Shown here piece by piece: positions 1 to 64,000 of a stretch of 64,000 nucleotides of DNA (its first letter is position 1; every line of letters starts with the position of its first letter). Both the position numbers and the translations under genes were made by a program. This DNA is from Actinospica robiniae DSM 44927. Lineage in GTDB: Bacteria; Actinomycetota; Actinomycetes; Streptomycetales; Catenulisporaceae. Below the pieces are notes generated by a model. It was not told the origin of the DNA. It was given only the letters and a program-made list of their open reading frames with translations, and did not search any database. Where the stretch lies: assembly GCF_000504285.1 (NCBI RefSeq), contig NZ_KI632511.1, positions 5,562,154 through 5,626,153 on the forward strand. Reading direction: 5' to 3'.

Positions 1-15
1 GGAAGGACTCCAGGC

Positions 16-798
16 ATGCTGACCATCGCCTACTCTCCCTGCCCCAACGACACCTTCATCTTCCACGCGTGGACGCACGGCCTGATCGCCGGAGCACCGG
101 AGCTGACGGTCAGTTACGCCGACATCGACCAGACCAACGGCTGGCTGGCCGACGAGCGCGGCCTGGACGTGATGAAGATCTCCGCGGCCGCGCTGCCGGA
201 GGCGCTGGCGAACGGCTACGAGCTGCTGCCGTGCGGCGGCGCGATGGGCCGGGGCTGCGGGCCGCTGGTGCTGGCCGCGCCCGGGTTCGGCGGCAGCCTG
301 GCCGGCCGGACGGTGGCCGTGCCGAGCCTGCGCTCGACCGCGTTCCTGCTGTTCAAGCAGTGGGCTGCGGCGCGGGGTGAGCAGCCTGAGATCAGGGTCA
401 TGCAGTTCCGCGACATCATGCCCGCGGTGCGCGACGGCGAGGTGGACGCCGGACTGGTCATCCACGAGGCCCGCTTCACCTACCAGCAGTTCGGCCTCGA
501 GTGCCTCGCCGATCTGGGCGAGTGGTGGGAGGCGACGACCGGCGCGCCGATCCCGTTGGGCGTGATCGTGGCCCGCTCGGCTCTCGGGCCCGAGGTGATC
601 GGCGGGGTCACCGCGGCGCTGCGCGCTTCCGTGGAACACGCCTTCGCCCACCCGCAGGACTCGCACGAATACGTGCTCTCCCTCGCCGAGGAGATGGATC
701 CGGATGTGGCCCGCCGCCACATCGAGCTCTACGTCAACGAGTTCTCCCGGGACCTCGGCCCGGACGGCGAGAAGGCCCTCGAACGCTTGTTCGTTTAG
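16..798 (+). CDS. mqnD: 1,4-dihydroxy-6-naphthoate synthase
   Basis: The 260-residue protein opens with the family signature SPCPNDTFIFHAW and continues as a periplasmic-binding-protein-like fold, as expected for MqnD. It cleaves cyclic dehypoxanthine futalosine to 1,4-dihydroxy-6-naphthoate in the futalosine route to menaquinone, in the cytosol. The length is normal for the family. The ATG at 16 follows a GGAAGGA ribosome-binding site at the very edge of the window, so upstream partners (mqnA or others) may lie just outside. A strong hairpin overlaps the stop codon. The assignment is by motif and whole-length resemblance and is quite sure. Confidence 0.93.
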   Translation: MLTIAYSPCPNDTFIFHAWTHGLIAGAPELTVSYADIDQTNGWLADERGLDVMKISAAALPEALANGYELLPCGGAMGRGCGPLVLAAPGFGGSLAGRTVAVPSLRSTAFLLFKQWAAARGEQPEIRVMQFRDIMPAVRDGEVDAGLVIHEARFTYQQFGLECLADLGEWWEATTGAPIPLGVIVARSALGPEVIGGVTAALRASVEHAFAHPQDSHEYVLSLAEEMDPDVARRHIELYVNEFSRDLGPDGEKALERLFV

Positions 799-811
799 CT
801 GTTCGAGGGCC
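774..811. terminator. hairpin overlapping the mqnD stop
   Basis: Arms 774-784 and 801-811 are a perfect 11-bp inverted repeat (GGCCCTCGAAC) with a 16-nt loop that contains the mqnD stop codon. It lies between convergent mqnD and the cold-shock gene. There is no T tract, which is common for actinomycete terminators. Confidence 0.65.
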
Positions 812-835
812 GGGAGCGACGGGCGGGGGCGGCGG

Positions 836-1219
836 TCACAGGTCGAGCTGGTCGGCCACCGCCCGGAGCAGCTTGGCCACCTTGCGGCCCTGCTCGCGCT
901 CGGGGTACTTGCCGCGGCGCAGGGTGGTCGAGACGTGGTCGAGCACCTTGATCACGTCTTCGACGATCACGACGAGGTCCTCGGCCGGCTTGCGCTGGGC
1001 CACCGCGACGGAGGGCTTGGCGTCGATCAGCTGGACGTTGAGCGCGCTCTCGCCGCGCCGCCCGTCCGCGATGCCGAACTCGACCCGCTGGCCGGGCTTG
1101 AGCGTATCGACCCCGGGCGGGAGCGCGGAGGAGTGGACGTGGACGTCGCCGCCGTCCTCGCGGGCGATGAAACCGAAGCCCTTTTCGGCGTTGTACCACT
1201 TCACCTTGCCGGTCGGCAC
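836..1219 (-). CDS. cold-shock domain protein with C-terminal extension
   Basis: Residues 1-67 form a CspA-type OB fold with both RNA-binding motifs visible (KGFGFI and the VHVHSSAL stretch). The remaining roughly 60 residues are a helical, charged tail ([20 protein letters not shown]...), so at 127 aa the protein is almost twice the usual length of a Csp. It probably binds single-stranded RNA or DNA; the role of the tail is unknown. A second, normal-length cold-shock gene lies at 18626-18829. In Streptomyces a similar extended Csp sits beside the futalosine genes, which agrees with this context. It is convergent with mqnD. Confidence 0.85.
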
Positions 1220-1410
1220 CGAACTACCTCATCACTCTCGTCGTAACTCCCGGGCTTCGCACGCTGACCGCGTTCACCCTGACGAGTTAAGGCTAGCTGC
1301 CCGGCGCCGCCTGGTCACGCTGCATTATCGAGCTGATCCGGACGCGTGAGCATTTCCTGCGGACATCCCTCGTACGGCGTAGTCAACGCGCGCTTCAGGG
1401 CCCGGACACC

Positions 1411-1429
1411 TAAGGTTAGGCGAACCTTA
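1411..1429. promoter_or_regulatory. iron box (DtxR/IdeR/DmdR operator)
   Basis: TAAGGTTAGGCGAACCTTA is a near-perfect 19-bp dyad and matches the DtxR/IdeR consensus TTAGGTTAGGCTAACCTAA at 16 of 19 positions. It ends 58 bp before the start codon of the downstream sucrase/ferredoxin-like gene, a promoter-proximal place for a repressor. Iron-replete repression is the expected outcome. Confidence 0.8.
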
Positions 1430-1487
1430 CTTTTCTCGTCGTCTCGGCTGCCCGGGCGCCGTGCCGCGGACTTCCCGGGAGGGCCTG

Positions 1488-2327
1488 ATGACGCTGCCGC
1501 CGTGTGCCGACCCCGCCGCGACCTGCGCCGGCGCCTGCGTCGGGCTCGGCGCGAGCGCACCGGCGGCCACCCGCGGCTGGCTGCTGATCGAACACGCCGG
1601 ACCGTGGCCCGCATTCGGCTATCCGAGTGACCTCCCGGCCGGCCTGGCGCGGTCCGCCGAGCGGCTGCTGGGTCACGGCGTGCGCCCGCAGCTGATCCGG
1701 CGCACGGACCGCCTCGGACGGCGCGGAGACGGCGTGCGCGCCGTCTTCCTGGCGGGCGGAGACGCCGCGGGATCGACCTGGATCGAGCGGGTCGATCCGG
1801 CACTGCTGACGGACCGTCACCCTGGCTCTCGACTGAACTCTGCGACGTTCCGTACCGCGCAGGCACCGGGCCTCGGGCGAGCCGCCGGGCCGCTGCTTCT
1901 GGTGTGCACGCACGGCCGGCGCGAGGTGAGCTGCGCCCGCTTCGGCCGGCCGGTCGCAGTGGCCTTGGCCGCCCGTTTCGGTCCGCTGGTCTGGGAGACC
2001 ACGCACGTCGGCGGCGACGAGTTCGCGGCCAACCTCGTACTGCTGCCGGAAGGCGCCTACTTCGGCCGGCTCGACCCACGTCAGGCCGTCATCGTGGCCG
2101 AGCGCGCACTGGCCGGGGAACTCGAGCTCGACGCGTACCGCGGTACGGCGGGCCGATCGGCCGGGGCGCAGGCTGCTGAGTCGCAGCTGCGCCACACCCT
2201 CGGGGAGCGATCACTCGCCACGCTGCGCCCGCTGCCGCCGTGCGCTCCCGACGTGCACTGCTTCATCCACATACAACCGGACGGCGCGCGCAGGCACTAC
2301 GAGGTGCCGGTCACGTCCGCCGGATGA
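1488..2327 (+). CDS. sucrase/ferredoxin-like (Suc_Fer-like) protein
   Basis: The start chosen is ATG 1488, which has GGGAGGG five bases upstream; a GTG at 1461 in the same frame has no ribosome-binding site. The 279-aa protein has the Suc_Fer-like layout: an N-terminal cysteine-rich segment (CADPAATCAGACVG), a thioredoxin-like core with CTHGRREVSCARFG, and the VGGDEFAANLVLLP motif corresponding to the family GGHRFA motif. Members carry or are predicted to carry a [2Fe-2S] cluster and are often found with siderophore genes. The iron box at 1411-1429 links this copy to iron limitation. Its electron-transfer partner is not in the window. Function beyond the family is not known. Confidence 0.8.
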   Translation: MTLPPCADPAATCAGACVGLGASAPAATRGWLLIEHAGPWPAFGYPSDLPAGLARSAERLLGHGVRPQLIRRTDRLGRRGDGVRAVFLAGGDAAGSTWIERVDPALLTDRHPGSRLNSATFRTAQAPGLGRAAGPLLLVCTHGRREVSCARFGRPVAVALAARFGPLVWETTHVGGDEFAANLVLLPEGAYFGRLDPRQAVIVAERALAGELELDAYRGTAGRSAGAQAAESQLRHTLGERSLATLRPLPPCAPDVHCFIHIQPDGARRHYEVPVTSAG

Positions 2328-3279
2328 CGCCGCGGGCCAGGCGCCAGGCCAGGAACATCGCGCCGAGCACCGCGATCATCCGCGGGAAGGCGCCGAAGAA
2401 CGAGTCCATGCCGCTGAGCAGGTCGACCGGCTTGTCCACGGTGCCGCCCGGCTTGCCGTGCCGGGTGAGCCAGAACCCGAAGCTGAAGAGCAGGAAGCTG
2501 ACCGCGGGCACACCCACCACCAGCAGCCACTTCTCCACCGGGCTGTAGAACCGGGAGGCGAACGCGACCAGGCCGCCGGCCACCAGGAACAGCCACTGCC
2601 CCATCACCGCGCCGGCCAGCAGCAGCACGATCGCGGCGGTCTCCACCGGGTGCACCCGCGGGCCGCCCACCCAGAAGCTGCGCAGCCGGGCCGAGACGTC
2701 GCCGCCGTCCTCCTCGGCCGGCGGCAGCGCCAGGCCGACGTCTCCGGTGGGCACCTGCACGCCCTGGTTGAGCGCGCCGACGGTCTCGGACCGGTAGTCG
2801 ATCGCCGCCGCGAACGGGTCGGGGTCCAGACAGATCTCAGGGCCCGAACCGGGCGGCCCGACCGGGTGCACCGGGCCGTGTCCGTGCGTCTCCGGCGCGA
2901 GCTGCTTGGCCAGCTCCGCGTCCACCGCGCCCGCGCTCGAACTCGGCCCGGTCCGGCTGAGCCGCGCGGCGAGCGCCTGCTGCGACTCGGGGTCGCGCTG
3001 CACCTCGGCGTCGACCAGGGTGATCGGGTCGCCGAGGGAGCTCAGGATGCGCTCGAGGGTACGGATGTCCCGGCCGTTGGCCGCGCGCTCCTGCTCGATC
3101 CGCTGGCGCAGCGTGTCGAGCAGCCGGCTGCGCGAGGCGGGCGAGAGGTGCGGGGCCGCGACGTCGGCCACCTTGCTCAGGAATGCCGCGAGCTGCTGCT
3201 CCGGATCGCGGTCCGGTCGCGCCGAGCGCCTGCCGTAGGCGTCGAACTCGTATCCGCTGCGCACTGCTCCACCCCTCAT
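2311..3279 (-). CDS. HAAS-like domain membrane protein
   Basis: The frame is open further upstream, but the sensible starts are ATG 3279 or GTG 3264, the latter preceded by AGGGGTGGAG. Residues about 25-110 are helical and resemble the HAAS region of actinobacterial membrane regulators (AAFLSKVADVAAPHLSP... and ...LERILSSLGDPITLV). The C-terminal third has about four membrane segments (around VETAAIVLLLAGAVMG, FLVAGGLVAFASRF, WLLVVGVPAVSFLLF and MIAVLGAMFLAWRLA). Its last codons overlap the 3' end of the convergent Suc_Fer gene by 17 nt. The function is unknown; a role in envelope signalling is only suggested by the HAAS-like part. Confidence 0.7.
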   Translation of the reverse strand: MRGGAVRSGYEFDAYGRRSARPDRDPEQQLAAFLSKVADVAAPHLSPASRSRLLDTLRQRIEQERAANGRDIRTLERILSSLGDPITLVDAEVQRDPESQQALAARLSRTGPSSSAGAVDAELAKQLAPETHGHGPVHPVGPPGSGPEICLDPDPFAAAIDYRSETVGALNQGVQVPTGDVGLALPPAEEDGGDVSARLRSFWVGGPRVHPVETAAIVLLLAGAVMGQWLFLVAGGLVAFASRFYSPVEKWLLVVGVPAVSFLLFSFGFWLTRHGKPGGTVDKPVDLLSGMDSFFGAFPRMIAVLGAMFLAWRLARGVIRRT

Positions 3280-3423
3280 GGATCCCACATCACCGAGTCC
3301 TGTTATATATGCCCGGCGGGTGGGCGCGATGACCCGGCGCGTGAATGTGTCGAGGAGCACGCGCGTGCGCGGTTTCACCTCCGGGCTGGGGGTGGTGGCA
3401 TGCGGTGTGGCACGCTGTGAGCC

Positions 3424-4128
3424 ATGCCGAAGGGACTGTTGGAAGTCATCGCGGTGGACGCCGAAGACGCGCGTCGCGCCGTGTCCGCCGGAGCGCACCG
3501 GCTGGAACTGGTCAGTTCGATGCAGTACGCGGGTTTCTGCCCCGCGCCCGAGACGGTCGAGTCGGTGTCAGCCGCCGTGGACGTGCCGGTGCGGGTGATG
3601 CTGAGGTTGCGTGAGGGTTTCGGCGTGGGCGGCACCGAGGGTGTCGCACGGCTCGTCGAAACGGCCGGGCGGCTGCGCGAGGCCGGCGCACGGGAGTTCG
3701 TCCTGGGGTGGCTGGACGGCGCCGGCGCGGCGGATCTGGCCGCGATCGGCGCCGTGCTCGAGGCTCTGGACGGCCTCCCGTGGACTTTCCACAAGGCTGT
3801 GGACGACGGATCGGTGGACCGGCCCGCGCTGTTCGAGGCGATCCGCGGCCTGCCCGGCCTGGACACCGTGCTCAGTTCGGGCGGTCCGCTCCCGGCCGGC
3901 CAAGGCGCGGACGTCCTCGCCGCGGAGGCGGCCCGGGAGGCCGGTCTCGGCGAGGCCGGACTGCAACTGCTGGTGGGCGGGGGACTGCGGCTCGACGATG
4001 TCCCGGTGCTCCGAGCCCGCGGCCTGACCGACTTCCACGTCGGCACGGCCGTGCGGGTCGGCGGCTCCTGGGAGAACCCGGTCGACCCGGGCATCGTCGA
4101 GCACTGGCACGCAGCGGTCGAGAGCTGA
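3424..4128 (+). CDS. cutC: CutC family protein
   Basis: The 234-residue TIM-barrel protein carries CutC signatures: LEVIAVDAEDARRAVSAGAHRLEL at the N terminus, VMLRLR, FHKAVDD and VLSSGG. CutC was named for copper homeostasis in E. coli, but the biochemical role is still debated. Length and motif order are normal. It is a single gene, divergent from the HAAS-like membrane protein and convergent with the HelD-type gene, with a terminator hairpin right after its stop. No metal-responsive operator was recognised upstream. Confidence 0.88.
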   Translation: MPKGLLEVIAVDAEDARRAVSAGAHRLELVSSMQYAGFCPAPETVESVSAAVDVPVRVMLRLREGFGVGGTEGVARLVETAGRLREAGAREFVLGWLDGAGAADLAAIGAVLEALDGLPWTFHKAVDDGSVDRPALFEAIRGLPGLDTVLSSGGPLPAGQGADVLAAEAAREAGLGEAGLQLLVGGGLRLDDVPVLRARGLTDFHVGTAVRVGGSWENPVDPGIVEHWHAAVES

Positions 4129-4144
4129 GCCGGAATCGGTTGTG

Positions 4145-4178
4145 CCGGGCCGTCAGGACGCAGACGGCGACGGCCCGG
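4145..4178. terminator. hairpin terminator between cutC and helD-type gene
   Basis: CCGGGCCGTC (4145-4154) and GACGGCCCGG (4169-4178) form a perfect 10-bp stem with a 14-nt loop, 17 nt after the cutC stop. The gene on the other side converges, so it may serve both strands. Confidence 0.65.
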
Positions 4179-4276
4179 TCGTCAGGCTCGGCGGCCGCCG
4201 TGCTGTCCGCCGAACCGCCGCGACTATATCAATAGTCGATCAGTGCACGGCGGTTCCGCGGAGCGGCCGCACCCGC

Positions 4277-6397
4277 TCAGGCCAGCTCCGCCGGAAGCGG
4301 CCGGGAGTGCAGCACGACCAGCCTGGTGACGGCACGGGTGAGCACGACGTAGAGCCGGCGCAGGCCGAGCACCTCATCGTGTTCGGCCTCGGCGATGGTG
4401 GTGGGTTCGAGCACGATCACCTGGTCGTACTCGAGGCCCTTGGCCAGGCTGGCCGGGACGAGGACGAGCCGTGCCGTCTCTGCGTCGGCGCCCTGCTCGG
4501 GAGCTGGATCCGCTACTTCGTCCTCTTCCTCAGCCTCCTGATCGAGCCGGGAGTAGGCGATGCCGGCCCGATCGAGGCTCGCGGCCACTGCGTTGAGCGC
4601 CGCGTCCGCCGTGATGACGCCGACCGAGCCCTCGTCGGCCAGAGCGCTGCGGACGGAGTCGAGCAGCCATTCCTCGAGCTCCGCCTCTCCCTCGACCCCG
4701 AGGACGTCGAGGCCGCCGCCCTGCTGGCGGACCGAGGTGGGCGGAGCGAGATGGGGCGCGATCGTGGGCAGCAGCCTGGCCGCGTACTCGATCACCTGGC
4801 GCGGCACGCGGAAGCCCTGGGTCAGCTCCTCGATGACCGCCTCGCTCTTGCCCAGGTGCTCCAGTGCCGCCTCCCAGCTGCCGGTGGCCCACGGCGTCGT
4901 CGCCTGGGCGATGTCGCCGAGCACGGTCACCGACCCGGTGGTGCACCGGCGCGCGACCGCCCGCAGCTGCATCGCGGAGAGGTCCTGCGCTTCGTCGACC
5001 ACGACGTGGGCGAGCGAGGCGGTCCGCTCGAGCAGGTCGGAAAGCTCGTCGAGCAGGACCACGTCGGCCATGGTCCACTTGGCCGCGCCAGCCGAGCGCG
5101 GCGCCCTCTCCCAGAGCAGCAGCTGCTGCTCAGGCTCGGTCAGCTCGTCCTTCGCCGCCAGCGCCAGCAGTTCCGGGTCGCTGAAGAGAGCGTGCAGCAC
5201 CTTGGCCGGCTCCATGGCAGGCCAGGCATGGTCGACCACCAGCTTGACCGGGCGCATCCGCGCCACCGCGTCCTGGATCCGGTCGTCCGGGGACTCGCCG
5301 GCCATCTCCATCCGTCGCAGGACGCTGTGGGCGATCCGCTGCGCCAGCATCACCCGGCCCGCGCCGTAGCGCACCTCGCGGCCGCGCAGCGTCTCGATGT
5401 GTTCGGCGATCTCGTGGGCGGGCACGCGCCAGTGCCGCGAGCCGCGGATCACGGTCAGCGACTCGGTCGGCGTCTGCACGTTCGCCCAGACCGCGCGCCG
5501 CAGCACGCGGGCCATCCGCGCGTCGCCCTTGAGCCGCGCCGCCGCCGCGCCGTCGACCGCGCGGACGGGCGCGCGCGCCACCAGCTCGGCGACCGTGGCC
5601 TGGGCCACGTCGATCTCGCCGAGCGCGGGCAGCACCTGCTCGATGTACTTGAGGAACTGCCGGTTCGGCCCCACCACCAACGCGCCGCCGCGTTTGATCC
5701 GATCGCGGTGCGCATAGAGCAGGAACGCCACCCGGTGCAGGCCCACGGCCGTCTTCCCGGTGCCGGGCGCTCCCTGGACGCAGATGCTCGTGCCCAGGTC
5801 GGCGCGGACGATCTCGTCCTGCTCCGGCTGGATGGTGGCGACGATGTCGCGCATCGGGCCGGTGCGCGGGCGCTCGATCTCCTGGCGCAGGATCTGCGAG
5901 CCCGGCTCAGTGCCGTGAGCGCCCTGTTGAGCCGGCTTGGCACCGGGGCCGAGCGGCTCGTCCTCGATCGCGGTGAGCTGGCCGGCCGAGAAGCCGAAGC
6001 GGCGGCGCAGGCCGAGGCCCATCGGCTCCTTCACGCTGGCCCGGTAGAAGGCCAGCGAGACCGGGGCGCGCCAGTCCACCACCATCGGATCGCCGTGCGC
6101 GTCGTGCACGTGGCGGCGGCCCACGTAGAAATGCTCGCCCCGGTATTCGGAGCCGGCCTCGGGGTCGTAGTCGAGCCGGCCGAAGAAGAGCGGCACGTCG
6201 GGACGGTCGGCCAGGGCGGCGGCCCGGGCCTGGATCGCGGAGTTGATCACCTCGGTCGAGACCGCGTTGCCGCCCTGCGCGCGCAGCGCGAGGGTCTCCG
6301 CGCGCATCGCGCGCAGCGCCGCGCGGGAGCGCTCCAGATGCTCGCGTTCCGCGACGACCTGCGGGGAGAGCGGTGCGGCGGCAGAGTTTTCGGGCAT
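4277..6397 (-). CDS. HelD/HelR-family RNA polymerase-associated ATPase
   Basis: The 706-aa superfamily 1 protein has a Walker A GAPGTGKT at residues about 209-216, Walker B VVVDEAQDLS, and the late motifs GDIAQATTPWATGSWE, GFRVPRQ and VLTRAVTRL. The N-terminal arm (residues 1-60, coiled coil) and the RLDY...GEHFYVGRRHVHD segment are typical of actinobacterial HelD rather than UvrD. HelD proteins reach into RNA polymerase and release stalled enzyme; the Streptomyces member HelR displaces rifamycins and gives resistance. Whether this copy is a HelR or a housekeeping HelD cannot be settled from sequence alone. Its ribosome-binding site GGAGG lies in a 5' hairpin (6404-6456), which suggests post-transcriptional control. 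Confidence 0.87.
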   Translation of the reverse strand: MPENSAAAPLSPQVVAEREHLERSRAALRAMRAETLALRAQGGNAVSTEVINSAIQARAAALADRPDVPLFFGRLDYDPEAGSEYRGEHFYVGRRHVHDAHGDPMVVDWRAPVSLAFYRASVKEPMGLGLRRRFGFSAGQLTAIEDEPLGPGAKPAQQGAHGTEPGSQILRQEIERPRTGPMRDIVATIQPEQDEIVRADLGTSICVQGAPGTGKTAVGLHRVAFLLYAHRDRIKRGGALVVGPNRQFLKYIEQVLPALGEIDVAQATVAELVARAPVRAVDGAAAARLKGDARMARVLRRAVWANVQTPTESLTVIRGSRHWRVPAHEIAEHIETLRGREVRYGAGRVMLAQRIAHSVLRRMEMAGESPDDRIQDAVARMRPVKLVVDHAWPAMEPAKVLHALFSDPELLALAAKDELTEPEQQLLLWERAPRSAGAAKWTMADVVLLDELSDLLERTASLAHVVVDEAQDLSAMQLRAVARRCTTGSVTVLGDIAQATTPWATGSWEAALEHLGKSEAVIEELTQGFRVPRQVIEYAARLLPTIAPHLAPPTSVRQQGGGLDVLGVEGEAELEEWLLDSVRSALADEGSVGVITADAALNAVAASLDRAGIAYSRLDQEAEEEDEVADPAPEQGADAETARLVLVPASLAKGLEYDQVIVLEPTTIAEAEHDEVLGLRRLYVVLTRAVTRLVVLHSRPLPAELA

Positions 6398-6403
6398 GGC
6401 GAA

Positions 6404-6456
6404 GCCTCCAAAAAATACGTCGATCTTTCGCTATCAGGTTGCGTATTTCCGGAGGC
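6404..6456 (-). promoter_or_regulatory. 5' leader hairpin masking the HelD-type ribosome-binding site
   Basis: On the minus strand, the arms GCCTCC-GG-AAATACG (6456-6442) and CGTATTT-TTT-GGAGGC (6419-6404) pair except for a small internal mismatch, around a 22-nt loop. The second arm contains the GGAGG that serves the ATG at 6397, seven bases away. Base-pairing would hide the ribosome-binding site. The T-run in the same arm is unusual for this GC-rich DNA. Confidence 0.5.
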
Positions 6457-6763
6457 AGAGGTCCGGGCCGCGTGGGCCCGTACGTGCACTGAGCACGGCG
6501 GGGTATTGCCGTGTGAAATGGAGGAAAGCACTTTACCAGGGCTCTTGACACGGGGGCAAACCGGCGACAGGCTGCACAGGCGCCCGGCACGTGCCGACCG
6601 CGCCGCCCTCCGGCGGCGCCGGTGGCACCGAAGACTCCGTCGGACGCGCGCGGTCCGACAGGCGGGCCGTGGTTCGAGACCTGGTCGGCGGTGCGGCGCC
6701 GGCGGGTCCAGCGGATCACGGCCGGCCGCGCGCGGCCGACGGTCACCTGGCCGCCGGGCGTCA

Positions 6764-6786
6764 CCCGGTCGTCGCCGACGACCGGG
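6764..6786. promoter_or_regulatory. perfect hairpin or operator upstream of glucosidase
   Basis: CCCGGTCGTC, a 3-nt loop GCC, then GACGACCGGG: a perfect 10-bp inverted repeat ending 29 bp before the start codon at 6816. It could be an operator dyad or an mRNA leader structure; nothing in the sequence decides which. Confidence 0.4.
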
Positions 6787-6815
6787 CGACTCCGCCTGTC
6801 GACGATGAGGTCCGG

Positions 6816-9800
6816 ATGACCCCACGCAATCCCCTTCACTCCCCCGCCCGCCGCGGCGGCCTCGGCGTGCTCTGCGCGCTGGCGCTGGTGGCCGCGACCG
6901 GCCCGGCGCACGCGGCCGCCTCCTCGGCCGCCGGCTCCGCCGCGTCCGGCGGCCCCGGCGCCGCCTCGTACTACGACCTGGCCCGCAAGGACTGCCTCGG
7001 CACCGCCCGGGACACCACCTCGAAGGTCTGGTACACGGTCGCGGACGGCGTGCTCTCGGACGTGTACGAGCCGACCGTGGACAACACGAACGTCAGCACC
7101 CTGCAGTACGTGGTGACCGACGGCTCGAGCTTCACCGACCTGCAGACCCGGGACATGACCTACACGGTGGCCGCCGACACCACCGGCATGGCGTGCACGG
7201 TCACCGCCACCGACAAGGCGCACGGGTTCCGGCTGACCACCGAGTACGTCACCGACCCGGTCCGCGACACGGTGCTGATGCACACCACGCTCTCGGCGGT
7301 GCCGGGAAGCAAGACCAACCTCTCCGCCCTGCACGTCTACGCGCGCCTCGACGCGCACGTCAACGGCACCGGCGGCGGTGGGACGGACAACGCGGGCGGC
7401 AACACCGGCGTCATCGACGCGAGCGGCACCCCGGTCGTCAGCAACACCCTGACCAGCACCGAAGCGGTCAACCGGGACTACGCCGTGCCGACCTCCATGG
7501 CACTGACCGCCACCTCGGCCGGCGAGGCCTCGGTCGGCTACGCGGGCACCGCCGGCGACGGGCTGACCCAGCTCGACTCGGCCCATGCGCTCACCGCGTA
7601 CAACTCCGCCGCGAACGGGCACATCGTCGCGACCGAGGACGTCACGCCGCGCACCCACGGCGCGTCCAACGCGGCTGAGGACTTCACGCTGGCGCTCGGC
7701 TTCGGCCGTACCCAAACGCAGGCCGCTGCCACCGCGAAGGCCTCGTTGCTGCTCCCCTTCGCTGCGCAGGAGCAGCTCTACCTGACCACGTGGCGCCTGT
7801 ACGACAGCACCCTGAAGCAGCCGCCCGCCCGGGTGGACGGCGTCGACGAGCAGACGATCCGCAAGACGTACTACCTCGACGCGAACGTGCTCAAGTCCAG
7901 CGAGGACAAGACCTTCCCGGGCGCCATCGTCGCGTCGCTCGCCTCGCCCTGGGGCCAGGCTGTGAACGCCGGGGCGTACGTCGGCGGCAAGGCGGTCTAC
8001 TTCGGCTCGTACCGCGAGGTCTTCGCCCGCGACCTGTACGAGGCCTTCACCGGGCTGCTCGCCGACGGAGACCTCGGCACCGCCCGGAACACCGCGAAGT
8101 TCCTGCTGACCAAGCAGCAGCTGCCCACCGGTGAGATCCCGCGCAACTCGCTGGTCAACGGCAAGGCCGCGCCGGACACCGGCGGCGACCAGCTCGACGA
8201 GACCGCGTACCCGATCCTGATGGCCTACCAGGCCGGCCTCGGCGGCGACGCGTCGCTGTGGACCGAGCACATCAAGCCCGCGGCCGACTTCCTGGTCGCG
8301 CACGGCCCGTCCTTCGGGGTGGAGCGCTGGGAAGAGCAGTCCGGCTACTCGCCCTCGACCATCGCGGCCGAGATCGCCGGCCTGACCGCCGCGTCGGCCA
8401 TCGCGACCATGCACGGTGACGGCGCGGACGCCGCGCTCTACCAGGCGGCCGCGGACGACTTCCAGCGCAACATCGAGAACTGGACCGTCACCAGCACCGG
8501 TTCGCAGAGCTCGAACCCGTACTTCATGCGGCTGTCCAAGACCGGCGACCCGAACGCGGCGATCACCTATTCGCTCTCGAACGGCGCACCCAGCGTCGAT
8601 CAGCGCGACGTGATCGACGGCGGCTTCCAGGAGCTGGTGCGGCTCGGCGAGCTCTCGCCGTCCGACACCACCTTCCAGAACTCGCTCTCGGTCCTCGACG
8701 ACACGATCTCCGTCTCCACGCCGTCCGGCACCGGCTACTACCGGTACGGCGACGGCGCGAGCCTCGGCAGCACCGACGGCTACGGCGACTGCTCGACGAC
8801 GAACAGCCAGACCTCGTGCACGACCGCGGGCGAGCCGTGGCCGACCACCGACACCGGCACCGGCCACCTGTGGCCCGTGCTCTCCGGCGAGCGGGCCGAA
8901 TCCGCCGTCGCCGAGAAGGACCCGAGCACCGCGAGCGGCCTGCTGAAGTTCATGATCAGCTCGGCTTCCGGCGAGGGCCTGGTGCCCGAGCAGGTCTGGG
9001 AGGACCCGAACCTGGCGGCCTCGCCGTACGGCTCGGACCCGACCACCGCCAGCATCGGCTTCGTCGACGGCCAGGCCGCCGGCTCCGCCTCGCCGCTGAC
9101 CTGGGCCCAGTCCCAGGAACTGCGGCTGATCGTGGACCTCGGCACCGGCCACGACCCGAGCACGCCGCAGCTGACCACCCAGCGCTACGTCGCGCACGCG
9201 GCGCCGGGCACCGCCCCGGTGACGCTGACCTCCCCGACCGGGGGCAGCACGATCGAGGGCGGCAGCACCACGGTGGCCGGCACCACGACGCCGGGCGCGC
9301 GCCTGACCGTCTCGTCGCAGGACACGGACACCAGCGCGGCCGCGCAGAGCGTGACCGCCACCGCCGACGCGACCGGGGCGTTCTCCGCCGCGGTGCCGGT
9401 CGGCTTCGGCACCAACGTGATCAGTGTCGCGGCCACCGCCTCCGGTGCGACCGGCTTCGCCCAGACTGACGTGGTCGGCGACGTGGCCGGCGGCACCACC
9501 GTGCTGGACGTGACGCACGCCGGCAACCACGACGGCCCGGGCACGTATCAGTACCCGACCGCAGCGGACTTCGTCGCAGGCTCCTTCGACATCGACCGCT
9601 TCCAGGTGATCACGGCCGACGGCACGGTCTACCTGCGTCTGACGCTGGCCGACCTGACGCCGACCTTCGGCGCCACGATGGGCGCGCAGCTGCTCGACTA
9701 CTACATCCACGACCCGAACGCGACGAGCACGTCGACCGCCGCCGCGTACCCGAGCCGCAACTACACGATCGCCTCGGCGGACGCGTGGAACCAGCGGATC

Positions 9801-10193
9801 GAGGTGCAGGGCTTCGCCTCGCCGGTGTGGCAGAACGCGAGCGGCGCAGCCGTGGGCACGCCGACGGCGGTGGTCGCCTCGACCGTGGCGAACACGATCA
9901 CGGTGGCGCTGCCCGAATCCGAGTTCGGCACGCCGACCTCGGGCTGGACCTTCACCGTCGCCCTGGCCGGACAGGACGGCTACAGCTCGGACCAGGCCCG
10001 CGCGTTCACCGCCACGGCCGGCGGCTACAGCTTCGGCGTCTGCCCGGCCGGGGACGACGCGGCGATCTGCGCGCTGGACCCGAACTCCGTGCCGAAGGTG
10101 ATGGACACCATCACCCCGGCCGGCGTGTCGCAGGCCACTGAGCTCGACCCGACGCTCGGCCCGGTGGTGCTCCAGGGCGTGACCGTGCCGTAG
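6816..10193 (+). CDS. secreted GH15 glucodextranase/glucoamylase
   Basis: The start is ATG 6816, with GAGG five bases upstream. Residues 1-33 are a signal peptide ending AHA-A. The 1125-aa protein follows the four-domain plan of Arthrobacter glucodextranase: an N-terminal beta-sandwich (about 45-300), a GH15 (alpha/alpha)6 barrel (about 310-780), a small beta domain (about 795-885, TLTSPTGGSTIEGGSTTVAG) and a C-terminal sugar-binding-like domain (about 890-1125, with DGPGTYQYPTAADF). The likely general acid lies in VERWEEQSGYSPST (Glu near 505) and the base in WPVLSGERAES (near 692). It should release glucose from dextran or starch-type glucans outside the cell. Substrate choice between alpha-1,6 and alpha-1,4 bonds cannot be read from motifs alone. 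A good terminator follows. Confidence 0.88.
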   Translation: MTPRNPLHSPARRGGLGVLCALALVAATGPAHAAASSAAGSAASGGPGAASYYDLARKDCLGTARDTTSKVWYTVADGVLSDVYEPTVDNTNVSTLQYVVTDGSSFTDLQTRDMTYTVAADTTGMACTVTATDKAHGFRLTTEYVTDPVRDTVLMHTTLSAVPGSKTNLSALHVYARLDAHVNGTGGGGTDNAGGNTGVIDASGTPVVSNTLTSTEAVNRDYAVPTSMALTATSAGEASVGYAGTAGDGLTQLDSAHALTAYNSAANGHIVATEDVTPRTHGASNAAEDFTLALGFGRTQTQAAATAKASLLLPFAAQEQLYLTTWRLYDSTLKQPPARVDGVDEQTIRKTYYLDANVLKSSEDKTFPGAIVASLASPWGQAVNAGAYVGGKAVYFGSYREVFARDLYEAFTGLLADGDLGTARNTAKFLLTKQQLPTGEIPRNSLVNGKAAPDTGGDQLDETAYPILMAYQAGLGGDASLWTEHIKPAADFLVAHGPSFGVERWEEQSGYSPSTIAAEIAGLTAASAIATMHGDGADAALYQAAADDFQRNIENWTVTSTGSQSSNPYFMRLSKTGDPNAAITYSLSNGAPSVDQRDVIDGGFQELVRLGELSPSDTTFQNSLSVLDDTISVSTPSGTGYYRYGDGASLGSTDGYGDCSTTNSQTSCTTAGEPWPTTDTGTGHLWPVLSGERAESAVAEKDPSTASGLLKFMISSASGEGLVPEQVWEDPNLAASPYGSDPTTASIGFVDGQAAGSASPLTWAQSQELRLIVDLGTGHDPSTPQLTTQRYVAHAAPGTAPVTLTSPTGGSTIEGGSTTVAGTTTPGARLTVSSQDTDTSAAAQSVTATADATGAFSAAVPVGFGTNVISVAATASGATGFAQTDVVGDVAGGTTVLDVTHAGNHDGPGTYQYPTAADFVAGSFDIDRFQVITADGTVYLRLTLADLTPTFGATMGAQLLDYYIHDPNATSTSTAAAYPSRNYTIASADAWNQRIEVQGFASPVWQNASGAAVGTPTAVVASTVANTITVALPESEFGTPTSGWTFTVALAGQDGYSSDQARAFTATAGGYSFGVCPAGDDAAICALDPNSVPKVMDTITPAGVSQATELDPTLGPVVLQGVTVP

Positions 10194-10225
10194 CAGGCCC
10201 CCGCGCCCGTCTCGTTCCGCCGACT

Positions 10226-10261
10226 CCGGCCGCCGCCCTCTCCCAGGGTGGCGGCCGGTTT
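10226..10261 (+). terminator. terminator after the glucosidase gene
   Basis: An outer stem CCGGCCGCC/GGCGGCCGG (10226-10234 and 10250-10258) encloses an inner stem CCCT/AGGG, followed by TTT. It sits 33 nt after the stop codon. Confidence 0.8.
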
Positions 10262-10292
10262 CGCGTCCGCGGCCGGGCCGGAGGGAAAACCT

Positions 10293-10354
10293 GTTGAACG
10301 CGTTCAAAAACTCCGCTACGCTCGTCCCGGCGCGAGTTTTTGAACGCGTTCAAC
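10293..10354. promoter_or_regulatory. double palindromic operator/promoter
   Basis: Two copies of the perfect 14-bp palindrome TTGAACGCGTTCAA (10294-10307 and 10340-10353) lie inside a larger perfect inverted repeat of 21-bp arms (10293-10313 and 10334-10354) with 20 bp between. TTGAAC at 10294-10299 and TACGCT at 10316-10321, 16 bp apart, look like -35 and -10 elements, so each palindrome would overlap or abut the promoter. The dyad type suits a TetR-family dimer, and a tetR-type gene lies 390 bp downstream. Which protein binds is inference. Confidence 0.75.
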
Positions 10355-10371
10355 TGCTCCGGGGAGGGACG

Positions 10372-10557
10372 ATGGATGCGGTGGCCGCAGTGGCGATCCC
10401 GTGCGTCGGCTGCGTCGATTCGGGAGGGGCCCGGCACGTCGTCGCCGACGGGAACGTCGTGGGCATGGCGCTGATCGCCGTACCGGGTCTGATCGCGGGC
10501 GCGATGGCCGGTTTCAGCCGCGCCGGCCGCCCGGGCCGGCTCGGATGGCCGGGATGA
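10372..10557 (+). CDS. small membrane protein (61 aa), unknown
   Basis: The ATG at 10372 follows GGGGAGGG with good spacing, and third codon positions are strongly G/C, which supports real coding. The protein has a CVGC motif near residues 11-14, then one hydrophobic stretch (VVGMALIAVPGLIAGAMAGF) and a short basic tail. I do not recognise a family. It is the first gene behind the double palindromic operator, so it is probably the main target of the regulator that reads that operator. It could be a stress-induced membrane peptide, but this is a guess. A terminator-like hairpin separates it from the tetR-type gene. Confidence 0.6.
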   Translation: MDAVAAVAIPCVGCVDSGGARHVVADGNVVGMALIAVPGLIAGAMAGFSRAGRPGRLGWPG

Positions 10558-10624
10558 CGAGACTGCAGAAGCACTGACCTGCCCGAGTGCGGTCTTGTCA
10601 GTGGACTTCTGTACGGTGCTCAGT

Positions 10625-10649
10625 GTGCCGGAAGCCTTGCTTCCGGCAC
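10625..10649 (+). terminator. hairpin after the small membrane gene
   Basis: GTGCCGGAAGC, loop CTT, GCTTCCGGCAC: a perfect 11-bp stem, 67 nt after the stop of the small gene. No T tract follows. Confidence 0.55.
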
Positions 10650-10677
10650 GGATGCACCGCGAGGGAGGACCCGCCCG

Positions 10678-10714
10678 GGACGGATCGGCGACGAGGAGGG
10701 GAGCCGATCCGTCC
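10678..10714 (+). promoter_or_regulatory. leader hairpin with a Shine-Dalgarno-like loop
   Basis: GGACGGATCGGC (10678-10689) pairs perfectly with GCCGATCCGTCC (10703-10714). The 13-nt loop holds GAGGAGGGGA, a strong ribosome-binding-site-like sequence with no start codon at a usable distance. It lies 28 nt upstream of the tetR-type start. Confidence 0.45.
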
Positions 10715-10742
10715 GGAGGCGGGCGTCAGCCCGTACGGTGGG

Positions 10743-11474
10743 ATGGTGCAAGAACCGATGGCCGCGACCAAGACCGCGAAAAGCGAGCAGACCCGCACGC
10801 TGATCCTGAACACGGCGATGCGCCTGTTCGAGGAACGCGGCTACGACCAGACCACCATGCGCGCCATCGCGCAGGAGGCGGGCGTCTCGGTCGGCAACGC
10901 CTACTACTACTTCTCTGGCAAGGAAGAGCTGGTCCAAGGCTTCTACGACCGCCTCGCCGCCGAGCACGCCGAGGTCGCGCTGGCCGCGATGCGGGGCGTG
11001 ACCGACCTGGCGGACCGGATCCGGCTGGTGCTCACCACCTGGCTGGACGTGGCAGAGCCCTACCACGCCTTCGCCAAGCACTTCTTCCGCAACGCGGCCG
11101 ACCCCTCCAGCCCGCTCAGCCCGTTCGCGGCCGAGTCCGCCGACGCCCGGGAAGCCGTGATCGACCTGCACCGGACCGTGCTGTCCGGCTCGAACCTGCG
11201 CTACGACGCGGAGATCGCGCGCATCATGCCGGAGCTGCTCTGGCTCCACCACCTCGCGCTGGTGCTCTACTGGGCGCACGACCGCACACCGCAGGCGGAG
11301 CGCACCCGCCGGCTGGCCGTGCGCACCTCGGGCACGGTGGCCAAGGCGGTGCGGCTGTGCAAGTACAAGGTCGTGCGGCCGCTGGTCCGGGAAGCCGACT
11401 CGATCCTGCGCGAGTTCCTGATCACCGACCCCGACCCCGAGCCCGCGGACCCGGACGCGGCGGCGAAGGACTGA
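10743..11474 (+). CDS. TetR family transcriptional regulator
   Basis: The N terminus (TRTLILNTAMRLFEERGYDQTTMRAIAQEAGVSVGNAYYYF, residues about 18-54) is a standard TetR helix-turn-helix. The rest is a helical ligand-binding domain, and the total of about 243 aa is slightly long, with an acidic tail. The start is uncertain: ATG 10743 follows GGTGGG very closely, ATG 10758 has no clear ribosome-binding site. The nearest palindromic operator is the TTGAACGCGTTCAA pair at 10294-10353, and the gene in between is small, so an autoregulated operon is plausible. The ligand cannot be predicted. Confidence 0.85.
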   Translation: MVQEPMAATKTAKSEQTRTLILNTAMRLFEERGYDQTTMRAIAQEAGVSVGNAYYYFSGKEELVQGFYDRLAAEHAEVALAAMRGVTDLADRIRLVLTTWLDVAEPYHAFAKHFFRNAADPSSPLSPFAAESADAREAVIDLHRTVLSGSNLRYDAEIARIMPELLWLHHLALVLYWAHDRTPQAERTRRLAVRTSGTVAKAVRLCKYKVVRPLVREADSILREFLITDPDPEPADPDAAAKD

Positions 11475-11484
11475 GCCCCGCGGA

Positions 11485-12834
11485 TCAGCCGCCGGAGCCG
11501 GCGGCCGGCGTCTCGTCGGGCTCGCGGCCCGGCGTGGGCAGGTTGAACTTCTTGATGGCGAAGGTGAACAGCGCGTAGTAGACCGCCCCGAAGCCGAGGC
11601 CGATCGGGATCAGCAGCAGCGGCCGGGTGGCGATGTCGAAGTTGAATATGTAGTCGAACAACCCGGCCGAGAACGAGAAGCCGTCGTGGATCCCGAGCGC
11701 GTTGCACAGCGCCAGCGAGACCCCGGTGAGCAGGGCGTGGATGCCGAAGAGCACCGGCGCGACGAACAGGAAGGCGAACTCGATCGGCTCGGTCACCCCG
11801 GTCAGGAACGAGCACAGCGCCGCCGAGAGCATGATGCCGCCGACCAGCTTGCGCTTCTCCGGGTGGGCGCAGCGCACCATCGCGAAGGCGGCGGCGGGCA
11901 GCGCGAACATCATGATCGGGAAGAAGCCGGTCATGTAGGTGCCCGCGCTCGGGTCGCCGTGGATGAAGCAGCCGAAGTCGCCGTAGTACACGGTGCCGTT
12001 GAGCTGGCAGGTCGGGCCCACCGGGGAGTACCAGACCACGTTGTTGACCACGTGGTGCAGGCCGAACGGCAGCAGGGCCCGGTTGATCACGCCGAACAGC
12101 CCCGCGCCCATGGTGCCGTGCGCGCTCAGCCACTTGCCCGCGTCGAAGATCCAGGCCGCGGGGAACTTCCACAGCAGGCCGAACAGGACGCCGACGAAGA
12201 TCGAGGCGAACGCCGTCACGATCGGCACGAACCGGCGGCCGCCGAAGAACGCCAGATAGGCCGGCAGCTTGATCCGGTAGTAGCGCTGGAACAACAGCGC
12301 CGTCATGATGCCGATCGTGATGCCGCCGAAGGCATAGGTGGGATTGTTCACGATGGTGTCGTCGACGACGCCGCCCTTGTACCAGCGCGCGGCGAACGAG
12401 GCGTTGATCGGCATCGCGAACATCGTGGTGCTGACCTCGTTGAACACCAGGTAGCCCACCGCCGCGGCCAGGGCCGTGGTGCCGTCAGCGCGCCGGGCGA
12501 AGCCCACTGCCACGCCGATGGCGAACAGCAGCGGGATGAAGTTGAAGATCCCGTTGCCCGCGGCCGAGAACACCTGCTGCACGTAGATCAGCCAGTGCCA
12601 GCCGGTGACCGTGGCCAGGTAGAGCCCGTGCGTGCCCACCGCCGCGGCGCCGGTGGGACGTTCGCCGAGGATGTCCGGGGACCCGAGCCGGATCAGCAGT
12701 CCCGCCGCGGGCATGACGGCGATCGGGAGCATCAGCGAACGGCCGACGCGCTGCATCACCGCGAGGACGCGGTTCGCGGTGGGCGCGGCCGGCGGTAGTC
12801 CATCGGCGGTGCTCGCCGGCGCCGTCGCCGTCAT
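11485..12834 (-). CDS. PTS EIIC permease, N-acetylglucosamine type
   Basis: The 449-residue polytopic membrane protein has glucose/GlcNAc-class EIIC features: the N-terminal MQRVGRSLMLPIAVMPAAGLL, GLHHVVNN, TGVTEPIEFAFLFVAP, and the C-terminal HDGFSFSAGLFDYIFN signature seen in NagE-type permeases. It lacks fused B or A domains; EIIB and EIIA are encoded divergently at 13860-14590. Its start overlaps the 3' end of dasR by 4 nt (ATGA), which implies coupled translation. The substrate GlcNAc is inferred from the signature and from DasR. Confidence 0.88.
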   Translation of the reverse strand: MTATAPASTADGLPPAAPTANRVLAVMQRVGRSLMLPIAVMPAAGLLIRLGSPDILGERPTGAAAVGTHGLYLATVTGWHWLIYVQQVFSAAGNGIFNFIPLLFAIGVAVGFARRADGTTALAAAVGYLVFNEVSTTMFAMPINASFAARWYKGGVVDDTIVNNPTYAFGGITIGIMTALLFQRYYRIKLPAYLAFFGGRRFVPIVTAFASIFVGVLFGLLWKFPAAWIFDAGKWLSAHGTMGAGLFGVINRALLPFGLHHVVNNVVWYSPVGPTCQLNGTVYYGDFGCFIHGDPSAGTYMTGFFPIMMFALPAAAFAMVRCAHPEKRKLVGGIMLSAALCSFLTGVTEPIEFAFLFVAPVLFGIHALLTGVSLALCNALGIHDGFSFSAGLFDYIFNFDIATRPLLLIPIGLGFGAVYYALFTFAIKKFNLPTPGREPDETPAAGSGG

Positions 12835-13604
12835 CGATGAGCCTCCAGCGGGTTGGGTGCGGCACGGGGATTCGTGATCGGCTGTGCGGGCCTTTCCAAC
12901 GGCACCCAGAGCTGGTACCGATCGGCTCGGTAGGCGGAGCTCGCGTATTCGACGAGCAGGTCGTCACTGTAGCTGCGCCGGGTCATCTGCAACACCACGC
13001 CGATCAGCGGGATCTCCAGCAGCGCGGCGTCCTCCGTGTCGGGGTTGCTGGCCTCGATCACCTGCTCACCCCAGGTGAGAGTGAGGCCGTAGTGCTCGGC
13101 GAGCGTGTGGTAAAGGGATTTGGGCGAGCCGAGGGCGAGCAGGCCGGGCACCCGCTTCTCCGGCAGGTGGGTGCGCTCGACCGCCATCGGGATCGAGTCC
13201 GCGTAACGCAGCCGCACCAGGCGCACCACGCCGTCGCCGGGCTGGATCTCGAGCTGCCGGGCCAGCGAGGGCGAGGCCTCGATCCGCTCGAACGCGAGCG
13301 TGCGCGAGGCCGGCACCATGCCGCGCCGGGTCATGTCCTCGGTGTAGGAGGCCAGCCGCACCTGCAGGTCCATCTTCGGCTTGGCCACGAAGGTGCCGCG
13401 GCCGCGCACCCGGTAGAGGCGTCCGTCGGCCACCAGCTGGTTGACGGCCTGACGCACCGTCATCCGGGACAGGCTGTAGCGTTCCCCCAGCTCCCGTTCC
13501 GACGCGATGGGCGTGTCCGGCTCGAGCTCGGTGGCGATCAGCTCCAGCAGGATCTCCCGCAGCTGCTGGTGCTTGGGCACCGGGCTACGCGGATTGATCT
13601 CCAT
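12831..13604 (-). CDS. dasR: GntR/HutC-family repressor DasR
   Basis: The 257-aa protein has a GntR winged helix-turn-helix (residues about 8-75: SERELGERYSLSRMTVRQAVNQL and VRGRGTFVAKP) and a UTRA effector domain (about 95-245). Length and sequence match Streptomyces DasR, which binds dre sites and is released by glucosamine-6-phosphate. Candidate dre sites lie in its own upstream region (13722-13737) and before nagA (24319-24334). Being co-transcribed with the EIIC gene, it would be autoregulated together with sugar uptake. In Streptomyces dasR lies apart from the PTS genes; here they are adjacent. Confidence 0.88.
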   Translation of the reverse strand: MEINPRSPVPKHQQLREILLELIATELEPDTPIASERELGERYSLSRMTVRQAVNQLVADGRLYRVRGRGTFVAKPKMDLQVRLASYTEDMTRRGMVPASRTLAFERIEASPSLARQLEIQPGDGVVRLVRLRYADSIPMAVERTHLPEKRVPGLLALGSPKSLYHTLAEHYGLTLTWGEQVIEASNPDTEDAALLEIPLIGVVLQMTRRSYSDDLLVEYASSAYRADRYQLWVPLERPAQPITNPRAAPNPLEAHR

Positions 13605-13721
13605 CGATCCTCACTCGCCTGTCTCTCATCCCGCGCGCGACGTCTCGCTCCGGGAGAAGGGGCTGGCGTGTCCGGGAGTTCCCTGATTTGATGTGAAGTC
13701 GGTCACGCCATACTGTTATAG

Positions 13722-13737
13722 ACCGGACTAGACCACT
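13722..13737. promoter_or_regulatory. DasR-responsive element (dre)
   Basis: ACCGGACTAGACCACT matches the dre consensus ACTGGTCTAGACCACT at 14 of 16 positions. It lies in the divergent region between dasR and the EIIB gene, 118 bp from the dasR start and 122 bp from the EIIB start, so it could control both. Confidence 0.8.
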
Positions 13738-13749
13738 ATCGGTTTACTG

Positions 13750-13761
13750 TTGTCAAGACAA
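13750..13761. promoter_or_regulatory. second, weaker dre-like dyad
   Basis: TTGTCAAGACAA is an inverted repeat (TTGTC/GACAA) that matches the dre core TGGTCTAGACCA at 9 of 12 positions. It lies 12 bp after the better site and may add cooperative binding. Confidence 0.4.
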
Positions 13762-13859
13762 TACGGTCCGGTCGGTACCCAATCGCAACCACGGCCCGTG
13801 ACCGCACGGGCGCGCCGCGCCCGACGACGAGGTCGGCCGGCTGAGGACGGGAGCAGTGT

Positions 13860-14090
13860 ATGGACAAGGCGGAGGCGATCCTCGCCGGACTCGGCGGAGC
13901 CGACAACGTGGTCGAGATCGAACCCTGCATCACCCGGCTGCGCACGGTGGTGCGCGACGGCGGCAAGGTGGACGACAGGGCGCTCAAGGCGGCCGGCGCC
14001 CACGGCGTGATGAAGTCCGGCACCGTGGTCCAGGTGGTGGTGGGCCCGGAGGCGGACACGCTGTGCATGGACATCGAGGATCTGCTCTGA
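13860..14090 (+). CDS. PTS EIIB, glucose/GlcNAc class
   Basis: The 76-residue single-domain EIIB has the phosphorylatable cysteine at position 23 in EPCITRLR and the GVMKSGTVVQVVVG segment of the glucose class. It passes phosphate from EIIA to the sugar carried by EIIC. It is the first gene of a plus-strand operon EIIB-EIIA-HPr-EI, divergent from dasR-EIIC across a dre-bearing region. Standalone EIIB proteins of this size are usual in actinomycetes (NagF-like). Confidence 0.9.
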   Translation: MDKAEAILAGLGGADNVVEIEPCITRLRTVVRDGGKVDDRALKAAGAHGVMKSGTVVQVVVGPEADTLCMDIEDLL

Positions 14091-14590
14091 ACACACAACC
14101 CGAGCGGGCCGCCGCGCCCCCGGTACGTCCGGCTCTGCGCGTGCACGCGCCGATGGCCGGCCGGGCGATCGGCCTGGACCGGGTGCCGGACGCGGTCTTC
14201 GCCCAGGCCATGGTCGGCCCGGGGGCGGCGATCGATCCGGTGCGCGAGCCCGGCGAGGTGCTCAGCCCCATCTCCGGGATCCTGGTCAAGCTCAAACCGC
14301 ACGCCTTCGTGGTGACCGCCACCGACGGCCGCGGCGTCCTGGTACACCTGGGTATCGACACGGTGAACCTGGACGGCGGCGGATTCGTGCTGCTGGCCGA
14401 GGAGGGCGGGCCGGTGGACGCCGGCGCGCCGGTGGTGCGGTGGAACCCGGCCGCGATCGAGGCCTGCGGGCTCAGCCCGGTGTGCCCGGTGATCGCGCTG
14501 GACGCCGACCCGGCCTCGGCCGCCGCCATCGCGGCCTCCGTCGCGCTCGGGCCCGTGTCGGCGGACGACCGTCTGTTCACCTGGGCCTGA
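14087..14590 (+). CDS. crr: PTS EIIA, glucose class (Crr-like)
   Basis: This is a EIIA-Glc protein, with APMAGRAIGL, DAVFAQAMVGPGAAIDP, the accessory histidine in KPHAF and the active histidine in VLVHLGIDTV (residue 87 with the start used). The frame has no ATG or GTG close to the expected N terminus. The best candidate is CTG 14087, which overlaps the EIIB stop (CTGA) and has GAGGA seven bases before it. The alternative GTG 14141 has no ribosome-binding site and would cut the first strand close. The start is therefore uncertain; the gene itself is not. It receives phosphate from HPr. Confidence 0.88.
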   Translation: MNTQPERAAAPPVRPALRVHAPMAGRAIGLDRVPDAVFAQAMVGPGAAIDPVREPGEVLSPISGILVKLKPHAFVVTATDGRGVLVHLGIDTVNLDGGGFVLLAEEGGPVDAGAPVVRWNPAAIEACGLSPVCPVIALDADPASAAAIAASVALGPVSADDRLFTWA

Positions 14591-14635
14591 TACTGGTGGG
14601 CGACGTCGAGTAGCGCTCAGTCGTAAGGAGTGACC

Positions 14636-14902
14636 ATGTCCAAGCGCATCGTGACGGTGGCCTCACGGGTGGGGCTGCACGCCCGGCCCGCCGCCGTGTT
14701 CGTCAAGGCGGCCAGCGCGGCCGCCCTGCCGGTGACCATCGCCAAGGAGGGCCGGGAACCGGTCAGCGCGCGTTCCATCCTGGCCGTGCTCGGCCTGGAC
14801 GTGCGCGGTGGCGAGCAGGTCGAGCTGGAGGCCGAGGGCGACGCCGCCGAGGACGTCCTCGACGAGCTGGCCCAGCTTCTGACGGAGGATCTGGAGGGGT
14901 GA
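14636..14902 (+). CDS. ptsH: HPr phosphocarrier protein
   Basis: ATG 14636, with AAGGAG five bases upstream, puts the phosphorylated histidine of VGLHARPAAVFVKAA exactly at residue 15, as in all HPr proteins; the in-frame GTG two codons earlier is rejected for this reason. The 88-aa protein carries phosphate from enzyme I to EIIA. It follows the EIIA gene by 45 nt and overlaps ptsI by 4 nt (GTGA). Confidence 0.94.
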   Translation: MSKRIVTVASRVGLHARPAAVFVKAASAAALPVTIAKEGREPVSARSILAVLGLDVRGGEQVELEAEGDAAEDVLDELAQLLTEDLEG

Positions 14903-16569
14903 GCGGCGCGGTGGGCGCAGAGCGGACCGAGGAGCCGGCCGCGGGCCGTACGGCGCCGTCCACGGGCGCCGCGGGCCGGGTCGAGGGCGTGACGGCGCGC
15001 AGGCTGGCCGGGATCGGCATCGGCGCCGGTGCCGTGGTCGGCCCGGTGGCGCTGATGGCCGAGCCCGAGGCCCCGCCGCCCGCGGGCCTGGTCCCGGCCG
15101 GCGACCCGGCGCAGGAGTACGCCCGGGCCGAGGCCGCCCTGGCCGAGGTGGCCGCGGATCTGCTCCGCCGGGCCGAAGTGGCCGGCGGGGAGGCCGCGGA
15201 CGTGCTCGAGGCGCAGGCGATGATGGCCGAGGATCCGAGCCTGGCCGAGGCGGTGCGCGCGTTCACCGCCGCCGGCGCGGCCGCGGAGCGGGCCGTGTAC
15301 GAGGCCTTCGACGGTTTCCGCACCGCCCTGGCCGGCGCCGGGGACTACCTCGCCGCCCGGGTGGCCGACCTGGACGACCTCAGCGCCCGCGCGGTCGCCG
15401 CGGCCGGCGGCCGGCCGATGCCCGGGGTGCCGGTGCGCGACGAGCCGTTCGTGCTGGTCGCCCGGGACCTGGCCCCGGCCGACACCGCCGTGCTCGACCT
15501 GTCTCTGGTGCTGGCGCTGGTGACCGAGCAAGGCGGCCCGACCAGCCACACCGCGATCCTGGCCCGCTCCCGGGGCATCCCGGCCGTGGTCGGCGTGGAC
15601 GGCGCGCTGGGCCTGTTCGACGGCGAGCACGTGGTGGTCGACGCGGCCACGGGCGAGGTGATCCCGTCCCCGGCCGGGGAGTTGGTGGCGGCCGTCCGGC
15701 AGCGCGAGCGGGACCGGCGCGAGGCCGCGGCCGACCCGGAGGCGGCGAACGTGCCGGTCCTGGGCCCGGACGGCCGTGAAGTGCGGCTGCTGGCGAACGT
15801 CGGCGGCGGCGGGGACGTGCCGGCCGCCGTCGCGGCCGGGGCACAGGGCGTGGGCCTGTTCCGGACCGAGCTGCTGTACCTGGGCACGCTGCGTCCGCCG
15901 ACGTACGACGAGCAGGTCGAGGCGTACCGCGCGGTGCTCGGCGGATTCCCCGGCCGGACCGTGGCGGCCCGGACCCTGGACGTCGGCGCGGACAAGCAGC
16001 TGCCGTTCCTGCCCCTCGGCGAGGAGCCCAACCCGGCGCTCGGCGTGCGCGGGCTGCGCGCGTTCCGCGGGCCGTATGAACATCTGTTGGACACTCAGTT
16101 GGCCGCGCTCGCCGCGGCCGCGGCCGATTGCGCGGCCGACCTGTGGGTGATGGCGCCGATGATCACCACGGTCGAGGAGGCCGCCTGGTTCGCGGCCAAG
16201 GCCCACGCGGCCGGGATCGCCAAGGCCGGCGTGATGATCGAGGTGCCGGCCGCGGCGCTGACGGCCCGTGAGGTGCTCGCCGAGGTGGATTTCGCCTCGA
16301 TCGGTACGAACGACCTGACGCAGTACACGATGGCGGCCGACCGGATGCTCGGCTCCCTCGGCGCGTTCCAGGACGCCGGCCACCCGGCCGTGCTGCGCCT
16401 GGTGGCGATGGTCGCCGAGGCCGGCGCCGCGCTCGGCAAGCCGGTCGGCGTCTGCGGCGAGGCGGCCGCCGACCCGCGCGTGGCCGCCGAGCTGGTGCGG
16501 CTCGGGGTGACCTCGCTCTCGATGGCCCCCGCCGCGATCCCGGAACTGCGCGCCGCCCTGGCGAGATGA
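14899..16569 (+). CDS. ptsI: PTS enzyme I
   Basis: The 556-aa protein carries the phospho-histidine motif GGPTSHTAILARSRG (near residue 215), the PEP-binding segment GVGLFRTELLYL, IGTNDLTQYTMAADR and the catalytic-cysteine region GVCGEAA. It starts the phosphotransferase chain by autophosphorylation from phosphoenolpyruvate. The N terminus has about 30 extra Ala/Gly/Thr-rich residues before the conserved RLAGIGIGAGAVVGP. It is the last gene of the operon and is followed by a strong hairpin. Confidence 0.94.
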   Translation: MSGAVGAERTEEPAAGRTAPSTGAAGRVEGVTARRLAGIGIGAGAVVGPVALMAEPEAPPPAGLVPAGDPAQEYARAEAALAEVAADLLRRAEVAGGEAADVLEAQAMMAEDPSLAEAVRAFTAAGAAAERAVYEAFDGFRTALAGAGDYLAARVADLDDLSARAVAAAGGRPMPGVPVRDEPFVLVARDLAPADTAVLDLSLVLALVTEQGGPTSHTAILARSRGIPAVVGVDGALGLFDGEHVVVDAATGEVIPSPAGELVAAVRQRERDRREAAADPEAANVPVLGPDGREVRLLANVGGGGDVPAAVAAGAQGVGLFRTELLYLGTLRPPTYDEQVEAYRAVLGGFPGRTVAARTLDVGADKQLPFLPLGEEPNPALGVRGLRAFRGPYEHLLDTQLAALAAAAADCAADLWVMAPMITTVEEAAWFAAKAHAAGIAKAGVMIEVPAAALTAREVLAEVDFASIGTNDLTQYTMAADRMLGSLGAFQDAGHPAVLRLVAMVAEAGAALGKPVGVCGEAAADPRVAAELVRLGVTSLSMAPAAIPELRAALAR

Positions 16570-16592
16570 CGGAACGCGCGCGATGACAGAAC

Positions 16593-16631
16593 GCTGAAGT
16601 CCCGCCCTGCCGAGCAGGACGGGACTTCAGC
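16593..16631. terminator. long hairpin after ptsI
   Basis: GCTGAAGTCCCG (16593-16604) pairs with CGGGACTTCAGC (16620-16631). The inside pairs further (CCTGC/GCAGG) around a CGA loop after a single mismatch. It lies 23 nt past the ptsI stop between convergent operons. Confidence 0.8.
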
Positions 16632-16663
16632 GATGCGACGTTGCGCCACCACGCGCCGGGGGT

Positions 16664-16726
16664 CCAGGGGCGGAGCCCCCTGGCGTGGGGGTGTGGGGGC
16701 CGGGCCCCCACTGCGAACAGCGCAGT
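16664..16726. repeat. tandem array of three GC-rich hairpins
   Basis: Three hairpins follow one another: CCAGGGG/CCCCTGG (16664-16683), GTGGGGGC/GCCCCCAC (16693-16711) and ACTGCG/CGCAGT (16710-16726). The first resembles a GC-rich palindrome that recurs between genes in many Streptomyces genomes. Together they lie just past the groEL stop and may act as terminator or mRNA stabiliser. Confidence 0.55.
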
Positions 16727-16767
16727 GGACCCGAACCCCCGCAACCGCAGCCTGGCGCTGGGACTAA

Positions 16768-18522
<1,755 letters not shown>

Positions 18523-18549
18523 TTAGCACTCTCCCCCCGAGAGTGCAAG
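18523..18549 (-). promoter_or_regulatory. CIRCE operator 2 (HrcA site)
   Basis: TTAGCACTC, 9-nt spacer, GAGTGCAAG. The left arm is a perfect match to the HrcA consensus. It lies 9 bp beyond the first CIRCE, giving a tandem arrangement known for actinomycete groE genes. Confidence 0.92.
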
Positions 18550-18570
18550 CCGCAGGGCAAAGAGAACGGA

Positions 18571-18594
18571 GGCGGGTTCCCACCGGAACCCGCC
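18571..18594 (-). terminator. cold-shock gene terminator
   Basis: GGCGGGTTCC, loop CACC, GGAACCCGCC: a perfect 10-bp stem, followed on the minus strand by a pyrimidine-rich TCCGTTCTCTTT. It lies 31 nt past the stop of the cold-shock gene at 18626. Confidence 0.8.
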
Positions 18595-18625
18595 CCCGTC
18601 AAGGTGCGTGAGTGTCTCGCGCCGA

Positions 18626-18829
18626 CTACTGGATCGCTCGAACCATGTCGGCCTGCGGGCCCTTCTGGCCCTGCGAGATCTCGAACTCGACCCGCTGCCC
18701 CTCTTCGAGGCTGCGGTAACCGTCCATCTGGATCGCGCTGTAGTGGACGAAGACGTCCGCGCCACCGTCGACCGCGATGAAGCCGTAGCCCTTCTCCGCG
18801 TTGAACCACTTGACGGTGCCCTGAGCCAT
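18626..18829 (-). CDS. cold-shock protein, CspA family
   Basis: This 67-aa single-domain cold-shock protein has KGYGFI (RNP1) and DVFVHYSAI (RNP2) and the usual start [14 protein letters not shown]. It is an RNA chaperone/nucleic-acid-binding protein. The long AT-richer region upstream probably encodes an extended 5' leader, as in many csp mRNAs. It lies between groEL and the sulfur-carrier gene, the same order as in Streptomyces. Confidence 0.95.
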
Positions 18830-19228
18830 GCTTACTCCCTGTTGCCGCCCTGCTCACCCTGCTCGGTCCCGCACACCGCGAGACCGGGGTCGTACGTCCC
18901 CCGCCCCATGTACACAACAGGGTCGGTGATGACTGCTTCTTCGTTCCGCTCGGCCGAGCCTCGCCGAACTGTGCGACCGGCGCTGAGATTATCCTTAACC
19001 ACCAGGCAAGCAACAGGTCATTGCGCAAATCCGCCCGTGGTACGGACCTCCGCCAAACCGGGATGAACAACATCTCAATCGGACATAATCTCGTCCGCTT
19101 GGTGAAACTGTAATCGGACGGTTACTGATCATCTCACCGGTTGGACGGCCGAACACTCTACGCCGACCGTCCGCCGGATCGCGCACCGGCCCCCCTGCTT
19201 CACGGCGCGCACCGCCCCGGCCTCGGGC
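18830..19228 (-). promoter_or_regulatory. 399-bp region with csp promoters and long leader
   Basis: Two candidate minus-strand promoters are visible: TTGCTT (19013-19008), 16 bp, TAATCT (18991-18986); and TTACAG (19113-19108), 17 bp, GATTAT (19090-19085). Either gives a 5' leader of roughly 150-250 nt before the csp ATG at 18829, as expected for cold-shock mRNAs. No gene was found in the region. Confidence 0.45.
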
Positions 19229-19507
19229 TCAGCAGCCGCCGGCGACGGCCGGGATGATGGAGAGCTTCGCGCCCTCGCCGGTCGCGGTGGCCAGACCGTC
19301 GGCGAAGCGCACGTCGTCGTCGTCCACGTACACGTTGACGAACCGGCGCAGCTTGCCGGCGTCGTCGAGCAGCCGGGCGCGCAGGCCTGGGTGGTTCACC
19401 TCGAGGTCCTCGATGACCTCGGCCAGCGTGGCGCCCTGCGCGGTGACCTCGGCGGAGCCGGCGGTGTAGGTGCGCAGGATGGTGGGGATGCGGACGGTCA
19501 CGGCCAT
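19229..19507 (-). CDS. MoaD/ThiS-family sulfur carrier, CysO-like, with GGC tail
   Basis: The 92-aa ubiquitin-like protein (RIPTILRTYTAGSAEVTAQG... NVYVDDDDVRF... SIIPAVAGG) resembles CysO, the thiocarboxylate sulfur donor for cysteine synthesis in mycobacteria. It ends GGC instead of GG, so the last cysteine would have to be removed before the terminal glycine could be activated, as known for sulfur carriers processed by JAMM proteases. No such protease or CysM lies in the window. It follows thrC on the same strand, but a strong hairpin between them suggests a separate transcript. Confidence 0.85.
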   Translation of the reverse strand: MAVTVRIPTILRTYTAGSAEVTAQGATLAEVIEDLEVNHPGLRARLLDDAGKLRRFVNVYVDDDDVRFADGLATATGEGAKLSIIPAVAGGC

Positions 19508-19591
19508 GGACGGGCCTCTCTTCTCCTCGAGCGGAGCCGGACGGGATGTCGGCGGATGCTACAGCCGCGCGGCGTCGGACGGCGCGCGGAA

Positions 19592-19620
19592 CGGCGGCGC
19601 GGTCGGGGACCGCGCCGCCG
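19592..19620 (-). terminator. thrC terminator
   Basis: CGGCGGCGCGGTC, loop GGG, GACCGCGCCGCCG: a perfect 13-bp stem, starting 6 nt after the thrC stop codon on the minus strand. Confidence 0.8.
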
Positions 19621-19626
19621 GGGGGA

Positions 19627-20904
19627 TCAGGAGCGCGCGGAGCGGAACGCGGCCAGGCTCGGCGCGATGGTCGCGGTCACGCCGGCGCCGGCCACCGCGT
19701 CCAGAGTCTTGAGGCCGTCGCCGGAGTTGATCACGACGGTCTGCGCCGACGGGTCCAGCGTGCCAGCCTCGAGCAGCTTGCGCAGCACGCCGACGGTGAC
19801 GCCGCCCGCGGGCTCGGCGAACACGCCCTCGGTGCGGGCCAGCAGCCGGATCGCGTCCACCACCTGCTCGTCCGAGACCGACTCCACCGCGCCGCCGGTG
19901 CGCCGGGCGATGTCCAGCACGTACGGGCCGTCCGCCGGGTTCCCGATGGCCAGCGACTTGGCGATGGTGTCCGGCCGCACCGGCTGGACCACCTCGTGCC
20001 CGTCCCGGTAGGCCGCGGCCACCGGCGAGCAGCCGTCCGCCTGCGCGCCGAAGATCTTGTAGGGGCGCTCCTCCACCAGGCCGAGCGCGATCAGCTCCTT
20101 GAAGCCCTTGTCGATCTTCGTCAGCTGCGATCCGGAGGCCACCGGGATCACGATCTGCTCCGGCAGCTGCCAGCCGAGCTGCTCGGCGATCTCGTAGGCC
20201 AGGGTCTTGGAGCCCTCAGCGTAGTAAGGACGCAGATTCACGTTGACGAAGCCCCAGCCCTCGCCGACCTCGTCCCCGATCAGCTCCGAGCAGAACCGGT
20301 TGACCTCGTCGTAGGTGCCGTCGATGGCGATCAGCTCGCCCTCGTAGACCCCGGCCATCACGATCTTGCCCGCCTCCAGGCCGGCCGGGACGAACACGCA
20401 CGAGTCCAGTCCGGCCCGGGCCGCCGCGGCGCCCACCGCGCCGGCCAGGTTGCCGGTGGAGGAGCAGGACAGGGTGGTGAAGCCGAAGGTGCGGGCCGCC
20501 TCCAGGGCGATCGCCACGACCCGGTCCTTGAAGGAGTGGGTCGGGTTGCCGGAGTCGTCCTTGATGTGCAGGGAGCGCAGGCCCAGCTCGCGGGCCAGGT
20601 TCTCGGCGCGCACCAGCCGGGTCCAGCCCGGGTTCAGGTTGGGCTTGGACGCCACGTCGGCGGGCACCGGCAGCAGCGGGGCGTAGCGCCAGATGGAGGC
20701 CGGGCCCGACTCGATCAGCTCCCGGGTGACCGGGGCGCGGCCGGCGGCGTGGAAGTCGTAGGCGACCTCGAGCGGGCCGAAACACTCCACACAGACATAC
20801 TGCGGACCGAGCGGGACGCGGGCGCCGCACTCCCGGCAGGACAGGGCTACGGCGGGACCGAACGCGGCAGAGGTGGCGGGGGCGTCGAGCTGGATCGTGG
20901 ACAT
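19627..20904 (-). CDS. thrC: threonine synthase
   Basis: The 425-aa PLP enzyme of fold type II has the PLP lysine in NPTHSFKDR and the glycine-rich SCSSTGNLAGAVGAAAA. Its N terminus has two CxxC pairs (CREC and CVEC), a zinc-ribbon-like knob seen in related threonine synthases. It converts O-phosphohomoserine to threonine. It is preceded by a SAM riboswitch (20922-21051) only 17 nt from the ATG, so threonine synthesis here is expected to respond to S-adenosylmethionine, the branch-point product competing for phosphohomoserine. Confidence 0.95.
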   Translation of the reverse strand: MSTIQLDAPATSAAFGPAVALSCRECGARVPLGPQYVCVECFGPLEVAYDFHAAGRAPVTRELIESGPASIWRYAPLLPVPADVASKPNLNPGWTRLVRAENLARELGLRSLHIKDDSGNPTHSFKDRVVAIALEAARTFGFTTLSCSSTGNLAGAVGAAAARAGLDSCVFVPAGLEAGKIVMAGVYEGELIAIDGTYDEVNRFCSELIGDEVGEGWGFVNVNLRPYYAEGSKTLAYEIAEQLGWQLPEQIVIPVASGSQLTKIDKGFKELIALGLVEERPYKIFGAQADGCSPVAAAYRDGHEVVQPVRPDTIAKSLAIGNPADGPYVLDIARRTGGAVESVSDEQVVDAIRLLARTEGVFAEPAGGVTVGVLRKLLEAGTLDPSAQTVVINSGDGLKTLDAVAGAGVTATIAPSLAAFRSARS

Positions 20905-20921
20905 GCGGGCGAGGCCTTTCC

Positions 20922-21051
20922 CTCATCTTCCCCGCCGACTGTCGACGGGCCGGATTTGGCACCTGCTCCCAGGCCGGGCCTCGCGAATGCGGGGGGTCCT
21001 GGGCGGTTGCCGGAGCTTCGTCGGGCCGTACCCTCTGCTCCTCTGGATGAG
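20922..21051 (-). ncRNA. SAM-I (S-box) riboswitch
   Basis: On the minus strand the P1 arms CTCATC (21051-21046) and GATGAG (20927-20922) enclose the S-box core: AGAGGG, GGCCCGACGAAGC, CGGCAACC, then GGTGCCAAATCC (20963-20952). The order and spacing match SAM-I. P1 ends 17 nt before the thrC ATG, and the likely ribosome-binding site GGAAAGG directly follows or overlaps P1, so control of translation initiation is more likely than a terminator; no separate terminator hairpin fits in the gap. Confidence 0.9.
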
Positions 21052-21146
21052 CTGTACTTATGTAGTTGTGGTGAGGCTGACTCTCACTGTACCCGACCGG
21101 TGGTCGGGAGTTTGCCCCTGTCCGCATGGGGAGATAGTCAGTAATC

Positions 21147-22616
21147 ATGTCGGTCTCGGCACAATCACCCAGTGTCTCCACCTCCGCCGCCCGCGCCGGA
21201 GTCCTGCTGGCCTCGAACCGCGGGCCGGTCTCCTTCGCGCGCGGCGAGGACGGCCACCTGGCCGCGAAACGCGGCGGCGGCGGCCTGGTCTCCGGCCTCT
21301 CGTCCATCTCCGCCGGTCCCGGCGAGATCGTCTGGGTCTGCTCGGCCCTCTCGGACGGCGACCGCGAGGCCGCCGGCCGCTCCCCCGGGGGACGATTGGA
21401 CCGTTCGGGTCTGTTCGACCAGGGCGGCGCGGCGGTGCGGATGCTCGCACCCGACCCCGAGGTCTTCCACGACGCCTATAACGGAGTGGCCAACTCCACG
21501 CTCTGGTTCATCCAGCATCTGCTCTACGCCACCCCGACCAATCCGGCCTTCGGCCCGGAGTTCCGCCGGCAGTGGGCTTCGTTCGAGGCCTACAACCGGG
21601 ACTTCGCCGAGGCGCTGGCCGGGGAGGCGGCGGAGGGAGCCAGGGTCCTGATCCAGGACTACCACCTGTGCCTGGCCCCCAAGCTGCTCCGGGACCTGCG
21701 GCCGGACCTGCGGATCGGCCACTTCTCGCACACCCCGTGGGCTCCGCCGGACTACTTCCGGCTGCTGCCGGACAAGGTGGCCGCCGAGGTGCTCGAGGGC
21801 ATGCTCGGCGCGGACCGGGTCTGCTTCCTGACCCGGCGCTGGGCCGAGGCGTTCGCAGACTGCTGCGAACACGTGCTCGGCCGCCGCCCCGGGTCGGGCA
21901 CCCTGCGCGTACACGGCCTCGGCGTCGACGCGGCCGCCCTGCGCAAGCGCGCCGCCGCGGCCGACGTGGCCGCCCGGGAGAAGGAGCTGCGCGCCGCGGT
22001 CGGCCCCGACCGGCAGGTGATCGTGCGGGTGGACCGCACCGAGCTGTCGAAGAACATCGTGCGCGGACTCGAGGCGTACGCGCTGCTGCTGCGGGAGCAC
22101 CCGGAGTGGCGCGGCCGCGTCACGCACGTGGCCTTCGCCTACCCGAGCCGCACCGACCTGGCCGAGTACCGCGACTACACCGCGGCGGTGCAGCGGCTGG
22201 CCAAGGAGATCGAGGAGGAGTTCAGCACGCCCGACCTGCCGGACTGGCGGCCGCTGATCGTGCACGTGGAGGACGACTTCGCCCGCTCGCTCGCGGCGTA
22301 CCGGATGGCGGATGTGGCCGTGGTCAACCCGATCCGGGACGGGATGAACCTGGTGGCCAAGGAGATCCCGATCGTGGCCGCGGCGGCCGGCGGCGCCTGC
22401 ACGCTGGTGCTCTCGCACGAGGCCGGCGCGTGCGCGGAGCTCGGCGAGGCCGCGCTGACGATCAACCCGTACGACGTCTCGGCCACCGCCGCCGCTCTGC
22501 ACACGGCCCTGTCGCAGGACTCTGCCCGTCGCGCGGCCGACTGCGCCCGGCTGGCCGAGCTCGGCGGCGCCCTCCCGCCGCAGAAGTGGTTCGCCGACCA
22601 GCTCGAGGAGCTCTAG
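21147..22616 (+). CDS. GT20 protein, trehalose-6-phosphate synthase-like
   Basis: The 489-aa GT-B protein of family GT20 has the N-terminal SNRGP, QDYHL, SHTPWAPPDYFRLLP and the C-terminal DGMNLVAKE with the donor-diphosphate region. The usual donor-binding motif V.RLDYTKG is changed to VRVDRTELSKNIVRGLEAY, as in the actinomycete branch that includes the pseudoglycosyltransferase VldE/ValL. It probably makes trehalose-6-phosphate or a related disaccharide, but substrate choice is open. No phosphatase (otsB) is adjacent. It is divergent from thrC, in a gene order typical of Streptomyces. Confidence 0.85.
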   Translation: MSVSAQSPSVSTSAARAGVLLASNRGPVSFARGEDGHLAAKRGGGGLVSGLSSISAGPGEIVWVCSALSDGDREAAGRSPGGRLDRSGLFDQGGAAVRMLAPDPEVFHDAYNGVANSTLWFIQHLLYATPTNPAFGPEFRRQWASFEAYNRDFAEALAGEAAEGARVLIQDYHLCLAPKLLRDLRPDLRIGHFSHTPWAPPDYFRLLPDKVAAEVLEGMLGADRVCFLTRRWAEAFADCCEHVLGRRPGSGTLRVHGLGVDAAALRKRAAAADVAAREKELRAAVGPDRQVIVRVDRTELSKNIVRGLEAYALLLREHPEWRGRVTHVAFAYPSRTDLAEYRDYTAAVQRLAKEIEEEFSTPDLPDWRPLIVHVEDDFARSLAAYRMADVAVVNPIRDGMNLVAKEIPIVAAAAGGACTLVLSHEAGACAELGEAALTINPYDVSATAAALHTALSQDSARRAADCARLAELGGALPPQKWFADQLEEL

Positions 22617-22617
22617 G

Positions 22618-22648
22618 GGCTGCGCGGCCTGATGTCCGCCGCGCAGCC
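22618..22648. terminator. bidirectional terminator
   Basis: GGCTGCGCGGC, 9-nt loop, GCCGCGCAGCC: a perfect 11-bp stem between the convergent GT20 and VOC genes, starting two bases after the GT20 stop. Confidence 0.8.
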
Positions 22649-22658
22649 GAGCAGGCTT

Positions 22659-23039
22659 TCACAGCTGCTTGATGCGGGCCCTGAGCAGGCAGAACTCGTT
22701 GCCCTCCGGGTCGGCGAGCACGTGCCAGTGCTCCTCGCCGGTCTGCCCGATCTCGGCCGGACGCGCCCCGAGCGCGAGCAGCCGCTCGAGCTCGGCGGCC
22801 TGGTCCCGGTCGGTGGGGTTCACGTCGATGTGCAGCCGGGACTTGCCCGGCTCCGGCTCGTCCCGCTTGCTCAGGAAGAGCGTCGGCTGCGCGCCGCCGA
22901 AGCCCTCCGGCGACCCGATCTCGATGCTGCCGTCCTCCTCCCGGCCGAGCACGACGAAGTCCAGGACCTCGCACCAGAACCGCGCCAGCACCTCCGGATC
23001 CCGGCAACCGAGTACGACCTCGCCGATGCGGCACGCCAT
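22659..23039 (-). CDS. VOC-family (glyoxalase-like) protein
   Basis: The 126-residue protein has two beta-alpha-beta-beta-beta modules (VVLGCRDPEVLARFWCEVLDF and HWHVLADPEGNEFCLL), the vicinal-oxygen-chelate fold with the usual C-terminal DPEGNEF. ATG 23039 is preferred because GAAGG lies six bases before it; a GTG one codon earlier is possible. Such single-domain proteins in actinomycetes are of unknown specific function; some bind or modify antibiotics. Nothing nearby points to a substrate. Confidence 0.85.
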   Translation of the reverse strand: MACRIGEVVLGCRDPEVLARFWCEVLDFVVLGREEDGSIEIGSPEGFGGAQPTLFLSKRDEPEPGKSRLHIDVNPTDRDQAAELERLLALGARPAEIGQTGEEHWHVLADPEGNEFCLLRARIKQL

Positions 23040-23284
23040 CACAGACCTTCTTTCGGGGGACGATCAGTTCACTTCGATCGACCATAGCCTCGGGGCCACG
23101 ACCGCGGCGTGATCCCGGCCGACCGGGTCATTCGGGCGAAATCCACAAGAACACCACTTTTCGATGGCAATCGTTCACTCCGCACCGGATCGGCGCCTTC
23201 GTGCGGAGCGCGGTTCCGATCCGGAGGTTGGTTAGACTCGCGTCACCCCGTCAGCCCACGTCAGCAGGAGAGTTCCCTTCCGCG

Positions 23285-23923
23285 ATGAGCGAACTAGTCT
23301 TCTTCACCGGGACCATGGACTGCGGCAAGTCCACCCTCGCCCTGCAGATGGACCACAACCGGTCCGCGCGCGGACGGCGCGGGGTGGTGTTCACCCGGGA
23401 CGACCGGGCCGGGGAAGGTGTGCTCTCCAGCCGGCTCGGCCTGTCGACCGCGGCGGTGGAGGTACGGCCGGGGATCGACCTCTACGGGTACGTCAACGGG
23501 ATCCTGGCGGCCGACCCGGAGATCGACTACGTGATCTGCGACGAAGCGCAGTTCCTCGAACCGGCGCAGGTCGAGCAGCTCGCGCTGGTGGTGGACGAGC
23601 TGCACCTGGACGTGTTCGCGTTCGGCATCACGACCGACTTCCGCACCCGGCTCTTCCCGGGCTCGCAGCGGCTGATCGAGCTCGCCGACCGGATCGAGAT
23701 ACTGCAGGTCGAGACGCTGTGCTGGTGCGGGGCGCGGGCCACGCACAACGCGCGCACGGTCGACGGCTCGATGGTGGTCGAGGGCGAGCAGAAGGTCGTG
23801 GGGGACGTGGGGCGGCAGGCGGCCGTGAGCTACGAGGTGCTCTGCCGGCTGCACCACCGGCAGAAGCAGGCGCAGAACTCCACCGCGGCCGCGGGCCGGC
23901 GGATCGGCGGGTTCGCGGGCTGA
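23285..23923 (+). CDS. tdk: thymidine kinase
   Basis: The 212-aa type II thymidine kinase has Walker A GTMDCGKS at residues 8-15 and Walker B CDEAQF. The lasso and zinc-site region is ETLCWCGARATHNARTVDG; only a CxC pair is present there, with the late LCRLHHR possibly giving the other ligands. It phosphorylates thymidine for salvage. A TAGACT -10-like element lies at 23233-23238. The ATG at 23285 has AGGAGAG somewhat far upstream (about 14 nt). It is a stand-alone gene. Confidence 0.92.
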   Translation: MSELVFFTGTMDCGKSTLALQMDHNRSARGRRGVVFTRDDRAGEGVLSSRLGLSTAAVEVRPGIDLYGYVNGILAADPEIDYVICDEAQFLEPAQVEQLALVVDELHLDVFAFGITTDFRTRLFPGSQRLIELADRIEILQVETLCWCGARATHNARTVDGSMVVEGEQKVVGDVGRQAAVSYEVLCRLHHRQKQAQNSTAAAGRRIGGFAG

Positions 23924-23941
23924 CGGGTGGCCGAGCGCCCG

Positions 23942-24205
23942 CTACCCCCGGGCCTCGCGGCGGGCGTCGCGGATCCGGCGCAGCCTGGTCACCACCGCGG
24001 GCCGGTAGGCCAGTGCGTCCGGGTCGTCCAGCAGGGCATTGAGTATCTGGTAGTAGCTCGTCGCGGAGATCCCGAACCTCGCGCGGATCGCCTCCTCCTT
24101 CGCGCCGGCGTGTTTCCATTGCCTCAGCTCGAAATCCAGCACGGCGCGTTCGCGGGCGCCCGGTCGCGCGACGGCCGGATCCGCGGCGGGCTCCTCGCTG
24201 TCCAT
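23942..24205 (-). CDS. DUF3263 family protein
   Basis: This small 87-aa protein has the pattern of DUF3263: REAVLDFE-like (RERAVLDFELRQWKHAGAKEEAIRARFGISATSYYQILNALLD), a predicted helix-turn-helix, followed by a basic C terminus. Members are common in actinobacteria and look like small DNA-binding proteins, but no function is established. It is convergent with tdk and divergent from nagA. Confidence 0.82.
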   Translation of the reverse strand: MDSEEPAADPAVARPGARERAVLDFELRQWKHAGAKEEAIRARFGISATSYYQILNALLDDPDALAYRPAVVTRLRRIRDARREARG

Positions 24206-24318
24206 ATCGGAACCCTAGTCCCGCGAGCGGCCCCGCCGGGGCCGCGACGGGCCCGGCGCGCGAGGCGTGCGCGCCGCCTGCGATCCGGGCCTCCGAGACA
24301 GGACGAGTCGAGATCCGC

Positions 24319-24334
24319 TATGGTCTATACCACT
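24319..24334 (+). promoter_or_regulatory. DasR-responsive element before nagA
   Basis: TATGGTCTATACCACT matches the dre consensus ACTGGTCTAGACCACT at 13 of 16 positions, including the TGGT...ACCA core. It ends 23 bp before the nagA ATG, a repressing position. Confidence 0.85.
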
Positions 24335-24357
24335 AAGCCGTCCCGAAGAAGGTAACC

Positions 24358-25530
24358 ATGCCCTCGCTTCTGTTGCGCAACGCTCGACTGGTCCTGCCCG
24401 GTGCGATAGTCGAGGGCGGCTGGGTTTGCGTGCAGGACGGGCAGATCACCGCCGTAAGCGCTATCCCGGGCGAGCCGGAGCCCGCGGTCGGCCCGGAGAC
24501 CGAGGTGCGCGACCTCGGCGGCCACTACCTGGTTCCCGGCTTCGTGGACATGCACGTGCACGGCGGCGGCGGGGCGGCCTTCTCGGCCGGGCAGGCGGAT
24601 CAGGCGCTGGTGGCGGCCCGCTTCCACCTCGGGCACGGCACCACCACGATCGTCGCCTCCACCGTCACCTCCGAGCTCTCAGTCCTCGAACACCACATCG
24701 GCGAGCTCTCCGGCCTGGTCCAGGACGGGGTGCTGGCCGGTCTGCACCTCGAGGGCCCGTTCATCTCGAAGGACCGCTGCGGCGCGCACGACCCGGACCT
24801 GCTGCGGGCCCCGGCCCGGGAGGACCTGGAGCGGCTGCTGCGGGCGGGCCGCGGGAGTGTGCGCATGGTCACACTCGCGCCCGAGCTCGACAACGGCATG
24901 GACGCGGTCCGGCTGCTGACCGAGGCCGGGGTGATCGCGGCGGTCGGGCACACCGACGCGACCTACGACCAGACCCGGCAGGCGATCGAGCTCGGCGCGC
25001 CGGTCGGCACACACGTGTTCAACGCCATGCGGCCGGTGCACCACCGCGAGCCCGGCCCGGTCACCGCCCTGCTGGAGCAGGAGCAGGTGATCGGCGAGGT
25101 CGTCAACGACGGCATACACGTGCACCCCTCGGTGGTCAGCCTGATGTTCTCGGCGGCCGGGGCGCACCGGGTGGCGCTGATCACCGACGCGATGGCGGCC
25201 GCGGGCATGCCCGACGGCGAGTACCCGCTCGGCCCGCTCACGGTGCGGGTGCGCGACGGGGAGGCGAGGCTGGCCGAAGGGGACTCGCTCGCCGGGTCCA
25301 CCCTCACCATGGACGCCGCGCTGCGCAACACCGTGCACCTGGCCGGCGTCCCGCTCGCGGACGCGGTCATCTCCGCATCGCTGACGCCGGCGCGGGCTCT
25401 GGGCCTCGCGGACCGGATCGGCAGCATCGAGGTGGGCAAGCAGGCCGACCTCGTGGTCCTGGACCAGGACCTGCGCGTGCAGGCGGTACTCCGAAACGGT
25501 GAAGGGGTTGACACCGCCTCACCCGTCTAG
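24358..25530 (+). CDS. nagA: N-acetylglucosamine-6-phosphate deacetylase
   Basis: The 390-aa amidohydrolase has the metal motif VDMHVHGGGG, LEGPFIS, GHTDA, THVFNAMRPVHHREPG and ITDAMAAAG, all typical of NagA. It deacetylates GlcNAc-6-phosphate, the product of the PTS encoded at 11.5-16.6 kb. A dre site lies directly upstream, placing it in the DasR regulon; its pathway product leads to glucosamine-6-phosphate, the DasR ligand. The usual neighbour nagK is absent. AAGAAGG lies six bases before the ATG. Confidence 0.94.
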   Translation: MPSLLLRNARLVLPGAIVEGGWVCVQDGQITAVSAIPGEPEPAVGPETEVRDLGGHYLVPGFVDMHVHGGGGAAFSAGQADQALVAARFHLGHGTTTIVASTVTSELSVLEHHIGELSGLVQDGVLAGLHLEGPFISKDRCGAHDPDLLRAPAREDLERLLRAGRGSVRMVTLAPELDNGMDAVRLLTEAGVIAAVGHTDATYDQTRQAIELGAPVGTHVFNAMRPVHHREPGPVTALLEQEQVIGEVVNDGIHVHPSVVSLMFSAAGAHRVALITDAMAAAGMPDGEYPLGPLTVRVRDGEARLAEGDSLAGSTLTMDAALRNTVHLAGVPLADAVISASLTPARALGLADRIGSIEVGKQADLVVLDQDLRVQAVLRNGEGVDTASPV

Positions 25531-25780
25531 GCGATACGGCACGTTCTCTTTCCAGTGAATCTCCACGACCGGCCGCACCCTCGATATCTACCAAAAGGGT
25601 GACAACCGGGACAAAGCCACCCGATTGACGGTTTTAAGGTGGGATCCACCTTGAAAGAATCACTGGTGAACGTGCCAACCGTTTTCATTCTCAACGCCGC
25701 GCTCGGCGTGGCTTCTCGTGAACGGACGGCACGCCCTACGACCCACCGAGGTTCGTGCGTCTGTGTAGAGGAGCAAAATC
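25531..25780 (+). promoter_or_regulatory. smeA upstream region with two palindromes
   Basis: The 250-bp gap is less GC-rich than its flanks. It contains AAGGTGG-GAT-CCACCTT (25636-25652), a perfect 17-bp dyad just after a TTGACG (25625-25630), and ACGCCG-CGCT-CGGCGT (25694-25709). The WhiA-type motif GACAC is not in the gap; the nearest copy is at 25510-25514 inside the nagA end. The regulator is not identified. Confidence 0.45.
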
Positions 25781-25975
25781 ATGATCCTGTCGGTTTCGGG
25801 GGTCCTCCTGCTGGGGGTCATCGTCTTCATCCTGTTCCGCAAGGACGGGCTGAAGGTGTCGCACCTGATCGTGTGCATGATGTTCGGGTTCTACCTGGCT
25901 TCGACCTCGCTCGCCTCGTCGATCCGCAACAGCACGGACTCGATCGCCGGCTTCATCAGCGGCCTGCACTTCTAG
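25781..25975 (+). CDS. smeA: small sporulation membrane protein SmeA
   Basis: The 64-residue protein has two membrane helices (VSGVLLLGVIVFILF and LIVCMMFGFYLASTSLA) joined by a short basic loop and a polar C terminus, the same size and layout as Streptomyces SmeA. It directly precedes an SffA-like FtsK/SpoIIIE ATPase by 21 nt, the hallmark of the smeA-sffA operon. In Streptomyces SmeA sends SffA to sporulation septa. AGAGGAG precedes the ATG at 25781. Identification rests on size, topology and pairing. Confidence 0.88.
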   Translation: MILSVSGVLLLGVIVFILFRKDGLKVSHLIVCMMFGFYLASTSLASSIRNSTDSIAGFISGLHF

Positions 25976-25996
25976 CTGGAGCGAGGCCGAAGATCC

Positions 25997-27730
25997 GTGT
26001 CGCCCGCCGCCCGCACGCACTCGCTGTGGTCCAGACTCGGCCGCAGCCTGCGCGAGCTCGCCCCCGTCGCCCGGTTCCATGAGACCGTGCTGCACCACCG
26101 GTTCCTGGTCTGGACAAGGGAGTTCACCAGGGACTTGTGGGGCCGGCTCAAGGAGATCTGCTACCCGGTCGTCATGGTGCTGCGCGGCACCCGCCGCGCC
26201 GCCGGCCGGCTGCGCAAGTGGTACGCCGGCGGCAACAAGGAGCGGCGGCGCATCGAGGTCCTGGTGGCCCTCGCGCTGATCGCGGGCCTGGCCGTCGCGC
26301 CGTTCGGGCCGGTCGTCCTCGCCCTCGGCTACCTCGCCGGGGCCGGCTGGCTCGGCCGGGACACCTCGCACAAGAGCGCCGATCCGGAGTCGGCCGACCA
26401 CATCGCCCGGCTCCAGGCGGTCTACAACGGCCTGGTGCCCTACCTGCACGACGAGCACGACCCGGACCAGCACTTCCGTCCGGGCGGCGGCTACCGAGAC
26501 GCCTTCACCGAATGGAGCTTCGACGAGTCCGACCGGCTCACCAGCTTCAAGATTGACTACTCCGAGTACGTCCGGGACGGCGAGGCCGAGTACCGGGCGA
26601 AGGTGGAGCGGGCGATCGAGGGCAAGGTCGGGCGGACCAACGAGTTCCTCTACGACTGGGACGAGGAGGGCAACCACCTCTACGTCCGGGTCCTGCCGCC
26701 GCTGTCCGCCGGACTGTGCGCCCAGCAGTGGCCGGTCGCCGAGATCGAATACGTGCTCGGCATCACCGACCCCGACTCGGCCGGCCGGCTGATCCCGGTC
26801 GTGCTGCCGGACGATCCGGCCCTGCCCGCCCCGGCCCCCGTCTCGGCCCGGGGTCGGGTGCTGCCCGAAGGCTGGCACACCGCACTGGTGGCGCCGGTGA
26901 TCTGGCGGATCGGCTCGCCCTGCCCCAACCCGCATCTGCTGCTGGTCGGCGAGCCGGGCACCGGCAAGACCAACGTGCTGCGGGCCCTGATCGGCCAGGC
27001 GCTGGCACGCCGGCAGCAGATCGCCGTCATCGACATCGAACAGACCGAGGGCTACGAGGACCTGCGCGACCGTCCGGGCGTGCGCGGAGTCGTCGAGGAC
27101 CCGGCGCAGGCGCTGGAGCTGCTGGACTGGGTCGGCCTGGAGTGCGAGCGCCGGGCCGAGCGCAAGCGGTCCGCCGCGGCGGCGGCGGTGGCCGCGGTGG
27201 AGAAAGCCGACACCACCGACATCCCGGTGATCCGCGCCCCGGGCGACGGCGCGCCGGGCGACCAGGACGTGATCGAGCACGCCCAGGCGCTGTGGCTGTG
27301 CATCGACGGACTGCCGGAGCTGCTGGACGCGGCCGCCCGGCTGGGCCGCACCGACGTGGAGGACCTGCTCGCCACGCTGGCCCGCAAGGCCCGGTACGCC
27401 GACGTGCTGCTGCTGGTCACAGCCCGGACCGACCGCGTGGTGGGCCTGCGTGCGGCGCTGCGCTCGCAGCTGACCGTGCGGGCGGCCATAGGGTCGGTGG
27501 ACTCGGCCGTCTCGACCGCGCTGTTCGGCGGGACGCTGGAGCTCGGCGGCTCCAAGCAGCTGCCGCCGGGGCGCGGCTACGTGCGGGTCGGCGGCACCGG
27601 CCCGGTCATCCGGCTCCAGTCGCCCTACGTGGCGCCGGGCTCGATCGCGCACGCCAAACCGGTGGAGGTGGTGGCGACGGTGGGTACCGAGCCGGCCGAG
27701 GCGCCGACCCCGGAGCCGGCCGCGGACTGA
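25997..27730 (+). CDS. sffA: FtsK/SpoIIIE-like ATPase SffA
   Basis: The 577-aa protein has a basic N-terminal part, one hydrophobic segment near residues 92-120 (VALALIAGLAVAPFGPVVLALGYLAGA), and an ATPase domain with Walker A GEPGTGKTN near residue 317 and a Walker B-like LWLCIDGLPEL. It lacks the gamma DNA-reading domain of FtsK. This fits SffA, which acts in chromosome segregation at sporulation septa with SmeA. The start is GTG 25997. It is convergent with the diguanylate cyclase gene. Confidence 0.88.
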   Translation: MSPAARTHSLWSRLGRSLRELAPVARFHETVLHHRFLVWTREFTRDLWGRLKEICYPVVMVLRGTRRAAGRLRKWYAGGNKERRRIEVLVALALIAGLAVAPFGPVVLALGYLAGAGWLGRDTSHKSADPESADHIARLQAVYNGLVPYLHDEHDPDQHFRPGGGYRDAFTEWSFDESDRLTSFKIDYSEYVRDGEAEYRAKVERAIEGKVGRTNEFLYDWDEEGNHLYVRVLPPLSAGLCAQQWPVAEIEYVLGITDPDSAGRLIPVVLPDDPALPAPAPVSARGRVLPEGWHTALVAPVIWRIGSPCPNPHLLLVGEPGTGKTNVLRALIGQALARRQQIAVIDIEQTEGYEDLRDRPGVRGVVEDPAQALELLDWVGLECERRAERKRSAAAAAVAAVEKADTTDIPVIRAPGDGAPGDQDVIEHAQALWLCIDGLPELLDAAARLGRTDVEDLLATLARKARYADVLLLVTARTDRVVGLRAALRSQLTVRAAIGSVDSAVSTALFGGTLELGGSKQLPPGRGYVRVGGTGPVIRLQSPYVAPGSIAHAKPVEVVATVGTEPAEAPTPEPAAD

Positions 27731-27857
27731 GCGCCCCGAGGCGGGCCGGGCAGGGTCGAAGGGGGCCGAGCCGAGGTCCTTTCGGACACCGGCTGTGCAC
27801 GAGCGGCAATTCTTCGTAAAGTCGCGCCCTCGCCCCCTGCGGCCGGAAGTTACACGC

Positions 27858-29045
27858 CTACTGCTGCGGCCAGGCCTGGGCGGTGAGCCGGCTGATCGCC
27901 GCGCGGGACCGTTTCCTGGCGTACATCTTGCTGTCCGCGGCGCTCAGCAGCTCCTCGGCCCGCTCGTTGGCCACCAGATCTGCCTGCTCCACGCCGGGGT
28001 CGTAGGCGATGCCGAGCGAGGCGCCGACCAGCTGCGGCGGATGACCGTCGACGGTGACCGGATGGGCGAAGGCCTGGTCCAACCGGTCGAGCAGGGCGTA
28101 GGCCTCGGCCCGGCCCACGTCCACCGCCACCACGACGAACTCGTCCCCGCCGAGCCGGGCTACGATGTCGCCGCCACGCACGGCGTTGCGCAGCCGGTCC
28201 GCGACGTGCCGCAACACCATGTCGCCGATCGCGTGGCCGAAGTTGTCGTTGACGGTCTTGAACAGGTCCAGGTCGCAGAAGTACACCGCCAGCGGAACCT
28301 GGTCGGCGACCAGGTCGGCGAGGCGCTCGCGCAGTTCGGTGGAGTTGGCGAGCCCGGTGAGCGGGTCGTGCCTGGCCTGGTGGCGCAGATCGGCTTCATG
28401 CGCCTGACGTTGGGCTATGTCCTTGCGCAGCGCCTCGCGCTCGCGCTCCAACCGCTGCATCCGGGCGGTGGCGGCCTCGTGCCGGTTGGCGTTGACGATC
28501 GCGATGGCGGCCTGCTCGGAGAATGCCTCGAGCACCTCGAGCACCCAGGCCCGCGGCATCCGGCCGTCGGAGGGGACGTCCACCGAGATGACCCCGACCA
28601 GCTCCTGGCCGGGGCCGAACATGGGCGCCATCAGGCCGTAGTCGGCGAGCCACTCCTCCGGGTCGGTACTCCCGGCGGGCAGGGACTCGGTGGTGTGGAC
28701 GGTGACGTTCTCCTCGAGGAAGACGTCGAAGCTGCGCAGGAAATGGAGCCGGCCCCATTCCTCGGCGTCCTCCATGGCGCGTTTCATCACGTCGCCCGGG
28801 ATGAGCTTGCCCACCATCATCTCGCGCAGGGTCTCCGGACCGGCGATGTTGGTGACCTCGAGGTCGCCGCCGGGGCGCACCACGTTCACCGCGACGTGCT
28901 GGAACGGCGTGCAGGCGGCCACGCCGTCCGCGATGGCCTGCAGGGTCTCGTCCAGGCCGATCGCCGCGTTGACCGCGGCCAGGGCTCGATACATCGGGCG
29001 CAGGGCGGACAGCGGTATGTGTCCCTCCAAGCCCTGATCCACCAT
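27858..29045 (-). CDS. GAF-GGDEF diguanylate cyclase (CdgB-like)
   Basis: The 395-aa protein has a GAF sensor domain (about residues 25-190), a linking coiled coil (about 190-230: HEAATARMQRLEREREALRKD) and a GGDEF domain. The signature LGGDEF lies at residues 297-302 with an intact active site, and RGGD five residues earlier is a proper inhibitory I-site. It should make cyclic di-GMP under product feedback. In Streptomyces CdgB (GAF-PAS-GGDEF, a BldD target controlling development) is encoded in a comparable chromosomal region, so this may be its counterpart; a PAS domain was not clear here. Confidence 0.9.
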   Translation of the reverse strand: MVDQGLEGHIPLSALRPMYRALAAVNAAIGLDETLQAIADGVAACTPFQHVAVNVVRPGGDLEVTNIAGPETLREMMVGKLIPGDVMKRAMEDAEEWGRLHFLRSFDVFLEENVTVHTTESLPAGSTDPEEWLADYGLMAPMFGPGQELVGVISVDVPSDGRMPRAWVLEVLEAFSEQAAIAIVNANRHEAATARMQRLEREREALRKDIAQRQAHEADLRHQARHDPLTGLANSTELRERLADLVADQVPLAVYFCDLDLFKTVNDNFGHAIGDMVLRHVADRLRNAVRGGDIVARLGGDEFVVVAVDVGRAEAYALLDRLDQAFAHPVTVDGHPPQLVGASLGIAYDPGVEQADLVANERAEELLSAADSKMYARKRSRAAISRLTAQAWPQQ

Positions 29046-29284
29046 GTCTCAACCCCGATCACGTCACTTACCGTTGTGAGCGGTACCGCCGCCCGCGCCT
29101 CCACCGATTGCACCGGGCCAGACACGGAATGTACATCATGAACCGCGCTTAGCACCAGATCTTATACGTGCTCTGATGATCCGTCGGTCGGCCCGGGTAA
29201 AGAATCCCCCATCCTTCGTCGCGGATCGGCAACAAGCGGAAGGGAACCTGTCGCGTCCGGGCGAACGTGGGGTACCGTTGCATC

Positions 29285-29626
29285 GTGGGTGTATCAGGCA
29301 TGGACCATCCCTTGATCGGGACCGAGCGGCCGGCCCCGTCGCGACGGGACTTCGCCGCCGCTCGCCGTGCCGCCTATGTGCCCGAGTTGGCACGGCAGGC
29401 TTCGCCCGGTTCGAGCGAGCGCCTCGAGCGGCATCTGGCCGCCTTGGCTCCTTCCGCGACCGCGACGGCCACCCGGCCGGCTCCGACGCACCAGGACGTG
29501 GCCCAGGCCACCGCCCTGCTGCGGGAGATCGCGCCGCGCTCCGGAGCCGCCGCGCGGCCGGCCGGCACGCGCCGGTATTCGCTGCTGGCTCCGCTGCGCT
29601 CGGTCCGACGCTGGTTCGGATTCTGA
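29285..29626 (+). CDS. conserved-looking small basic protein, unknown
   Basis: The frame has strong G/C bias at third positions from about 29300 to the stop, which supports coding. The 113-aa protein is Ala/Arg-rich, without membrane segments or cysteines, and ends in an aromatic-basic tail (RSVRRWFGF). TACCGT at 29273-29278 lies six bases before GTG 29285, so a leaderless transcript is possible; ATG 29300 is the alternative start. I do not recognise a family. It lies between the cyclase gene and clpC. Confidence 0.5.
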   Translation: MGVSGMDHPLIGTERPAPSRRDFAAARRAAYVPELARQASPGSSERLERHLAALAPSATATATRPAPTHQDVAQATALLREIAPRSGAAARPAGTRRYSLLAPLRSVRRWFGF

Positions 29627-29739
29627 CGCTGCCCGGCCTCGCGGTCCGGCCGACCTCGGCCGACCGCATCCGAGCCCTGGCATACGGCTGATCCGCGGGC
29701 CCGGCCTAGCGGATCCGGCCGACCGTGCGCGCATCGCAC

Positions 29740-29771
29740 ACCGCCCCCGTCGCCGTGGCGACGAGGGCGGT
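29740..29771 (-). terminator. clpC terminator
   Basis: ACCGCCC-C-CGTCGCC, loop GT, GGCGACG-A-GGGCGGT: a 14-bp stem with one mismatch, 14 nt after the clpC stop on the minus strand. Confidence 0.8.
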
Positions 29772-29785
29772 CGCGCTGTGCCCGG

Positions 29786-32329
<2,544 letters not shown>

Positions 32330-32640
32330 CTCTTCTCGCTCCCCGGAGCGGTCGGGAAGTACCGGGCCGACCCGGAACCGCAACCCCGGCCTGTCCTACC
32401 GAATGCTAGTCGCCAGGTATCGACCCTAAGGGACAGTGCGGGCCACGCGCTGGCCAATCCCGCCTTCGCGTCGGCGCCACACCCTGTTGGAACACCTTTT
32501 CCCGCAGATCAGGGCGGTACTCGCGACGGGTGTACGCCTGAAGCGAACGAGCGCGGCGATGGGCCCCGGTGCCACCCGGCCGGGGCAATACCTCGGCGTC
32601 TTGCCGCCCTGGCCGGGCCCGGTCCTCTACATTGAGCCGC
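32330..32640. other. 311-bp divergent region upstream of clpC
   Basis: This region lies between clpC and the next plus-strand gene. It contains a GTACGC-N5-GCGAAC dyad at 32532-32548. No other structured element or gene was recognised. Confidence 0.4.
32532..32548. promoter_or_regulatory. ClgR-like operator
   Basis: GTACGC-CTGAA-GCGAAC resembles the GTTCGC...GCGAAC dyad bound by ClgR, the activator of clp genes in actinobacteria; one arm is perfect, the other has one change, and the spacer is 5 nt. It lies 203 bp from the clpC start. Confidence 0.35.
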
Positions 32641-33120
32641 ATGCACCGGACCCACCCGTCCCGGCCCGCGCCCTGGCTGCGCGAGGGCTCGCAGGAGGCC
32701 GAGACCGCGCCGCTGACCTGCGGGGACGGCTTCGATGTGCTGTGGGTGCCGGAACCGGCCGGGCGGTGGGCGCTGCGCCGGCTGATCGGCTACCGCCAGC
32801 CCGCGCTGGCCCCGGGGCCGGTGGCGCTGGCCGAGGACGCCGCGGCCTGCCTGTTCATCGTCGCGCCGGGGGCCAGGGACGACCTGCCCGAGCTGCTCGA
32901 CTGGCTGGACTGGGGCGGGATCGACCTGGGGCTGCGCGCGTACGGCGCGGGCGAGTCGATCCCCGGCCCGAGGGTGTGGCTGCACGATCCGCACGCCCCC
33001 GCGCCCGAGGTGATCGCGCTGCTGGCGACGATCGCGCAGTGCTGCTCGCGGCGGCTGCTGCGCGGGGCGGTGCCGGCCCAGCGGGCCGAGGCGGCGGGTG
33101 AGGAGACCAGGACCGGCTGA
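32641..33120 (+). CDS. hypothetical protein between clpC and lsr2
   Basis: The 159-aa protein starts at ATG 32641 (MHRTHPSRPAPWLREG). It has a compact alpha/beta-looking core (GDGFDVLWVPEPAGRWALRRLIGY, ACLFIVAPGA, LLDWLDWGGIDLGLRAYGAG) with faint likeness to the N-terminal part of bifunctional primase/polymerase-like actinomycete proteins. No catalytic motif is visible. A gene of unknown function occupies the same clpC-lsr2 gap in Streptomyces. Third-position G/C bias supports coding. Confidence 0.7.
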   Translation: MHRTHPSRPAPWLREGSQEAETAPLTCGDGFDVLWVPEPAGRWALRRLIGYRQPALAPGPVALAEDAAACLFIVAPGARDDLPELLDWLDWGGIDLGLRAYGAGESIPGPRVWLHDPHAPAPEVIALLATIAQCCSRRLLRGAVPAQRAEAAGEETRTG

Positions 33121-33269
33121 GCCGGTGCGGTGGGGATTTCCGGACGCGGGAGTGGCCACCGCGTCAGGGCATGGGCGCGACCGAAGTAGGGGCCGCGCCC
33201 GCGCCCGTGTCCGATCAGGTCGAACCCTGCGTGGTGCCGAGGTGCGCCTACGGCGCGCCCAGGCGCGCC

Positions 33270-33285
33270 GGAAGCCTGCTTCCGC
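33270..33285 (-). terminator. short hairpin after lsr2
   Basis: CGGAAGC-CT-GCTTCCG, directly after the lsr2 stop on the minus strand. A neighbouring tandem GGCGCGCC-CA-GGCGCGCC (33253-33270) may add structure. Confidence 0.4.
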
Positions 33286-33291
33286 GAGAGA

Positions 33292-33627
33292 TCAGTGCGC
33301 GGAGAGGTAGGCGTCGATGACCTCCTGGTTGAGCCGACCGCGGTCGCTCACCTCGTGGCCGTTCTTCTTCGCCCACTCGCGCATCTCCGAGGTGCTCGGG
33401 CCCTCGGCCGCGGCCCGGCGCCGGGCGGTCGGCCGCTGCGGCGTGGCCCGGTAGACCTTGCCGAGCGGAGTGGCCGCGTCGATGAACTTGGCCAGCGCGC
33501 CCTTGAGGGCCTCGAAGTTCTTCTCGTTCAGGTCGATGACGTACTCGTAGTTGTCCAGGCTGAAATGGACCTCCCGTGCCCCCGGGGTCTGATCGAGGTC
33601 ATCGATGGTCACTGTCTGCTTTGCCAT
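33292..33627 (-). CDS. lsr2: nucleoid-associated protein Lsr2
   Basis: The start is ATG 33627 with AGGGAAAA upstream. The 111-aa protein has the N-terminal dimerisation part (MAKQTVTIDDLDQ...VHFSLDNYEYVIDLNEKN) and the C-terminal DNA-binding part with the minor-groove RGR motif in SDRGRLNQEV. Lsr2 silences AT-rich, often foreign, genes in actinobacteria. The upstream region 33628-33770 is clearly AT-richer than its surroundings, which suits known autoregulation. Confidence 0.96.
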   Translation of the reverse strand: MAKQTVTIDDLDQTPGAREVHFSLDNYEYVIDLNEKNFEALKGALAKFIDAATPLGKVYRATPQRPTARRRAAAEGPSTSEMREWAKKNGHEVSDRGRLNQEVIDAYLSAH

Positions 33628-33770
33628 TGTTTTCCCTTTCGCACAGGGCGATGACGACCTATTCGCGGCGCCGGCCACGGCCCGGGCATCCGCACAGTCT
33701 AAGAAAACCGTAGTTTAGCGAGTCTTTCAACTCTGTGGCGGACTTTTCTAGGTCAACGGTCCGCCAAGTC

Positions 33771-34277
33771 TCAAAGCAGCTTTAGCATGCGGGTGTTGCC
33801 GAGCGTATTCGGCTTGACGCGCTCGAGATCCAAGAACTCCGCGATACCCTCGTCGGCCGAGCGAAGGAGCTCCACCGCCACCCCGGGATCGACCCCGGAC
33901 TCGTCGAGCTCGGTGAAACCGTGGCCGGCGAAGAAGCGCGTCTCAAAGGTCAGACAGAACACCCGGCGGACCCCGAGCCAGCCCGCGGTGGCCAAAAGCT
34001 TTTCCAGAATCGCGTGGCCCACCCCGCTGCCGCGAAACTCGGGGCCGACCGCGATCGTGCGCACTTCGGCGAGGTCGCGCCACATCACATGCAGCGCGCC
34101 GCACCCGGCCACCGCCCCGTCGGCATCCCGCTCGGCCACCCAGAACTCCTGAATGTCCTCAAAGAGCGTTACTGTGGGTTTGTCGAGAAGAATCCGATCG
34201 GCGGCGTAGTGGTCGATCAGTCGCCTGATGGCGGGCACGTCGCCGGTGCGGGCCCGGCGTACCGTCACGTCGTTCAC
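33771..34277 (-). CDS. GNAT amino-acid N-acetyltransferase (short NAGS type)
   Basis: The 168-aa single GNAT domain has the acetyl-CoA motif EFRGSGVGHAILEKLLA and the FCLTFETRFFAGHGFTELD segment of short N-acetylglutamate synthases (ArgA-like, as in mycobacteria). It would make N-acetylglutamate for arginine synthesis. The start GTG 34277 overlaps the M48 protease stop by 4 nt (GTGA), which indicates coupling; GTG 34268 is possible. Confidence 0.87.
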   Translation of the reverse strand: MNDVTVRRARTGDVPAIRRLIDHYAADRILLDKPTVTLFEDIQEFWVAERDADGAVAGCGALHVMWRDLAEVRTIAVGPEFRGSGVGHAILEKLLATAGWLGVRRVFCLTFETRFFAGHGFTELDESGVDPGVAVELLRSADEGIAEFLDLERVKPNTLGNTRMLKLL

Positions 34278-35287
34278 GGCAGCAGGGTACGGGAGCTTTC
34301 GCTCCGGCCCCGACCCCTGCCCTGCGGCGGCACCGCGGCGGGCGCCGCATCGAGCCGGGCGATGATCGCGGCCATCCGGCGCTCCAGCGGCGGATGGGTG
34401 GGGCGGGCCTCGCGCGCCGCGGCGTGCCGGGCCCGGCGCGGGCCGGGGACCAGCGGGGCGACGGCCGCCGGGGCGGCGCAGGCCTCGAACCAGCGCAGCG
34501 CGCTGAGCAGCTCGGCGCCGAAGCCGAGGTCCACCGCGTACGCGTCGACCTGGTACTCGGCCTCCCGGCCGGCCGCGTTCTTGACCGCGAAGGCGACGAC
34601 GCCCGGCGCCGCGAACGCCAGCCGCAGCCCGGCCTCGAGCCGGCCCGCCGCGATCAGGGCCCAGCGGCGGGCCCCGAAGCCGCGCTCGGTCCGGCGCAGG
34701 TGCCGGCCCAGCCGGGCGAAGGGCAGCGCCAGGCCCGAGCCGAGCAGCGCGAGGGCCTGGAGCGGCAGCAGCACCCAGACCAGGAAGGCCGCGGCGGCGG
34801 TGTGCATGCGCAGGTGGTGGCCGAGCTCGTGGGCGAGCACGCCGGCCAGCTCCCGGTCGCCGAGCTCGGCCAGGGCGCCGGTGGTCACGCAGATCAGGTC
34901 GCGTCCGACGCAGTGCGCGTTGACGTCGGCCAGGTCCACCACCCAGATCCGGAAGCGCCGCTCGGACACCGCGGCGCGGCGCAGCACCCGGGACCAGACC
35001 AGGTCCAGCCGCTCGCGCTCGGCCGCGGTCGGCCGGCGCACCGGCCACAGCAGCCGGGCCAGCGCCAGCTGCACCGGACGCAGCCCGTAGAGTCCGGCCG
35101 AGCAGGCCCAGACGGTGTAGCCGAGGCTCAGCGGAACGCCGGCCAGCCTCAGCGGCCAGAGCAGGGGCAGCAGGCTGAGCGCGGCCAGCGGCGCGAAGAG
35201 CACGACCAGGCCGAGGGACAGCAGCGCGGTCCGGTCCGGCCGCGGGCCGCCCTCGGTCGAGAAACCGCGCAGCACCACACGTCGCAC
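34274..35287 (-). CDS. M48-family membrane metalloprotease
   Basis: The frame is open to 35479, but G/C-rich coding with hydrophobic segments begins near GTG 35287 (or 35278). The roughly 337-aa protein has two N-terminal membrane segments, the zinc motif AHELGHHLRMH, two more hydrophobic segments (FLVWVLLPLQALALLGSGLA and FAAPGVVAFAV), and a later Glu in AGREAEYQVDAYA as third zinc ligand. It resembles HtpX/Ste24-type proteases that act on membrane proteins. It overlaps the acetyltransferase gene by 4 nt. Confidence 0.82.
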   Translation of the reverse strand: MRRVVLRGFSTEGGPRPDRTALLSLGLVVLFAPLAALSLLPLLWPLRLAGVPLSLGYTVWACSAGLYGLRPVQLALARLLWPVRRPTAAERERLDLVWSRVLRRAAVSERRFRIWVVDLADVNAHCVGRDLICVTTGALAELGDRELAGVLAHELGHHLRMHTAAAAFLVWVLLPLQALALLGSGLALPFARLGRHLRRTERGFGARRWALIAAGRLEAGLRLAFAAPGVVAFAVKNAAGREAEYQVDAYAVDLGFGAELLSALRWFEACAAPAAVAPLVPGPRRARHAAAREARPTHPPLERRMAAIIARLDAAPAAVPPQGRGRGRSESSRTLLP

Positions 35288-35429
35288 TCTGGCAGTTTCC
35301 GGCCACCGTGCCCATCCGCCGCGCGGGTGATGGGCCGGGAAATCCTTCGAACCGACCAGGAATGCCCGACCGTCAAGGCGAACTCGCGCCGCGGAAATGG
35401 CAATTGCGGCCCTCGGCGCGCGGCGCGGC

Positions 35430-36617
35430 TCAGTCGAACTGGTCGGTGGCCACGGCCTCCGGCGGAGTGCCGGCGTCAACCAGCTCGGCCCGGCAGAAAT
35501 CGATCAGCACACTGGGTCCGACCAACACCGCCGCGGACCACGGGTGTTCCGGGGCGAGCACTTCCCGGGCGGTTTGCGGCAGCCGGCTCTCCGCCGTCGT
35601 CAGCACCGTCATCGCGCCGTGGCGCCGGGCCAGATCCTCGAAGTGCTCGGCCAGATAATGGCGCGATTCGAATCCGGGCGTGGGGTCTTCGACCACGAGC
35701 AGGACGCACAGTTCGCGTTCGTCGCCGGCGTTCACCAATTCCTGCACCAGTCCGGCCACCGGCGCGGCGCCGGTGCCGTGGGCGACCGCGACGAGCCGTT
35801 CGGCGCCGTCCGCGAATCCGAGGTCGCCCTCGGCGCCGGCGATGCGCATCCGGTCTCCGATGGCGGTCTCGTGCACCAGCAGCCGGCTCAGCCCCCCGGT
35901 CCGGCCGGCCTGGATGTGGAAGTCGACCAGGTTATCGTCGCAGTCCACCGAGGCGAAGGAGAAATCGCGCCACACCCGCGGATTGTCGGCCGACTCGAGG
36001 CCCGCGTACTGGCCGGCCCGGTAGTTGTAGGGCCCCGGCCGGTCCGGGTCCTGCAGCACCCGCACGCGCAGCCGGGCGATGTCCGGGGAGATCAGCTCGT
36101 GCTCGATCACCTCGGCCTCCCAGTACGGCGGGGCCAGCGCCTCGGCCTCGGCCGCGCACTCCTGCATGACGCTGGCGACCAGGCCGAACCCGGCCTCCCA
36201 GGCCACCCGGGTGCGGTCGGTGAAGGCGGGCCCGGTGAACGCCTCGACGGTGGCGATCATCGAGTCGCCGAACGCGATGTAGTGCGCCGGACGCAGCGCG
36301 AACTTGCGGTGGCGCAGCGCGAGGCGGCGCAGGTAGGGCAGGAAGGCGTCGAGGTCGTCGAAGTCCGCGATCATCCGGGACACGGCCTGGAACAGCCGGC
36401 GCTGCTGGAGCGCCGGGTCGCCGGAGAAGATCTTGCGGTAGCGCGGATTGTGGGCGAAGAAGTGCTCGTAGAACCAGGCCGCGGCCTGCGGCGCGTGCGG
36501 CTCGATCAGCGCGAAGGATTCCCGGATCTCGGCCAGTAGCTCGTAGTCGTAGTCCTCGACCCCGCTTAGCATGTTGTCCGCCGCCGTTGCCGCATCCATC
36601 GCCACCACGTCACTCAC
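35430..36617 (-). CDS. flavohemoglobin-like protein
   Basis: The roughly 395-aa protein joins a globin domain (about 1-145; proximal histidine region RRLALRHRKFALRPAHYIAFGDSM) to a ferredoxin reductase-like module with the FAD motif RDFSFAS and the NAD-binding GTGAAPVAGLVQ. Flavohemoglobins turn nitric oxide into nitrate. GTG 36617 was chosen as start; ATG 36599 is the alternative. It lies next to the cytochrome bd genes but is separated by a terminator. Overall similarity to classic Hmp is moderate, so it may belong to the actinobacterial divergent class. Confidence 0.85.
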   Translation of the reverse strand: MSDVVAMDAATAADNMLSGVEDYDYELLAEIRESFALIEPHAPQAAAWFYEHFFAHNPRYRKIFSGDPALQQRRLFQAVSRMIADFDDLDAFLPYLRRLALRHRKFALRPAHYIAFGDSMIATVEAFTGPAFTDRTRVAWEAGFGLVASVMQECAAEAEALAPPYWEAEVIEHELISPDIARLRVRVLQDPDRPGPYNYRAGQYAGLESADNPRVWRDFSFASVDCDDNLVDFHIQAGRTGGLSRLLVHETAIGDRMRIAGAEGDLGFADGAERLVAVAHGTGAAPVAGLVQELVNAGDERELCVLLVVEDPTPGFESRHYLAEHFEDLARRHGAMTVLTTAESRLPQTAREVLAPEHPWSAAVLVGPSVLIDFCRAELVDAGTPPEAVATDQFD

Positions 36618-36677
36618 CCGGGTGAGCTTACCGGTAACCCCATGCGCTCCGGACGGGGGAGGCCGCAAGCGCGACCG

Positions 36678-36703
36678 GGCCCGCGCCGCCCTCGGCGCGG
36701 GCC
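36678..36703 (-). terminator. cydAB terminator
   Basis: GGCCCGCGCCG, loop CCCT, CGGCGCGGGCC: a perfect 11-bp stem, 14 nt after the cydB stop on the minus strand and before the flavohemoglobin gene. Confidence 0.8.
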
Positions 36704-36717
36704 GAAACGGGCCCGAT

Positions 36718-37728
36718 TCAGTGCTCTTCCAGCACCGGCGCGGTGAACACTCTGAGCAGGTAGAAGAACGACGGGATGACCACGGCCATGCCCGCGACCA
36801 TGGCCACCACCATGGCGTCCAGGCTGGACGGCGCGGCCGCGGCCTGCTGCGCGGTGTACCGGCCGACCAGCAGATCAGGGTACTGCGCCACCGCCCAGCC
36901 GCCGAGGACGCCGACCACCGCGGCCGCGGCCGTCACCCGGGCCAGCAGGAACCGCTGCCGCCACAGCACCGCGAGGCTGCCGAAGCCGCACAGCGCGGAG
37001 AATGCGGCGAGCGGTAGGGAGCGGTCGGTGAAGCGGTGCGCGACCACCGGGGCGTCGTGGTAGAAGAACGGCAGCATCACCAGCACGACCAGTCCGGAGG
37101 CCACCGCCGCGCCGATGGCCTTGCGCCGGAAGACCGCCACCAGGTGGTGCGTATCAGGCTGCTGCGCCGCGTCGTAGCAGAGGTAGACCGCCGCGAGGAA
37201 CGCCGTGACGACCACCGCGAGCAGGCCGGCCAGCACCGTGAACGGGCTCTGGAACGGCACCAGCGGCGAAGTGCCCGGCCGAAGCTTGCCGGTGGCCAGG
37301 GCGGCGCCGCTCACGCCCAGCATGAACGGGGTGAGCACGGAGGCACAGGCGAAGATCCGGCTCCACCACTGGTCCGGCAGTGAAGCGCCCTCGCCGTAAG
37401 CGCGGTAGACGTACGCCGCACCCCGCAGCACGATGCCCACCAGGGCGAGCGCGAGCGGCAGTTCGAGAGACGTGGCGATGTCGCCGAAAGCCGCGGGGAA
37501 GGCCGAGAAGGTGCAGACGATCACGAAGATCAGCCACACGTGGTTGGCCTCCCACACCGGCCCGAGCGAGGCGGAGATCAGCTTCCGCTGATCCTCCGCG
37601 CCGTCCTTGGCCTTTCCCGTGCCCGCCAGCAGATCCCACGCGCCGCCGCCGAAGTCGGCGCCGGCCAGCAGGGCGTAGGCGAGCAGGGCGAGGATGATCA
37701 CGACGAGCATGAGGTTGACGGCGGTCAT
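36718..37728 (-). CDS. cydB: cytochrome bd oxidase subunit II
   Basis: The 336-aa protein with about eight membrane helices starts MTAVNLMLVVIILALLAYALLAGADFGGGAWDLLAG, the conserved CydB beginning, and has SLGPVWEANHVWLIF. It pairs with CydA in the high-affinity quinol oxidase used at low oxygen or under nitric oxide and sulfide stress. Its ATG overlaps the cydA stop by 4 nt. No cydCD genes follow. Confidence 0.95.
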   Translation of the reverse strand: MTAVNLMLVVIILALLAYALLAGADFGGGAWDLLAGTGKAKDGAEDQRKLISASLGPVWEANHVWLIFVIVCTFSAFPAAFGDIATSLELPLALALVGIVLRGAAYVYRAYGEGASLPDQWWSRIFACASVLTPFMLGVSGAALATGKLRPGTSPLVPFQSPFTVLAGLLAVVVTAFLAAVYLCYDAAQQPDTHHLVAVFRRKAIGAAVASGLVVLVMLPFFYHDAPVVAHRFTDRSLPLAAFSALCGFGSLAVLWRQRFLLARVTAAAAVVGVLGGWAVAQYPDLLVGRYTAQQAAAAPSSLDAMVVAMVAGMAVVIPSFFYLLRVFTAPVLEEH

Positions 37729-39104
37729 GCCAGGACCTCTTCTGCTTGGGGTGCGACGGGTTTCGGTTCGTCCTCGCCGTCCGCGGCGGCGAGCTCGGGC
37801 GGCGCGCCGGTGGCGAGCTTGCGCAGGATCAGCAGCAGCGCCACGGCCAGGCCGACGTAGATCAGGATCGTGACGACCACGCTCCAGCCCAGGCCGCCGC
37901 TCTTGGAAGCCGCGTCCGCCACCAGCATCCGGCCGTAGACGATCCACGGCTGGCGCCCGCCCTCGGTGACCTCCCAGCCGCCGAGCATGGCCACGGCGGA
38001 GGCCGGACCGGTCAGGATCGCGGCCCACAGCCAGAACTTCGTGTGCGGGATGCGCGGGCTCAGACCCTTGCGACGGCGCTGCCACCAGGTGAGCGCCGCC
38101 AGCCCGGCGATCGCGAACACCAGCATGCCGCAGCCGACCATGGAGTCGAAGGCCAGGTGCACCACCGCCACCGGCGGAGTGTCGGCCACCGTGGTGGTGT
38201 CCAGACCGGTCACCTTGGTGTTCGGGCTGTAGCCGAGCAGCATCGAGAGCCCGTCCGGCACCGGGATCCCGAGGATCATCTTGTGCGTGTGCTGATCGTA
38301 GAAGCCGCCGATGGTCAGCGGGACGTGCGTGCCGGTCTGGTAGACGCCCTCCATGGAGGCGAGCTTGAGCGGCTGTGTGGTGGCCACGACCCGGGCCGAC
38401 CAGTCGCCGAGGAACATCTGCACCGGGGTGAGCCCGAGTACCGTCCACAGGCCCACGTTCAGGCCCAGCCGGTGATATCGGTCACGCCGGCCGCGCAGCA
38501 TGCCGCAGGCGTAGACCGCGGCCACCGCGCCGCCGGTGCACATCATGGCCGCCACGAACATGTGCGTGACCTCGGACCAGCCGGCCGAGCTGCGGAAGAT
38601 CGCGAGCGGGTCGGCGGTGATCCGCCCGTGGCTCACCCCGATCCCGACCGGATCGTTCATCCACGAGTTGGCGAAGACGATGAAAAGCGTGGAGAGTGTG
38701 CCGGAGATGGCGATCGGCCAGAGGGTGAGCCAGTGCGCCCGCGGGGTCAGCCGCTTCCAGCCGTAGAGGTAGAGGCCCATGAAGATGGCCTCGAGGAAGA
38801 AGGCGAAGGCCTCGAGCGTGAACAGCAGCCCGATGGCGCCGCCGTAGGTGGCCATGAAAGTGGGCCACAGCAGGCCGAACTCGAACGAGAGCACGGTGCC
38901 GGAGACGGCGCCGATGGCGAAGAGCACGGCGCCGACCCGGGCCCACTTGCGGGTCAGCGCGTACCACGAGGCGTCCCCGGTCTTGAGCCAGCGCCCCTCG
39001 GTGTAGAGCAGGAGCCAGGGCATGCCGACGCCGAAGACGGCGAAGAGAATGTGGAAGGAGAGCGAGAAAGCGGTCTCGATGCGTGCCGCGTCCACTCCGG
39101 ACAT
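37725..39104 (-). CDS. cydA: cytochrome bd oxidase subunit I
   Basis: The 459-aa protein has the N-terminal haem ligand region FHILFAVFGVGMPW, the paired glutamates in LEAFAFFLEAIFMGLYLYGW, and GRQPWIVYGRM. The Q loop is of the short type. It oxidises menaquinol and reduces oxygen at the membrane. Its promoter region is shared with a divergent BlaI-type regulator, and a 17-bp palindrome (39120-39136) lies 16 bp from its ATG. Confidence 0.96.
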   Translation of the reverse strand: MSGVDAARIETAFSLSFHILFAVFGVGMPWLLLYTEGRWLKTGDASWYALTRKWARVGAVLFAIGAVSGTVLSFEFGLLWPTFMATYGGAIGLLFTLEAFAFFLEAIFMGLYLYGWKRLTPRAHWLTLWPIAISGTLSTLFIVFANSWMNDPVGIGVSHGRITADPLAIFRSSAGWSEVTHMFVAAMMCTGGAVAAVYACGMLRGRRDRYHRLGLNVGLWTVLGLTPVQMFLGDWSARVVATTQPLKLASMEGVYQTGTHVPLTIGGFYDQHTHKMILGIPVPDGLSMLLGYSPNTKVTGLDTTTVADTPPVAVVHLAFDSMVGCGMLVFAIAGLAALTWWQRRRKGLSPRIPHTKFWLWAAILTGPASAVAMLGGWEVTEGGRQPWIVYGRMLVADAASKSGGLGWSVVVTILIYVGLAVALLLILRKLATGAPPELAAADGEDEPKPVAPQAEEVLA

Positions 39105-39119
39105 GCGGATCCACCTATC

Positions 39120-39136
39120 TTCTACGTACCGTAGAA
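39120..39136. promoter_or_regulatory. palindromic operator between cydA and blaI-type gene
   Basis: TTCTACG-TAC-CGTAGAA is a perfect dyad. It has the TAC...GTA character of BlaI/MecI operators and lies 16 bp from cydA and 28 bp from the regulator gene. A TAGAGT -10-like element (39151-39156) follows, seven bases before the regulator ATG, so that transcript may be leaderless. Confidence 0.7.
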
Positions 39137-39163
39137 CTTTCTTTCATCGGTAGAGTAGACCTC

Positions 39164-39514
39164 ATGGCACGGCTAGGGGAACTCGAACGCGCGGTGATGG
39201 ACGTGCTCTGGAACACACCGGAGCCCGTACCCGCCACACTGATCTGCGACGTACTGCCGCGCGAGCACGCGCCGGCGGTGACCACGATCCTCACGGTTCT
39301 GGATCGTCTCGGCGCCAAGGGCTTCGTCACCCGGGTCCGGCAGGGCCGCGCCTACCGCTATTCGGCCACCACGACCAAGGCCGAGCTGATCGCGAACACG
39401 ATGCTCGAAGCCCTCGGCACCACCTCGGATCGGCGCTCGGCCCTGGTGCACTTCGCCGGAGCCGTCTCCGAAGAGGAGAAGGCCGTCCTGCGCGAACTGC
39501 TCGCCAGCGGCTGA
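39164..39514 (+). CDS. BlaI/MecI/CopY-family repressor
   Basis: The 116-aa protein has the winged-helix pattern LGELERAVMDVLW...AVTTILTVLDRLGAKGFVTRVRQGRAYRYSA of BlaI-type repressors, followed by a dimerisation helix region. Such repressors are usually inactivated by cleavage triggered by a membrane M56 protease, encoded next (39522-40268). The start ATG 39164 fits the family N terminus. The shared palindrome suggests that it represses both its own operon and cydAB. Confidence 0.9.
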   Translation: MARLGELERAVMDVLWNTPEPVPATLICDVLPREHAPAVTTILTVLDRLGAKGFVTRVRQGRAYRYSATTTKAELIANTMLEALGTTSDRRSALVHFAGAVSEEEKAVLRELLASG

Positions 39515-39521
39515 GCGGGGG

Positions 39522-40268
39522 ATGGTCTCCGTCCTCGCGGCCCTGGCCGCGTTCATCTCCGTGGTACTGGCCTGGCCGGTGCCCGAGCGCCTGTCCCGGG
39601 CCGCCTGGCCGAGCCGGCACCCGAAACGGGCCATCGCGCTGTGGCAGGCCGTGGGCCTGCTCGGCGGCCTGAGCGCGGTCGGCTGCCTGCTGCTGCTCGG
39701 CTTCGACCCCCTCGGCCGGGACTGGACCCTGCTGAACCTGGTCGGACTGGCCGGCGCCGCGGTGCTGCTGACCTGGCTGCTCGGCGTGCTGCTGACCAAC
39801 ACCATCCGGATCGAGCGGCAGCTGCGGCGCCAGCGCGACGCGGTGGACCTGCTGTCCTGGATCGACGACGACGGCGTCCTCGTGCTCGATCATCCGGAGC
39901 CGGCCGCCTACTGCCTGCCCGGCCCGCGCCCGCGGATCGTGGTGACGCACGGGGCGATCGCGAGCCTCGGACCGGAAGAGCTCGCCGCGGTCCTCGCGCA
40001 CGAGCGGGCCCACGCCGTCGGGCGGCACGAGCTGATCATCCAGCCGTTCGTGGCCTGGGAATCCGCGCTGCCGTTCCTGCCGCCGGCCCACCGGGCCACC
40101 GCGGCCGTGGCCGAACTCGTGGAGATGCTGGCCGACGACGCCGCGGCCCTGGCCACCAGCCCGCGCGCGCTCGCCCGGGCACTGGCCCAGGTCGGCTCGG
40201 ACCGGCTGCCGTCGGACGGCACGGCTCCGGCCTCGGTACTGCCCCGGGTGCGCCGGCTGGTGCAGTAG
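39522..40268 (+). CDS. M56-family membrane metalloprotease
   Basis: The 248-aa protein has three N-terminal membrane segments, then the zinc motif AHERAHAVGRHE, and a fourth hydrophobic part. It is the BlaR1-type protease core without an extracellular sensor domain. Paired with the BlaI-type gene (7 nt apart), it probably relieves repression by cleaving the repressor or an adaptor. The signal sensed is unknown. Confidence 0.88.
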   Translation: MVSVLAALAAFISVVLAWPVPERLSRAAWPSRHPKRAIALWQAVGLLGGLSAVGCLLLLGFDPLGRDWTLLNLVGLAGAAVLLTWLLGVLLTNTIRIERQLRRQRDAVDLLSWIDDDGVLVLDHPEPAAYCLPGPRPRIVVTHGAIASLGPEELAAVLAHERAHAVGRHELIIQPFVAWESALPFLPPAHRATAAVAELVEMLADDAAALATSPRALARALAQVGSDRLPSDGTAPASVLPRVRRLVQ

Positions 40269-40277
40269 CCCGCTGAC

Positions 40278-40511
40278 TCAGCTGTCTGCTTTGCGCACCT
40301 TGGCGCCACGCGTCTTGTTCCTGCCCGACAGCTCGCTCGGCAGCGTCTGGTCGGTCCGGATGCGCGGATCCGCGGCCTCGGCCGCGGCCTCGCGCGCCCG
40401 GGCGGCCGCCCGGCGCTGCGGGTTCTGATTGCGCAGGATCGCCCGGATCAGCAGGACGAAGCCGACCGCGAGACAGGCCGGCGGGATAAGGGATTCCAGG
40501 TCCGCCACCAC
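40278..40511 (-). CDS. small single-span membrane protein, unknown
   Basis: The roughly 77-aa protein has one membrane helix near the N terminus (SLIPPACLAVGFVLLIRAIL) and a long basic/acidic cytosolic tail (RAAARAREAAAEAADPRIRTDQ...). The start is uncertain (GTG 40511, 40508 or 40550). No family is recognised, but small genes like it occur next to lysS in other actinomycetes. It converges with the M56 gene. Confidence 0.55.
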   Translation of the reverse strand: MVADLESLIPPACLAVGFVLLIRAILRNQNPQRRAAARAREAAAEAADPRIRTDQTLPSELSGRNKTRGAKVRKADS

Positions 40512-40547
40512 GTCGGCAACTCTACGCGCCACCGCGCCGGCCACGGA

Positions 40548-40593
40548 CACCGGCCCCGGTCCGGCGCGCCGGGGCGCGGGACCGGGGCCGGTG
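40548..40593 (-). terminator. lysS terminator
   Basis: CACCGGCCCCGGTCC pairs perfectly over 15 bp with GGACCGGGGCCGGTG around a 16-nt GC loop, 21 nt after the lysS stop on the minus strand. It is the strongest stem seen in the window. Confidence 0.85.
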
Positions 40594-40614
40594 ACGTGCG
40601 TGCGGCCGGATCCG

Positions 40615-42141
40615 TCAGGATGACGGCTTAACCAGGGGAAACAGAATCGTCTCGCGGATGTTCTTGCCCGTGAGCAGCATGATCAGCCGGTCCATGCCCA
40701 TGCCCATGCCGCCGGTCGGGGGCATCGCGTACTCGAGCGCGGCGAGGAAGTCCTCGTCCAGCTCCATCGCCTCGTCGTCGCCGCCCGCGGCCAGCCGGGA
40801 CTGCTCGGTCAGCCGCTCGCGCTGGTCGACCGGATCGACGAGTTCGGAGAAGGCCGTGCCGATCTCGCGGCCGAAGATCACCAGGTCCCACTTCTCGGCC
40901 ACGCCCTCGATCGAGCGGTGCTTGCGCGAGAGCGGGGAGACCTCGGTCGGGTAGTCCATGATGAAGGTCGGCGTGACGATGCTCTCCTCGAGCAGCCGCT
41001 CGATCATCTCCAGCACGATCTGGCCGTGGCCCCACTTCTTCTCGTAGGGCACGCCCGCGGCGTCGGCGAGCTTGCGCAGCTCGTCCACCGAGGTCTGCGG
41101 GGTGATCTCGGTGCCCAGCTTCTCCGAGATGCCCGGGTAGACGTGCACCTCGCCCCACGGCTCGGCCAGGTCGATCTCGTGCTCGACCCCGTGCGCGTCC
41201 AGGCCGGTCACCCGGGTGTGGCCGTTGACGGCGAGGGCGGCGTTGAGGATCAGCTTGCGGGTCAGCTCGGCCTGGGTCCGGTAGTCGCCGTAGGCCTCGT
41301 AGCACTCGATGGTGGTGAACTCGGGGTTGTGCGTCGCGTCCGCGCCCTCGTTGCGGAAGAGCCGGCCCACCTCGAAGACCCGCTCGCCGCCGCCCACGAT
41401 CAGCTTCTTGAGCGGCAGTTCGGTGGCGATGCGCAGGAGCAGGCGCATGTTGTAGGCGTTGATGTGCGTCTCGAACGGCCGGGCCGTGGCGCCGCCGTTC
41501 GTCTTCTGCAGCACCGGGGTCTCGACCTCGATGTAGCCCTCGCCGTGCATGGTGTCGCGGATCGAGCGGATCATCGCGGAGCGCTTGCGCATCATCTCGC
41601 GCGCGTCCGGGTTCACGATCAGGTCGACGTAGCGCTGGCGCACCCGCGCCTCCGGGTCGGACAGCCCCTTGTGCTTGTCCGGCAGCGGCCGCAGGCACTT
41701 CGAGGTGATGGCCCAGGAGGTGGCCAGGATCGAGAGCTCGCCGCGGCGCGAGGTGATCACCTCGCCGGTGACGCCGATGTGGTCGCCGAGGTCGAGGTCC
41801 GCCTTCCAGTCGGCCAGCGACTGCTCGCCCAGCTTGTCCAGCGAGGCCATGACCTGGATCTCGGCCTCGCCCTCGCGGATGGTGGCGAAGCACAGCTTGC
41901 CGCCGGTGCGCGAGAGCAGGATCCGCCCCGCCACCGCGACGGTCTCGCCGGTGGCGACGTCCGCCTCGAGCCCGGCGAACTTCTCCCGCAGCTGCGCGAT
42001 CGTGCCGGTGCGCGGGTAGCCGACCGGGTAGGGCTCGATGCCCTTCGACTTGAGCCGCTCCAGCTTCTCCTTGCGCACCCGGATCTGCTCGGGCTCGTCG
42101 GAAGCGGCTGCTGGGGCGCTGGGATTCGGCTCGGAAGTCAT
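40615..42141 (-). CDS. lysS: lysyl-tRNA synthetase, class II
   Basis: The 508-aa enzyme has an N-terminal OB fold (about 60-165) and the class II core with IEVETPVLQ, RIATELPLKKLIVGG, VFEVGRLFRNEGADATHNPEFTTIE and the C-terminal GGMGMGMDRLIMLL. It charges tRNA-Lys. It is a separate full-length enzyme; the MprF-like protein at 56457-58298 lacks its own LysRS domain and so would depend on Lys-tRNA made by LysS. Confidence 0.97.
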   Translation of the reverse strand: MTSEPNPSAPAAASDEPEQIRVRKEKLERLKSKGIEPYPVGYPRTGTIAQLREKFAGLEADVATGETVAVAGRILLSRTGGKLCFATIREGEAEIQVMASLDKLGEQSLADWKADLDLGDHIGVTGEVITSRRGELSILATSWAITSKCLRPLPDKHKGLSDPEARVRQRYVDLIVNPDAREMMRKRSAMIRSIRDTMHGEGYIEVETPVLQKTNGGATARPFETHINAYNMRLLLRIATELPLKKLIVGGGERVFEVGRLFRNEGADATHNPEFTTIECYEAYGDYRTQAELTRKLILNAALAVNGHTRVTGLDAHGVEHEIDLAEPWGEVHVYPGISEKLGTEITPQTSVDELRKLADAAGVPYEKKWGHGQIVLEMIERLLEESIVTPTFIMDYPTEVSPLSRKHRSIEGVAEKWDLVIFGREIGTAFSELVDPVDQRERLTEQSRLAAGGDDEAMELDEDFLAALEYAMPPTGGMGMGMDRLIMLLTGKNIRETILFPLVKPSS

Positions 42142-42194
42142 GGTCCAAGGATAGAGGGAGCGCCAGACCGTCCTCGCCGGGTTTTACCAGGCGG

Positions 42195-42516
42195 TCACGG
42201 GTGTCGGAACTCGCGAGCGGGGCCGGTGGCGGCGACCAGCTTGAGGTCGGTGGTCACCAGCGGGCACCGGTGCAGCTCCGCGATGGCGACATATGCGGCG
42301 TCGTAAGCGGTGATGTTGGAGCGCAGCTCCCAGATACGGCGAATCAACTGCGAGACGGGCACGGTCTCGAACTCGAGCAACACCCGGTCCTTCATCTCGT
42401 TCGCTTCCTCGAGGGTCATGTTCGTCCCTCCGCCGGAAGCGCGGATCTTCTCGATCAGGGCGATGTTGCGCTTCCTGGCCGCCCGCGGGCACGTCTCGAA
42501 TCTGCAAAGCAACCAT
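42195..42516 (-). pseudogene. decayed vapBC-type toxin-antitoxin locus
   Basis: From ATG 42516 the reading MVALQIRDVP is the start of a FitA/VapB-like ribbon-helix-helix antitoxin. After a frame change near 42480 comes ARKRNIALIEKIRASGG...MTLEEANEMKDRVLLEFE, the usual antitoxin tail. The same frame then runs straight into LIRRIWELRSNITAYDAAYVAIAELHRCPLVTTDLKL, the C-terminal half of a PIN-domain VapC toxin with two of its acidic residues. The antitoxin helices and the toxin N terminus are missing. A 74-aa frame from ATG 42419 is open but unlikely to be an active toxin. The bases upstream are AT-richer than the neighbours. Confidence 0.7.
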
Positions 42517-42559
42517 GCATGCAAGATTACGTGCACGATTGCTCTCCGTATAAGTGCGG

Positions 42560-43351
42560 TTACCCGGACACCCCGATGTTGCGCTCGTACACCAGCCGCA
42601 GGCCGATCAGGGTGAGCCAGGGCTCGTGCTCGTCGATGACCTCCGCCTCCTCCAGCACCAGCGGGGCGAGGCCGCCGGTGGCCACGACGGTGACGTCGTT
42701 GGGGTCGTCGGCCAGCTCCTCGGCCATCCGGTTGACCACACCGTCGATCTGGCCGGCGAAGCCGTAGAGGATGCCGGCCTGCATGCACTCGACCGTGTTC
42801 TTGCCGATGACGCTGCGGGGGCGGGCCAGCTCGATCTTGCGCAGCTGCGCGCCGCGGGCGCCGAGGGCCTCGACCGAGATCTCGATGCCGGGGGCGATGG
42901 CGCCGCCGATCCACTCGCCCTTGCGCGAGACCGCGTCGAAAGAGGTGGCGGTGCCGAGGTCGACCACGATGCACGGCGCGCCGTAGAGGTGCACGGCGGC
43001 CAGTGCGTTGATGATCCGGTCGGTGCCCACCTCCTTCGGGTTGTCCACCAGCACCGGCATGCCTGTCTTGACCCCGGGCTCGACCACCAGCGCCGGGATG
43101 TCGCCGTAGTAGCGGCGGACCATGTCGCGCATCTCGTGCAGCACCGAGGGCACGGTGGAGCAGATGGCTATCCCGTCCACGCCGCCCTGGCCCATCAGCG
43201 GGTGGTTGTTCATCAGGCCCTGGAACAGCACGGCGTGCTCGTCCGCGGTGCGCCGGGGGTCGGTGGAGATGCGCCAGTGCTCGACGATCTCGGACCCCTC
43301 GAACAGGCCGAGCACCGTGTGGGTATTGCCGATGTCGATGGTGAGCAGCAT
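42560..43351 (-). CDS. coaX: type III pantothenate kinase
   Basis: The 263-aa enzyme of the ASKHA fold has the start MLLTIDIGNTHTVLG, GTDRIINA and VVDLGTATSFDAV. It phosphorylates pantothenate in CoA synthesis. It lies 79 nt after nadC on the same strand, and that gap carries an exact 15-bp tandem repeat (43396-43425). The order panC-nadB-nadC-coaX-lysS is conserved in actinomycetes. Confidence 0.95.
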   Translation of the reverse strand: MLLTIDIGNTHTVLGLFEGSEIVEHWRISTDPRRTADEHAVLFQGLMNNHPLMGQGGVDGIAICSTVPSVLHEMRDMVRRYYGDIPALVVEPGVKTGMPVLVDNPKEVGTDRIINALAAVHLYGAPCIVVDLGTATSFDAVSRKGEWIGGAIAPGIEISVEALGARGAQLRKIELARPRSVIGKNTVECMQAGILYGFAGQIDGVVNRMAEELADDPNDVTVVATGGLAPLVLEEAEVIDEHEPWLTLIGLRLVYERNIGVSG

Positions 43352-43430
43352 CTTCGGGTGTCTTTCGTCGAGCGGGCGGACGGGTGGAGGCGGACGGGCC
43401 GGCGCCGGGCGGGCCGGCGCCGGGCGGGCG

Positions 43431-44348
43431 TCAGCGGAAGTCGCAGCCGATGTCGAGGATCGCGGCGGAGTGGGTCAGCCCGCCGACGGAGATGTAGTCG
43501 ACGCCGGTCTCGGCCACCGCACGGGCCTGGTCCAGGGTCAGGCCGCCGCTGGCCTCGAGCCGGGTGCGGCCGTACGGCTCGTTGCGGCCCACCAGCATCA
43601 CCGCGGCGCGCATCCGCTCCGGGGTGAAGTTGTCCAGCAGGATCAGCTCGGCGCCGGCCTCGACCACCGGCAGCAGCTGCTCGAGGGTGTCGACCTCGAC
43701 CTCGATCGGCAGGCCGGGGTACTCGGCCCGGACCGCGTCGAAGGCCTCGACGACGCCGCCGGCCGCGATGACGTGGTTGTCCTTGACCAGCCCCGCGTCC
43801 GACAGGTACATCCGGTGGTTGACACCGCCGCCGCAGCGCACCGCGTACTTCTCCAGCACCCGCAGGCCCGGGGTGGTCTTGCGGGTGTCGCGGATCTGCG
43901 CGCCGGTGCCGGCCACCGCGTCCACCCACTGCCGGGTGACGGTGGCGATGCCGGACAGGTGGCACATCAGGTTCAGCGCCGAGCGCTCGGCCGTGAGCAG
44001 GTCGCGGGTCCGGGCGCGGGCGGTGAGCAGCACCGTGCCGGGCTCGACCCGGGCGCCGTCCTCGAGCGGGAACTCGAACTCCGCCTCGCCGCCGGAGACC
44101 AGGTCGAGCACTGCGGCGGCCACGAAGACGCCCGCGGCCACGCCGGGCTTGCGCGCGGTGTAGTCGGCCACGGCGCGGGCCTCGGCGTCCACGGTCGCCT
44201 CGCTGGTCACGTCCACGCCGCCGCCGAGGTCCTCCTCGACCGTGGCCCGGGCCAGCCGGGCGACGTGCTCCGGGTCGAGGCCGCCGGCCCGCAGGCCCTC
44301 CGCGACGCGCTCGTCGTGCAGCTTGTCCGTCATCGTCCTCGTGCTCAT
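43431..44348 (-). CDS. nadC: nicotinate-nucleotide pyrophosphorylase
   Basis: The start is ATG 44348, which overlaps the nadB stop by one base (TGATG). The 305-aa quinolinate phosphoribosyltransferase has VEEDLGGGVDVTSEA, ALNLMCHLSGIAT, RDTRKTTPGLR, NHRMYLSDAGLVKDNH and ISVGGLTHSA. It turns quinolinate into nicotinate mononucleotide. No nadA is present in the window. Confidence 0.95.
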   Translation of the reverse strand: MSTRTMTDKLHDERVAEGLRAGGLDPEHVARLARATVEEDLGGGVDVTSEATVDAEARAVADYTARKPGVAAGVFVAAAVLDLVSGGEAEFEFPLEDGARVEPGTVLLTARARTRDLLTAERSALNLMCHLSGIATVTRQWVDAVAGTGAQIRDTRKTTPGLRVLEKYAVRCGGGVNHRMYLSDAGLVKDNHVIAAGGVVEAFDAVRAEYPGLPIEVEVDTLEQLLPVVEAGAELILLDNFTPERMRAAVMLVGRNEPYGRTRLEASGGLTLDQARAVAETGVDYISVGGLTHSAAILDIGCDFR

Positions 44349-46009
44349 CAGGCCACGCTCTCCTCTGTCACCGTGCAGCCGTCGGCGCGGGCCGACAGCA
44401 CCTGCCGCACCCGCCACCGGGTGTCGTCCGTCTTCGGGTAATCCTCACGCCAGTGCGATCCGCGCGTCTCCTCGCGCCGGGCCGCCAGCGCGGCCATGGC
44501 GACGGCCACCTGCTGCAGGTTCGTCGCCTCCCAGGCCTCGGCCCGCGGCTGTTCGTCGGTGTGCTCGCGCAGCTCCTCGAGCAGGGTCGCGGTGCTGGTG
44601 AGCGAGTTGGCGCTGCGCAGCACGCCGGCGCCGGCGCTCATCGCCTGCTGGGTGGCCGAGCGCACGGTCGGGGCGAGCAGCACGGCCGGACGCTCGTCCG
44701 GGGCGGGCTCGCCGGGCACCGGGTCGCCCTCCGGCCCGAAGGCCCGGGCCAGGTCGCGCCCGATCCGCTCGGCGAACACCAGGCCCTCGAGCAGCGAGTT
44801 GGAGGCCAGCCGGTTTGCGCCGTGCACGCCGGTGCAGGCGGTCTCGCCGCAGGCGTAGAGGCCCGGGATCGAGGTGTGTCCGAACTCGTCGGTGCGGATG
44901 CCGCCGGAGGAGTAGTGCGCGGCCGGAGCCACCGGGATCAGGTCCCTGACGGGGTCGATCCCGTGCGTGTGCAGGGATTCCCAGATGGTCGGGAACCGGC
45001 CGCGCCACTTGTCCTCGCCGAAGTGCCGGGCATCGAGCCAGAGGTGTTCGAGCCCGGATTCCATCGCCCGGCGCAGGATGCCCTTGGCCACGATGTCGCG
45101 CGGGGCCAGGTCGCCCATCGGGTGCAGCGCGGGCATGAACCGCTCGCCCTTGGCGTCCACCAGGAACGCGCCCTCGCCGCGCACCGCCTCGGAGATCAGC
45201 GGCTGCTGGCCGCGGGCGCCCTCGCCGAGCCAGAGCACGGTCGGATGGAACTGGACGAACTCGAGGTCTGCCACGTCCGCGCCGGCCCGCAGCGCCAGGG
45301 CGACGCCGTCGCCGGTGGCCACGGCCGGGTTGGTGGTGGCGCTGAAGACCTGGCCTAGCCCGCCGGTGGCGAGCACCACGGCCCGGGAGCGGATCGCGCC
45401 GACCCCGTCCCGGGCGCCCTCGCCCATCACGTGCAGGGTCAGCCCGGCGGCACGGCCGTCCGCGTCGGTGAGCAGGTCGAGCACCAGCGCGTGGTCGATC
45501 ACCTCGATCTCGTCCGGCAGCTGGTCGAGCCGGGCCAGCAGGCCGCGGGAGACCTCGGCGCCGGTGGCGTCGCCGCCCGCGTGCACGATCCGGTCGGTGT
45601 GGTGGCCGCCCTCCCGGGTCAGCGCGATGGCGCCGTCCTCGGCGGTGTCGAACTGGACGCCGCGGCTGATCAGCCGCCGCACCGCGGCCGGGCCCTCGGT
45701 CACCAGGGTGCGCACCGCGGCCTCGTCGCACAGGCCGGCGCCGGCGGTCAGGGTGTCGGCCAGGTGCGCCTCGGGGGTGTCGCCGCGGCCGAGCGCGGCG
45801 GCGATGCCGCCCTGGGCCCAGCGGGTGGAGCCGTCGGAGAGCCGGGCCTTGGTCACCAGAAGTACCGAGCCGGCGTGCCGGGCGGCGAGGGCGGCGGTCA
45901 GGCCGGCTATGCCGGAGCCGACCACGACCGTGTCCGCGTAAGCGGTCCAGCCGGGTTCGGGGGCGAGCAGACGGGTGCGGCTTACGGGTATCGCCGTGCG
46001 GAGCGCCAC
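44348..46009 (-). CDS. nadB: L-aspartate oxidase
   Basis: The 553-aa flavoprotein has the FAD motif VVVGSGIAGLTAALAA, RWAQGGIAAALG, the substrate region EFVQFHPT, and GLYACGETACTGVHGANRLASNSLLEGL. It oxidises aspartate to iminoaspartate, the first step to NAD. The C-terminal helical domain is complete. It lies 3 nt after panC on the same strand. Confidence 0.95.
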   Translation of the reverse strand: MALRTAIPVSRTRLLAPEPGWTAYADTVVVGSGIAGLTAALAARHAGSVLLVTKARLSDGSTRWAQGGIAAALGRGDTPEAHLADTLTAGAGLCDEAAVRTLVTEGPAAVRRLISRGVQFDTAEDGAIALTREGGHHTDRIVHAGGDATGAEVSRGLLARLDQLPDEIEVIDHALVLDLLTDADGRAAGLTLHVMGEGARDGVGAIRSRAVVLATGGLGQVFSATTNPAVATGDGVALALRAGADVADLEFVQFHPTVLWLGEGARGQQPLISEAVRGEGAFLVDAKGERFMPALHPMGDLAPRDIVAKGILRRAMESGLEHLWLDARHFGEDKWRGRFPTIWESLHTHGIDPVRDLIPVAPAAHYSSGGIRTDEFGHTSIPGLYACGETACTGVHGANRLASNSLLEGLVFAERIGRDLARAFGPEGDPVPGEPAPDERPAVLLAPTVRSATQQAMSAGAGVLRSANSLTSTATLLEELREHTDEQPRAEAWEATNLQQVAVAMAALAARREETRGSHWREDYPKTDDTRWRVRQVLSARADGCTVTEESVA

Positions 46010-46012
46010 GGG

Positions 46013-46882
46013 TCAGCCTCCGATCTCGAGCGGAAGATTGTCGATGAGCCGGGTGGCGCCGACCTTGGCGGCCACCGCGAGCACGGCCGGCCCTGCGTAT
46101 CCGGGGTCTGCGATCTCGGTGAAGTCGCGCGGGTCGACCAGGGCCAGGTAGTCCAGCACCACCGGGGGCTGTGCCCGTCCGGCCTCGGCCAGCACCTCGC
46201 GCACGGCGTCGCGGATCGCGTCCGGCGCGGCCTGGGTCGCGCCGGCGAACAGCGCGCGGCTCAGAGCCAGGGCGCTGACCCGCTCCTGCGCGGAGAGATA
46301 GCGGTTGCGGCTGGAGCGGGCCATGCCGTCCGGCTCGCGCTCGGTGGGCACGGCGACCACCTCCACCGGGAGGTTCAGGTCGAGCACCATCCGGCGCACC
46401 AGCGCCAGCTGCTGGGCGTCCTTCTGGCCGAAGAACACGTAGTCCGGTGCGGTCAGGTTGATCAGCTTGTTGACGATGGTGAGCATGCCGGAGAAGTGCC
46501 CCGGCCGGTGCGCGCCCTCGTAGACCTCGCCCATCGGCCCCGGCACGATCCGCACCAGCGGGTCGCCGCCCGGGTAGACCTCGTCCACGGTGGGCGCGAA
46601 GACCACGTCCACCTCGGACTCCTGACACAGCTTCAGATCCGCCTCCAGCGCCCGCGGATAGCGGTCGAAGTCCTCGTTCGGCCCGAACTGGAGCGGGTTG
46701 ACGAAGATGGTGGCCACCACCGTCTTCGCGGACTGCCGGGCGGCCCGGAACAGCGCCTGGTGGCCCTCGTGCAGAGCGCCCATGGTCATCACGACCGCGA
46801 CGTCGCCGATCCGCCCGGCCCGGGCAGCCTCGAGCTGCGCCCGGGTGTGTACGAGCACTGTCTCGTTGGGGTTGAGGGTCAT
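46013..46882 (-). CDS. panC: pantothenate synthetase
   Basis: The start is ATG 46882, overlapping the stop of the DUF2520 gene by 4 nt. The 289-aa enzyme has the HIGH-like [50 protein letters not shown] and [11 protein letters not shown]. It joins pantoate and beta-alanine. panD, next to panC in mycobacteria, is not found here. Confidence 0.95.
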
Positions 46883-47814
46883 GACTCCGCCCTGTCGTCG
46901 TTGAGGACCTCGAGCAGCCGGCCCGCGGCGTCCGGGGTGAGCAGCCCGGCCTCCAGGGCGCGGTCGGCGGTCAGCCGGGCCAGCGCCAGATACGCGTTGA
47001 CCAGCGGGTCGCTCCCCGTCCCGGCGACCCGGGCGAGCTGGCTCAGGTGCGCGGCCACGGTGCCGGCGTCGCCGCGGGCCACCGGGCCGGTCAGCGCCGC
47101 GTCGCCGGATCGCAGGGTGTTGTCGAGGGTGGCGCCGAGCAGCGGGCCGAGCATCCGCCCCGGCGCGCCCACGCCGATCCCGGCCAGCAGCTCGGCGGAC
47201 TGCGCGACCAGCGTGGTCAGGTAGTTCGCGCCGAACGCGAGGGCGGCGTGGTAGAGCGCGCGGTCGGCCTCGGCGATCCACTCCGGCTCCCCGCCCATCT
47301 CCACCACCAGCGCCTCGGCGATCGGGCGGAAGGCCTCGGGCGCGGTGACGCCGAAGCTGCACCCGGTCAGCCGGGCCAGGTCGACGTCGGTGCCGGTGAA
47401 GGTCATCACCGGATGCAGGGCCAGCGGCAGCGCGCCGGCCGCGCGGGCCGGGTCGAGCACGCCGATGCCGTACCGACCGGAGGGGTGGAGCACCGTCTGG
47501 CCCGGCCGGAGCAGGCCGGTCTCGGCCAGCCCGGCCACCAGCTCCGGCAGCACGTCGTCCGGCACGCCGAGGACGAGCAGCTCCGCGGCCGAGGCCACCT
47601 CGGGCGGAGGCAGCAGCGGGGTGCCGGGCAGCAGCTCGGCCGCGCGGCGGCGGGAGCGGTCGGAGACCGCGCTGGCCGCGACCACGCGGTGGCCGGCCCG
47701 GGCCAGCGCCGCCCCGAGCACCGAGCCGACCCGGCCGGTGCCGATGACGCCGACGGCGAAGCGGCCGGGCCGTTCCCGTACGCCCTGCGCCTCGCTCAGC
47801 GGTGCGCCGCTCAC
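46879..47814 (-). CDS. Rossmann-fold and DUF2520 protein
   Basis: The 311-aa protein has an N-terminal NAD(P)-binding motif ([22 protein letters not shown]), a middle part [11 protein letters not shown], and the C-terminal helical DUF2520 domain. It looks like a reductase of the 6-phosphogluconate dehydrogenase class. Stop-start overlap with panC and the same order in other actinobacteria suggest a role in pantothenate synthesis, perhaps ketopantoate reduction, but this is inference. Confidence 0.85.
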
Positions 47815-47929
47815 CGGGCGTCACCTCACCTTCACAGCTTGACTTTCCGTTCCAGTCCCCCGGCGGGGGTACCGTTCGGATCTCGGACCCAAGCGTACGC
47901 GTTGGCTGTCACTTTCGCCGAGGGGATCT

Positions 47930-47935
47930 TAGGAT
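47930..47935 (+). promoter_or_regulatory. -10 element of a leaderless transcript
   Basis: TAGGAT ends six bases before the ATG at 47942, and TGTCAC lies 17 bp upstream. This spacing places the transcription start at the start codon, as in leaderless actinobacterial genes; no ribosome-binding site is present. Confidence 0.55.
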
Positions 47936-47941
47936 CAGCCC

Positions 47942-49180
47942 ATGGGTTCGGGTGACGGCCGTTTGGTGCGTGCGCTGACCGACCGGCGCGGCTCCCGCGA
48001 CTCGGCGGGCGAGGGCGCCCTCGCGCAGGCTCTGCGCTCGGTCCAGCTGCACGGCTTCCGGCACTGGTTCGTGCGCGAACGGGACGCCTTCACCCAGACC
48101 ACCAAGGCGGCCGCGGCCTCCGCCATCGCGTGGGTGCTCGCGGTCGGCCTGTTCCACGTGGAGAAGCCGGTGCTCGCCTCGGTGGCCGCGCTGGTGACCG
48201 TGCAGGTGACGGTGTACCAGTCGATCTGGCGCGCGGTGCAGTACTCGGCCGGCATCGTGGCCGGGATGATCGGCGCCATCGGCATCGGCGCCACCCTCGG
48301 CCTGAACGTGGGCACCGTCTCGCTGATCGTGGTCATCGGCCTGGTGCTCGGCCGCACGCTCAAGCTCGGCACGCAGGTCAACCAGGTGGCGATCACCGGC
48401 CTGCTGGTGCTCAGCTTCGGCAGCGCGTACGGCCTCGACCGCGTCTACGACTCCGTCATCGGCGCGGCCGTGGGCGTGGGGGTCAACGCCGTGATCGCGC
48501 CGCCCGCGTTCTCCCGGACCGCCTCCAAGGAGCTCGCCGACCTCGCCGACGACCTGTCCACGCACGCGGCGCGGGTGGCCAAGGCGCTGCGCGGGGACTG
48601 GACGCACGACCAGGCCCGGGCGTGGCTCTCGCGCAGCCGGGAGCTGTCCGGCAAGGCCCGCGACGCCCGCAAGATCGCGCAGCAGGCCGAGGAGGCGGTG
48701 CGCTTCCACCCGCGCCGCGGCGCGCACATGGGCGAGGTGCATCGGGTGGACGAGGCGGCGATCGCGCTCGACCACGTCTCCACCCAGCTCAACTCCCTGG
48801 TACGCGGCCTGAGCGACATGCGGGCCGAGAGCTCGCCGGTGCCGGAGAAGATGCGCGTGGTGCCGCAGGAGATGGCGCTGCTGCTCGACGACACGGCCAA
48901 GGCGCTGGCCGCGTACGGCCGGCTGCAGATCCCGGACAAGGCCAGCCCGAAGGTGTACGACGAGCTGAGCGAGCGGATCAAGAAGGCCCAGCCGCACACC
49001 CGCGAGGCGGCCCACGCGATGCAGCCGGATGAGAACGCGCCGACCATGGTCTGGTCCGTCTACGGCGCGCTGCTGGACGACGCCCGGCGGATGCTGCGCG
49101 AGCTCGACCCGGACAACGGCCCGCACCGCGACGGCATCCCGGCGAAGCTGCGTTCTTACGCGGTGCACCCCTCGCGCTGA
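47942..49180 (+). CDS. FUSC-family membrane protein
   Basis: The 412-aa protein has six hydrophobic segments between residues about 35 and 185 (for example TKAAAASAIAWVLAVGLFHV and IGAAVGVGVNAVIAPP) and a long cytosolic helical domain (about 190-400). This is the half-size FUSC/aromatic acid exporter type. Substrates of actinobacterial members are unknown; FUSC proteins are thought to export aromatic or toxic organic acids. It is divergent from the pantothenate cluster and probably leaderless. Confidence 0.83.
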   Translation: MGSGDGRLVRALTDRRGSRDSAGEGALAQALRSVQLHGFRHWFVRERDAFTQTTKAAAASAIAWVLAVGLFHVEKPVLASVAALVTVQVTVYQSIWRAVQYSAGIVAGMIGAIGIGATLGLNVGTVSLIVVIGLVLGRTLKLGTQVNQVAITGLLVLSFGSAYGLDRVYDSVIGAAVGVGVNAVIAPPAFSRTASKELADLADDLSTHAARVAKALRGDWTHDQARAWLSRSRELSGKARDARKIAQQAEEAVRFHPRRGAHMGEVHRVDEAAIALDHVSTQLNSLVRGLSDMRAESSPVPEKMRVVPQEMALLLDDTAKALAAYGRLQIPDKASPKVYDELSERIKKAQPHTREAAHAMQPDENAPTMVWSVYGALLDDARRMLRELDPDNGPHRDGIPAKLRSYAVHPSR

Positions 49181-49190
49181 CGGGCCGCGG

Positions 49191-49868
49191 TCACCGGGAC
49201 GGGCGCACCAGCCCGGTCTCGTAGGCGAGCACCACCGCCTGCACCCGGTCGCGCAGCTCCAGCTTCATCAGGATCCTGCCGACGTGCGTCTTCACCGTCG
49301 CCTCGGACAGCACCAGTTTGGCCGCGATCTCGGCGTTGGACAGGCCCTGCGCGATCAGGATCAGCACCTCGCGCTCGCGCTCGGTCAGGCCGGCCAGGCT
49401 CGGCGGGGGCGGCGCCTCGGCGGCCGGGAGCATCGGCGCGAAGCGGTCGAGCAGGCGGCGGGTGGTGGAGGGGGCCACCACCGCGTCGCCGGAGTGCACG
49501 GCCCGGATCGCGGTCAGCAGCTCGGCCGGGGGGACGTCCTTGAGCAGGAAGCCGGAGGCGCCCGCCTTGATCGCGGCGAAGGCGTACTCGTCGAGGTCGA
49601 AGGTGGTCAGGATGAGCACTCGCGGCGCGCCGTCGAGCCCGCCGCCGCGGGCCGCGCCGAGCAGGCGGCGGGTGGCCTCGACCCCGTCCAGCTTCGGCAT
49701 CCGCACGTCCATCAGCACCACGTCGGCCGGACAGCGGCCGAGCAGGTCGAGCGCGGCCAGGCCGTCCGGCGCCTCGCCGACCACGGTCATGTCCTGCTGC
49801 GCCTCGAGGATCATCCGGAACCCGGTGCGCAGCAGCTCCTGGTCGTCGACCAGAACGATGCGGATCAT
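49191..49868 (-). CDS. NarL/LuxR-family response regulator
   Basis: The 225-aa protein has a receiver domain with the phospho-aspartate in VVLMDVRMPKLDG and a C-terminal LuxR helix-turn-helix (LTEREREVLILIAQGLSNAEIAAKLVLSEATVKTHVGRIL). It is the partner of the histidine kinase encoded directly upstream, with a 4-nt overlap. Target genes are unknown; the neighbouring FUSC gene is convergent. Confidence 0.94.
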   Translation of the reverse strand: MIRIVLVDDQELLRTGFRMILEAQQDMTVVGEAPDGLAALDLLGRCPADVVLMDVRMPKLDGVEATRRLLGAARGGGLDGAPRVLILTTFDLDEYAFAAIKAGASGFLLKDVPPAELLTAIRAVHSGDAVVAPSTTRRLLDRFAPMLPAAEAPPPPSLAGLTEREREVLILIAQGLSNAEIAAKLVLSEATVKTHVGRILMKLELRDRVQAVVLAYETGLVRPSR

Positions 49869-51115
49869 CCGACGACCCTATCCCGCGGCGACAGCACCCT
49901 GACGGACGGGTAGGGCAGCACGACCGTCTCGTACGGCAGCACGGCCTCGACCTGGAACCCGTCGCGGTCGGCGCCGAGCGGGCCGGCGTGCAGCGCCCCG
50001 CCGAACATCGCCACCCGCTCGCGCATGCCGGTCAGCCCGTTGCCCTGACCGTCCGTCAGCGCCATCGCGCCACGGCCGTCGTCCTGCACCACTAGCCGCA
50101 GCTCCCGTTCCCCGTAGTACATGCCGACGGAGGCGCGGACGGCCGGGCCGCCGTGCTTGCGCGCGTTCGTCAGCGACTCCTGGACTATCCGGTAGGCGGC
50201 CAGCGCCACGCCCTGTGGCAGCTCCACCGGCACCCCGTCCACCGTGAACTCGACCGGCAGGCCGCTCGAGCGCACCTGTTCGAGCAGGTCCTCAAGCTGG
50301 CCGACGCCCGGCTGCGGAGCGCGCTCGGCCGCTCCGTCCTGGGTGCGCAGCACGCCGAGCAGCCGGCGCATCTCGACCAGCGCCGAGCGGCCGGTCTCGG
50401 CGATGGCGCCGAGCGCCTTGCGGGTGTTCTCCGGCGCCGAGTCCATCGCGTAGGCCGCGCCCTCGGCCTGGACGACCATGACCGAGACGTTGTGCGCGAC
50501 CACGTCATGCAGCTCGCGCGCGATCCGGGCCCGCTCGGTGGCCGCCGCGATCTGCGCCTGCTGATCGCGCTCGAGCTCGAGTCGGCGGGCCTTGGCCTCC
50601 AGGTCCAGGTAGTAGGCGCGGCGGTACTGCATCGAGTCGCCCATCACCCAGGCGACGACCATCGGGGCGCTGAAGAAGCCGATGATGAAGGTGTAGACGA
50701 CCAGGCGGCGCACCGTCGGCATGTCCGACGGCGCGTTGGCGTGCAGCCGGGGCACGAGCACGAGCACCCCGACGATGCAGACGCCGAGCCCGAGCAGCGA
50801 GTCCCGGCGCGGCCGGTAGGCGGCCAGGCCGTAGAGCGCGACCGGCACGGCGAAGTCGGAGGGCCAGAGCGGCTGCGGGGTGAGCACCTGCACCGCGCCG
50901 ATCGCGATGACGCTCCAGAAGACCCAGTCGGGGTGCTTGCGCCGGGCCACGATCGGGGCGCCGATCACGGCGGCCGGGATGGCGAGCACGGCGTTCTGGT
51001 GCTCGGCGCGCAGCATCACCGGGAAGGCGATCAGCCCCAGCACGACGAGGACGGCCGCCATCGCGCCGTCCACATGGGTGGGATGGCGTTGCAGCCAGAT
51101 GTAGAGCCGGGTCAC
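49865..51115 (-). CDS. sensor histidine kinase, HisKA_3 type
   Basis: The roughly 416-aa protein has five or six membrane segments in residues 15-165, then a coiled coil and the H-box ERARIARELHDVVAHNVSVMVVQ, followed by the ATPase region (NARKHGG, VQDDGRGA, GNGLTGMRERV). The start is taken at GTG 51115 (MTRLYIWLQRHPTHVD, typical for such kinases); ATG 51151 is possible. It probably phosphorylates the adjacent regulator. The small sensor part lacks an extracellular domain. Confidence 0.92.
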   Translation of the reverse strand: MTRLYIWLQRHPTHVDGAMAAVLVVLGLIAFPVMLRAEHQNAVLAIPAAVIGAPIVARRKHPDWVFWSVIAIGAVQVLTPQPLWPSDFAVPVALYGLAAYRPRRDSLLGLGVCIVGVLVLVPRLHANAPSDMPTVRRLVVYTFIIGFFSAPMVVAWVMGDSMQYRRAYYLDLEAKARRLELERDQQAQIAAATERARIARELHDVVAHNVSVMVVQAEGAAYAMDSAPENTRKALGAIAETGRSALVEMRRLLGVLRTQDGAAERAPQPGVGQLEDLLEQVRSSGLPVEFTVDGVPVELPQGVALAAYRIVQESLTNARKHGGPAVRASVGMYYGERELRLVVQDDGRGAMALTDGQGNGLTGMRERVAMFGGALHAGPLGADRDGFQVEAVLPYETVVLPYPSVRVLSPRDRVVG

Positions 51116-51179
51116 CCTTCGAGGGTACGTAACGCGGCGCGGCCTGCCCATACGCCGGAAGGCGGTAGCGTCTCATCCC

Positions 51180-52229
51180 GTGGAACGAGTGATGGACCCT
51201 ACCGACGGTGACGGCGGTTTCCTGCCCTGGTCGGCCGCGATGGACCGGGCGCTGTACGGGCCGGCCGGCTTCTTCCGCAGGCCGGAGGGCCCGGGCGGGC
51301 ATTTCCGCACCTCGGTCCACGCCTCTCCGCTCTTCGCGGGCTCCGTGTTGCGGCTGCTGCGCCTCCTCGACGAGGCGCTGGGCCGGCCCGAGCAGCTGGA
51401 TCTGGTCGACGTCGGCGCCGGTCGGGCGGAGCTGCTCACCGCGATCCTGGCCGAGCTGGGCGACGGCTCCGAGGACGACGGCCTGCGGGCGCGGCTGCGG
51501 CTGACGGCCGTGGAGCTGGCCGACCGGCCGGCCGGGCTGCCGGACGAGATCGAGTGGGCCGCACGTCCGCCGGCGGGCTCGACCGGGCTGCTGATCGCCA
51601 ACGAATGGCTCGACAACGTGCCGTGCGACGTGGTCGAACTCGGCCCGCTCGGCCCGCGGCTGGTGGAGGTCGCGCCAGACGGCACCGAACGGCTCGGGCC
51701 CGAGCCGGACCGGTCCCAGCAGGCCTGGCTGGAGTACTGGTGGCCCGGCTGGGACACCGGCGAGCCCGGCACCCGGGCCGAACTCGGGCTGATGCGCGAC
51801 GCCGCGTGGGCCGGCGCGGTCGGCTCGCTCGCCGCCGGCCTGGCCGTCGCCGTCGACTACGCGCACACCGCAGAGACGCGCCCGCCCTACGGCAGCCTGA
51901 CCGGGTACGCCCGGGGCCGGGAGGCCACGCCCGTGCCCGACGGCTCGTGCGACCTGACCGCGCACGTCGCGCTGGACGCGTGCGCGGCGGCCGCGTCCTC
52001 GGCGGCGCACTGGACCCGCATGCTCGACCAGCGCTCGGCGCTGCGTCGGCTGGGCGTGTCCGGCAAGCGCCCTGAGCTGGCCATGGCCGGCGCCGATCCG
52101 CGCGGCTACATCCGCGCGCTCTCCCGGGCGGGCGAGGCCGCGGAGCTGACCGACCCGGCCGGTCTGGGCCGGTTCGGCTGGCTGCTCCAGGGTGTGGATA
52201 TGCCGAGGCTCACCGATCTGGAAGACTGA
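51180..52229 (+). CDS. MidA/NDUFAF7-like SAM-dependent methyltransferase
   Basis: The 349-aa protein has YGPAGFFRRPEGPGGHFRTSVHASPLFA, the SAM site LVDVGAGRAELL, and LLIANEWLDNVPCDVVEL, all matching the DUF185/MidA family. The mitochondrial member NDUFAF7 dimethylates an arginine of complex I subunit NDUFS2, the NuoD counterpart. Here the next gene, 6 nt away, encodes a NuoD protein. TAGCGT (51166-51171) lies eight bases before the GTG start, so the mRNA may be leaderless. The start at GTG 51180 or ATG 51192 is open. Confidence 0.88.
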   Translation: MERVMDPTDGDGGFLPWSAAMDRALYGPAGFFRRPEGPGGHFRTSVHASPLFAGSVLRLLRLLDEALGRPEQLDLVDVGAGRAELLTAILAELGDGSEDDGLRARLRLTAVELADRPAGLPDEIEWAARPPAGSTGLLIANEWLDNVPCDVVELGPLGPRLVEVAPDGTERLGPEPDRSQQAWLEYWWPGWDTGEPGTRAELGLMRDAAWAGAVGSLAAGLAVAVDYAHTAETRPPYGSLTGYARGREATPVPDGSCDLTAHVALDACAAAASSAAHWTRMLDQRSALRRLGVSGKRPELAMAGADPRGYIRALSRAGEAAELTDPAGLGRFGWLLQGVDMPRLTDLED

Positions 52230-52235
52230 TCGGTC

Positions 52236-53390
52236 ATGGGACAGGGACTGGTCGAGCGCACTGCCGGAATCGGTACCGGCCTGGCCACCGAGGACATGGT
52301 GCTCAACGTCGGCCCGCAGCATCCGGCCACGCACGGGGTGCTGCGGCTGCGGCTGCTGCTGGACGGCGAGAAGATCGTCTCGGCCGAGCCGATCGTGGGC
52401 TACATGCACCGCGGCGCCGAGAAGCTGTTCGAGGTGCGCGACTACCGGCAGATCGTCATGCTGGCCAACCGGCACGACTGGCTCTCCGCCTTCGCCAACG
52501 AGCTCGGCGTGGTGCTGGCCGCCGAGCGGATGCTGGGCATGGAGGTCCCGGTCCGCGCGGTCTGGGCGCGCACCATGCTGGCCGAGCTCAACCGGGCGCT
52601 GAACCACCTGATGTTCATCGGCTCCTACCCGCTCGAGCTCGGCGCGATCACCCCGATCTTCTACACCTTCCGCGAGCGCGAGGAGCTGCAGAAGGTGATG
52701 GAGGAGATCTCCGGCGGCCGGATGCACTTCATGTTCAACCGGGTCGGCGGCCTCAAGGAGGACCTGCCGGCCGGCTGGCTGGACCGGGCCCGGGCCGCGA
52801 TCGACGCCGTGCGCGGGCGGATGTCGGCGGTGGAGAAGCTGATCCACGGCAACGAGATCTTCCACGCCCGCACCCGCGGCGTGGGCATACTCAAGCCGGA
52901 CCTGGTCGGCGCCTACGGCATCTCCGGTCCGATCGCCCGCGCCTCGGGTGTGGACTTCGACCTGCGCCGGGACGACCCGTACCTGGCCTACGACGAGCTC
53001 GGCGACGTGCTCAAGGTGGTCACCCGGGCCGGCGGCGACTGCTTCGACCGGTTCGAGTGCCTGCTCGAGCAGACCTACAACTCGCTCGACCTGGCCCAGG
53101 CCTGCGCCGACCGGCTGGCCACGCTGCCGCAGGGCCCGATCAACCTGCGCCTGCCCAAGGTGCTCAAGGTGCCCGAGGGCGAGACCTACGCCTGGACCGA
53201 GAACCCGCTGGGCATCAACGGCTACTACCTGGTCTCGCGCGGGGACAAGACCCCGTGGCGGCTCAAGCTGCGCTCGGCCTCGTTCAACAACATCCAGGTG
53301 CTCGAAGAGCTGCTGCCCGGCCACCTCGTGGCCGACATGGTCGCGATACTCGGCTCGATGTTCTTCGTCGTCGGGGACATCGACAAGTAG
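52236..53390 (+). CDS. orphan NADH-quinone oxidoreductase subunit D (nuoD2-like)
   Basis: The 384-aa protein is a full Nuo[82 protein letters not shown] and the C-terminal [19 protein letters not shown]. The arginine corresponding to the methylated site of mitochondrial NDUFS2 (in HRGTEKL) is present as Arg59. No other nuo genes lie nearby, so this is an extra copy outside the main operon, as in Streptomyces. It is paired with the methyltransferase gene. Confidence 0.92.
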
Positions 53391-53420
53391 CCGGCCCGGC
53401 GACGGGCGCGCGGCCCGGCC

Positions 53421-53963
53421 TCAGGCGCGGGCGGCGTGCTTGTTGTCGCCGGTGGACGGGGGCGAGGGCTGGTCCGGCGGCACCCGCAGCACCCGCTCCA
53501 GGAAGATCGCCGCGGCCGCCAGCGCGACCCCGGCCAGGAAGGCGAGCAGGCAGCGCAGCGCCTCGGCCCGGTAGGTCGAGACGTCCAGGTGGTTGACCAG
53601 GGTCAGCCCGTACCCGCCGTACATCCCGCCGAAGACCGCCCCGACCAGCCCGGCCGCCTTGCCCAGCACCAGCGCGCGGGCGGCCTGCAGCGGGTCGATC
53701 GGCTTGGGCGCCCGGCCGTGCCGGTCCACCCGCGGCTCGCCGCGCATCGCGCGCAGCCGGGCCTCCCGGTAGGCGTGCAGCCGCGCCCGCAGCCCGAGCG
53801 CGACGCCGAAGACCGCGACCGCCAGCACGGCCAGCGTGATCGGCGCCGACAGCGGGACCGGCGGCGGGGCGCCGAAGTGCTGCCACAAGCGCAGCGCCGC
53901 ATACGCCAGGACCCCGCACGCGGCGGTGATCCCGGCGAGGACGGCGGGCCTGGTCGGTTTCAC
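53421..53963 (-). CDS. DUF3180 membrane protein
   Basis: The 180-aa protein has four membrane segments (around AVLAGITAACGVLAYAAL, PITLAVLAVAVFGVALGL, LVLGKAAGLVGAVFGGMYGGYGL and LRCLLAFLAGVALAAAAIFL), the DUF3180 layout. It follows folK on the same strand in many actinobacteria, here with a 70-nt gap. The function is unknown; the conserved position suggests co-expression with folate genes only. Confidence 0.88.
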   Translation of the reverse strand: MKPTRPAVLAGITAACGVLAYAALRLWQHFGAPPPVPLSAPITLAVLAVAVFGVALGLRARLHAYREARLRAMRGEPRVDRHGRAPKPIDPLQAARALVLGKAAGLVGAVFGGMYGGYGLTLVNHLDVSTYRAEALRCLLAFLAGVALAAAAIFLERVLRVPPDQPSPPSTGDNKHAARA

Positions 53964-54033
53964 GAAGCCAGTGTGTCAGGAAAGCGTCCTGGGCGTCGCA
54001 CGGCCCCGGTCGCGGCCGGACGAGGCACCGGGG

Positions 54034-54579
54034 CTACCACTGCAGGACGAGGTCGGAGCGTTCCTCGATGCCCTCGTCCGGCAGCCGCGCGAGCAGCTCG
54101 GCGATCGGCCCGCGGCCCGGCAGCACCGCCTCCGGCTCGATGTCGTGCCAGGGGCGCAGCACGAAGGGGCGCTCGTGCGCGCGCATGTGCGGCACGGTCA
54201 GCTCCTCGTCGTGCATCTGCAGGTCGTCGTAGACGATGATGTCGACGTCGATCGTGCGCGGGGCCCACCGCTCCGCCCGCACCCGGTGCAACGCCTGCTC
54301 GATCGCCTGGGTGCGGATGAGCAGCTGCTGCGGGGTCAGGTCGGTGCCGATGACGGCCACCGCGTTGAGGTAGTCGTCCTGCCCGCTCAGGTCCTTCGAT
54401 TCGGCCGAGCCGGCCGGGCCGCCGAAGGGCCTCGTCTCGTACACCGGCGAGATGGACAGCGGCTGCACGCCCGGCGCGTCCACCAGGGCGTCCATCGCCG
54501 CCTGCAGTGACTCGAGCCGTTCGCCGACGTTGCTGCCGAAGGCCAGCACGGCCCGGTGGACGGAGTGCGTCGTGGTCAT
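54034..54579 (-). CDS. folK: HPPK, 2-amino-4-hydroxy-6-hydroxymethyldihydropteridine pyrophosphokinase
   Basis: ATG 54579 overlaps the folB stop by 4 nt. The 181-aa enzyme has LAFGSNVGERLESLQAAMD, SPVYETRPFGG, DYLNAVAVI and the RWAPRTIDVDIIVYDD...VPHMRAHERPFVLRP signature. It uses ATP to activate the pterin for FolP. An insertion after PFGGPAG (SAESKDLSGQ) is slightly longer than usual. Confidence 0.94.
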   Translation of the reverse strand: MTTTHSVHRAVLAFGSNVGERLESLQAAMDALVDAPGVQPLSISPVYETRPFGGPAGSAESKDLSGQDDYLNAVAVIGTDLTPQQLLIRTQAIEQALHRVRAERWAPRTIDVDIIVYDDLQMHDEELTVPHMRAHERPFVLRPWHDIEPEAVLPGRGPIAELLARLPDEGIEERSDLVLQW

Positions 54580-54959
54580 CGGGTGCCTCCCGGCTTCTCG
54601 CGCCGGATCGAGACCGTCACGTCGTCGAACGGGACGGTGATCGGCGCGTCGGGCTTGTGCACGGTGATCTCCACCGCCCGCACCGCGGGCTCGGCCAGCG
54701 CGATCTCGGCCAGCCGGGCCGCGAGCGTCTCGATCAGGTTGACCGGCTCGCCCTCGATCACGGCGACCAGCTTCTCCGCGATCGCGCCGTAGTCGGCCGT
54801 GCGGGAGAGCTCGTCGTCCGCGGCCGCCGGCCGCGTGTCGAGCTCGAGCGCGGCGTCCACCACGAAGGTCTGTCCCTCCACGCGTTCGCGCGGGTAGACG
54901 CCGTGGAGCCCCCGGCCGCGCAGGCCGCTGAGGGTGATGCGATCGATTCCCACCTGCAT
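54576..54959 (-). CDS. folB: dihydroneopterin aldolase
   Basis: The 127-aa protein has the FolB start IDRITLSGLRGRGLHGVYPRERVEGQTFVVD, DYGAIAEKL and ...VNLIETLAARLAEIAL. It forms 6-hydroxymethyl-dihydropterin. It is translationally coupled to folK. It lies 125 nt after the NTF2-like gene. Confidence 0.94.
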   Translation of the reverse strand: MQVGIDRITLSGLRGRGLHGVYPRERVEGQTFVVDAALELDTRPAAADDELSRTADYGAIAEKLVAVIEGEPVNLIETLAARLAEIALAEPAVRAVEITVHKPDAPITVPFDDVTVSIRREKPGGTR

Positions 54960-55084
54960 GCTGCTGCGACTCCCGGCTCACCTGTCTAGTTTCCCGCCGG
55001 CGAAGAACCTACCCAATCCCAGCGCGGCTGATCACCTCCGGCACCCATCCGGTGCGCCGGCGCCCGGGGCCGGGCGCGGCCGGG

Positions 55085-55561
55085 TCACTCTGTGTCGGCG
55101 GACTCGGCCGAGGACGGGAAGACCGGGGCCGAGCTGTGCGCGAGCAGCCGCCAGGAGTCGTCGGCCTCCCGGCGGTAGACGTTGACCGCCTCGTAGTGGC
55201 TGCCGGCGAAGCCCGCCTGCCCGGCCTCGTCCCCGGGCAGGTTGGACAGGATGTTCTCGACGCAGGTGACCACGGCCACCGACTCGATCAGCACCACCCG
55301 CACGTCGGTGAGGAAGAACTGCAGGTAGCTCATCCGGGAGAGCACCAGCGCCCAGGAGCGCAGGATCTTGCCGACCCCGTGCACCGCGGCCTGGCCGGGG
55401 TGCACGCAGTGCGCGGCCGCGTCGCCGACCTCCGGCGGCACCCACACGTCGCGCATCAGGTCGAGGTCGGCGGTCTCGATGGCCTGGTAGAAGCGTTCGT
55501 TCGCCTTGAGCACGGCGGCCACCGCGGGCGTGGGCGGGGGCAACTCGTCGGGCTCGATCAC
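55085..55561 (-). CDS. NTF2/SnoaL-like protein within the folate operon
   Basis: The 158-aa protein has the NTF2-like pattern: an N-terminal helix (LKANERFYQAIETADLDLMRDVWV), a beta-rich core (AVVTCVENIL, YEAVNVYRREADDSWRLLAHSSAPVF). Family members range from isomerases to binding proteins; no catalytic set is assured. It overlaps folP by 4 nt, so it is part of the operon. Similar genes lie between folP and folB in other actinomycetes. Its role in folate synthesis is unknown. Confidence 0.82.
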   Translation of the reverse strand: MIEPDELPPPTPAVAAVLKANERFYQAIETADLDLMRDVWVPPEVGDAAAHCVHPGQAAVHGVGKILRSWALVLSRMSYLQFFLTDVRVVLIESVAVVTCVENILSNLPGDEAGQAGFAGSHYEAVNVYRREADDSWRLLAHSSAPVFPSSAESADTE

Positions 55562-56460
55562 CGTGCGACCTCCCCGTCGCCGTCGCTGCCCGGTCTCGGC
55601 CGGCCGGCCGGATCCGGCGGGCTCATCGCCGCCACCGCGCGGACCGCGTCCGCCGCCTCGGCGCCCGCGTGCACCCGCACCGCCCAGGCGCCGCGGGCGG
55701 CGGCCACCGCGGCCACCGCGACCGTCGCCGCGTCCCGCTCGGCGGCCGGACGGGGCGTGCCGCCGGCGTCGGCGAGCAGCGCGCCGAGGAAGCGCTTGCG
55801 GGAGTGCCCGATCAGCAGCGGCCGGCCGAGCTCGCGGGCGAGCCGCTCCTGGCCGCGCAGCAGGGCCCAGTCGTGCCCGGCGTTCTTGGCGAAGCCGAGC
55901 CCCGGGTCCAGCACGATCCGCTCCGGCGCCATCCCGGCCGCCACGGCGGCGTCGAGCCGCTCGGCGAGCTCCAGCCGTACGTCCTCGACCACGTCCCGGT
56001 AGACGGCGCGTGCGTTCATGTCCACACTGTGCCCACGCCAGTGCATAAGGATGTACGGGAGCGCGAGATCCGCAACCGTACGGAACATCTCCGGATCGGC
56101 CAGCCCCCCGCTCACGTCGTTGACGATCCGCGCGCCCGCCGCGGCGCAGCGCCGGGCCACCTCGGCCCGCATGGTGTCCACCGAGACCACCGCGCCCGCA
56201 GCGGCCAGCGCCTCGACCACGGGCAGCACCCGGCGCAGCTCCTCCTCGACGCTCACCCGGGCCGCGCCCGGCCGCGTGGACTCGCCGCCGACGTCGAGCA
56301 CGTCCACGCCGGCCGCCGCCGCGGCCAGGCCCCGGCCGATCGCGTCCTCGGCGGCGAAGTTCGCCCCGCCGTCGGAGAAGGAGTCCGGGGTGATGTTCAG
56401 GATCCCGAAGACCGCGCAGCGGCCGTACTCGGGCAGCCCGAGGACCGAGCGGCTCGTCAT
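55558..56460 (-). CDS. folP: dihydropteroate synthase
   Basis: The start is ATG 56460, which overlaps the stop of the MprF-like gene by 4 nt. The 300-aa TIM-barrel enzyme has GILNITPDSFSDGG, DVGGESTRPGA, IVNDVSGG, ILDPGLGFAKN-like (VLDPGLGFAKN) and GHSRKRFLG. It joins the pterin with p-aminobenzoate and is the sulfonamide target. Confidence 0.95.
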   Translation of the reverse strand: MTSRSVLGLPEYGRCAVFGILNITPDSFSDGGANFAAEDAIGRGLAAAAAGVDVLDVGGESTRPGAARVSVEEELRRVLPVVEALAAAGAVVSVDTMRAEVARRCAAAGARIVNDVSGGLADPEMFRTVADLALPYILMHWRGHSVDMNARAVYRDVVEDVRLELAERLDAAVAAGMAPERIVLDPGLGFAKNAGHDWALLRGQERLARELGRPLLIGHSRKRFLGALLADAGGTPRPAAERDAATVAVAAVAAARGAWAVRVHAGAEAADAVRAVAAMSPPDPAGRPRPGSDGDGEVAR

Positions 56461-58298
56461 GCCGTCCTGTCGATCTCGGCGGCCGGCCGCCGGTGCCCGC
56501 GCTGGAGCATCGAGGGCAGCACCAGGAACGCCTCCGCCTCCAGCGCGGCCAGCGCGATCCGGGGCAGGTCGCGGGTCTGCCGGAAGGCCACGAAGCGCGG
56601 CTCCCAGATCGGGCGGAACTTCACGTTGAACCGGTAGAGCGACTCGATCTGGAACCAGCGGGAGAGGAACACCAGCAGCGCCCGCCAGCGCCGCAGCACC
56701 GGACCGGCGCCGATCCGCTCGCCGCGCTCCAGGGCCGAGCGGAAGACGGCGAAGTTCAGCGAGATCCGGGCCACCGCGAGCCGGTCCGCCTCGCGCAGCG
56801 CCGCCACGATCATCAGCTCGTTCAACCCCGGGTCGGCGGTGCGATCGCGGCGCATCAGGTCCAGCGAGAGCCCGTCGGTGCCCCAGGGCACGAAGTTGAG
56901 CACGGCCCGGATCTCCCCCTCCCGCCGGGCGGTGACCACCACGCAGTCCCCGTCGGCCGAGTCGCCGAAGCGCCCCAGCGCCATCGAGAAGCCGCGCTCG
57001 GTCTCGGTCGAGCGCCCGTCGTTGGCCAGCCGCCGGATCGCGACCACCTCGGTCTGCGGGATCTCCCGCAGCCGGCGAGTCTCGCACACGTAGCCCTTGC
57101 GCTCGATCTTGTTGACCATCTGCCGGACGTTGCGCATGGCCCGGCCCTCGAGGGTGAAGTCGGCGACTTCGACCACTGCCTCATCCCCGAGTTCGAGCGC
57201 GTCCATTCCGGCCTCGCGGCACCAGATCTCCCCGCCGAGCTCGCTGCAGCCCATCACCGCCGGGATCCAGGCGTACTTGTCGGCGCGTTCGCAGAACTCC
57301 TTGATCGCGCCGGGCCACGCCTCCGGATCGCCGACCGGGTCGCCGCTGGCCAGCATCACGCCGGCGACCACGCGGTAGGCGATGCAGGCCTTGCCGCTGG
57401 CGGAGAAGAGCACCGCCTTGTCCCGGCGCAGCGCGAAGTAGCCGAGCGAGTCGCGCCGTCCGTGCTTGACCAGCAGCTCGCGCACCCGCGTCTCCTGAGC
57501 CGGCGTCAGCAGCGCCTCGGCCAGGGCGGGACGCAGGAACAGGTAGATGGTGACCAGCAGCGTCACCAGGCTCAGGCCCACCAGCGAGTAGTAGACGGTG
57601 TCGCCGTACCGGTCCATCCGGAAGTGCATCGGCCCGCTGATCCCGAGCAGTCCGAGCAGCACCTGCTGGATCCGGTCGAGCACCCCGCCGCCGGACACGA
57701 TCTCGTGCGGCCGGACCGAGACGAGCAGCAGGCCGAGCCCGAGGTCGATGATGATCAGGCAGCAGAAGGTCCAGATCGCCCGCCAGCGCGAGCGCGGGTC
57801 GCTCAGCGCGTAGAACTCGCGCCGGTAGACGACCAGCAGCACCAGCAGGACCAGCGGCAGCACCTCGCCGTTCCCGGTGCCGCGCGGGACGTAGTGCCCG
57901 GCCAGCGCGTAGAAGTGCCCGGCGACGGACAGGCACAGCAGCGCGACGGTGCCCATCCAGGCCCGGTGCTTGCGCCGGCGCAGCCCGTGCGCGAGCAGCA
58001 GGAGCAGCACTCCGTCGATCATGCTGCCGGCCACCAGCGACGGGTTGATCTCCAGCCCGGGCACGAGCCGCGAGTAGTGGTGCAGAGGCCTTATGGGCGA
58101 GGTGTTGCGCAGGGCCGGGACCAGCGCGTAGAGAATGTCGAGCAGCCCGATGAGGTAGCACGCCAGCCCCGCGGCACGCGGGATCCACGGCCTGCGCCGG
58201 GGCGCCACGAACTGCTGCACCAGCGGCTGCGCGACCCGCCGCATCGCGGCGAGCTGGTCGGAGTCCTCGTCCGGCCCTACCGCACCCGCGCGCGGCAC
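56457..58298 (-). CDS. MprF/LysX-like phosphatidylglycerol lysyltransferase (DUF2156) without LysRS domain
   Basis: The 613-aa protein has five or six membrane segments (about residues 35-240) and a C-terminal DUF2156 domain (about 270-600) with GYFALRRDKAVLFSASGKACIAYRVV and ...LSLDLMRRDR. This is the aminoacyl-phosphatidylglycerol synthase layout. The LysX proteins encoded beside folP/folE in other actinomycetes carry a C-terminal LysRS domain; here it is missing. The start GTG 58298 has AAGGGGAG seven bases upstream. The frame stays open through a Gly/Ser/Pro-rich stretch back to folE, but without a usable start codon there. Confidence 0.82.
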   Translation of the reverse strand: MPRAGAVGPDEDSDQLAAMRRVAQPLVQQFVAPRRRPWIPRAAGLACYLIGLLDILYALVPALRNTSPIRPLHHYSRLVPGLEINPSLVAGSMIDGVLLLLLAHGLRRRKHRAWMGTVALLCLSVAGHFYALAGHYVPRGTGNGEVLPLVLLVLLVVYRREFYALSDPRSRWRAIWTFCCLIIIDLGLGLLLVSVRPHEIVSGGGVLDRIQQVLLGLLGISGPMHFRMDRYGDTVYYSLVGLSLVTLLVTIYLFLRPALAEALLTPAQETRVRELLVKHGRRDSLGYFALRRDKAVLFSASGKACIAYRVVAGVMLASGDPVGDPEAWPGAIKEFCERADKYAWIPAVMGCSELGGEIWCREAGMDALELGDEAVVEVADFTLEGRAMRNVRQMVNKIERKGYVCETRRLREIPQTEVVAIRRLANDGRSTETERGFSMALGRFGDSADGDCVVVTARREGEIRAVLNFVPWGTDGLSLDLMRRDRTADPGLNELMIVAALREADRLAVARISLNFAVFRSALERGERIGAGPVLRRWRALLVFLSRWFQIESLYRFNVKFRPIWEPRFVAFRQTRDLPRIALAALEAEAFLVLPSMLQRGHRRPAAEIDRTA

Positions 58299-58528
58299 AC
58301 CGGCACTCCCCTTGCTCCCCGCACCCGAAGTCCCCTTGCCGCCCGCGCCTGACGAACCGTCGGGCCGCTCGCCCGATTCCCCGCCCGCCGTGGGCTGCGC
58401 CGGCGTCTCGCGCGCTTCGCGCGGCTTGCCGACCTTAGGGCCCGGTTGCGTCCTGCCCTGCTTCTTGCGCGCGGGCGACGCCGCCGGATCGACCGGCCCG
58501 GGATCAGACCCGGGGTCGGGCTCGGCCG

Positions 58529-59152
58529 CTACCGGCCCAGGATCAGGCTCATCGCCTCGGCCCTGGTCGCCGGTGAGCGCAGCATTCCGCGGACGGCCGA
58601 CGTCACCGTCTTCGCCCCAGGCTTCCTGATCCCTCGCATCGACATGCACAGGTGCTCGCACTCCACTACGACGATGACCCCACGCGGTTGCAGGATACGG
58701 ACTAGCGCGTCCGCTACCTGAGTGGTGAGACGCTCCTGGACCTGGGGCCGTTTCGCGTAAACATCCACCAGTCTGGCCAGCTTCGACAGACCGGTGATGC
58801 GCCCGTCCACGGAAGGAATGTAGCCGACGTGGGCCACTCCGTGGAACGGAACGAGGTGGTGTTCGCAGCACGAGAAGAGCTCTATGTCCTTGACCAGGAC
58901 CATCTCGTCGTGTCCGAGGTCGAAGGTGGTGGTCAGGACGTCCTCGGGCGCCTGGTGCAGGCCGGCGAACATCTCCCGATACGCGCGGGCGACCCGTCCC
59001 GGGGTGTCCCGCAGGCCGTCGCGGTCGGGGTCCTCGCCGACCGCGAGCAGCAGCTCGCGTATCGCGTCCTCGGCGCGCTTCTCGTCGAAGGAGGAGACCG
59101 CGCGACCGGCGTCCACCGACTCCTCGCCGTGCAGAGAGATCGGATCGATCAC
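58529..59152 (-). CDS. folE: GTP cyclohydrolase I
   Basis: The 207-aa enzyme has [26 protein letters not shown], the zinc and catalytic residues in [23 protein letters not shown], and [15 protein letters not shown]. It makes dihydroneopterin triphosphate, the first folate step. It heads the folE-lysX-folP-folB-folK series and is separated from ftsH by a terminator, so a promoter is expected in 59153-59290. Confidence 0.96.
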
Positions 59153-59291
59153 CGCTACTACCTGCCCACCAGCCGCTCGCGTGTCCTGAAAGCCTTCTTC
59201 GCCAGTCTAGCGCCGAGCGCGCCGTAGGCGATCACCGTTTCCCGCGCCGCTCCGCGCGGCCGCCACGCCGTCATCCGTGCGGCGGCGACGG

Positions 59292-59321
59292 GCGAGGGCC
59301 CGGGCATCGGCCCGGGCCCTC
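59292..59321 (-). terminator. ftsH terminator
   Basis: CGAGGGCCCGGGC, loop ATCG, GCCCGGGCCCTCG: a perfect 13-bp stem, 36 nt after the ftsH stop on the minus strand. Confidence 0.85.
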
Positions 59322-59357
59322 GTCTCACCTGCTGAGCGCCGCGCTCGCGGCGCCGGC

Positions 59358-61298
<1,941 letters not shown>

Positions 61299-61607
61299 CG
61301 TTCCGGGGCAGTGCGCCCCGTCCCTCCTGCCGGCTCTTCACCCGCCGCTTTTCGCGGCGGGAACCAATACTCGCTCTGCCTAAACCGGCAATGCCCAGGC
61401 CACGGCACCGCTACTCGGCACCTGCCCCGGGCAACCGGGTGACCCAGCCCTAACGGAGTACCGGGTCATTACATGGTGGCAACGATCCTACGGTGTCGTC
61501 GCGTTCCCGGTTGACGCACCCAGTTTCGCAGGGCCGGCCGCCGGGCTGGAAACCGGAGGGGCGATACCGCCCCTCCGGCGCCGCGACGCCGCTCGGCGCG
61601 CGGCCGG
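61299..61607 (-). promoter_or_regulatory. 309-bp region with ftsH promoter, leader hairpin and hpt terminator
   Basis: On the minus strand a TAGGAT -10-like element (61490-61485) would give a leader of about 180 nt for ftsH. The leader holds CCCGCCGC-TTTTC-GCGGCGGG (61341-61361), a perfect 8-bp hairpin 43 nt from the ATG. The hpt terminator is at 61553-61578. No gene was found. Confidence 0.5.
61553..61578 (-). terminator. hpt terminator
   Basis: CCGGAGGGGCG, loop ATAC, CGCCCCTCCGG: a perfect 11-bp stem, 29 nt after the hpt stop on the minus strand. Confidence 0.82.
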
Positions 61608-62165
61608 TCAGGAGTAGACGTGCGGGGCGAGCTTCCCGATGAAGGGCAGGTTGCGGAACCGGTGGGCGTAGTCCAGGCCGTAGCCGACGACGAACTCGTT
61701 GGGGATGTCGAAGCCGACGTACTTCACGTCGATCTCGACCTTCGCCGCGTCCGGCTTGCGCAGCAGGGTGCACACCTCGAGCGAGGCCGGCTGACGCTGG
61801 GTCAGGTTCGAGAGCAGCCAGGACAGGGTCAGCCCGGAGTCGATGATGTCCTCGACCACGAGCACGTGCTTGTCCTTGATGTCGGTGTCGAGATCCTTCA
61901 GGATGCGCACCACACCGGAGGACTTGGTGCCGGCGCCGTAGGACGAGATCGCCATCCAATCCATGGTGATGGGGTTGTGCAGCGCCCGGGACAGGTCTGC
62001 CATCACCATCAAGGCGCCGTTGAGCACGCCCACCAGGAGCAGCTCTCGACCGGCGTAGTCGGCGTCGACCTCGGCGGCCAGCCGGGAGATCCCCTCGCTT
62101 ATCTCCGCCTCGCTGAGCAGGATCTTCTCGAGCTTGTCGCCCATGTCCTTCTCGTCCACGTCCAC
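61608..62165 (-). CDS. hpt: hypoxanthine phosphoribosyltransferase
   Basis: The 185-aa enzyme has the PRPP motif VLVVEDIIDSGLTLSWLL, LLVGVLNGALMVMADL and YVGFDIPNEFVVGYGLDYAHRFRNLPFIG. It salvages hypoxanthine and guanine. The start is GTG 62165, GTG 62159 (GGAG eight bases before) or ATG 62144; the second has the best spacing. It lies 12 nt after tilS and is co-transcribed with it. Confidence 0.95.
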   Translation of the reverse strand: MDVDEKDMGDKLEKILLSEAEISEGISRLAAEVDADYAGRELLLVGVLNGALMVMADLSRALHNPITMDWMAISSYGAGTKSSGVVRILKDLDTDIKDKHVLVVEDIIDSGLTLSWLLSNLTQRQPASLEVCTLLRKPDAAKVEIDVKYVGFDIPNEFVVGYGLDYAHRFRNLPFIGKLAPHVYS

Positions 62166-62177
62166 GTTCTCCTCGTC

Positions 62178-63215
62178 CTAGGGCGACGTCGCGCCGGTCA
62201 GCTCGGGACGGGTCGGCGCCGGCCGCGCGGGCGGCGTCGACTCCCCGAAGGCCAGTCTGCCATTCGTCCGGCGGACCTCGACCGACCCGGGCAGCTGCAA
62301 CGGCCCCTGGCCGCGCCAGCCGGTGACCAGAGCGTCCACGGCCTCGATGTGGCTGGCGGCGAGGGTGCCGGCCGGGGCGCCGCTGCGCAGCGCGGCGAGC
62401 CTTATCACCCGGCGGCGCACGGCCGTGGGCAGCTCGGCCAGCCGGCGGGCGTCGAGCCCGCCCTCGGCGTGCTCGCAGGAGGGGTATTCGCGCGCGGCCC
62501 AGTCGTCGAGCGCCTCGGTGTCCTCGCGCAGCATCCGGGCGGTGCGGGCGAGGGCCTCGGGCATGCCGGGTCCGAGCACCGCGGTGAGCTCGGGGATCAG
62601 CCGGTGGCGCACCCGGGACCGGGTGTAGGCGGGGTCTGCGTTGTGCGGGTCGAGCCACGGCCGCACGCCCTCGGCGTCGCAGGCCTCGACGGTGGTGGCG
62701 CGGGGCTGGTCGAGCAGCGGGCGGCGGTAGCGGCCGGCCGGCCCGAACACGGTGGGCATGCCGGCCAGGGACCGGGCGCCGGACCCTCGGGCGAGGCCGA
62801 GCAGCACGGTCTCAGCCTGGTCGTCCCGGGTGTGCCCGAGCAGGACGCTGCGGGCGCCGAAACGCTCGGCGAAATGGTCCAGGGCCTCATAGCGGGCGGT
62901 GCGGGCGGCCGCCTCCGGTCCGCCGGCCCGGCCGACGGTGACCGCGACCGACTCGACCGGGTCGAGGCCGCGTTGGCGCAGCAGCGCGACCACCTCGGCG
63001 GCGCGCTCGGGGGAGCCGTCCTGCAGCCCGTGGTCCACGCTCACCCCGCCGCAGCGCAGCCCGAGCCGGGGTGCGACGAAGGCGGTGGCGCAGGCCAGGG
63101 CCAGCGAGTCGGCGCCGCCCGAGCAGGCGACCAGGACGAGGTCGCCGGGCTGGTGGTCGGCGAGCGCCGTACGGACGGCGAGTCGTATCGCGGCTACCGC
63201 GGGTACCGGTCCCAT
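62178..63215 (-). CDS. tilS: tRNA(Ile)-lysidine synthetase
   Basis: The 345-aa enzyme has the PP-loop [44 protein letters not shown] and [22 protein letters not shown]. It makes lysidine at position 34 of tRNA-Ile(CAU). The C-terminal domain is short, as in actinobacteria. It lies 45 nt after the zinc protease gene. Confidence 0.95.
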
Positions 63216-63260
63216 CTTCGGGTTGCTCCTTCACTTGCTGCCGGTGCGCTGGGAGACGGG

Positions 63261-64000
63261 TCAGCCGCGGCGCAGCGGGACCCGCCGCACCCAGGCCTGC
63301 GGCCGCGCGATCTCCGCCATGGTCGGGAGGGTGTTGGGCGAGGTCCAGACGCGGTTGAACCCGTCCATCCCGACCTCGCCGACGACGGAGCGCACGAAGC
63401 GTTCCCCGTCCCGGTACTGGCGCAGCTTGGCGTCCAGGCCGAGCACCTTGCGCAGCAGCGCGTCCGGCCGGACCCGCGAGGCGGTCCGACGGCGGGCGAA
63501 CTGCCGGCTGATCTCCGCGACCGACGGCACGACCAGCGGGCCGACCCCGTCCATCACATAGGTGGCGTGGCCTTCGAGCAGCGTCATCACGGCGGTCAGA
63601 CGGTCCATCGCGGCGCGCTGCTCGGGGGTCCGCACCACATCGAGCAACGAGCGACGCGTACCGGGGGTGACGGCGTTCGGGTCCGTCTCCACTCGTTCGG
63701 CGGGCAGCCCGGCGTGTCCCCCGCCGGCCGGGCCGGAGCCGAGCGGCCGGCGCAGCGCCTCGCGCACCCGGGCGGCGAGCTGGGCCGGCTCCAGGTCGAG
63801 CTCGGCGACCAGGGCGGCGAGGCCGTCGAGCAGGTGGTCGCGCAGCCACGGCACGGCGCCGAACTGCGCCCGGTGGGTCTCCTCGTGCAGGCAGACCCAG
63901 AGCCGGAAGTCGGACGGGCGCAGCCCGAGCTCGCGCTCGACCCGGACGATGTTCGGCGCCACCAGCAGCAGCCGTCCGGCCGGGGCGCGCTCCGGGTCGC
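63261..64000 (-). CDS. zinc-dependent metalloprotease (DUF2342 type), 5' part outside the window
   Basis: Only the C-terminal about 245 residues are inside. The HExxH motif is visible as CLHEETHRAQF near 63880, followed by LLEGHATYVMDGVG and a C-terminal part typical of the actinobacterial DUF2342 family, sometimes labelled coenzyme F420 biosynthesis-associated. The gene regularly precedes tilS and hpt in actinobacteria. Its substrate is unknown. The frame runs off the right edge. Confidence 0.87.
   Translation of the reverse strand, partial: DPERAPAGRLLLVAPNIVRVERELGLRPSDFRLWVCLHEETHRAQFGAVPWLRDHLLDGLAALVAELDLEPAQLAARVREALRRPLGSGPAGGGHAGLPAERVETDPNAVTPGTRRSLLDVVRTPEQRAAMDRLTAVMTLLEGHATYVMDGVGPLVVPSVAEISRQFARRRTASRVRPDALLRKVLGLDAKLRQYRDGERFVRSVVGEVGMDGFNRVWTSPNTLPTMAEIARPQAWVRRVPLRRG

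Follow-up and report, generated by a model that had tools for sequence, protein, structure and literature searches.

A TetR-family ortholog of PDB entry 3c07 and its predicted twin operators in Actinospica robiniae and related actinomycetes

The locus in Actinospica robiniae

The window analysed here is a 64,000-nucleotide stretch of the genome of Actinospica robiniae DSM 44927. On its forward strand, a 61-codon frame (10372–10557) precedes a tetR gene (10743–11474), and upstream of both lie two copies of a 14-bp palindrome, TTGAACGCGTTCAA, which pattern matching over the 64 kb places exactly at 10294–10307 (operator 1) and 10340–10353 (operator 2). The copies sit, as the initial annotation of this DNA had reported, within a pair of perfect inverted arms of 21 nt each (10293–10313 and 10334–10354), which are 100% complementary to one another and are separated by 20 nt. 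The annotation had also judged the symmetry to be above chance, and the counts agree: with up to three mismatches allowed, TTGAACGCGTTCAA has four matches in the 64 kb, where 0.70 are expected. The 9.9-Mb genome holds three exact copies, two at this locus and the third at genome position 95123, between divergently oriented TIGR01777 and DUF1990 genes. As a control, the degenerate operator pattern was reversed, which gave no matches in the genomes of the family. The 61-codon frame, with its CVGC motif and one hydrophobic stretch, is present as first described, and so is the TetR frame.

Three Actinospica genomes were compared: the window genome, A. durhamensis (G019) and a third, G015. In all three the leader of tetR contains an 11-bp hairpin (10679–10713 in the window, forward strand) with an invariant 13-nt loop, GACGAGGAGGGGA. 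Three of the 11 pairs are changed on both sides among these genomes, and the hairpin occurs once in each of them and nowhere in the rest of the family. A comparison with Rfam gave a single match, Scr3920, which was taken as chance since it scored 23.5 bits where 88 are required. On the other side of tetR, inspection by eye of 11485–16569 showed adjoining genes for PTS EIIC, a DasR-like GntR protein (12831–13604), EIIB, EIIA, HPr and enzyme I; this PTS cluster has a dre-like site with three mismatches at 13722.

The TetR protein

The protein encoded at 10743–11474 has the N-terminal helix-turn-helix domain of the TetR family (TetR_N, PF00440; 69.3 bits against a cut-off of 24) and a TetR-type C-terminal domain (TetR_C_23, PF17931; 77.4 bits against a cut-off of 29.1). 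It matches PDB entry 3c07, which we take to be SCO4850 of Streptomyces coelicolor, with an E value of 3.6e-80. The match covers the full length and twin operators lie upstream of the gene, as in other orthologs of the 3c07 protein; the 135-residue membrane-protein gene and the DCC gene that separate operators and tetR in the operon of these orthologs are absent from this position here. A Streptomyces ortholog whose gene adjoins the same operators has nearly the same sequence as 3c07 over 251 residues, and the A. durhamensis TetR is 92% identical to that of the window. None of the curated equivalog models of NCBIfam reaches its cut-off with the window protein. Two named candidates were rejected on this basis, KstR (NF033703; 36.3 bits, with 280 needed) and the ScbR/gamma-butyrolactone receptor (NF041196; 52.7 bits, with 150 needed).

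Distribution of the operator pair and its targets

We surveyed 148 genomes of the order for the TetR ortholog (E ≤ 1e-40, one match per genome) and for a strict operator pair, defined as TTGAACRYGTTCAA-N25-36-TTGAACRYGTTCAA. The ortholog is found in 113 genomes, and 96 of these carry the strict pair, as opposed to none of the 35 genomes that lack the protein. Fisher's test on this cross-table, compiled by hand from two lists, gives p of about 2e-21, a value that overstates independence as the genomes are related. The pair has the consensus TTGAACryGTTCAA, with the two sites mostly 40–47 bp apart. Of the 17 TetR-bearing genomes in which the strict pair is missing, at least six (G015, G045, G051, G066, G082 and G097) have an approximate pair next to tetR, and in about ten no pair, near ones included, was seen in the stretches inspected. 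At the level of the family, exact single sites are confined to genomes with the TetR, at two to four per genome.

The pair is followed by an operon for a 135-residue membrane protein, a DCC-type thiol-disulfide protein (PF04134, although one Streptomyces copy scores below the cut-off) and TetR in Streptomyces, in Catenulispora-type genomes and in Nocardioides. Those Streptomyces that possess yndJ have a second pair ahead of yndJ (PF14158), DUF1990 (PF09348) and LMF1 (PF06762). Sites occur upstream of yndJ in all 33 yndJ genomes that encode TetR, two of them as single sites and some with one mismatch; no site precedes yndJ in G039, the sole yndJ genome without TetR. The initial annotation had suggested that the unit may be a small stress or envelope response circuit; the conserved targets belong to uncharacterized membrane and redox families. 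The AlphaFold model of the 135-residue membrane protein is poor (pLDDT 69, pTM 0.39). A Catenulispora-type genome (G013, contig 37, locus L120 2642–2699) has a second pair before a partial paralog of this membrane protein.

Because of this co-occurrence and the shared gene order, we assign the palindromes to the neighbouring TetR and consider the two copies in the window to be, with high probability, operators of the protein encoded at 10743–11474. Alternatively, a different regulator might bind the palindromes, with tetR a mere passenger in the operon, and two genomes (G071 and G074) with sites at yndJ and none seen near tetR would fit such an arrangement. It is difficult to square, however, with the absence of the strict pair from every TetR-less genome, with the bare yndJ in the only genome that has this gene and lacks TetR, and with the pair adjoining tetR in several families and even in Nocardioides, which belongs to a different order. 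We regard a different regulator as very improbable.

Promoter geometry

The initial annotation had placed a plausible −10 element between the palindromes, and a candidate is indeed found there: TACGCT, at 10317–10322 on the forward strand, follows TTGAAC (10294–10299, same strand) by 17 bp. The latter hexamer lies in the left half of operator 1. For comparison we collected 74 operator pairs, 45 adjacent to tetR and 29 adjacent to yndJ, with no more than one mismatch permitted per operator, a limit that biases the set towards a tight consensus. TANNNT stands exactly 17 bp past the TTGAAC of operator 1 in 65 of the 74 pairs (38 of the 45 at tetR, 27 of the 29 at yndJ), compared with 7 of 1727 instances at other offsets. 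Since the distance is so constant, the −35 box is predicted to be formed by the left half of operator 1, in an arrangement shared among the 74 homologous pairs. Transcription would start near 10329, and operator 2, the partner that is likewise kept in the relatives, would therefore span about +12 to +25. The window promoter escapes a simple promoter scan, as its hexamers agree with the consensus at too few positions.

The two operators are 46 bp apart in the window, 43–47 bp apart in most pairs of the tetR type and 40–44 bp apart in most of the yndJ type; a few pairs are spaced at 32–35 bp. The dimeric regulator envisaged in the initial annotation is retained in our reading, with TetR named by co-occurrence and synteny; the cooperative binding or looping proposed with it fares less well. 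Identical sites at 46 bp, with perfect outer symmetry, are what DNA looping or strictly phased cooperative binding might be expected to use. Across species, however, the centre spacing runs from 32 to 47 bp (mostly 40–47 bp), a range that exceeds half a helical turn with the outliers excluded, so that helical phase is not conserved and a steric block is favoured over phased looping. The TIGR01777/DUF1990 promoter has a single site, and steric block of a wrapped promoter would suffice without a loop. We therefore consider it unlikely that the sites work through looping or strict phasing. As far as sequence comparison goes, the constant feature across species is the enclosure of the predicted promoter by the sites, with variable site spacing.

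Frames and genes of the locus in Actinospica

The stretch downstream of the operators differs among the three Actinospica genomes: a 61-codon frame in the window, a 182-codon frame in A. durhamensis, and in G015 a gap of 187 bp followed directly by tetR. The DCC gene was not found in any of the three. Two of them, the window genome included, have the 135-residue membrane gene at another place, beside a D-Ala-D-Ala carboxypeptidase-like gene, and no operator is found upstream of it there.

At the distant site, 95123, the TIGR01777 gene scores 219 bits against a cut-off of 207, and the DUF1990 protein shares 55% identity with its counterpart in the yndJ operon of Streptomyces. The shared palindrome can be read in the direction of either gene, and in both directions TANNNT lies 17 bp away. 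This single palindrome (L001 1501–1514) is a predicted −35 box for both promoters. In A. durhamensis the TIGR01777 site is retained, and another site lies ahead of a gene with a weak DUF2071 match that falls below the cut-off.

The 61-residue protein had been presented as the defining target of the circuit, a role that the comparison does not bear out, as the other Actinospica genomes have a different frame in its place or none. Profile searches matched it to no family, and among 30 related genomes, A. durhamensis included, it has no convincing relative (one borderline match has an E value of 0.00999). Aligned with the 182-residue A. durhamensis frame it shows no significant similarity, the alignment being at chance level, and in G015 the 187 bp that separate the sites from tetR show no frame. 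The coding score is weak, at +13 bits over 61 codons. These observations would suit a frame that is no gene, with the twin operators serving mainly to autoregulate tetR, as in G015. On the other hand, the codon usage is better than that of the other frames of the same strand, which score −41 and −53 bits, and the ribosome-binding-like GGGGAGGGACG precedes the ATG in a start region, GGGAGGG-CGATG, that is similar in the A. durhamensis frame. We give the absence of a gene a little under an even chance; the 61-codon frame may be a young, lineage-specific gene or no gene at all. More tentatively, the repressor and its twin operators may have split off as a unit from the ancestral membrane and redox genes in Actinospica, the promoter possibly acquiring new lineage-specific small membrane proteins (61 residues here, 182 in A. 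durhamensis), while the distant DUF1990/TIGR01777 part was kept under control.

Proposed regulation and comparison with known systems

The regulation that we infer (binding, repression, induction and read-through into tetR) would make this an autoregulated TetR regulon, a kind already known. From operator 1, a TetR dimer would cover the −35 box; a second dimer, bound to operator 2, would cover the region just past the transcription start, so that with both operators occupied the promoter between them would be shut. A ligand would release TetR and switch the transcript on. In most relatives this transcript would comprise the 135-residue membrane protein, the DCC-type protein and tetR; in the window it would begin with the 61-codon frame and may read through into tetR. 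The same TetR is predicted to control a second locus as well, the divergent promoter of the TIGR01777 and DUF1990 genes at about position 95123 of the genome.

Repressors of the TetR/tetO type autoregulate via twin operators at their own promoter. The present system resembles them in having palindromic sites that overlap promoter elements beside the repressor gene, but its tetR is located downstream of the targets and shares their strand, and the left half-site coincides with the predicted −35 box. The window palindrome also formally fits the KstR consensus, which we take to be TnnAACnnGTTnnA; the window TetR, however, falls far below the cut-off of the KstR equivalog and the targets differ. 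The protein of PDB entry 3c07 is represented by a solved structure only, for which we found no sites or regulon described. SCO4850 appears in the literature searched solely as entries in the expression tables of two papers, with no account of sites or regulon, and the palindrome sequence itself is not mentioned there. The recognition sequence and targets of this TetR regulon were thus not found described in the literature searched.

Identification of the 135-residue membrane protein with SCO4848 and of the DCC protein with SCO4849 was rejected on the gene order of the Streptomyces loci L065 and L063. In these loci a 79-residue protein (WSWIIWITFVKNL) is encoded between DD-carboxypeptidase and phosphoesterase genes, and tetR faces the phosphoesterase gene. 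The 79-residue protein fits SCO4848, the phiBT1 attachment gene. This SCO4848-like membrane protein (L065 848–1087) is encoded close to tetR in Streptomyces. Given the gene order, reports on phiBT1, germination and sigma-E (PMC7460540, PMC3765725, PMC6767563) concern neighbours and not the TetR regulon. The names SCO4851 and SCO4852 for the DCC and membrane genes would follow from gene order only, and neither is mentioned in the literature searched.

The analysis puts forward a regulator by name, together with a precise recognition sequence of 14 bp and the geometry of the promoter, for one predicted regulon, which would span Streptomyces, Actinospica and Catenulispora-type genomes, and Nocardioides. 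As the structure of the repressor has already been solved, its ligand could be sought. The regulon would join families of unknown function (DUF1990, YndJ, LMF1, DCC, TIGR01777 and the 135-residue membrane protein), and any role that they share would become testable via one deletion.

Follow-up and report, generated by a model that had tools for sequence, protein, structure and literature searches.

In Actinospica robiniae DSM 44927, the genes of a cytochrome bd oxidase (cydAB) lie back to back with a gene pair encoding a BlaI/MecI-type repressor and an M56-type membrane zinc protease, and the short gap between them holds a palindrome (dyad) that accompanies close orthologues of the repressor across the class. 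Comparison of these sequences strongly supports a scheme in which the repressor–protease pair would control cydAB through the dyad, and suggests that the pair may switch on this backup oxidase once normal respiration is failing. The window, that is, the whole stretch of 64,000 nucleotides that was analysed, belongs to a single-contig genome of 9.92 Mb.

The cydA–blaI locus and its dyad

The CydA and CydB profiles were both matched, which identifies the gene pair as a cytochrome bd oxidase, and the names that the original prediction had given to cydA and its BlaI-type neighbour held up against PF01654 and PF03965 (Table 1). The repressor, P0001, scores 77.8 bits over residues 4–114, where the PF03965 gathering score is 22.6, and so belongs to this family; its sole match in the PDB is 2g9w_A (E 4.7e-20), which we take to be M. 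tuberculosis BlaI. The oxidase genes point away from the blaI–M56 pair across a gap of 59 bp. In total, the genome has four CydA-family matches (G000:C1:1594773, 2930299, 2964564 and 5599962), and only the copy in the window carries the dyad. Beyond cydB lies a flavohaemoglobin-like gene, a probable further member of the group, matched by a model for NO-inducible flavohaemoproteins. Hmp relatives of this gene carry the dyad in other genomes. It is followed by an M48-like membrane protease reading frame, and a protease-like match occupies the equivalent position in three other loci (L037, L038 and L039).

Table 1. Features of the locus in window coordinates
Feature	Position	Strand	Basis
cydA, cytochrome bd oxidase subunit I	37725..39104	-	PF01654, E 2.2e-126
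cydB, cytochrome bd oxidase subunit II	36718..37728	-	PF02322, E 1.8e-61
blaI, BlaI/MecI-type winged-helix repressor P0001, 116 aa	39164..39514	+	PF03965, E 1.1e-21
M56-type membrane zinc protease P0002, 248 aa, sensorless, HERAH, Cys131	39522..40268	+	PF01435 41 bits; PF05569 23.9 bits; BlaR1 fold match
Putative operator dyad TTCTACG-TAC-CGTAGAA	39120..39136	.	Sequence scan and conservation
Likely -10 hexamer TAGAGT of blaI	39151..39156	+	7 nt before ATG; aligned upstreams
Flavohaemoglobin-like gene beyond cydB, probably also a member of the group	35430..36668	-	NF009805, E 2.8e-25, below cut-off; kept in L037–L039
M48-like membrane zinc protease reading frame (HELGHH)	34274..35479	-	

The gap does contain the predicted perfect inverted repeat, a 7+3+7 palindrome with the sequence TTCTACGTACCGTAGAA, and this is the only match at two or fewer mismatches within the window. 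The distances first given for it, 16 bp from cydA and 28 bp from blaI, are right as positions and wrong as gaps, which are 15 bases to the cydA start codon and 27 to the blaI ATG. The dyad spans the -35 region of blaI, and its centre lies 24 nt before the cydA ATG. A sigma-70 scan found no consensus promoter, and the blaI start is probably leaderless. A single palindrome is weak evidence on its own because the window holds 142 palindromes with arms of at least 7, and, when the 59-bp gap was shuffled 20,000 times, 225 of the results contained such a palindrome. As judged from the comparisons below, the dyad is a conserved footprint, and it is this conservation that makes it real.

Genome-wide, a degenerate form of the dyad has two matches, the window's own and a second at a SCO1/SenC gene (G000:C1:5858156); the search had been proposed with ATP synthase as an example, and no exact dyad was found there. 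Of two other genomes of the same genus, one retains the SCO1 site with 13 of 14 positions matching and the second does not. At three mismatches the scan returns background (364 matches against 349 for the control), and a site with one mismatch (G000:C1:7990036) was taken as chance since it falls inside a predicted reading frame.

Conservation across the class

With only the BlaI protein as query, a search of the GTDB species genomes found 11 named loci. Divergent cydAB adjoins blaI in eight of them (two Actinospica, one Actinocrinis, three Catenulispora, a metagenome-assembled genome (MAG) named Frankia alni, and Mycetocola) and is not beside blaI in the other three (Prescottella, Rhodococcus and Saccharothrix). 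At the Frankia locus, the M56 gene would lie beyond the contig end. All eight cyd-linked loci carry the dyad, seven as a single TTCTACR-N3-YGTAGAA; Mycetocola has three dyad-like sites, two of which fit this form and one of which is related. In the window's own family, the exact dyad stands between cydA and blaI–M56 in 14 of 14 genomes.

Counted by eye, 58 of the 118 genomes with a good BlaI orthologue have a divergent blaI and cydA within 2.3 kb, and 60 lack this arrangement. By family, it occurs in f1 (1/1), f4 (2/2), f37 (9/9), f19 (18/25), f20 (17/17), f27 (7/8), f29, f43 and f44 (1/1 each), f18 (1/27), f38 (0/2) and f5 (0/24); in both f38 genomes, blaI and cydA are same-direction neighbours.

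Does the dyad travel with the repressor? Among 296 genomes of the class, exact matches to the degenerate dyad TTCTACRNNNYGTAGAA number 72 in 36 genomes, against 11 in 11 for the reversed control pattern; one near-miss (L079) was left out of the dyad counts. Orthologues were ranked with a BlaI profile (A4) built only from the cyd-linked loci and the window, and chosen blind to the dyad; it was preferred to profile A3 because some rows of the latter came from dyad loci, which would make the count circular. With A4, 37 genomes score at least 135.4 bits and the next one 133.2, and a second profile sets apart the same 37 (166.8 vs 144.1 bits). The dyad occurs in 35 of these 37 genomes vs 1 of the 259 others (Fisher 6e-42, which overstates the association and is not an error probability because the genomes share ancestry). 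An exact dyad is missing from two genomes with the orthologue, G017 and G138. The lone dyad outside the orthologue set (L108, in G098) lies between a different BlaI gene and a gene for a DUF347 membrane protein. In 27 genomes of family f2, which belong to the window's order, neither the dyad nor a BlaI match at 1e-30 was found.

Genes adjoining the dyad

Of the 72 dyads, 67 fall into 59 fetched regions; the five outside are the window's own and those on G072:C2, G181:C477, G251:C224 and G251:C469. The regions were sorted by Pfam and NCBIfam matches of representatives and by BLAST for the rest. The largest class is cydA itself (22 regions), followed by CopC alone or together with a CopD-CtaG fusion (7), a small membrane protein (4), HemE (3), the flavohaemoglobin Hmp (3), HemQ-HemH (2), TlpA/ResA-like thioredoxins (2), and SCO1, CydDC, a different BlaI with DUF347 and a PNPOx-like protein (1 each). 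The small membrane protein (116–143 aa; L092, L094, L101 and L137) lies 9–16 bp from the dyad and twice precedes CopC and CopD-CtaG; the one copy that was scanned has no Pfam match. In 12 of the 59 regions the dyad has no evident respiratory role. Four dyads lie at a FAD hydroxylase (L091, L103, L105 and L106), four at an alpha/beta hydrolase–TetR pair (L087, L089, L107 and L119), and four in the gap between SnoaL or UppP and BCKDH genes, all in one family (L086, L088, L122 and L129). In our judgement, 45 of the 59 regions can plausibly be connected with terminal oxidases, with haem, with the delivery of copper or with NO, and the candidate regulon appears to comprise genes of oxidase assembly, haem supply and NO defence.

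These targets bear on the reading that BlaI and its partner form a classic switch for beta-lactams or cell-wall state, with cydAB included by chance. Membership of P0001 in the BlaI family is in line with this, as are excerpts of PMC5473688, in which M. tuberculosis BlaI is reported to regulate blaC and cydAB rises under beta-lactam treatment. On the other hand, P0002 ends at 248 aa and lacks a C-terminal penicillin sensor domain, as originally predicted, and the putative regulon speaks for cytochrome-oxidase assembly, haem, copper and NO instead of the cell wall, which the original prediction had named beside quinone and oxygen as a possible signal. Among the named targets, the sole hint of the cell wall is the UppP region, where the dyad is not directly upstream of UppP. 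We regard the beta-lactam reading as improbable.

A second reading is that the dyad serves only to autoregulate blaI–M56, with cydAB a bystander under another regulator such as Rex or Crp. The dyad keeps nearly the same position with respect to blaI (about -24 in one family) and stands at varying distances from cydA, about 220 bp in the Frankia MAG, and cydAB is controlled elsewhere by Rex (S. coelicolor) or Crp (M. smegmatis), according to excerpts of PMC7739888. The cydA promoters distant from blaI nevertheless argue for cydAB as an independent target, since they keep the dyad, often in tandem, where blaI lies elsewhere. That is, among the 22 fetched regions in which cydA adjoins an exact dyad, blaI is also present in 14 and absent in eight, and all eight stand-alone promoters have a second site at 13 or more of 14 positions, spaced 18–23 bp from the first. 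Where blaI is remote, 15 of 20 cydA promoters match the TACTAC-type pattern TACKACRNNNYGTAGTA at 13 or more of 14 positions (14/16 in f5 and 1/4 in f18; L203, whose cydA start is misplaced, was counted as a miss), a score reached by 3 of 4,000 shuffles. In f5 (L188–L201), the site is slightly asymmetric, often TACTACR-N3-YGTCGTA, and lies about 30–96 bp before cydA. Moreover, the linkage recurs with CydA proteins that are just 26–30% identical. The Rex operator has the consensus TTGTGAANNNNTTCACAA, whose sole match in the window at three or fewer mismatches is at 10292, with none in the cyd region, and a Rex site near cydA was rejected. Rex of Streptomyces does repress cydAB in another actinomycete (excerpts of PMC7739888), although both the protein and its operator are unrelated to those described here. 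For M. smegmatis, the same excerpts consider Crp and PrrA in cydAB control and do not mention BlaI. Taken with the comparative evidence as a whole, and with the cydA dyads that lack an adjacent blaI in particular, the bystander reading is quite improbable, and the claim that the pair governs the bd oxidase via the dyad gains strong, if comparative, support.

The copper genes among the targets (CopC, CopD-CtaG and SCO1) raise a third reading, in which a CopY-like copper-binding repressor acts directly and the M56 gene is incidental. CopY belongs to the same protein family, and CopY_TcrY is the best NCBIfam match of P0001. However, P0001 scores only 38.9 bits against this model (TIGR02698), far under its cut-off of 121.95, and has a single cysteine in place of a cysteine cluster, and all 30 close-orthologue loci have an M56 match next to blaI; this reading is very improbable. 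A symmetric CopY-like pattern, TACNANNTNGTA, was dropped because it has 15 matches per strand in the window's genome, fewer than its control.

Sites at the blaI promoters are consistent with autoregulation. For close orthologues, the 300 bp before blaI hold a site that matches at least 12 of 14 positions in 28 of 30 loci, a score that 49 of 60,000 shuffled upstream sequences reach. Many of these loci, chiefly those of f19, have the right arm of the site overlapping the probable -10 hexamer, with the ATG 6–7 nt further on, an arrangement that suggests leaderless transcription and direct occlusion of the promoter. More distant orthologues have the TACTAC-type dyad in their own promoter in 15 of 20 cases at 12 or more of 14 positions, a count that is fitted because TACKACRNNNYGTAGTA was read off blaI upstreams, while the cydA count above is not. 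That the dyad is instead an RNA hairpin (terminator or attenuator), as a plus-strand scan would have it from the 7-bp stem and T-rich tail, has a negligible chance: the right arm on the likely -10, so close to a leaderless ATG in related genomes, means that the dyad would not be transcribed, tandem copies recur at cydA, and the exact letters track the BlaI orthologue.

The protease and the proposed switch

The sequence profiles of P0002 favour M48: PF01435 is matched above its cut-off, whereas the match to PF05569 (M56/BlaR1) falls short of its own (23.9 vs 31 bits), and its profile finds only M48 structures in the PDB (Ste24p and 3c37). The link to BlaR1 is based on the fold of a predicted model (pLDDT 70, pTM 0.65), whose residues 7–234 match residues 3–296 of S. 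aureus BlaR1 (8exs_A) with Z 10.5 and rmsd 4.3 over 205 residues; ZMPSTE24 and other M48 structures follow closely at 10.1. In this model, N-terminal transmembrane helices join a zinc-protease core with an HExxH motif (HERAH), as in BlaR1. Because M48 proteins score so close, the M56 assignment draws on the fold, the length of the match and the gene partnership together. Among 56 distinct BlaI-linked sequences from 73 loci, 53 have the cysteine of a strand AYC(L/V/I)PG, which lies upstream of HExxH and presumably beside the zinc by analogy with M48 proteases; the sequences were gathered by their similarity to P0002, a choice that favours the Cys form. The other three, from the three named loci without cydA, have serine; every cyd-type copy among those compared has cysteine. 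Two paralogue neighbours in the window's own genome have threonine at this position.

We infer the following mechanism. A BlaI-type dimer would bind the dyad between the divergent promoters and shut off both cydAB and its own blaI–M56 operon. The M56 protein would act as a BlaR1-type membrane zinc protease without an external sensor, activated when the main haem–copper oxidase branch fails, with NO, cyanide, or a lack of copper or haem as likely triggers. The active protease would inactivate the repressor, whose loss would turn on the bd oxidase; in relatives it would also release genes that serve to assemble oxidases, supply haem and remove NO. We hold repression with autoregulation to be very probable and proteolytic release likely, and give a respiratory-failure signal an even chance; dyad-bound repression, M56 release and an oxidase-failure trigger together make a distinctly probable explanation.

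How does this compare with known systems? The pair resembles BlaI-BlaR1/MecI-MecR1 of S. aureus in combining a repressor with a membrane zinc protease of matching fold and differs in its missing sensor and its predicted respiratory targets. The S. aureus-type BlaI/MecI dyad has the core TACA-N2-TGTA, whereas the core here is TACR-N3-YGTA. The nearest precedent is M. tuberculosis BlaI-BlaR (Rv1846c-Rv1845c), likewise a BlaI-type repressor with a sensorless M56 partner: in excerpts of PMC5473688, which cites Sala et al. 2009, BlaI binds the promoters of the bd oxidase and ATP synthase, the mycobacterial BlaR partner has no sensor domain, and bd oxidase is tied to drug tolerance in mycobacteria. 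Excerpts of PMC12565901 add BlaI binding at the promoter of Rv1303, which is co-transcribed with ATP synthase genes. The belief that such control of cydAB with a paired M56 protein had never been described is thus mistaken. In these excerpts, though, the M. tuberculosis pair is known mainly for control of blaC and atp and is not described as divergent from cydAB, nor with the operator, oxidase-assembly regulon and conserved cysteine found here. Titles and abstract openings of open-licence PMC text gave no divergent cydAB–blaI–M56 layout or operator, and PMC10581053 (Brachybacterium) proved a false lead. As far as these partial sources go, the kind of system is already known, and what appears new is the genetic linkage, the operator shared across families, the breadth, the oxidase-assembly regulon and the cysteine.

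A bolder view, which we consider unlikely as a whole, is that BlaI with a sensorless, Cys-bearing M56 protein may be an ancestral actinobacterial switch for respiratory failure. The protease would sense the state of the oxidase branch, and its invariant cysteine next to the zinc site would form a latch, thiol- or metal-based, that NO, oxidation or copper status would open. A single repressor would then coordinate bd oxidase with haem–copper oxidase assembly, the supply of haem and the removal of NO, and the role in beta-lactamase control known from M. tuberculosis would be a side branch. If control of cydAB by the pair is borne out, an externally sensorless protease that controls respiration would raise the question of what is sensed, and actinobacterial BlaI would be recast from a beta-lactamase repressor into a terminal oxidase regulator with a defined operator.
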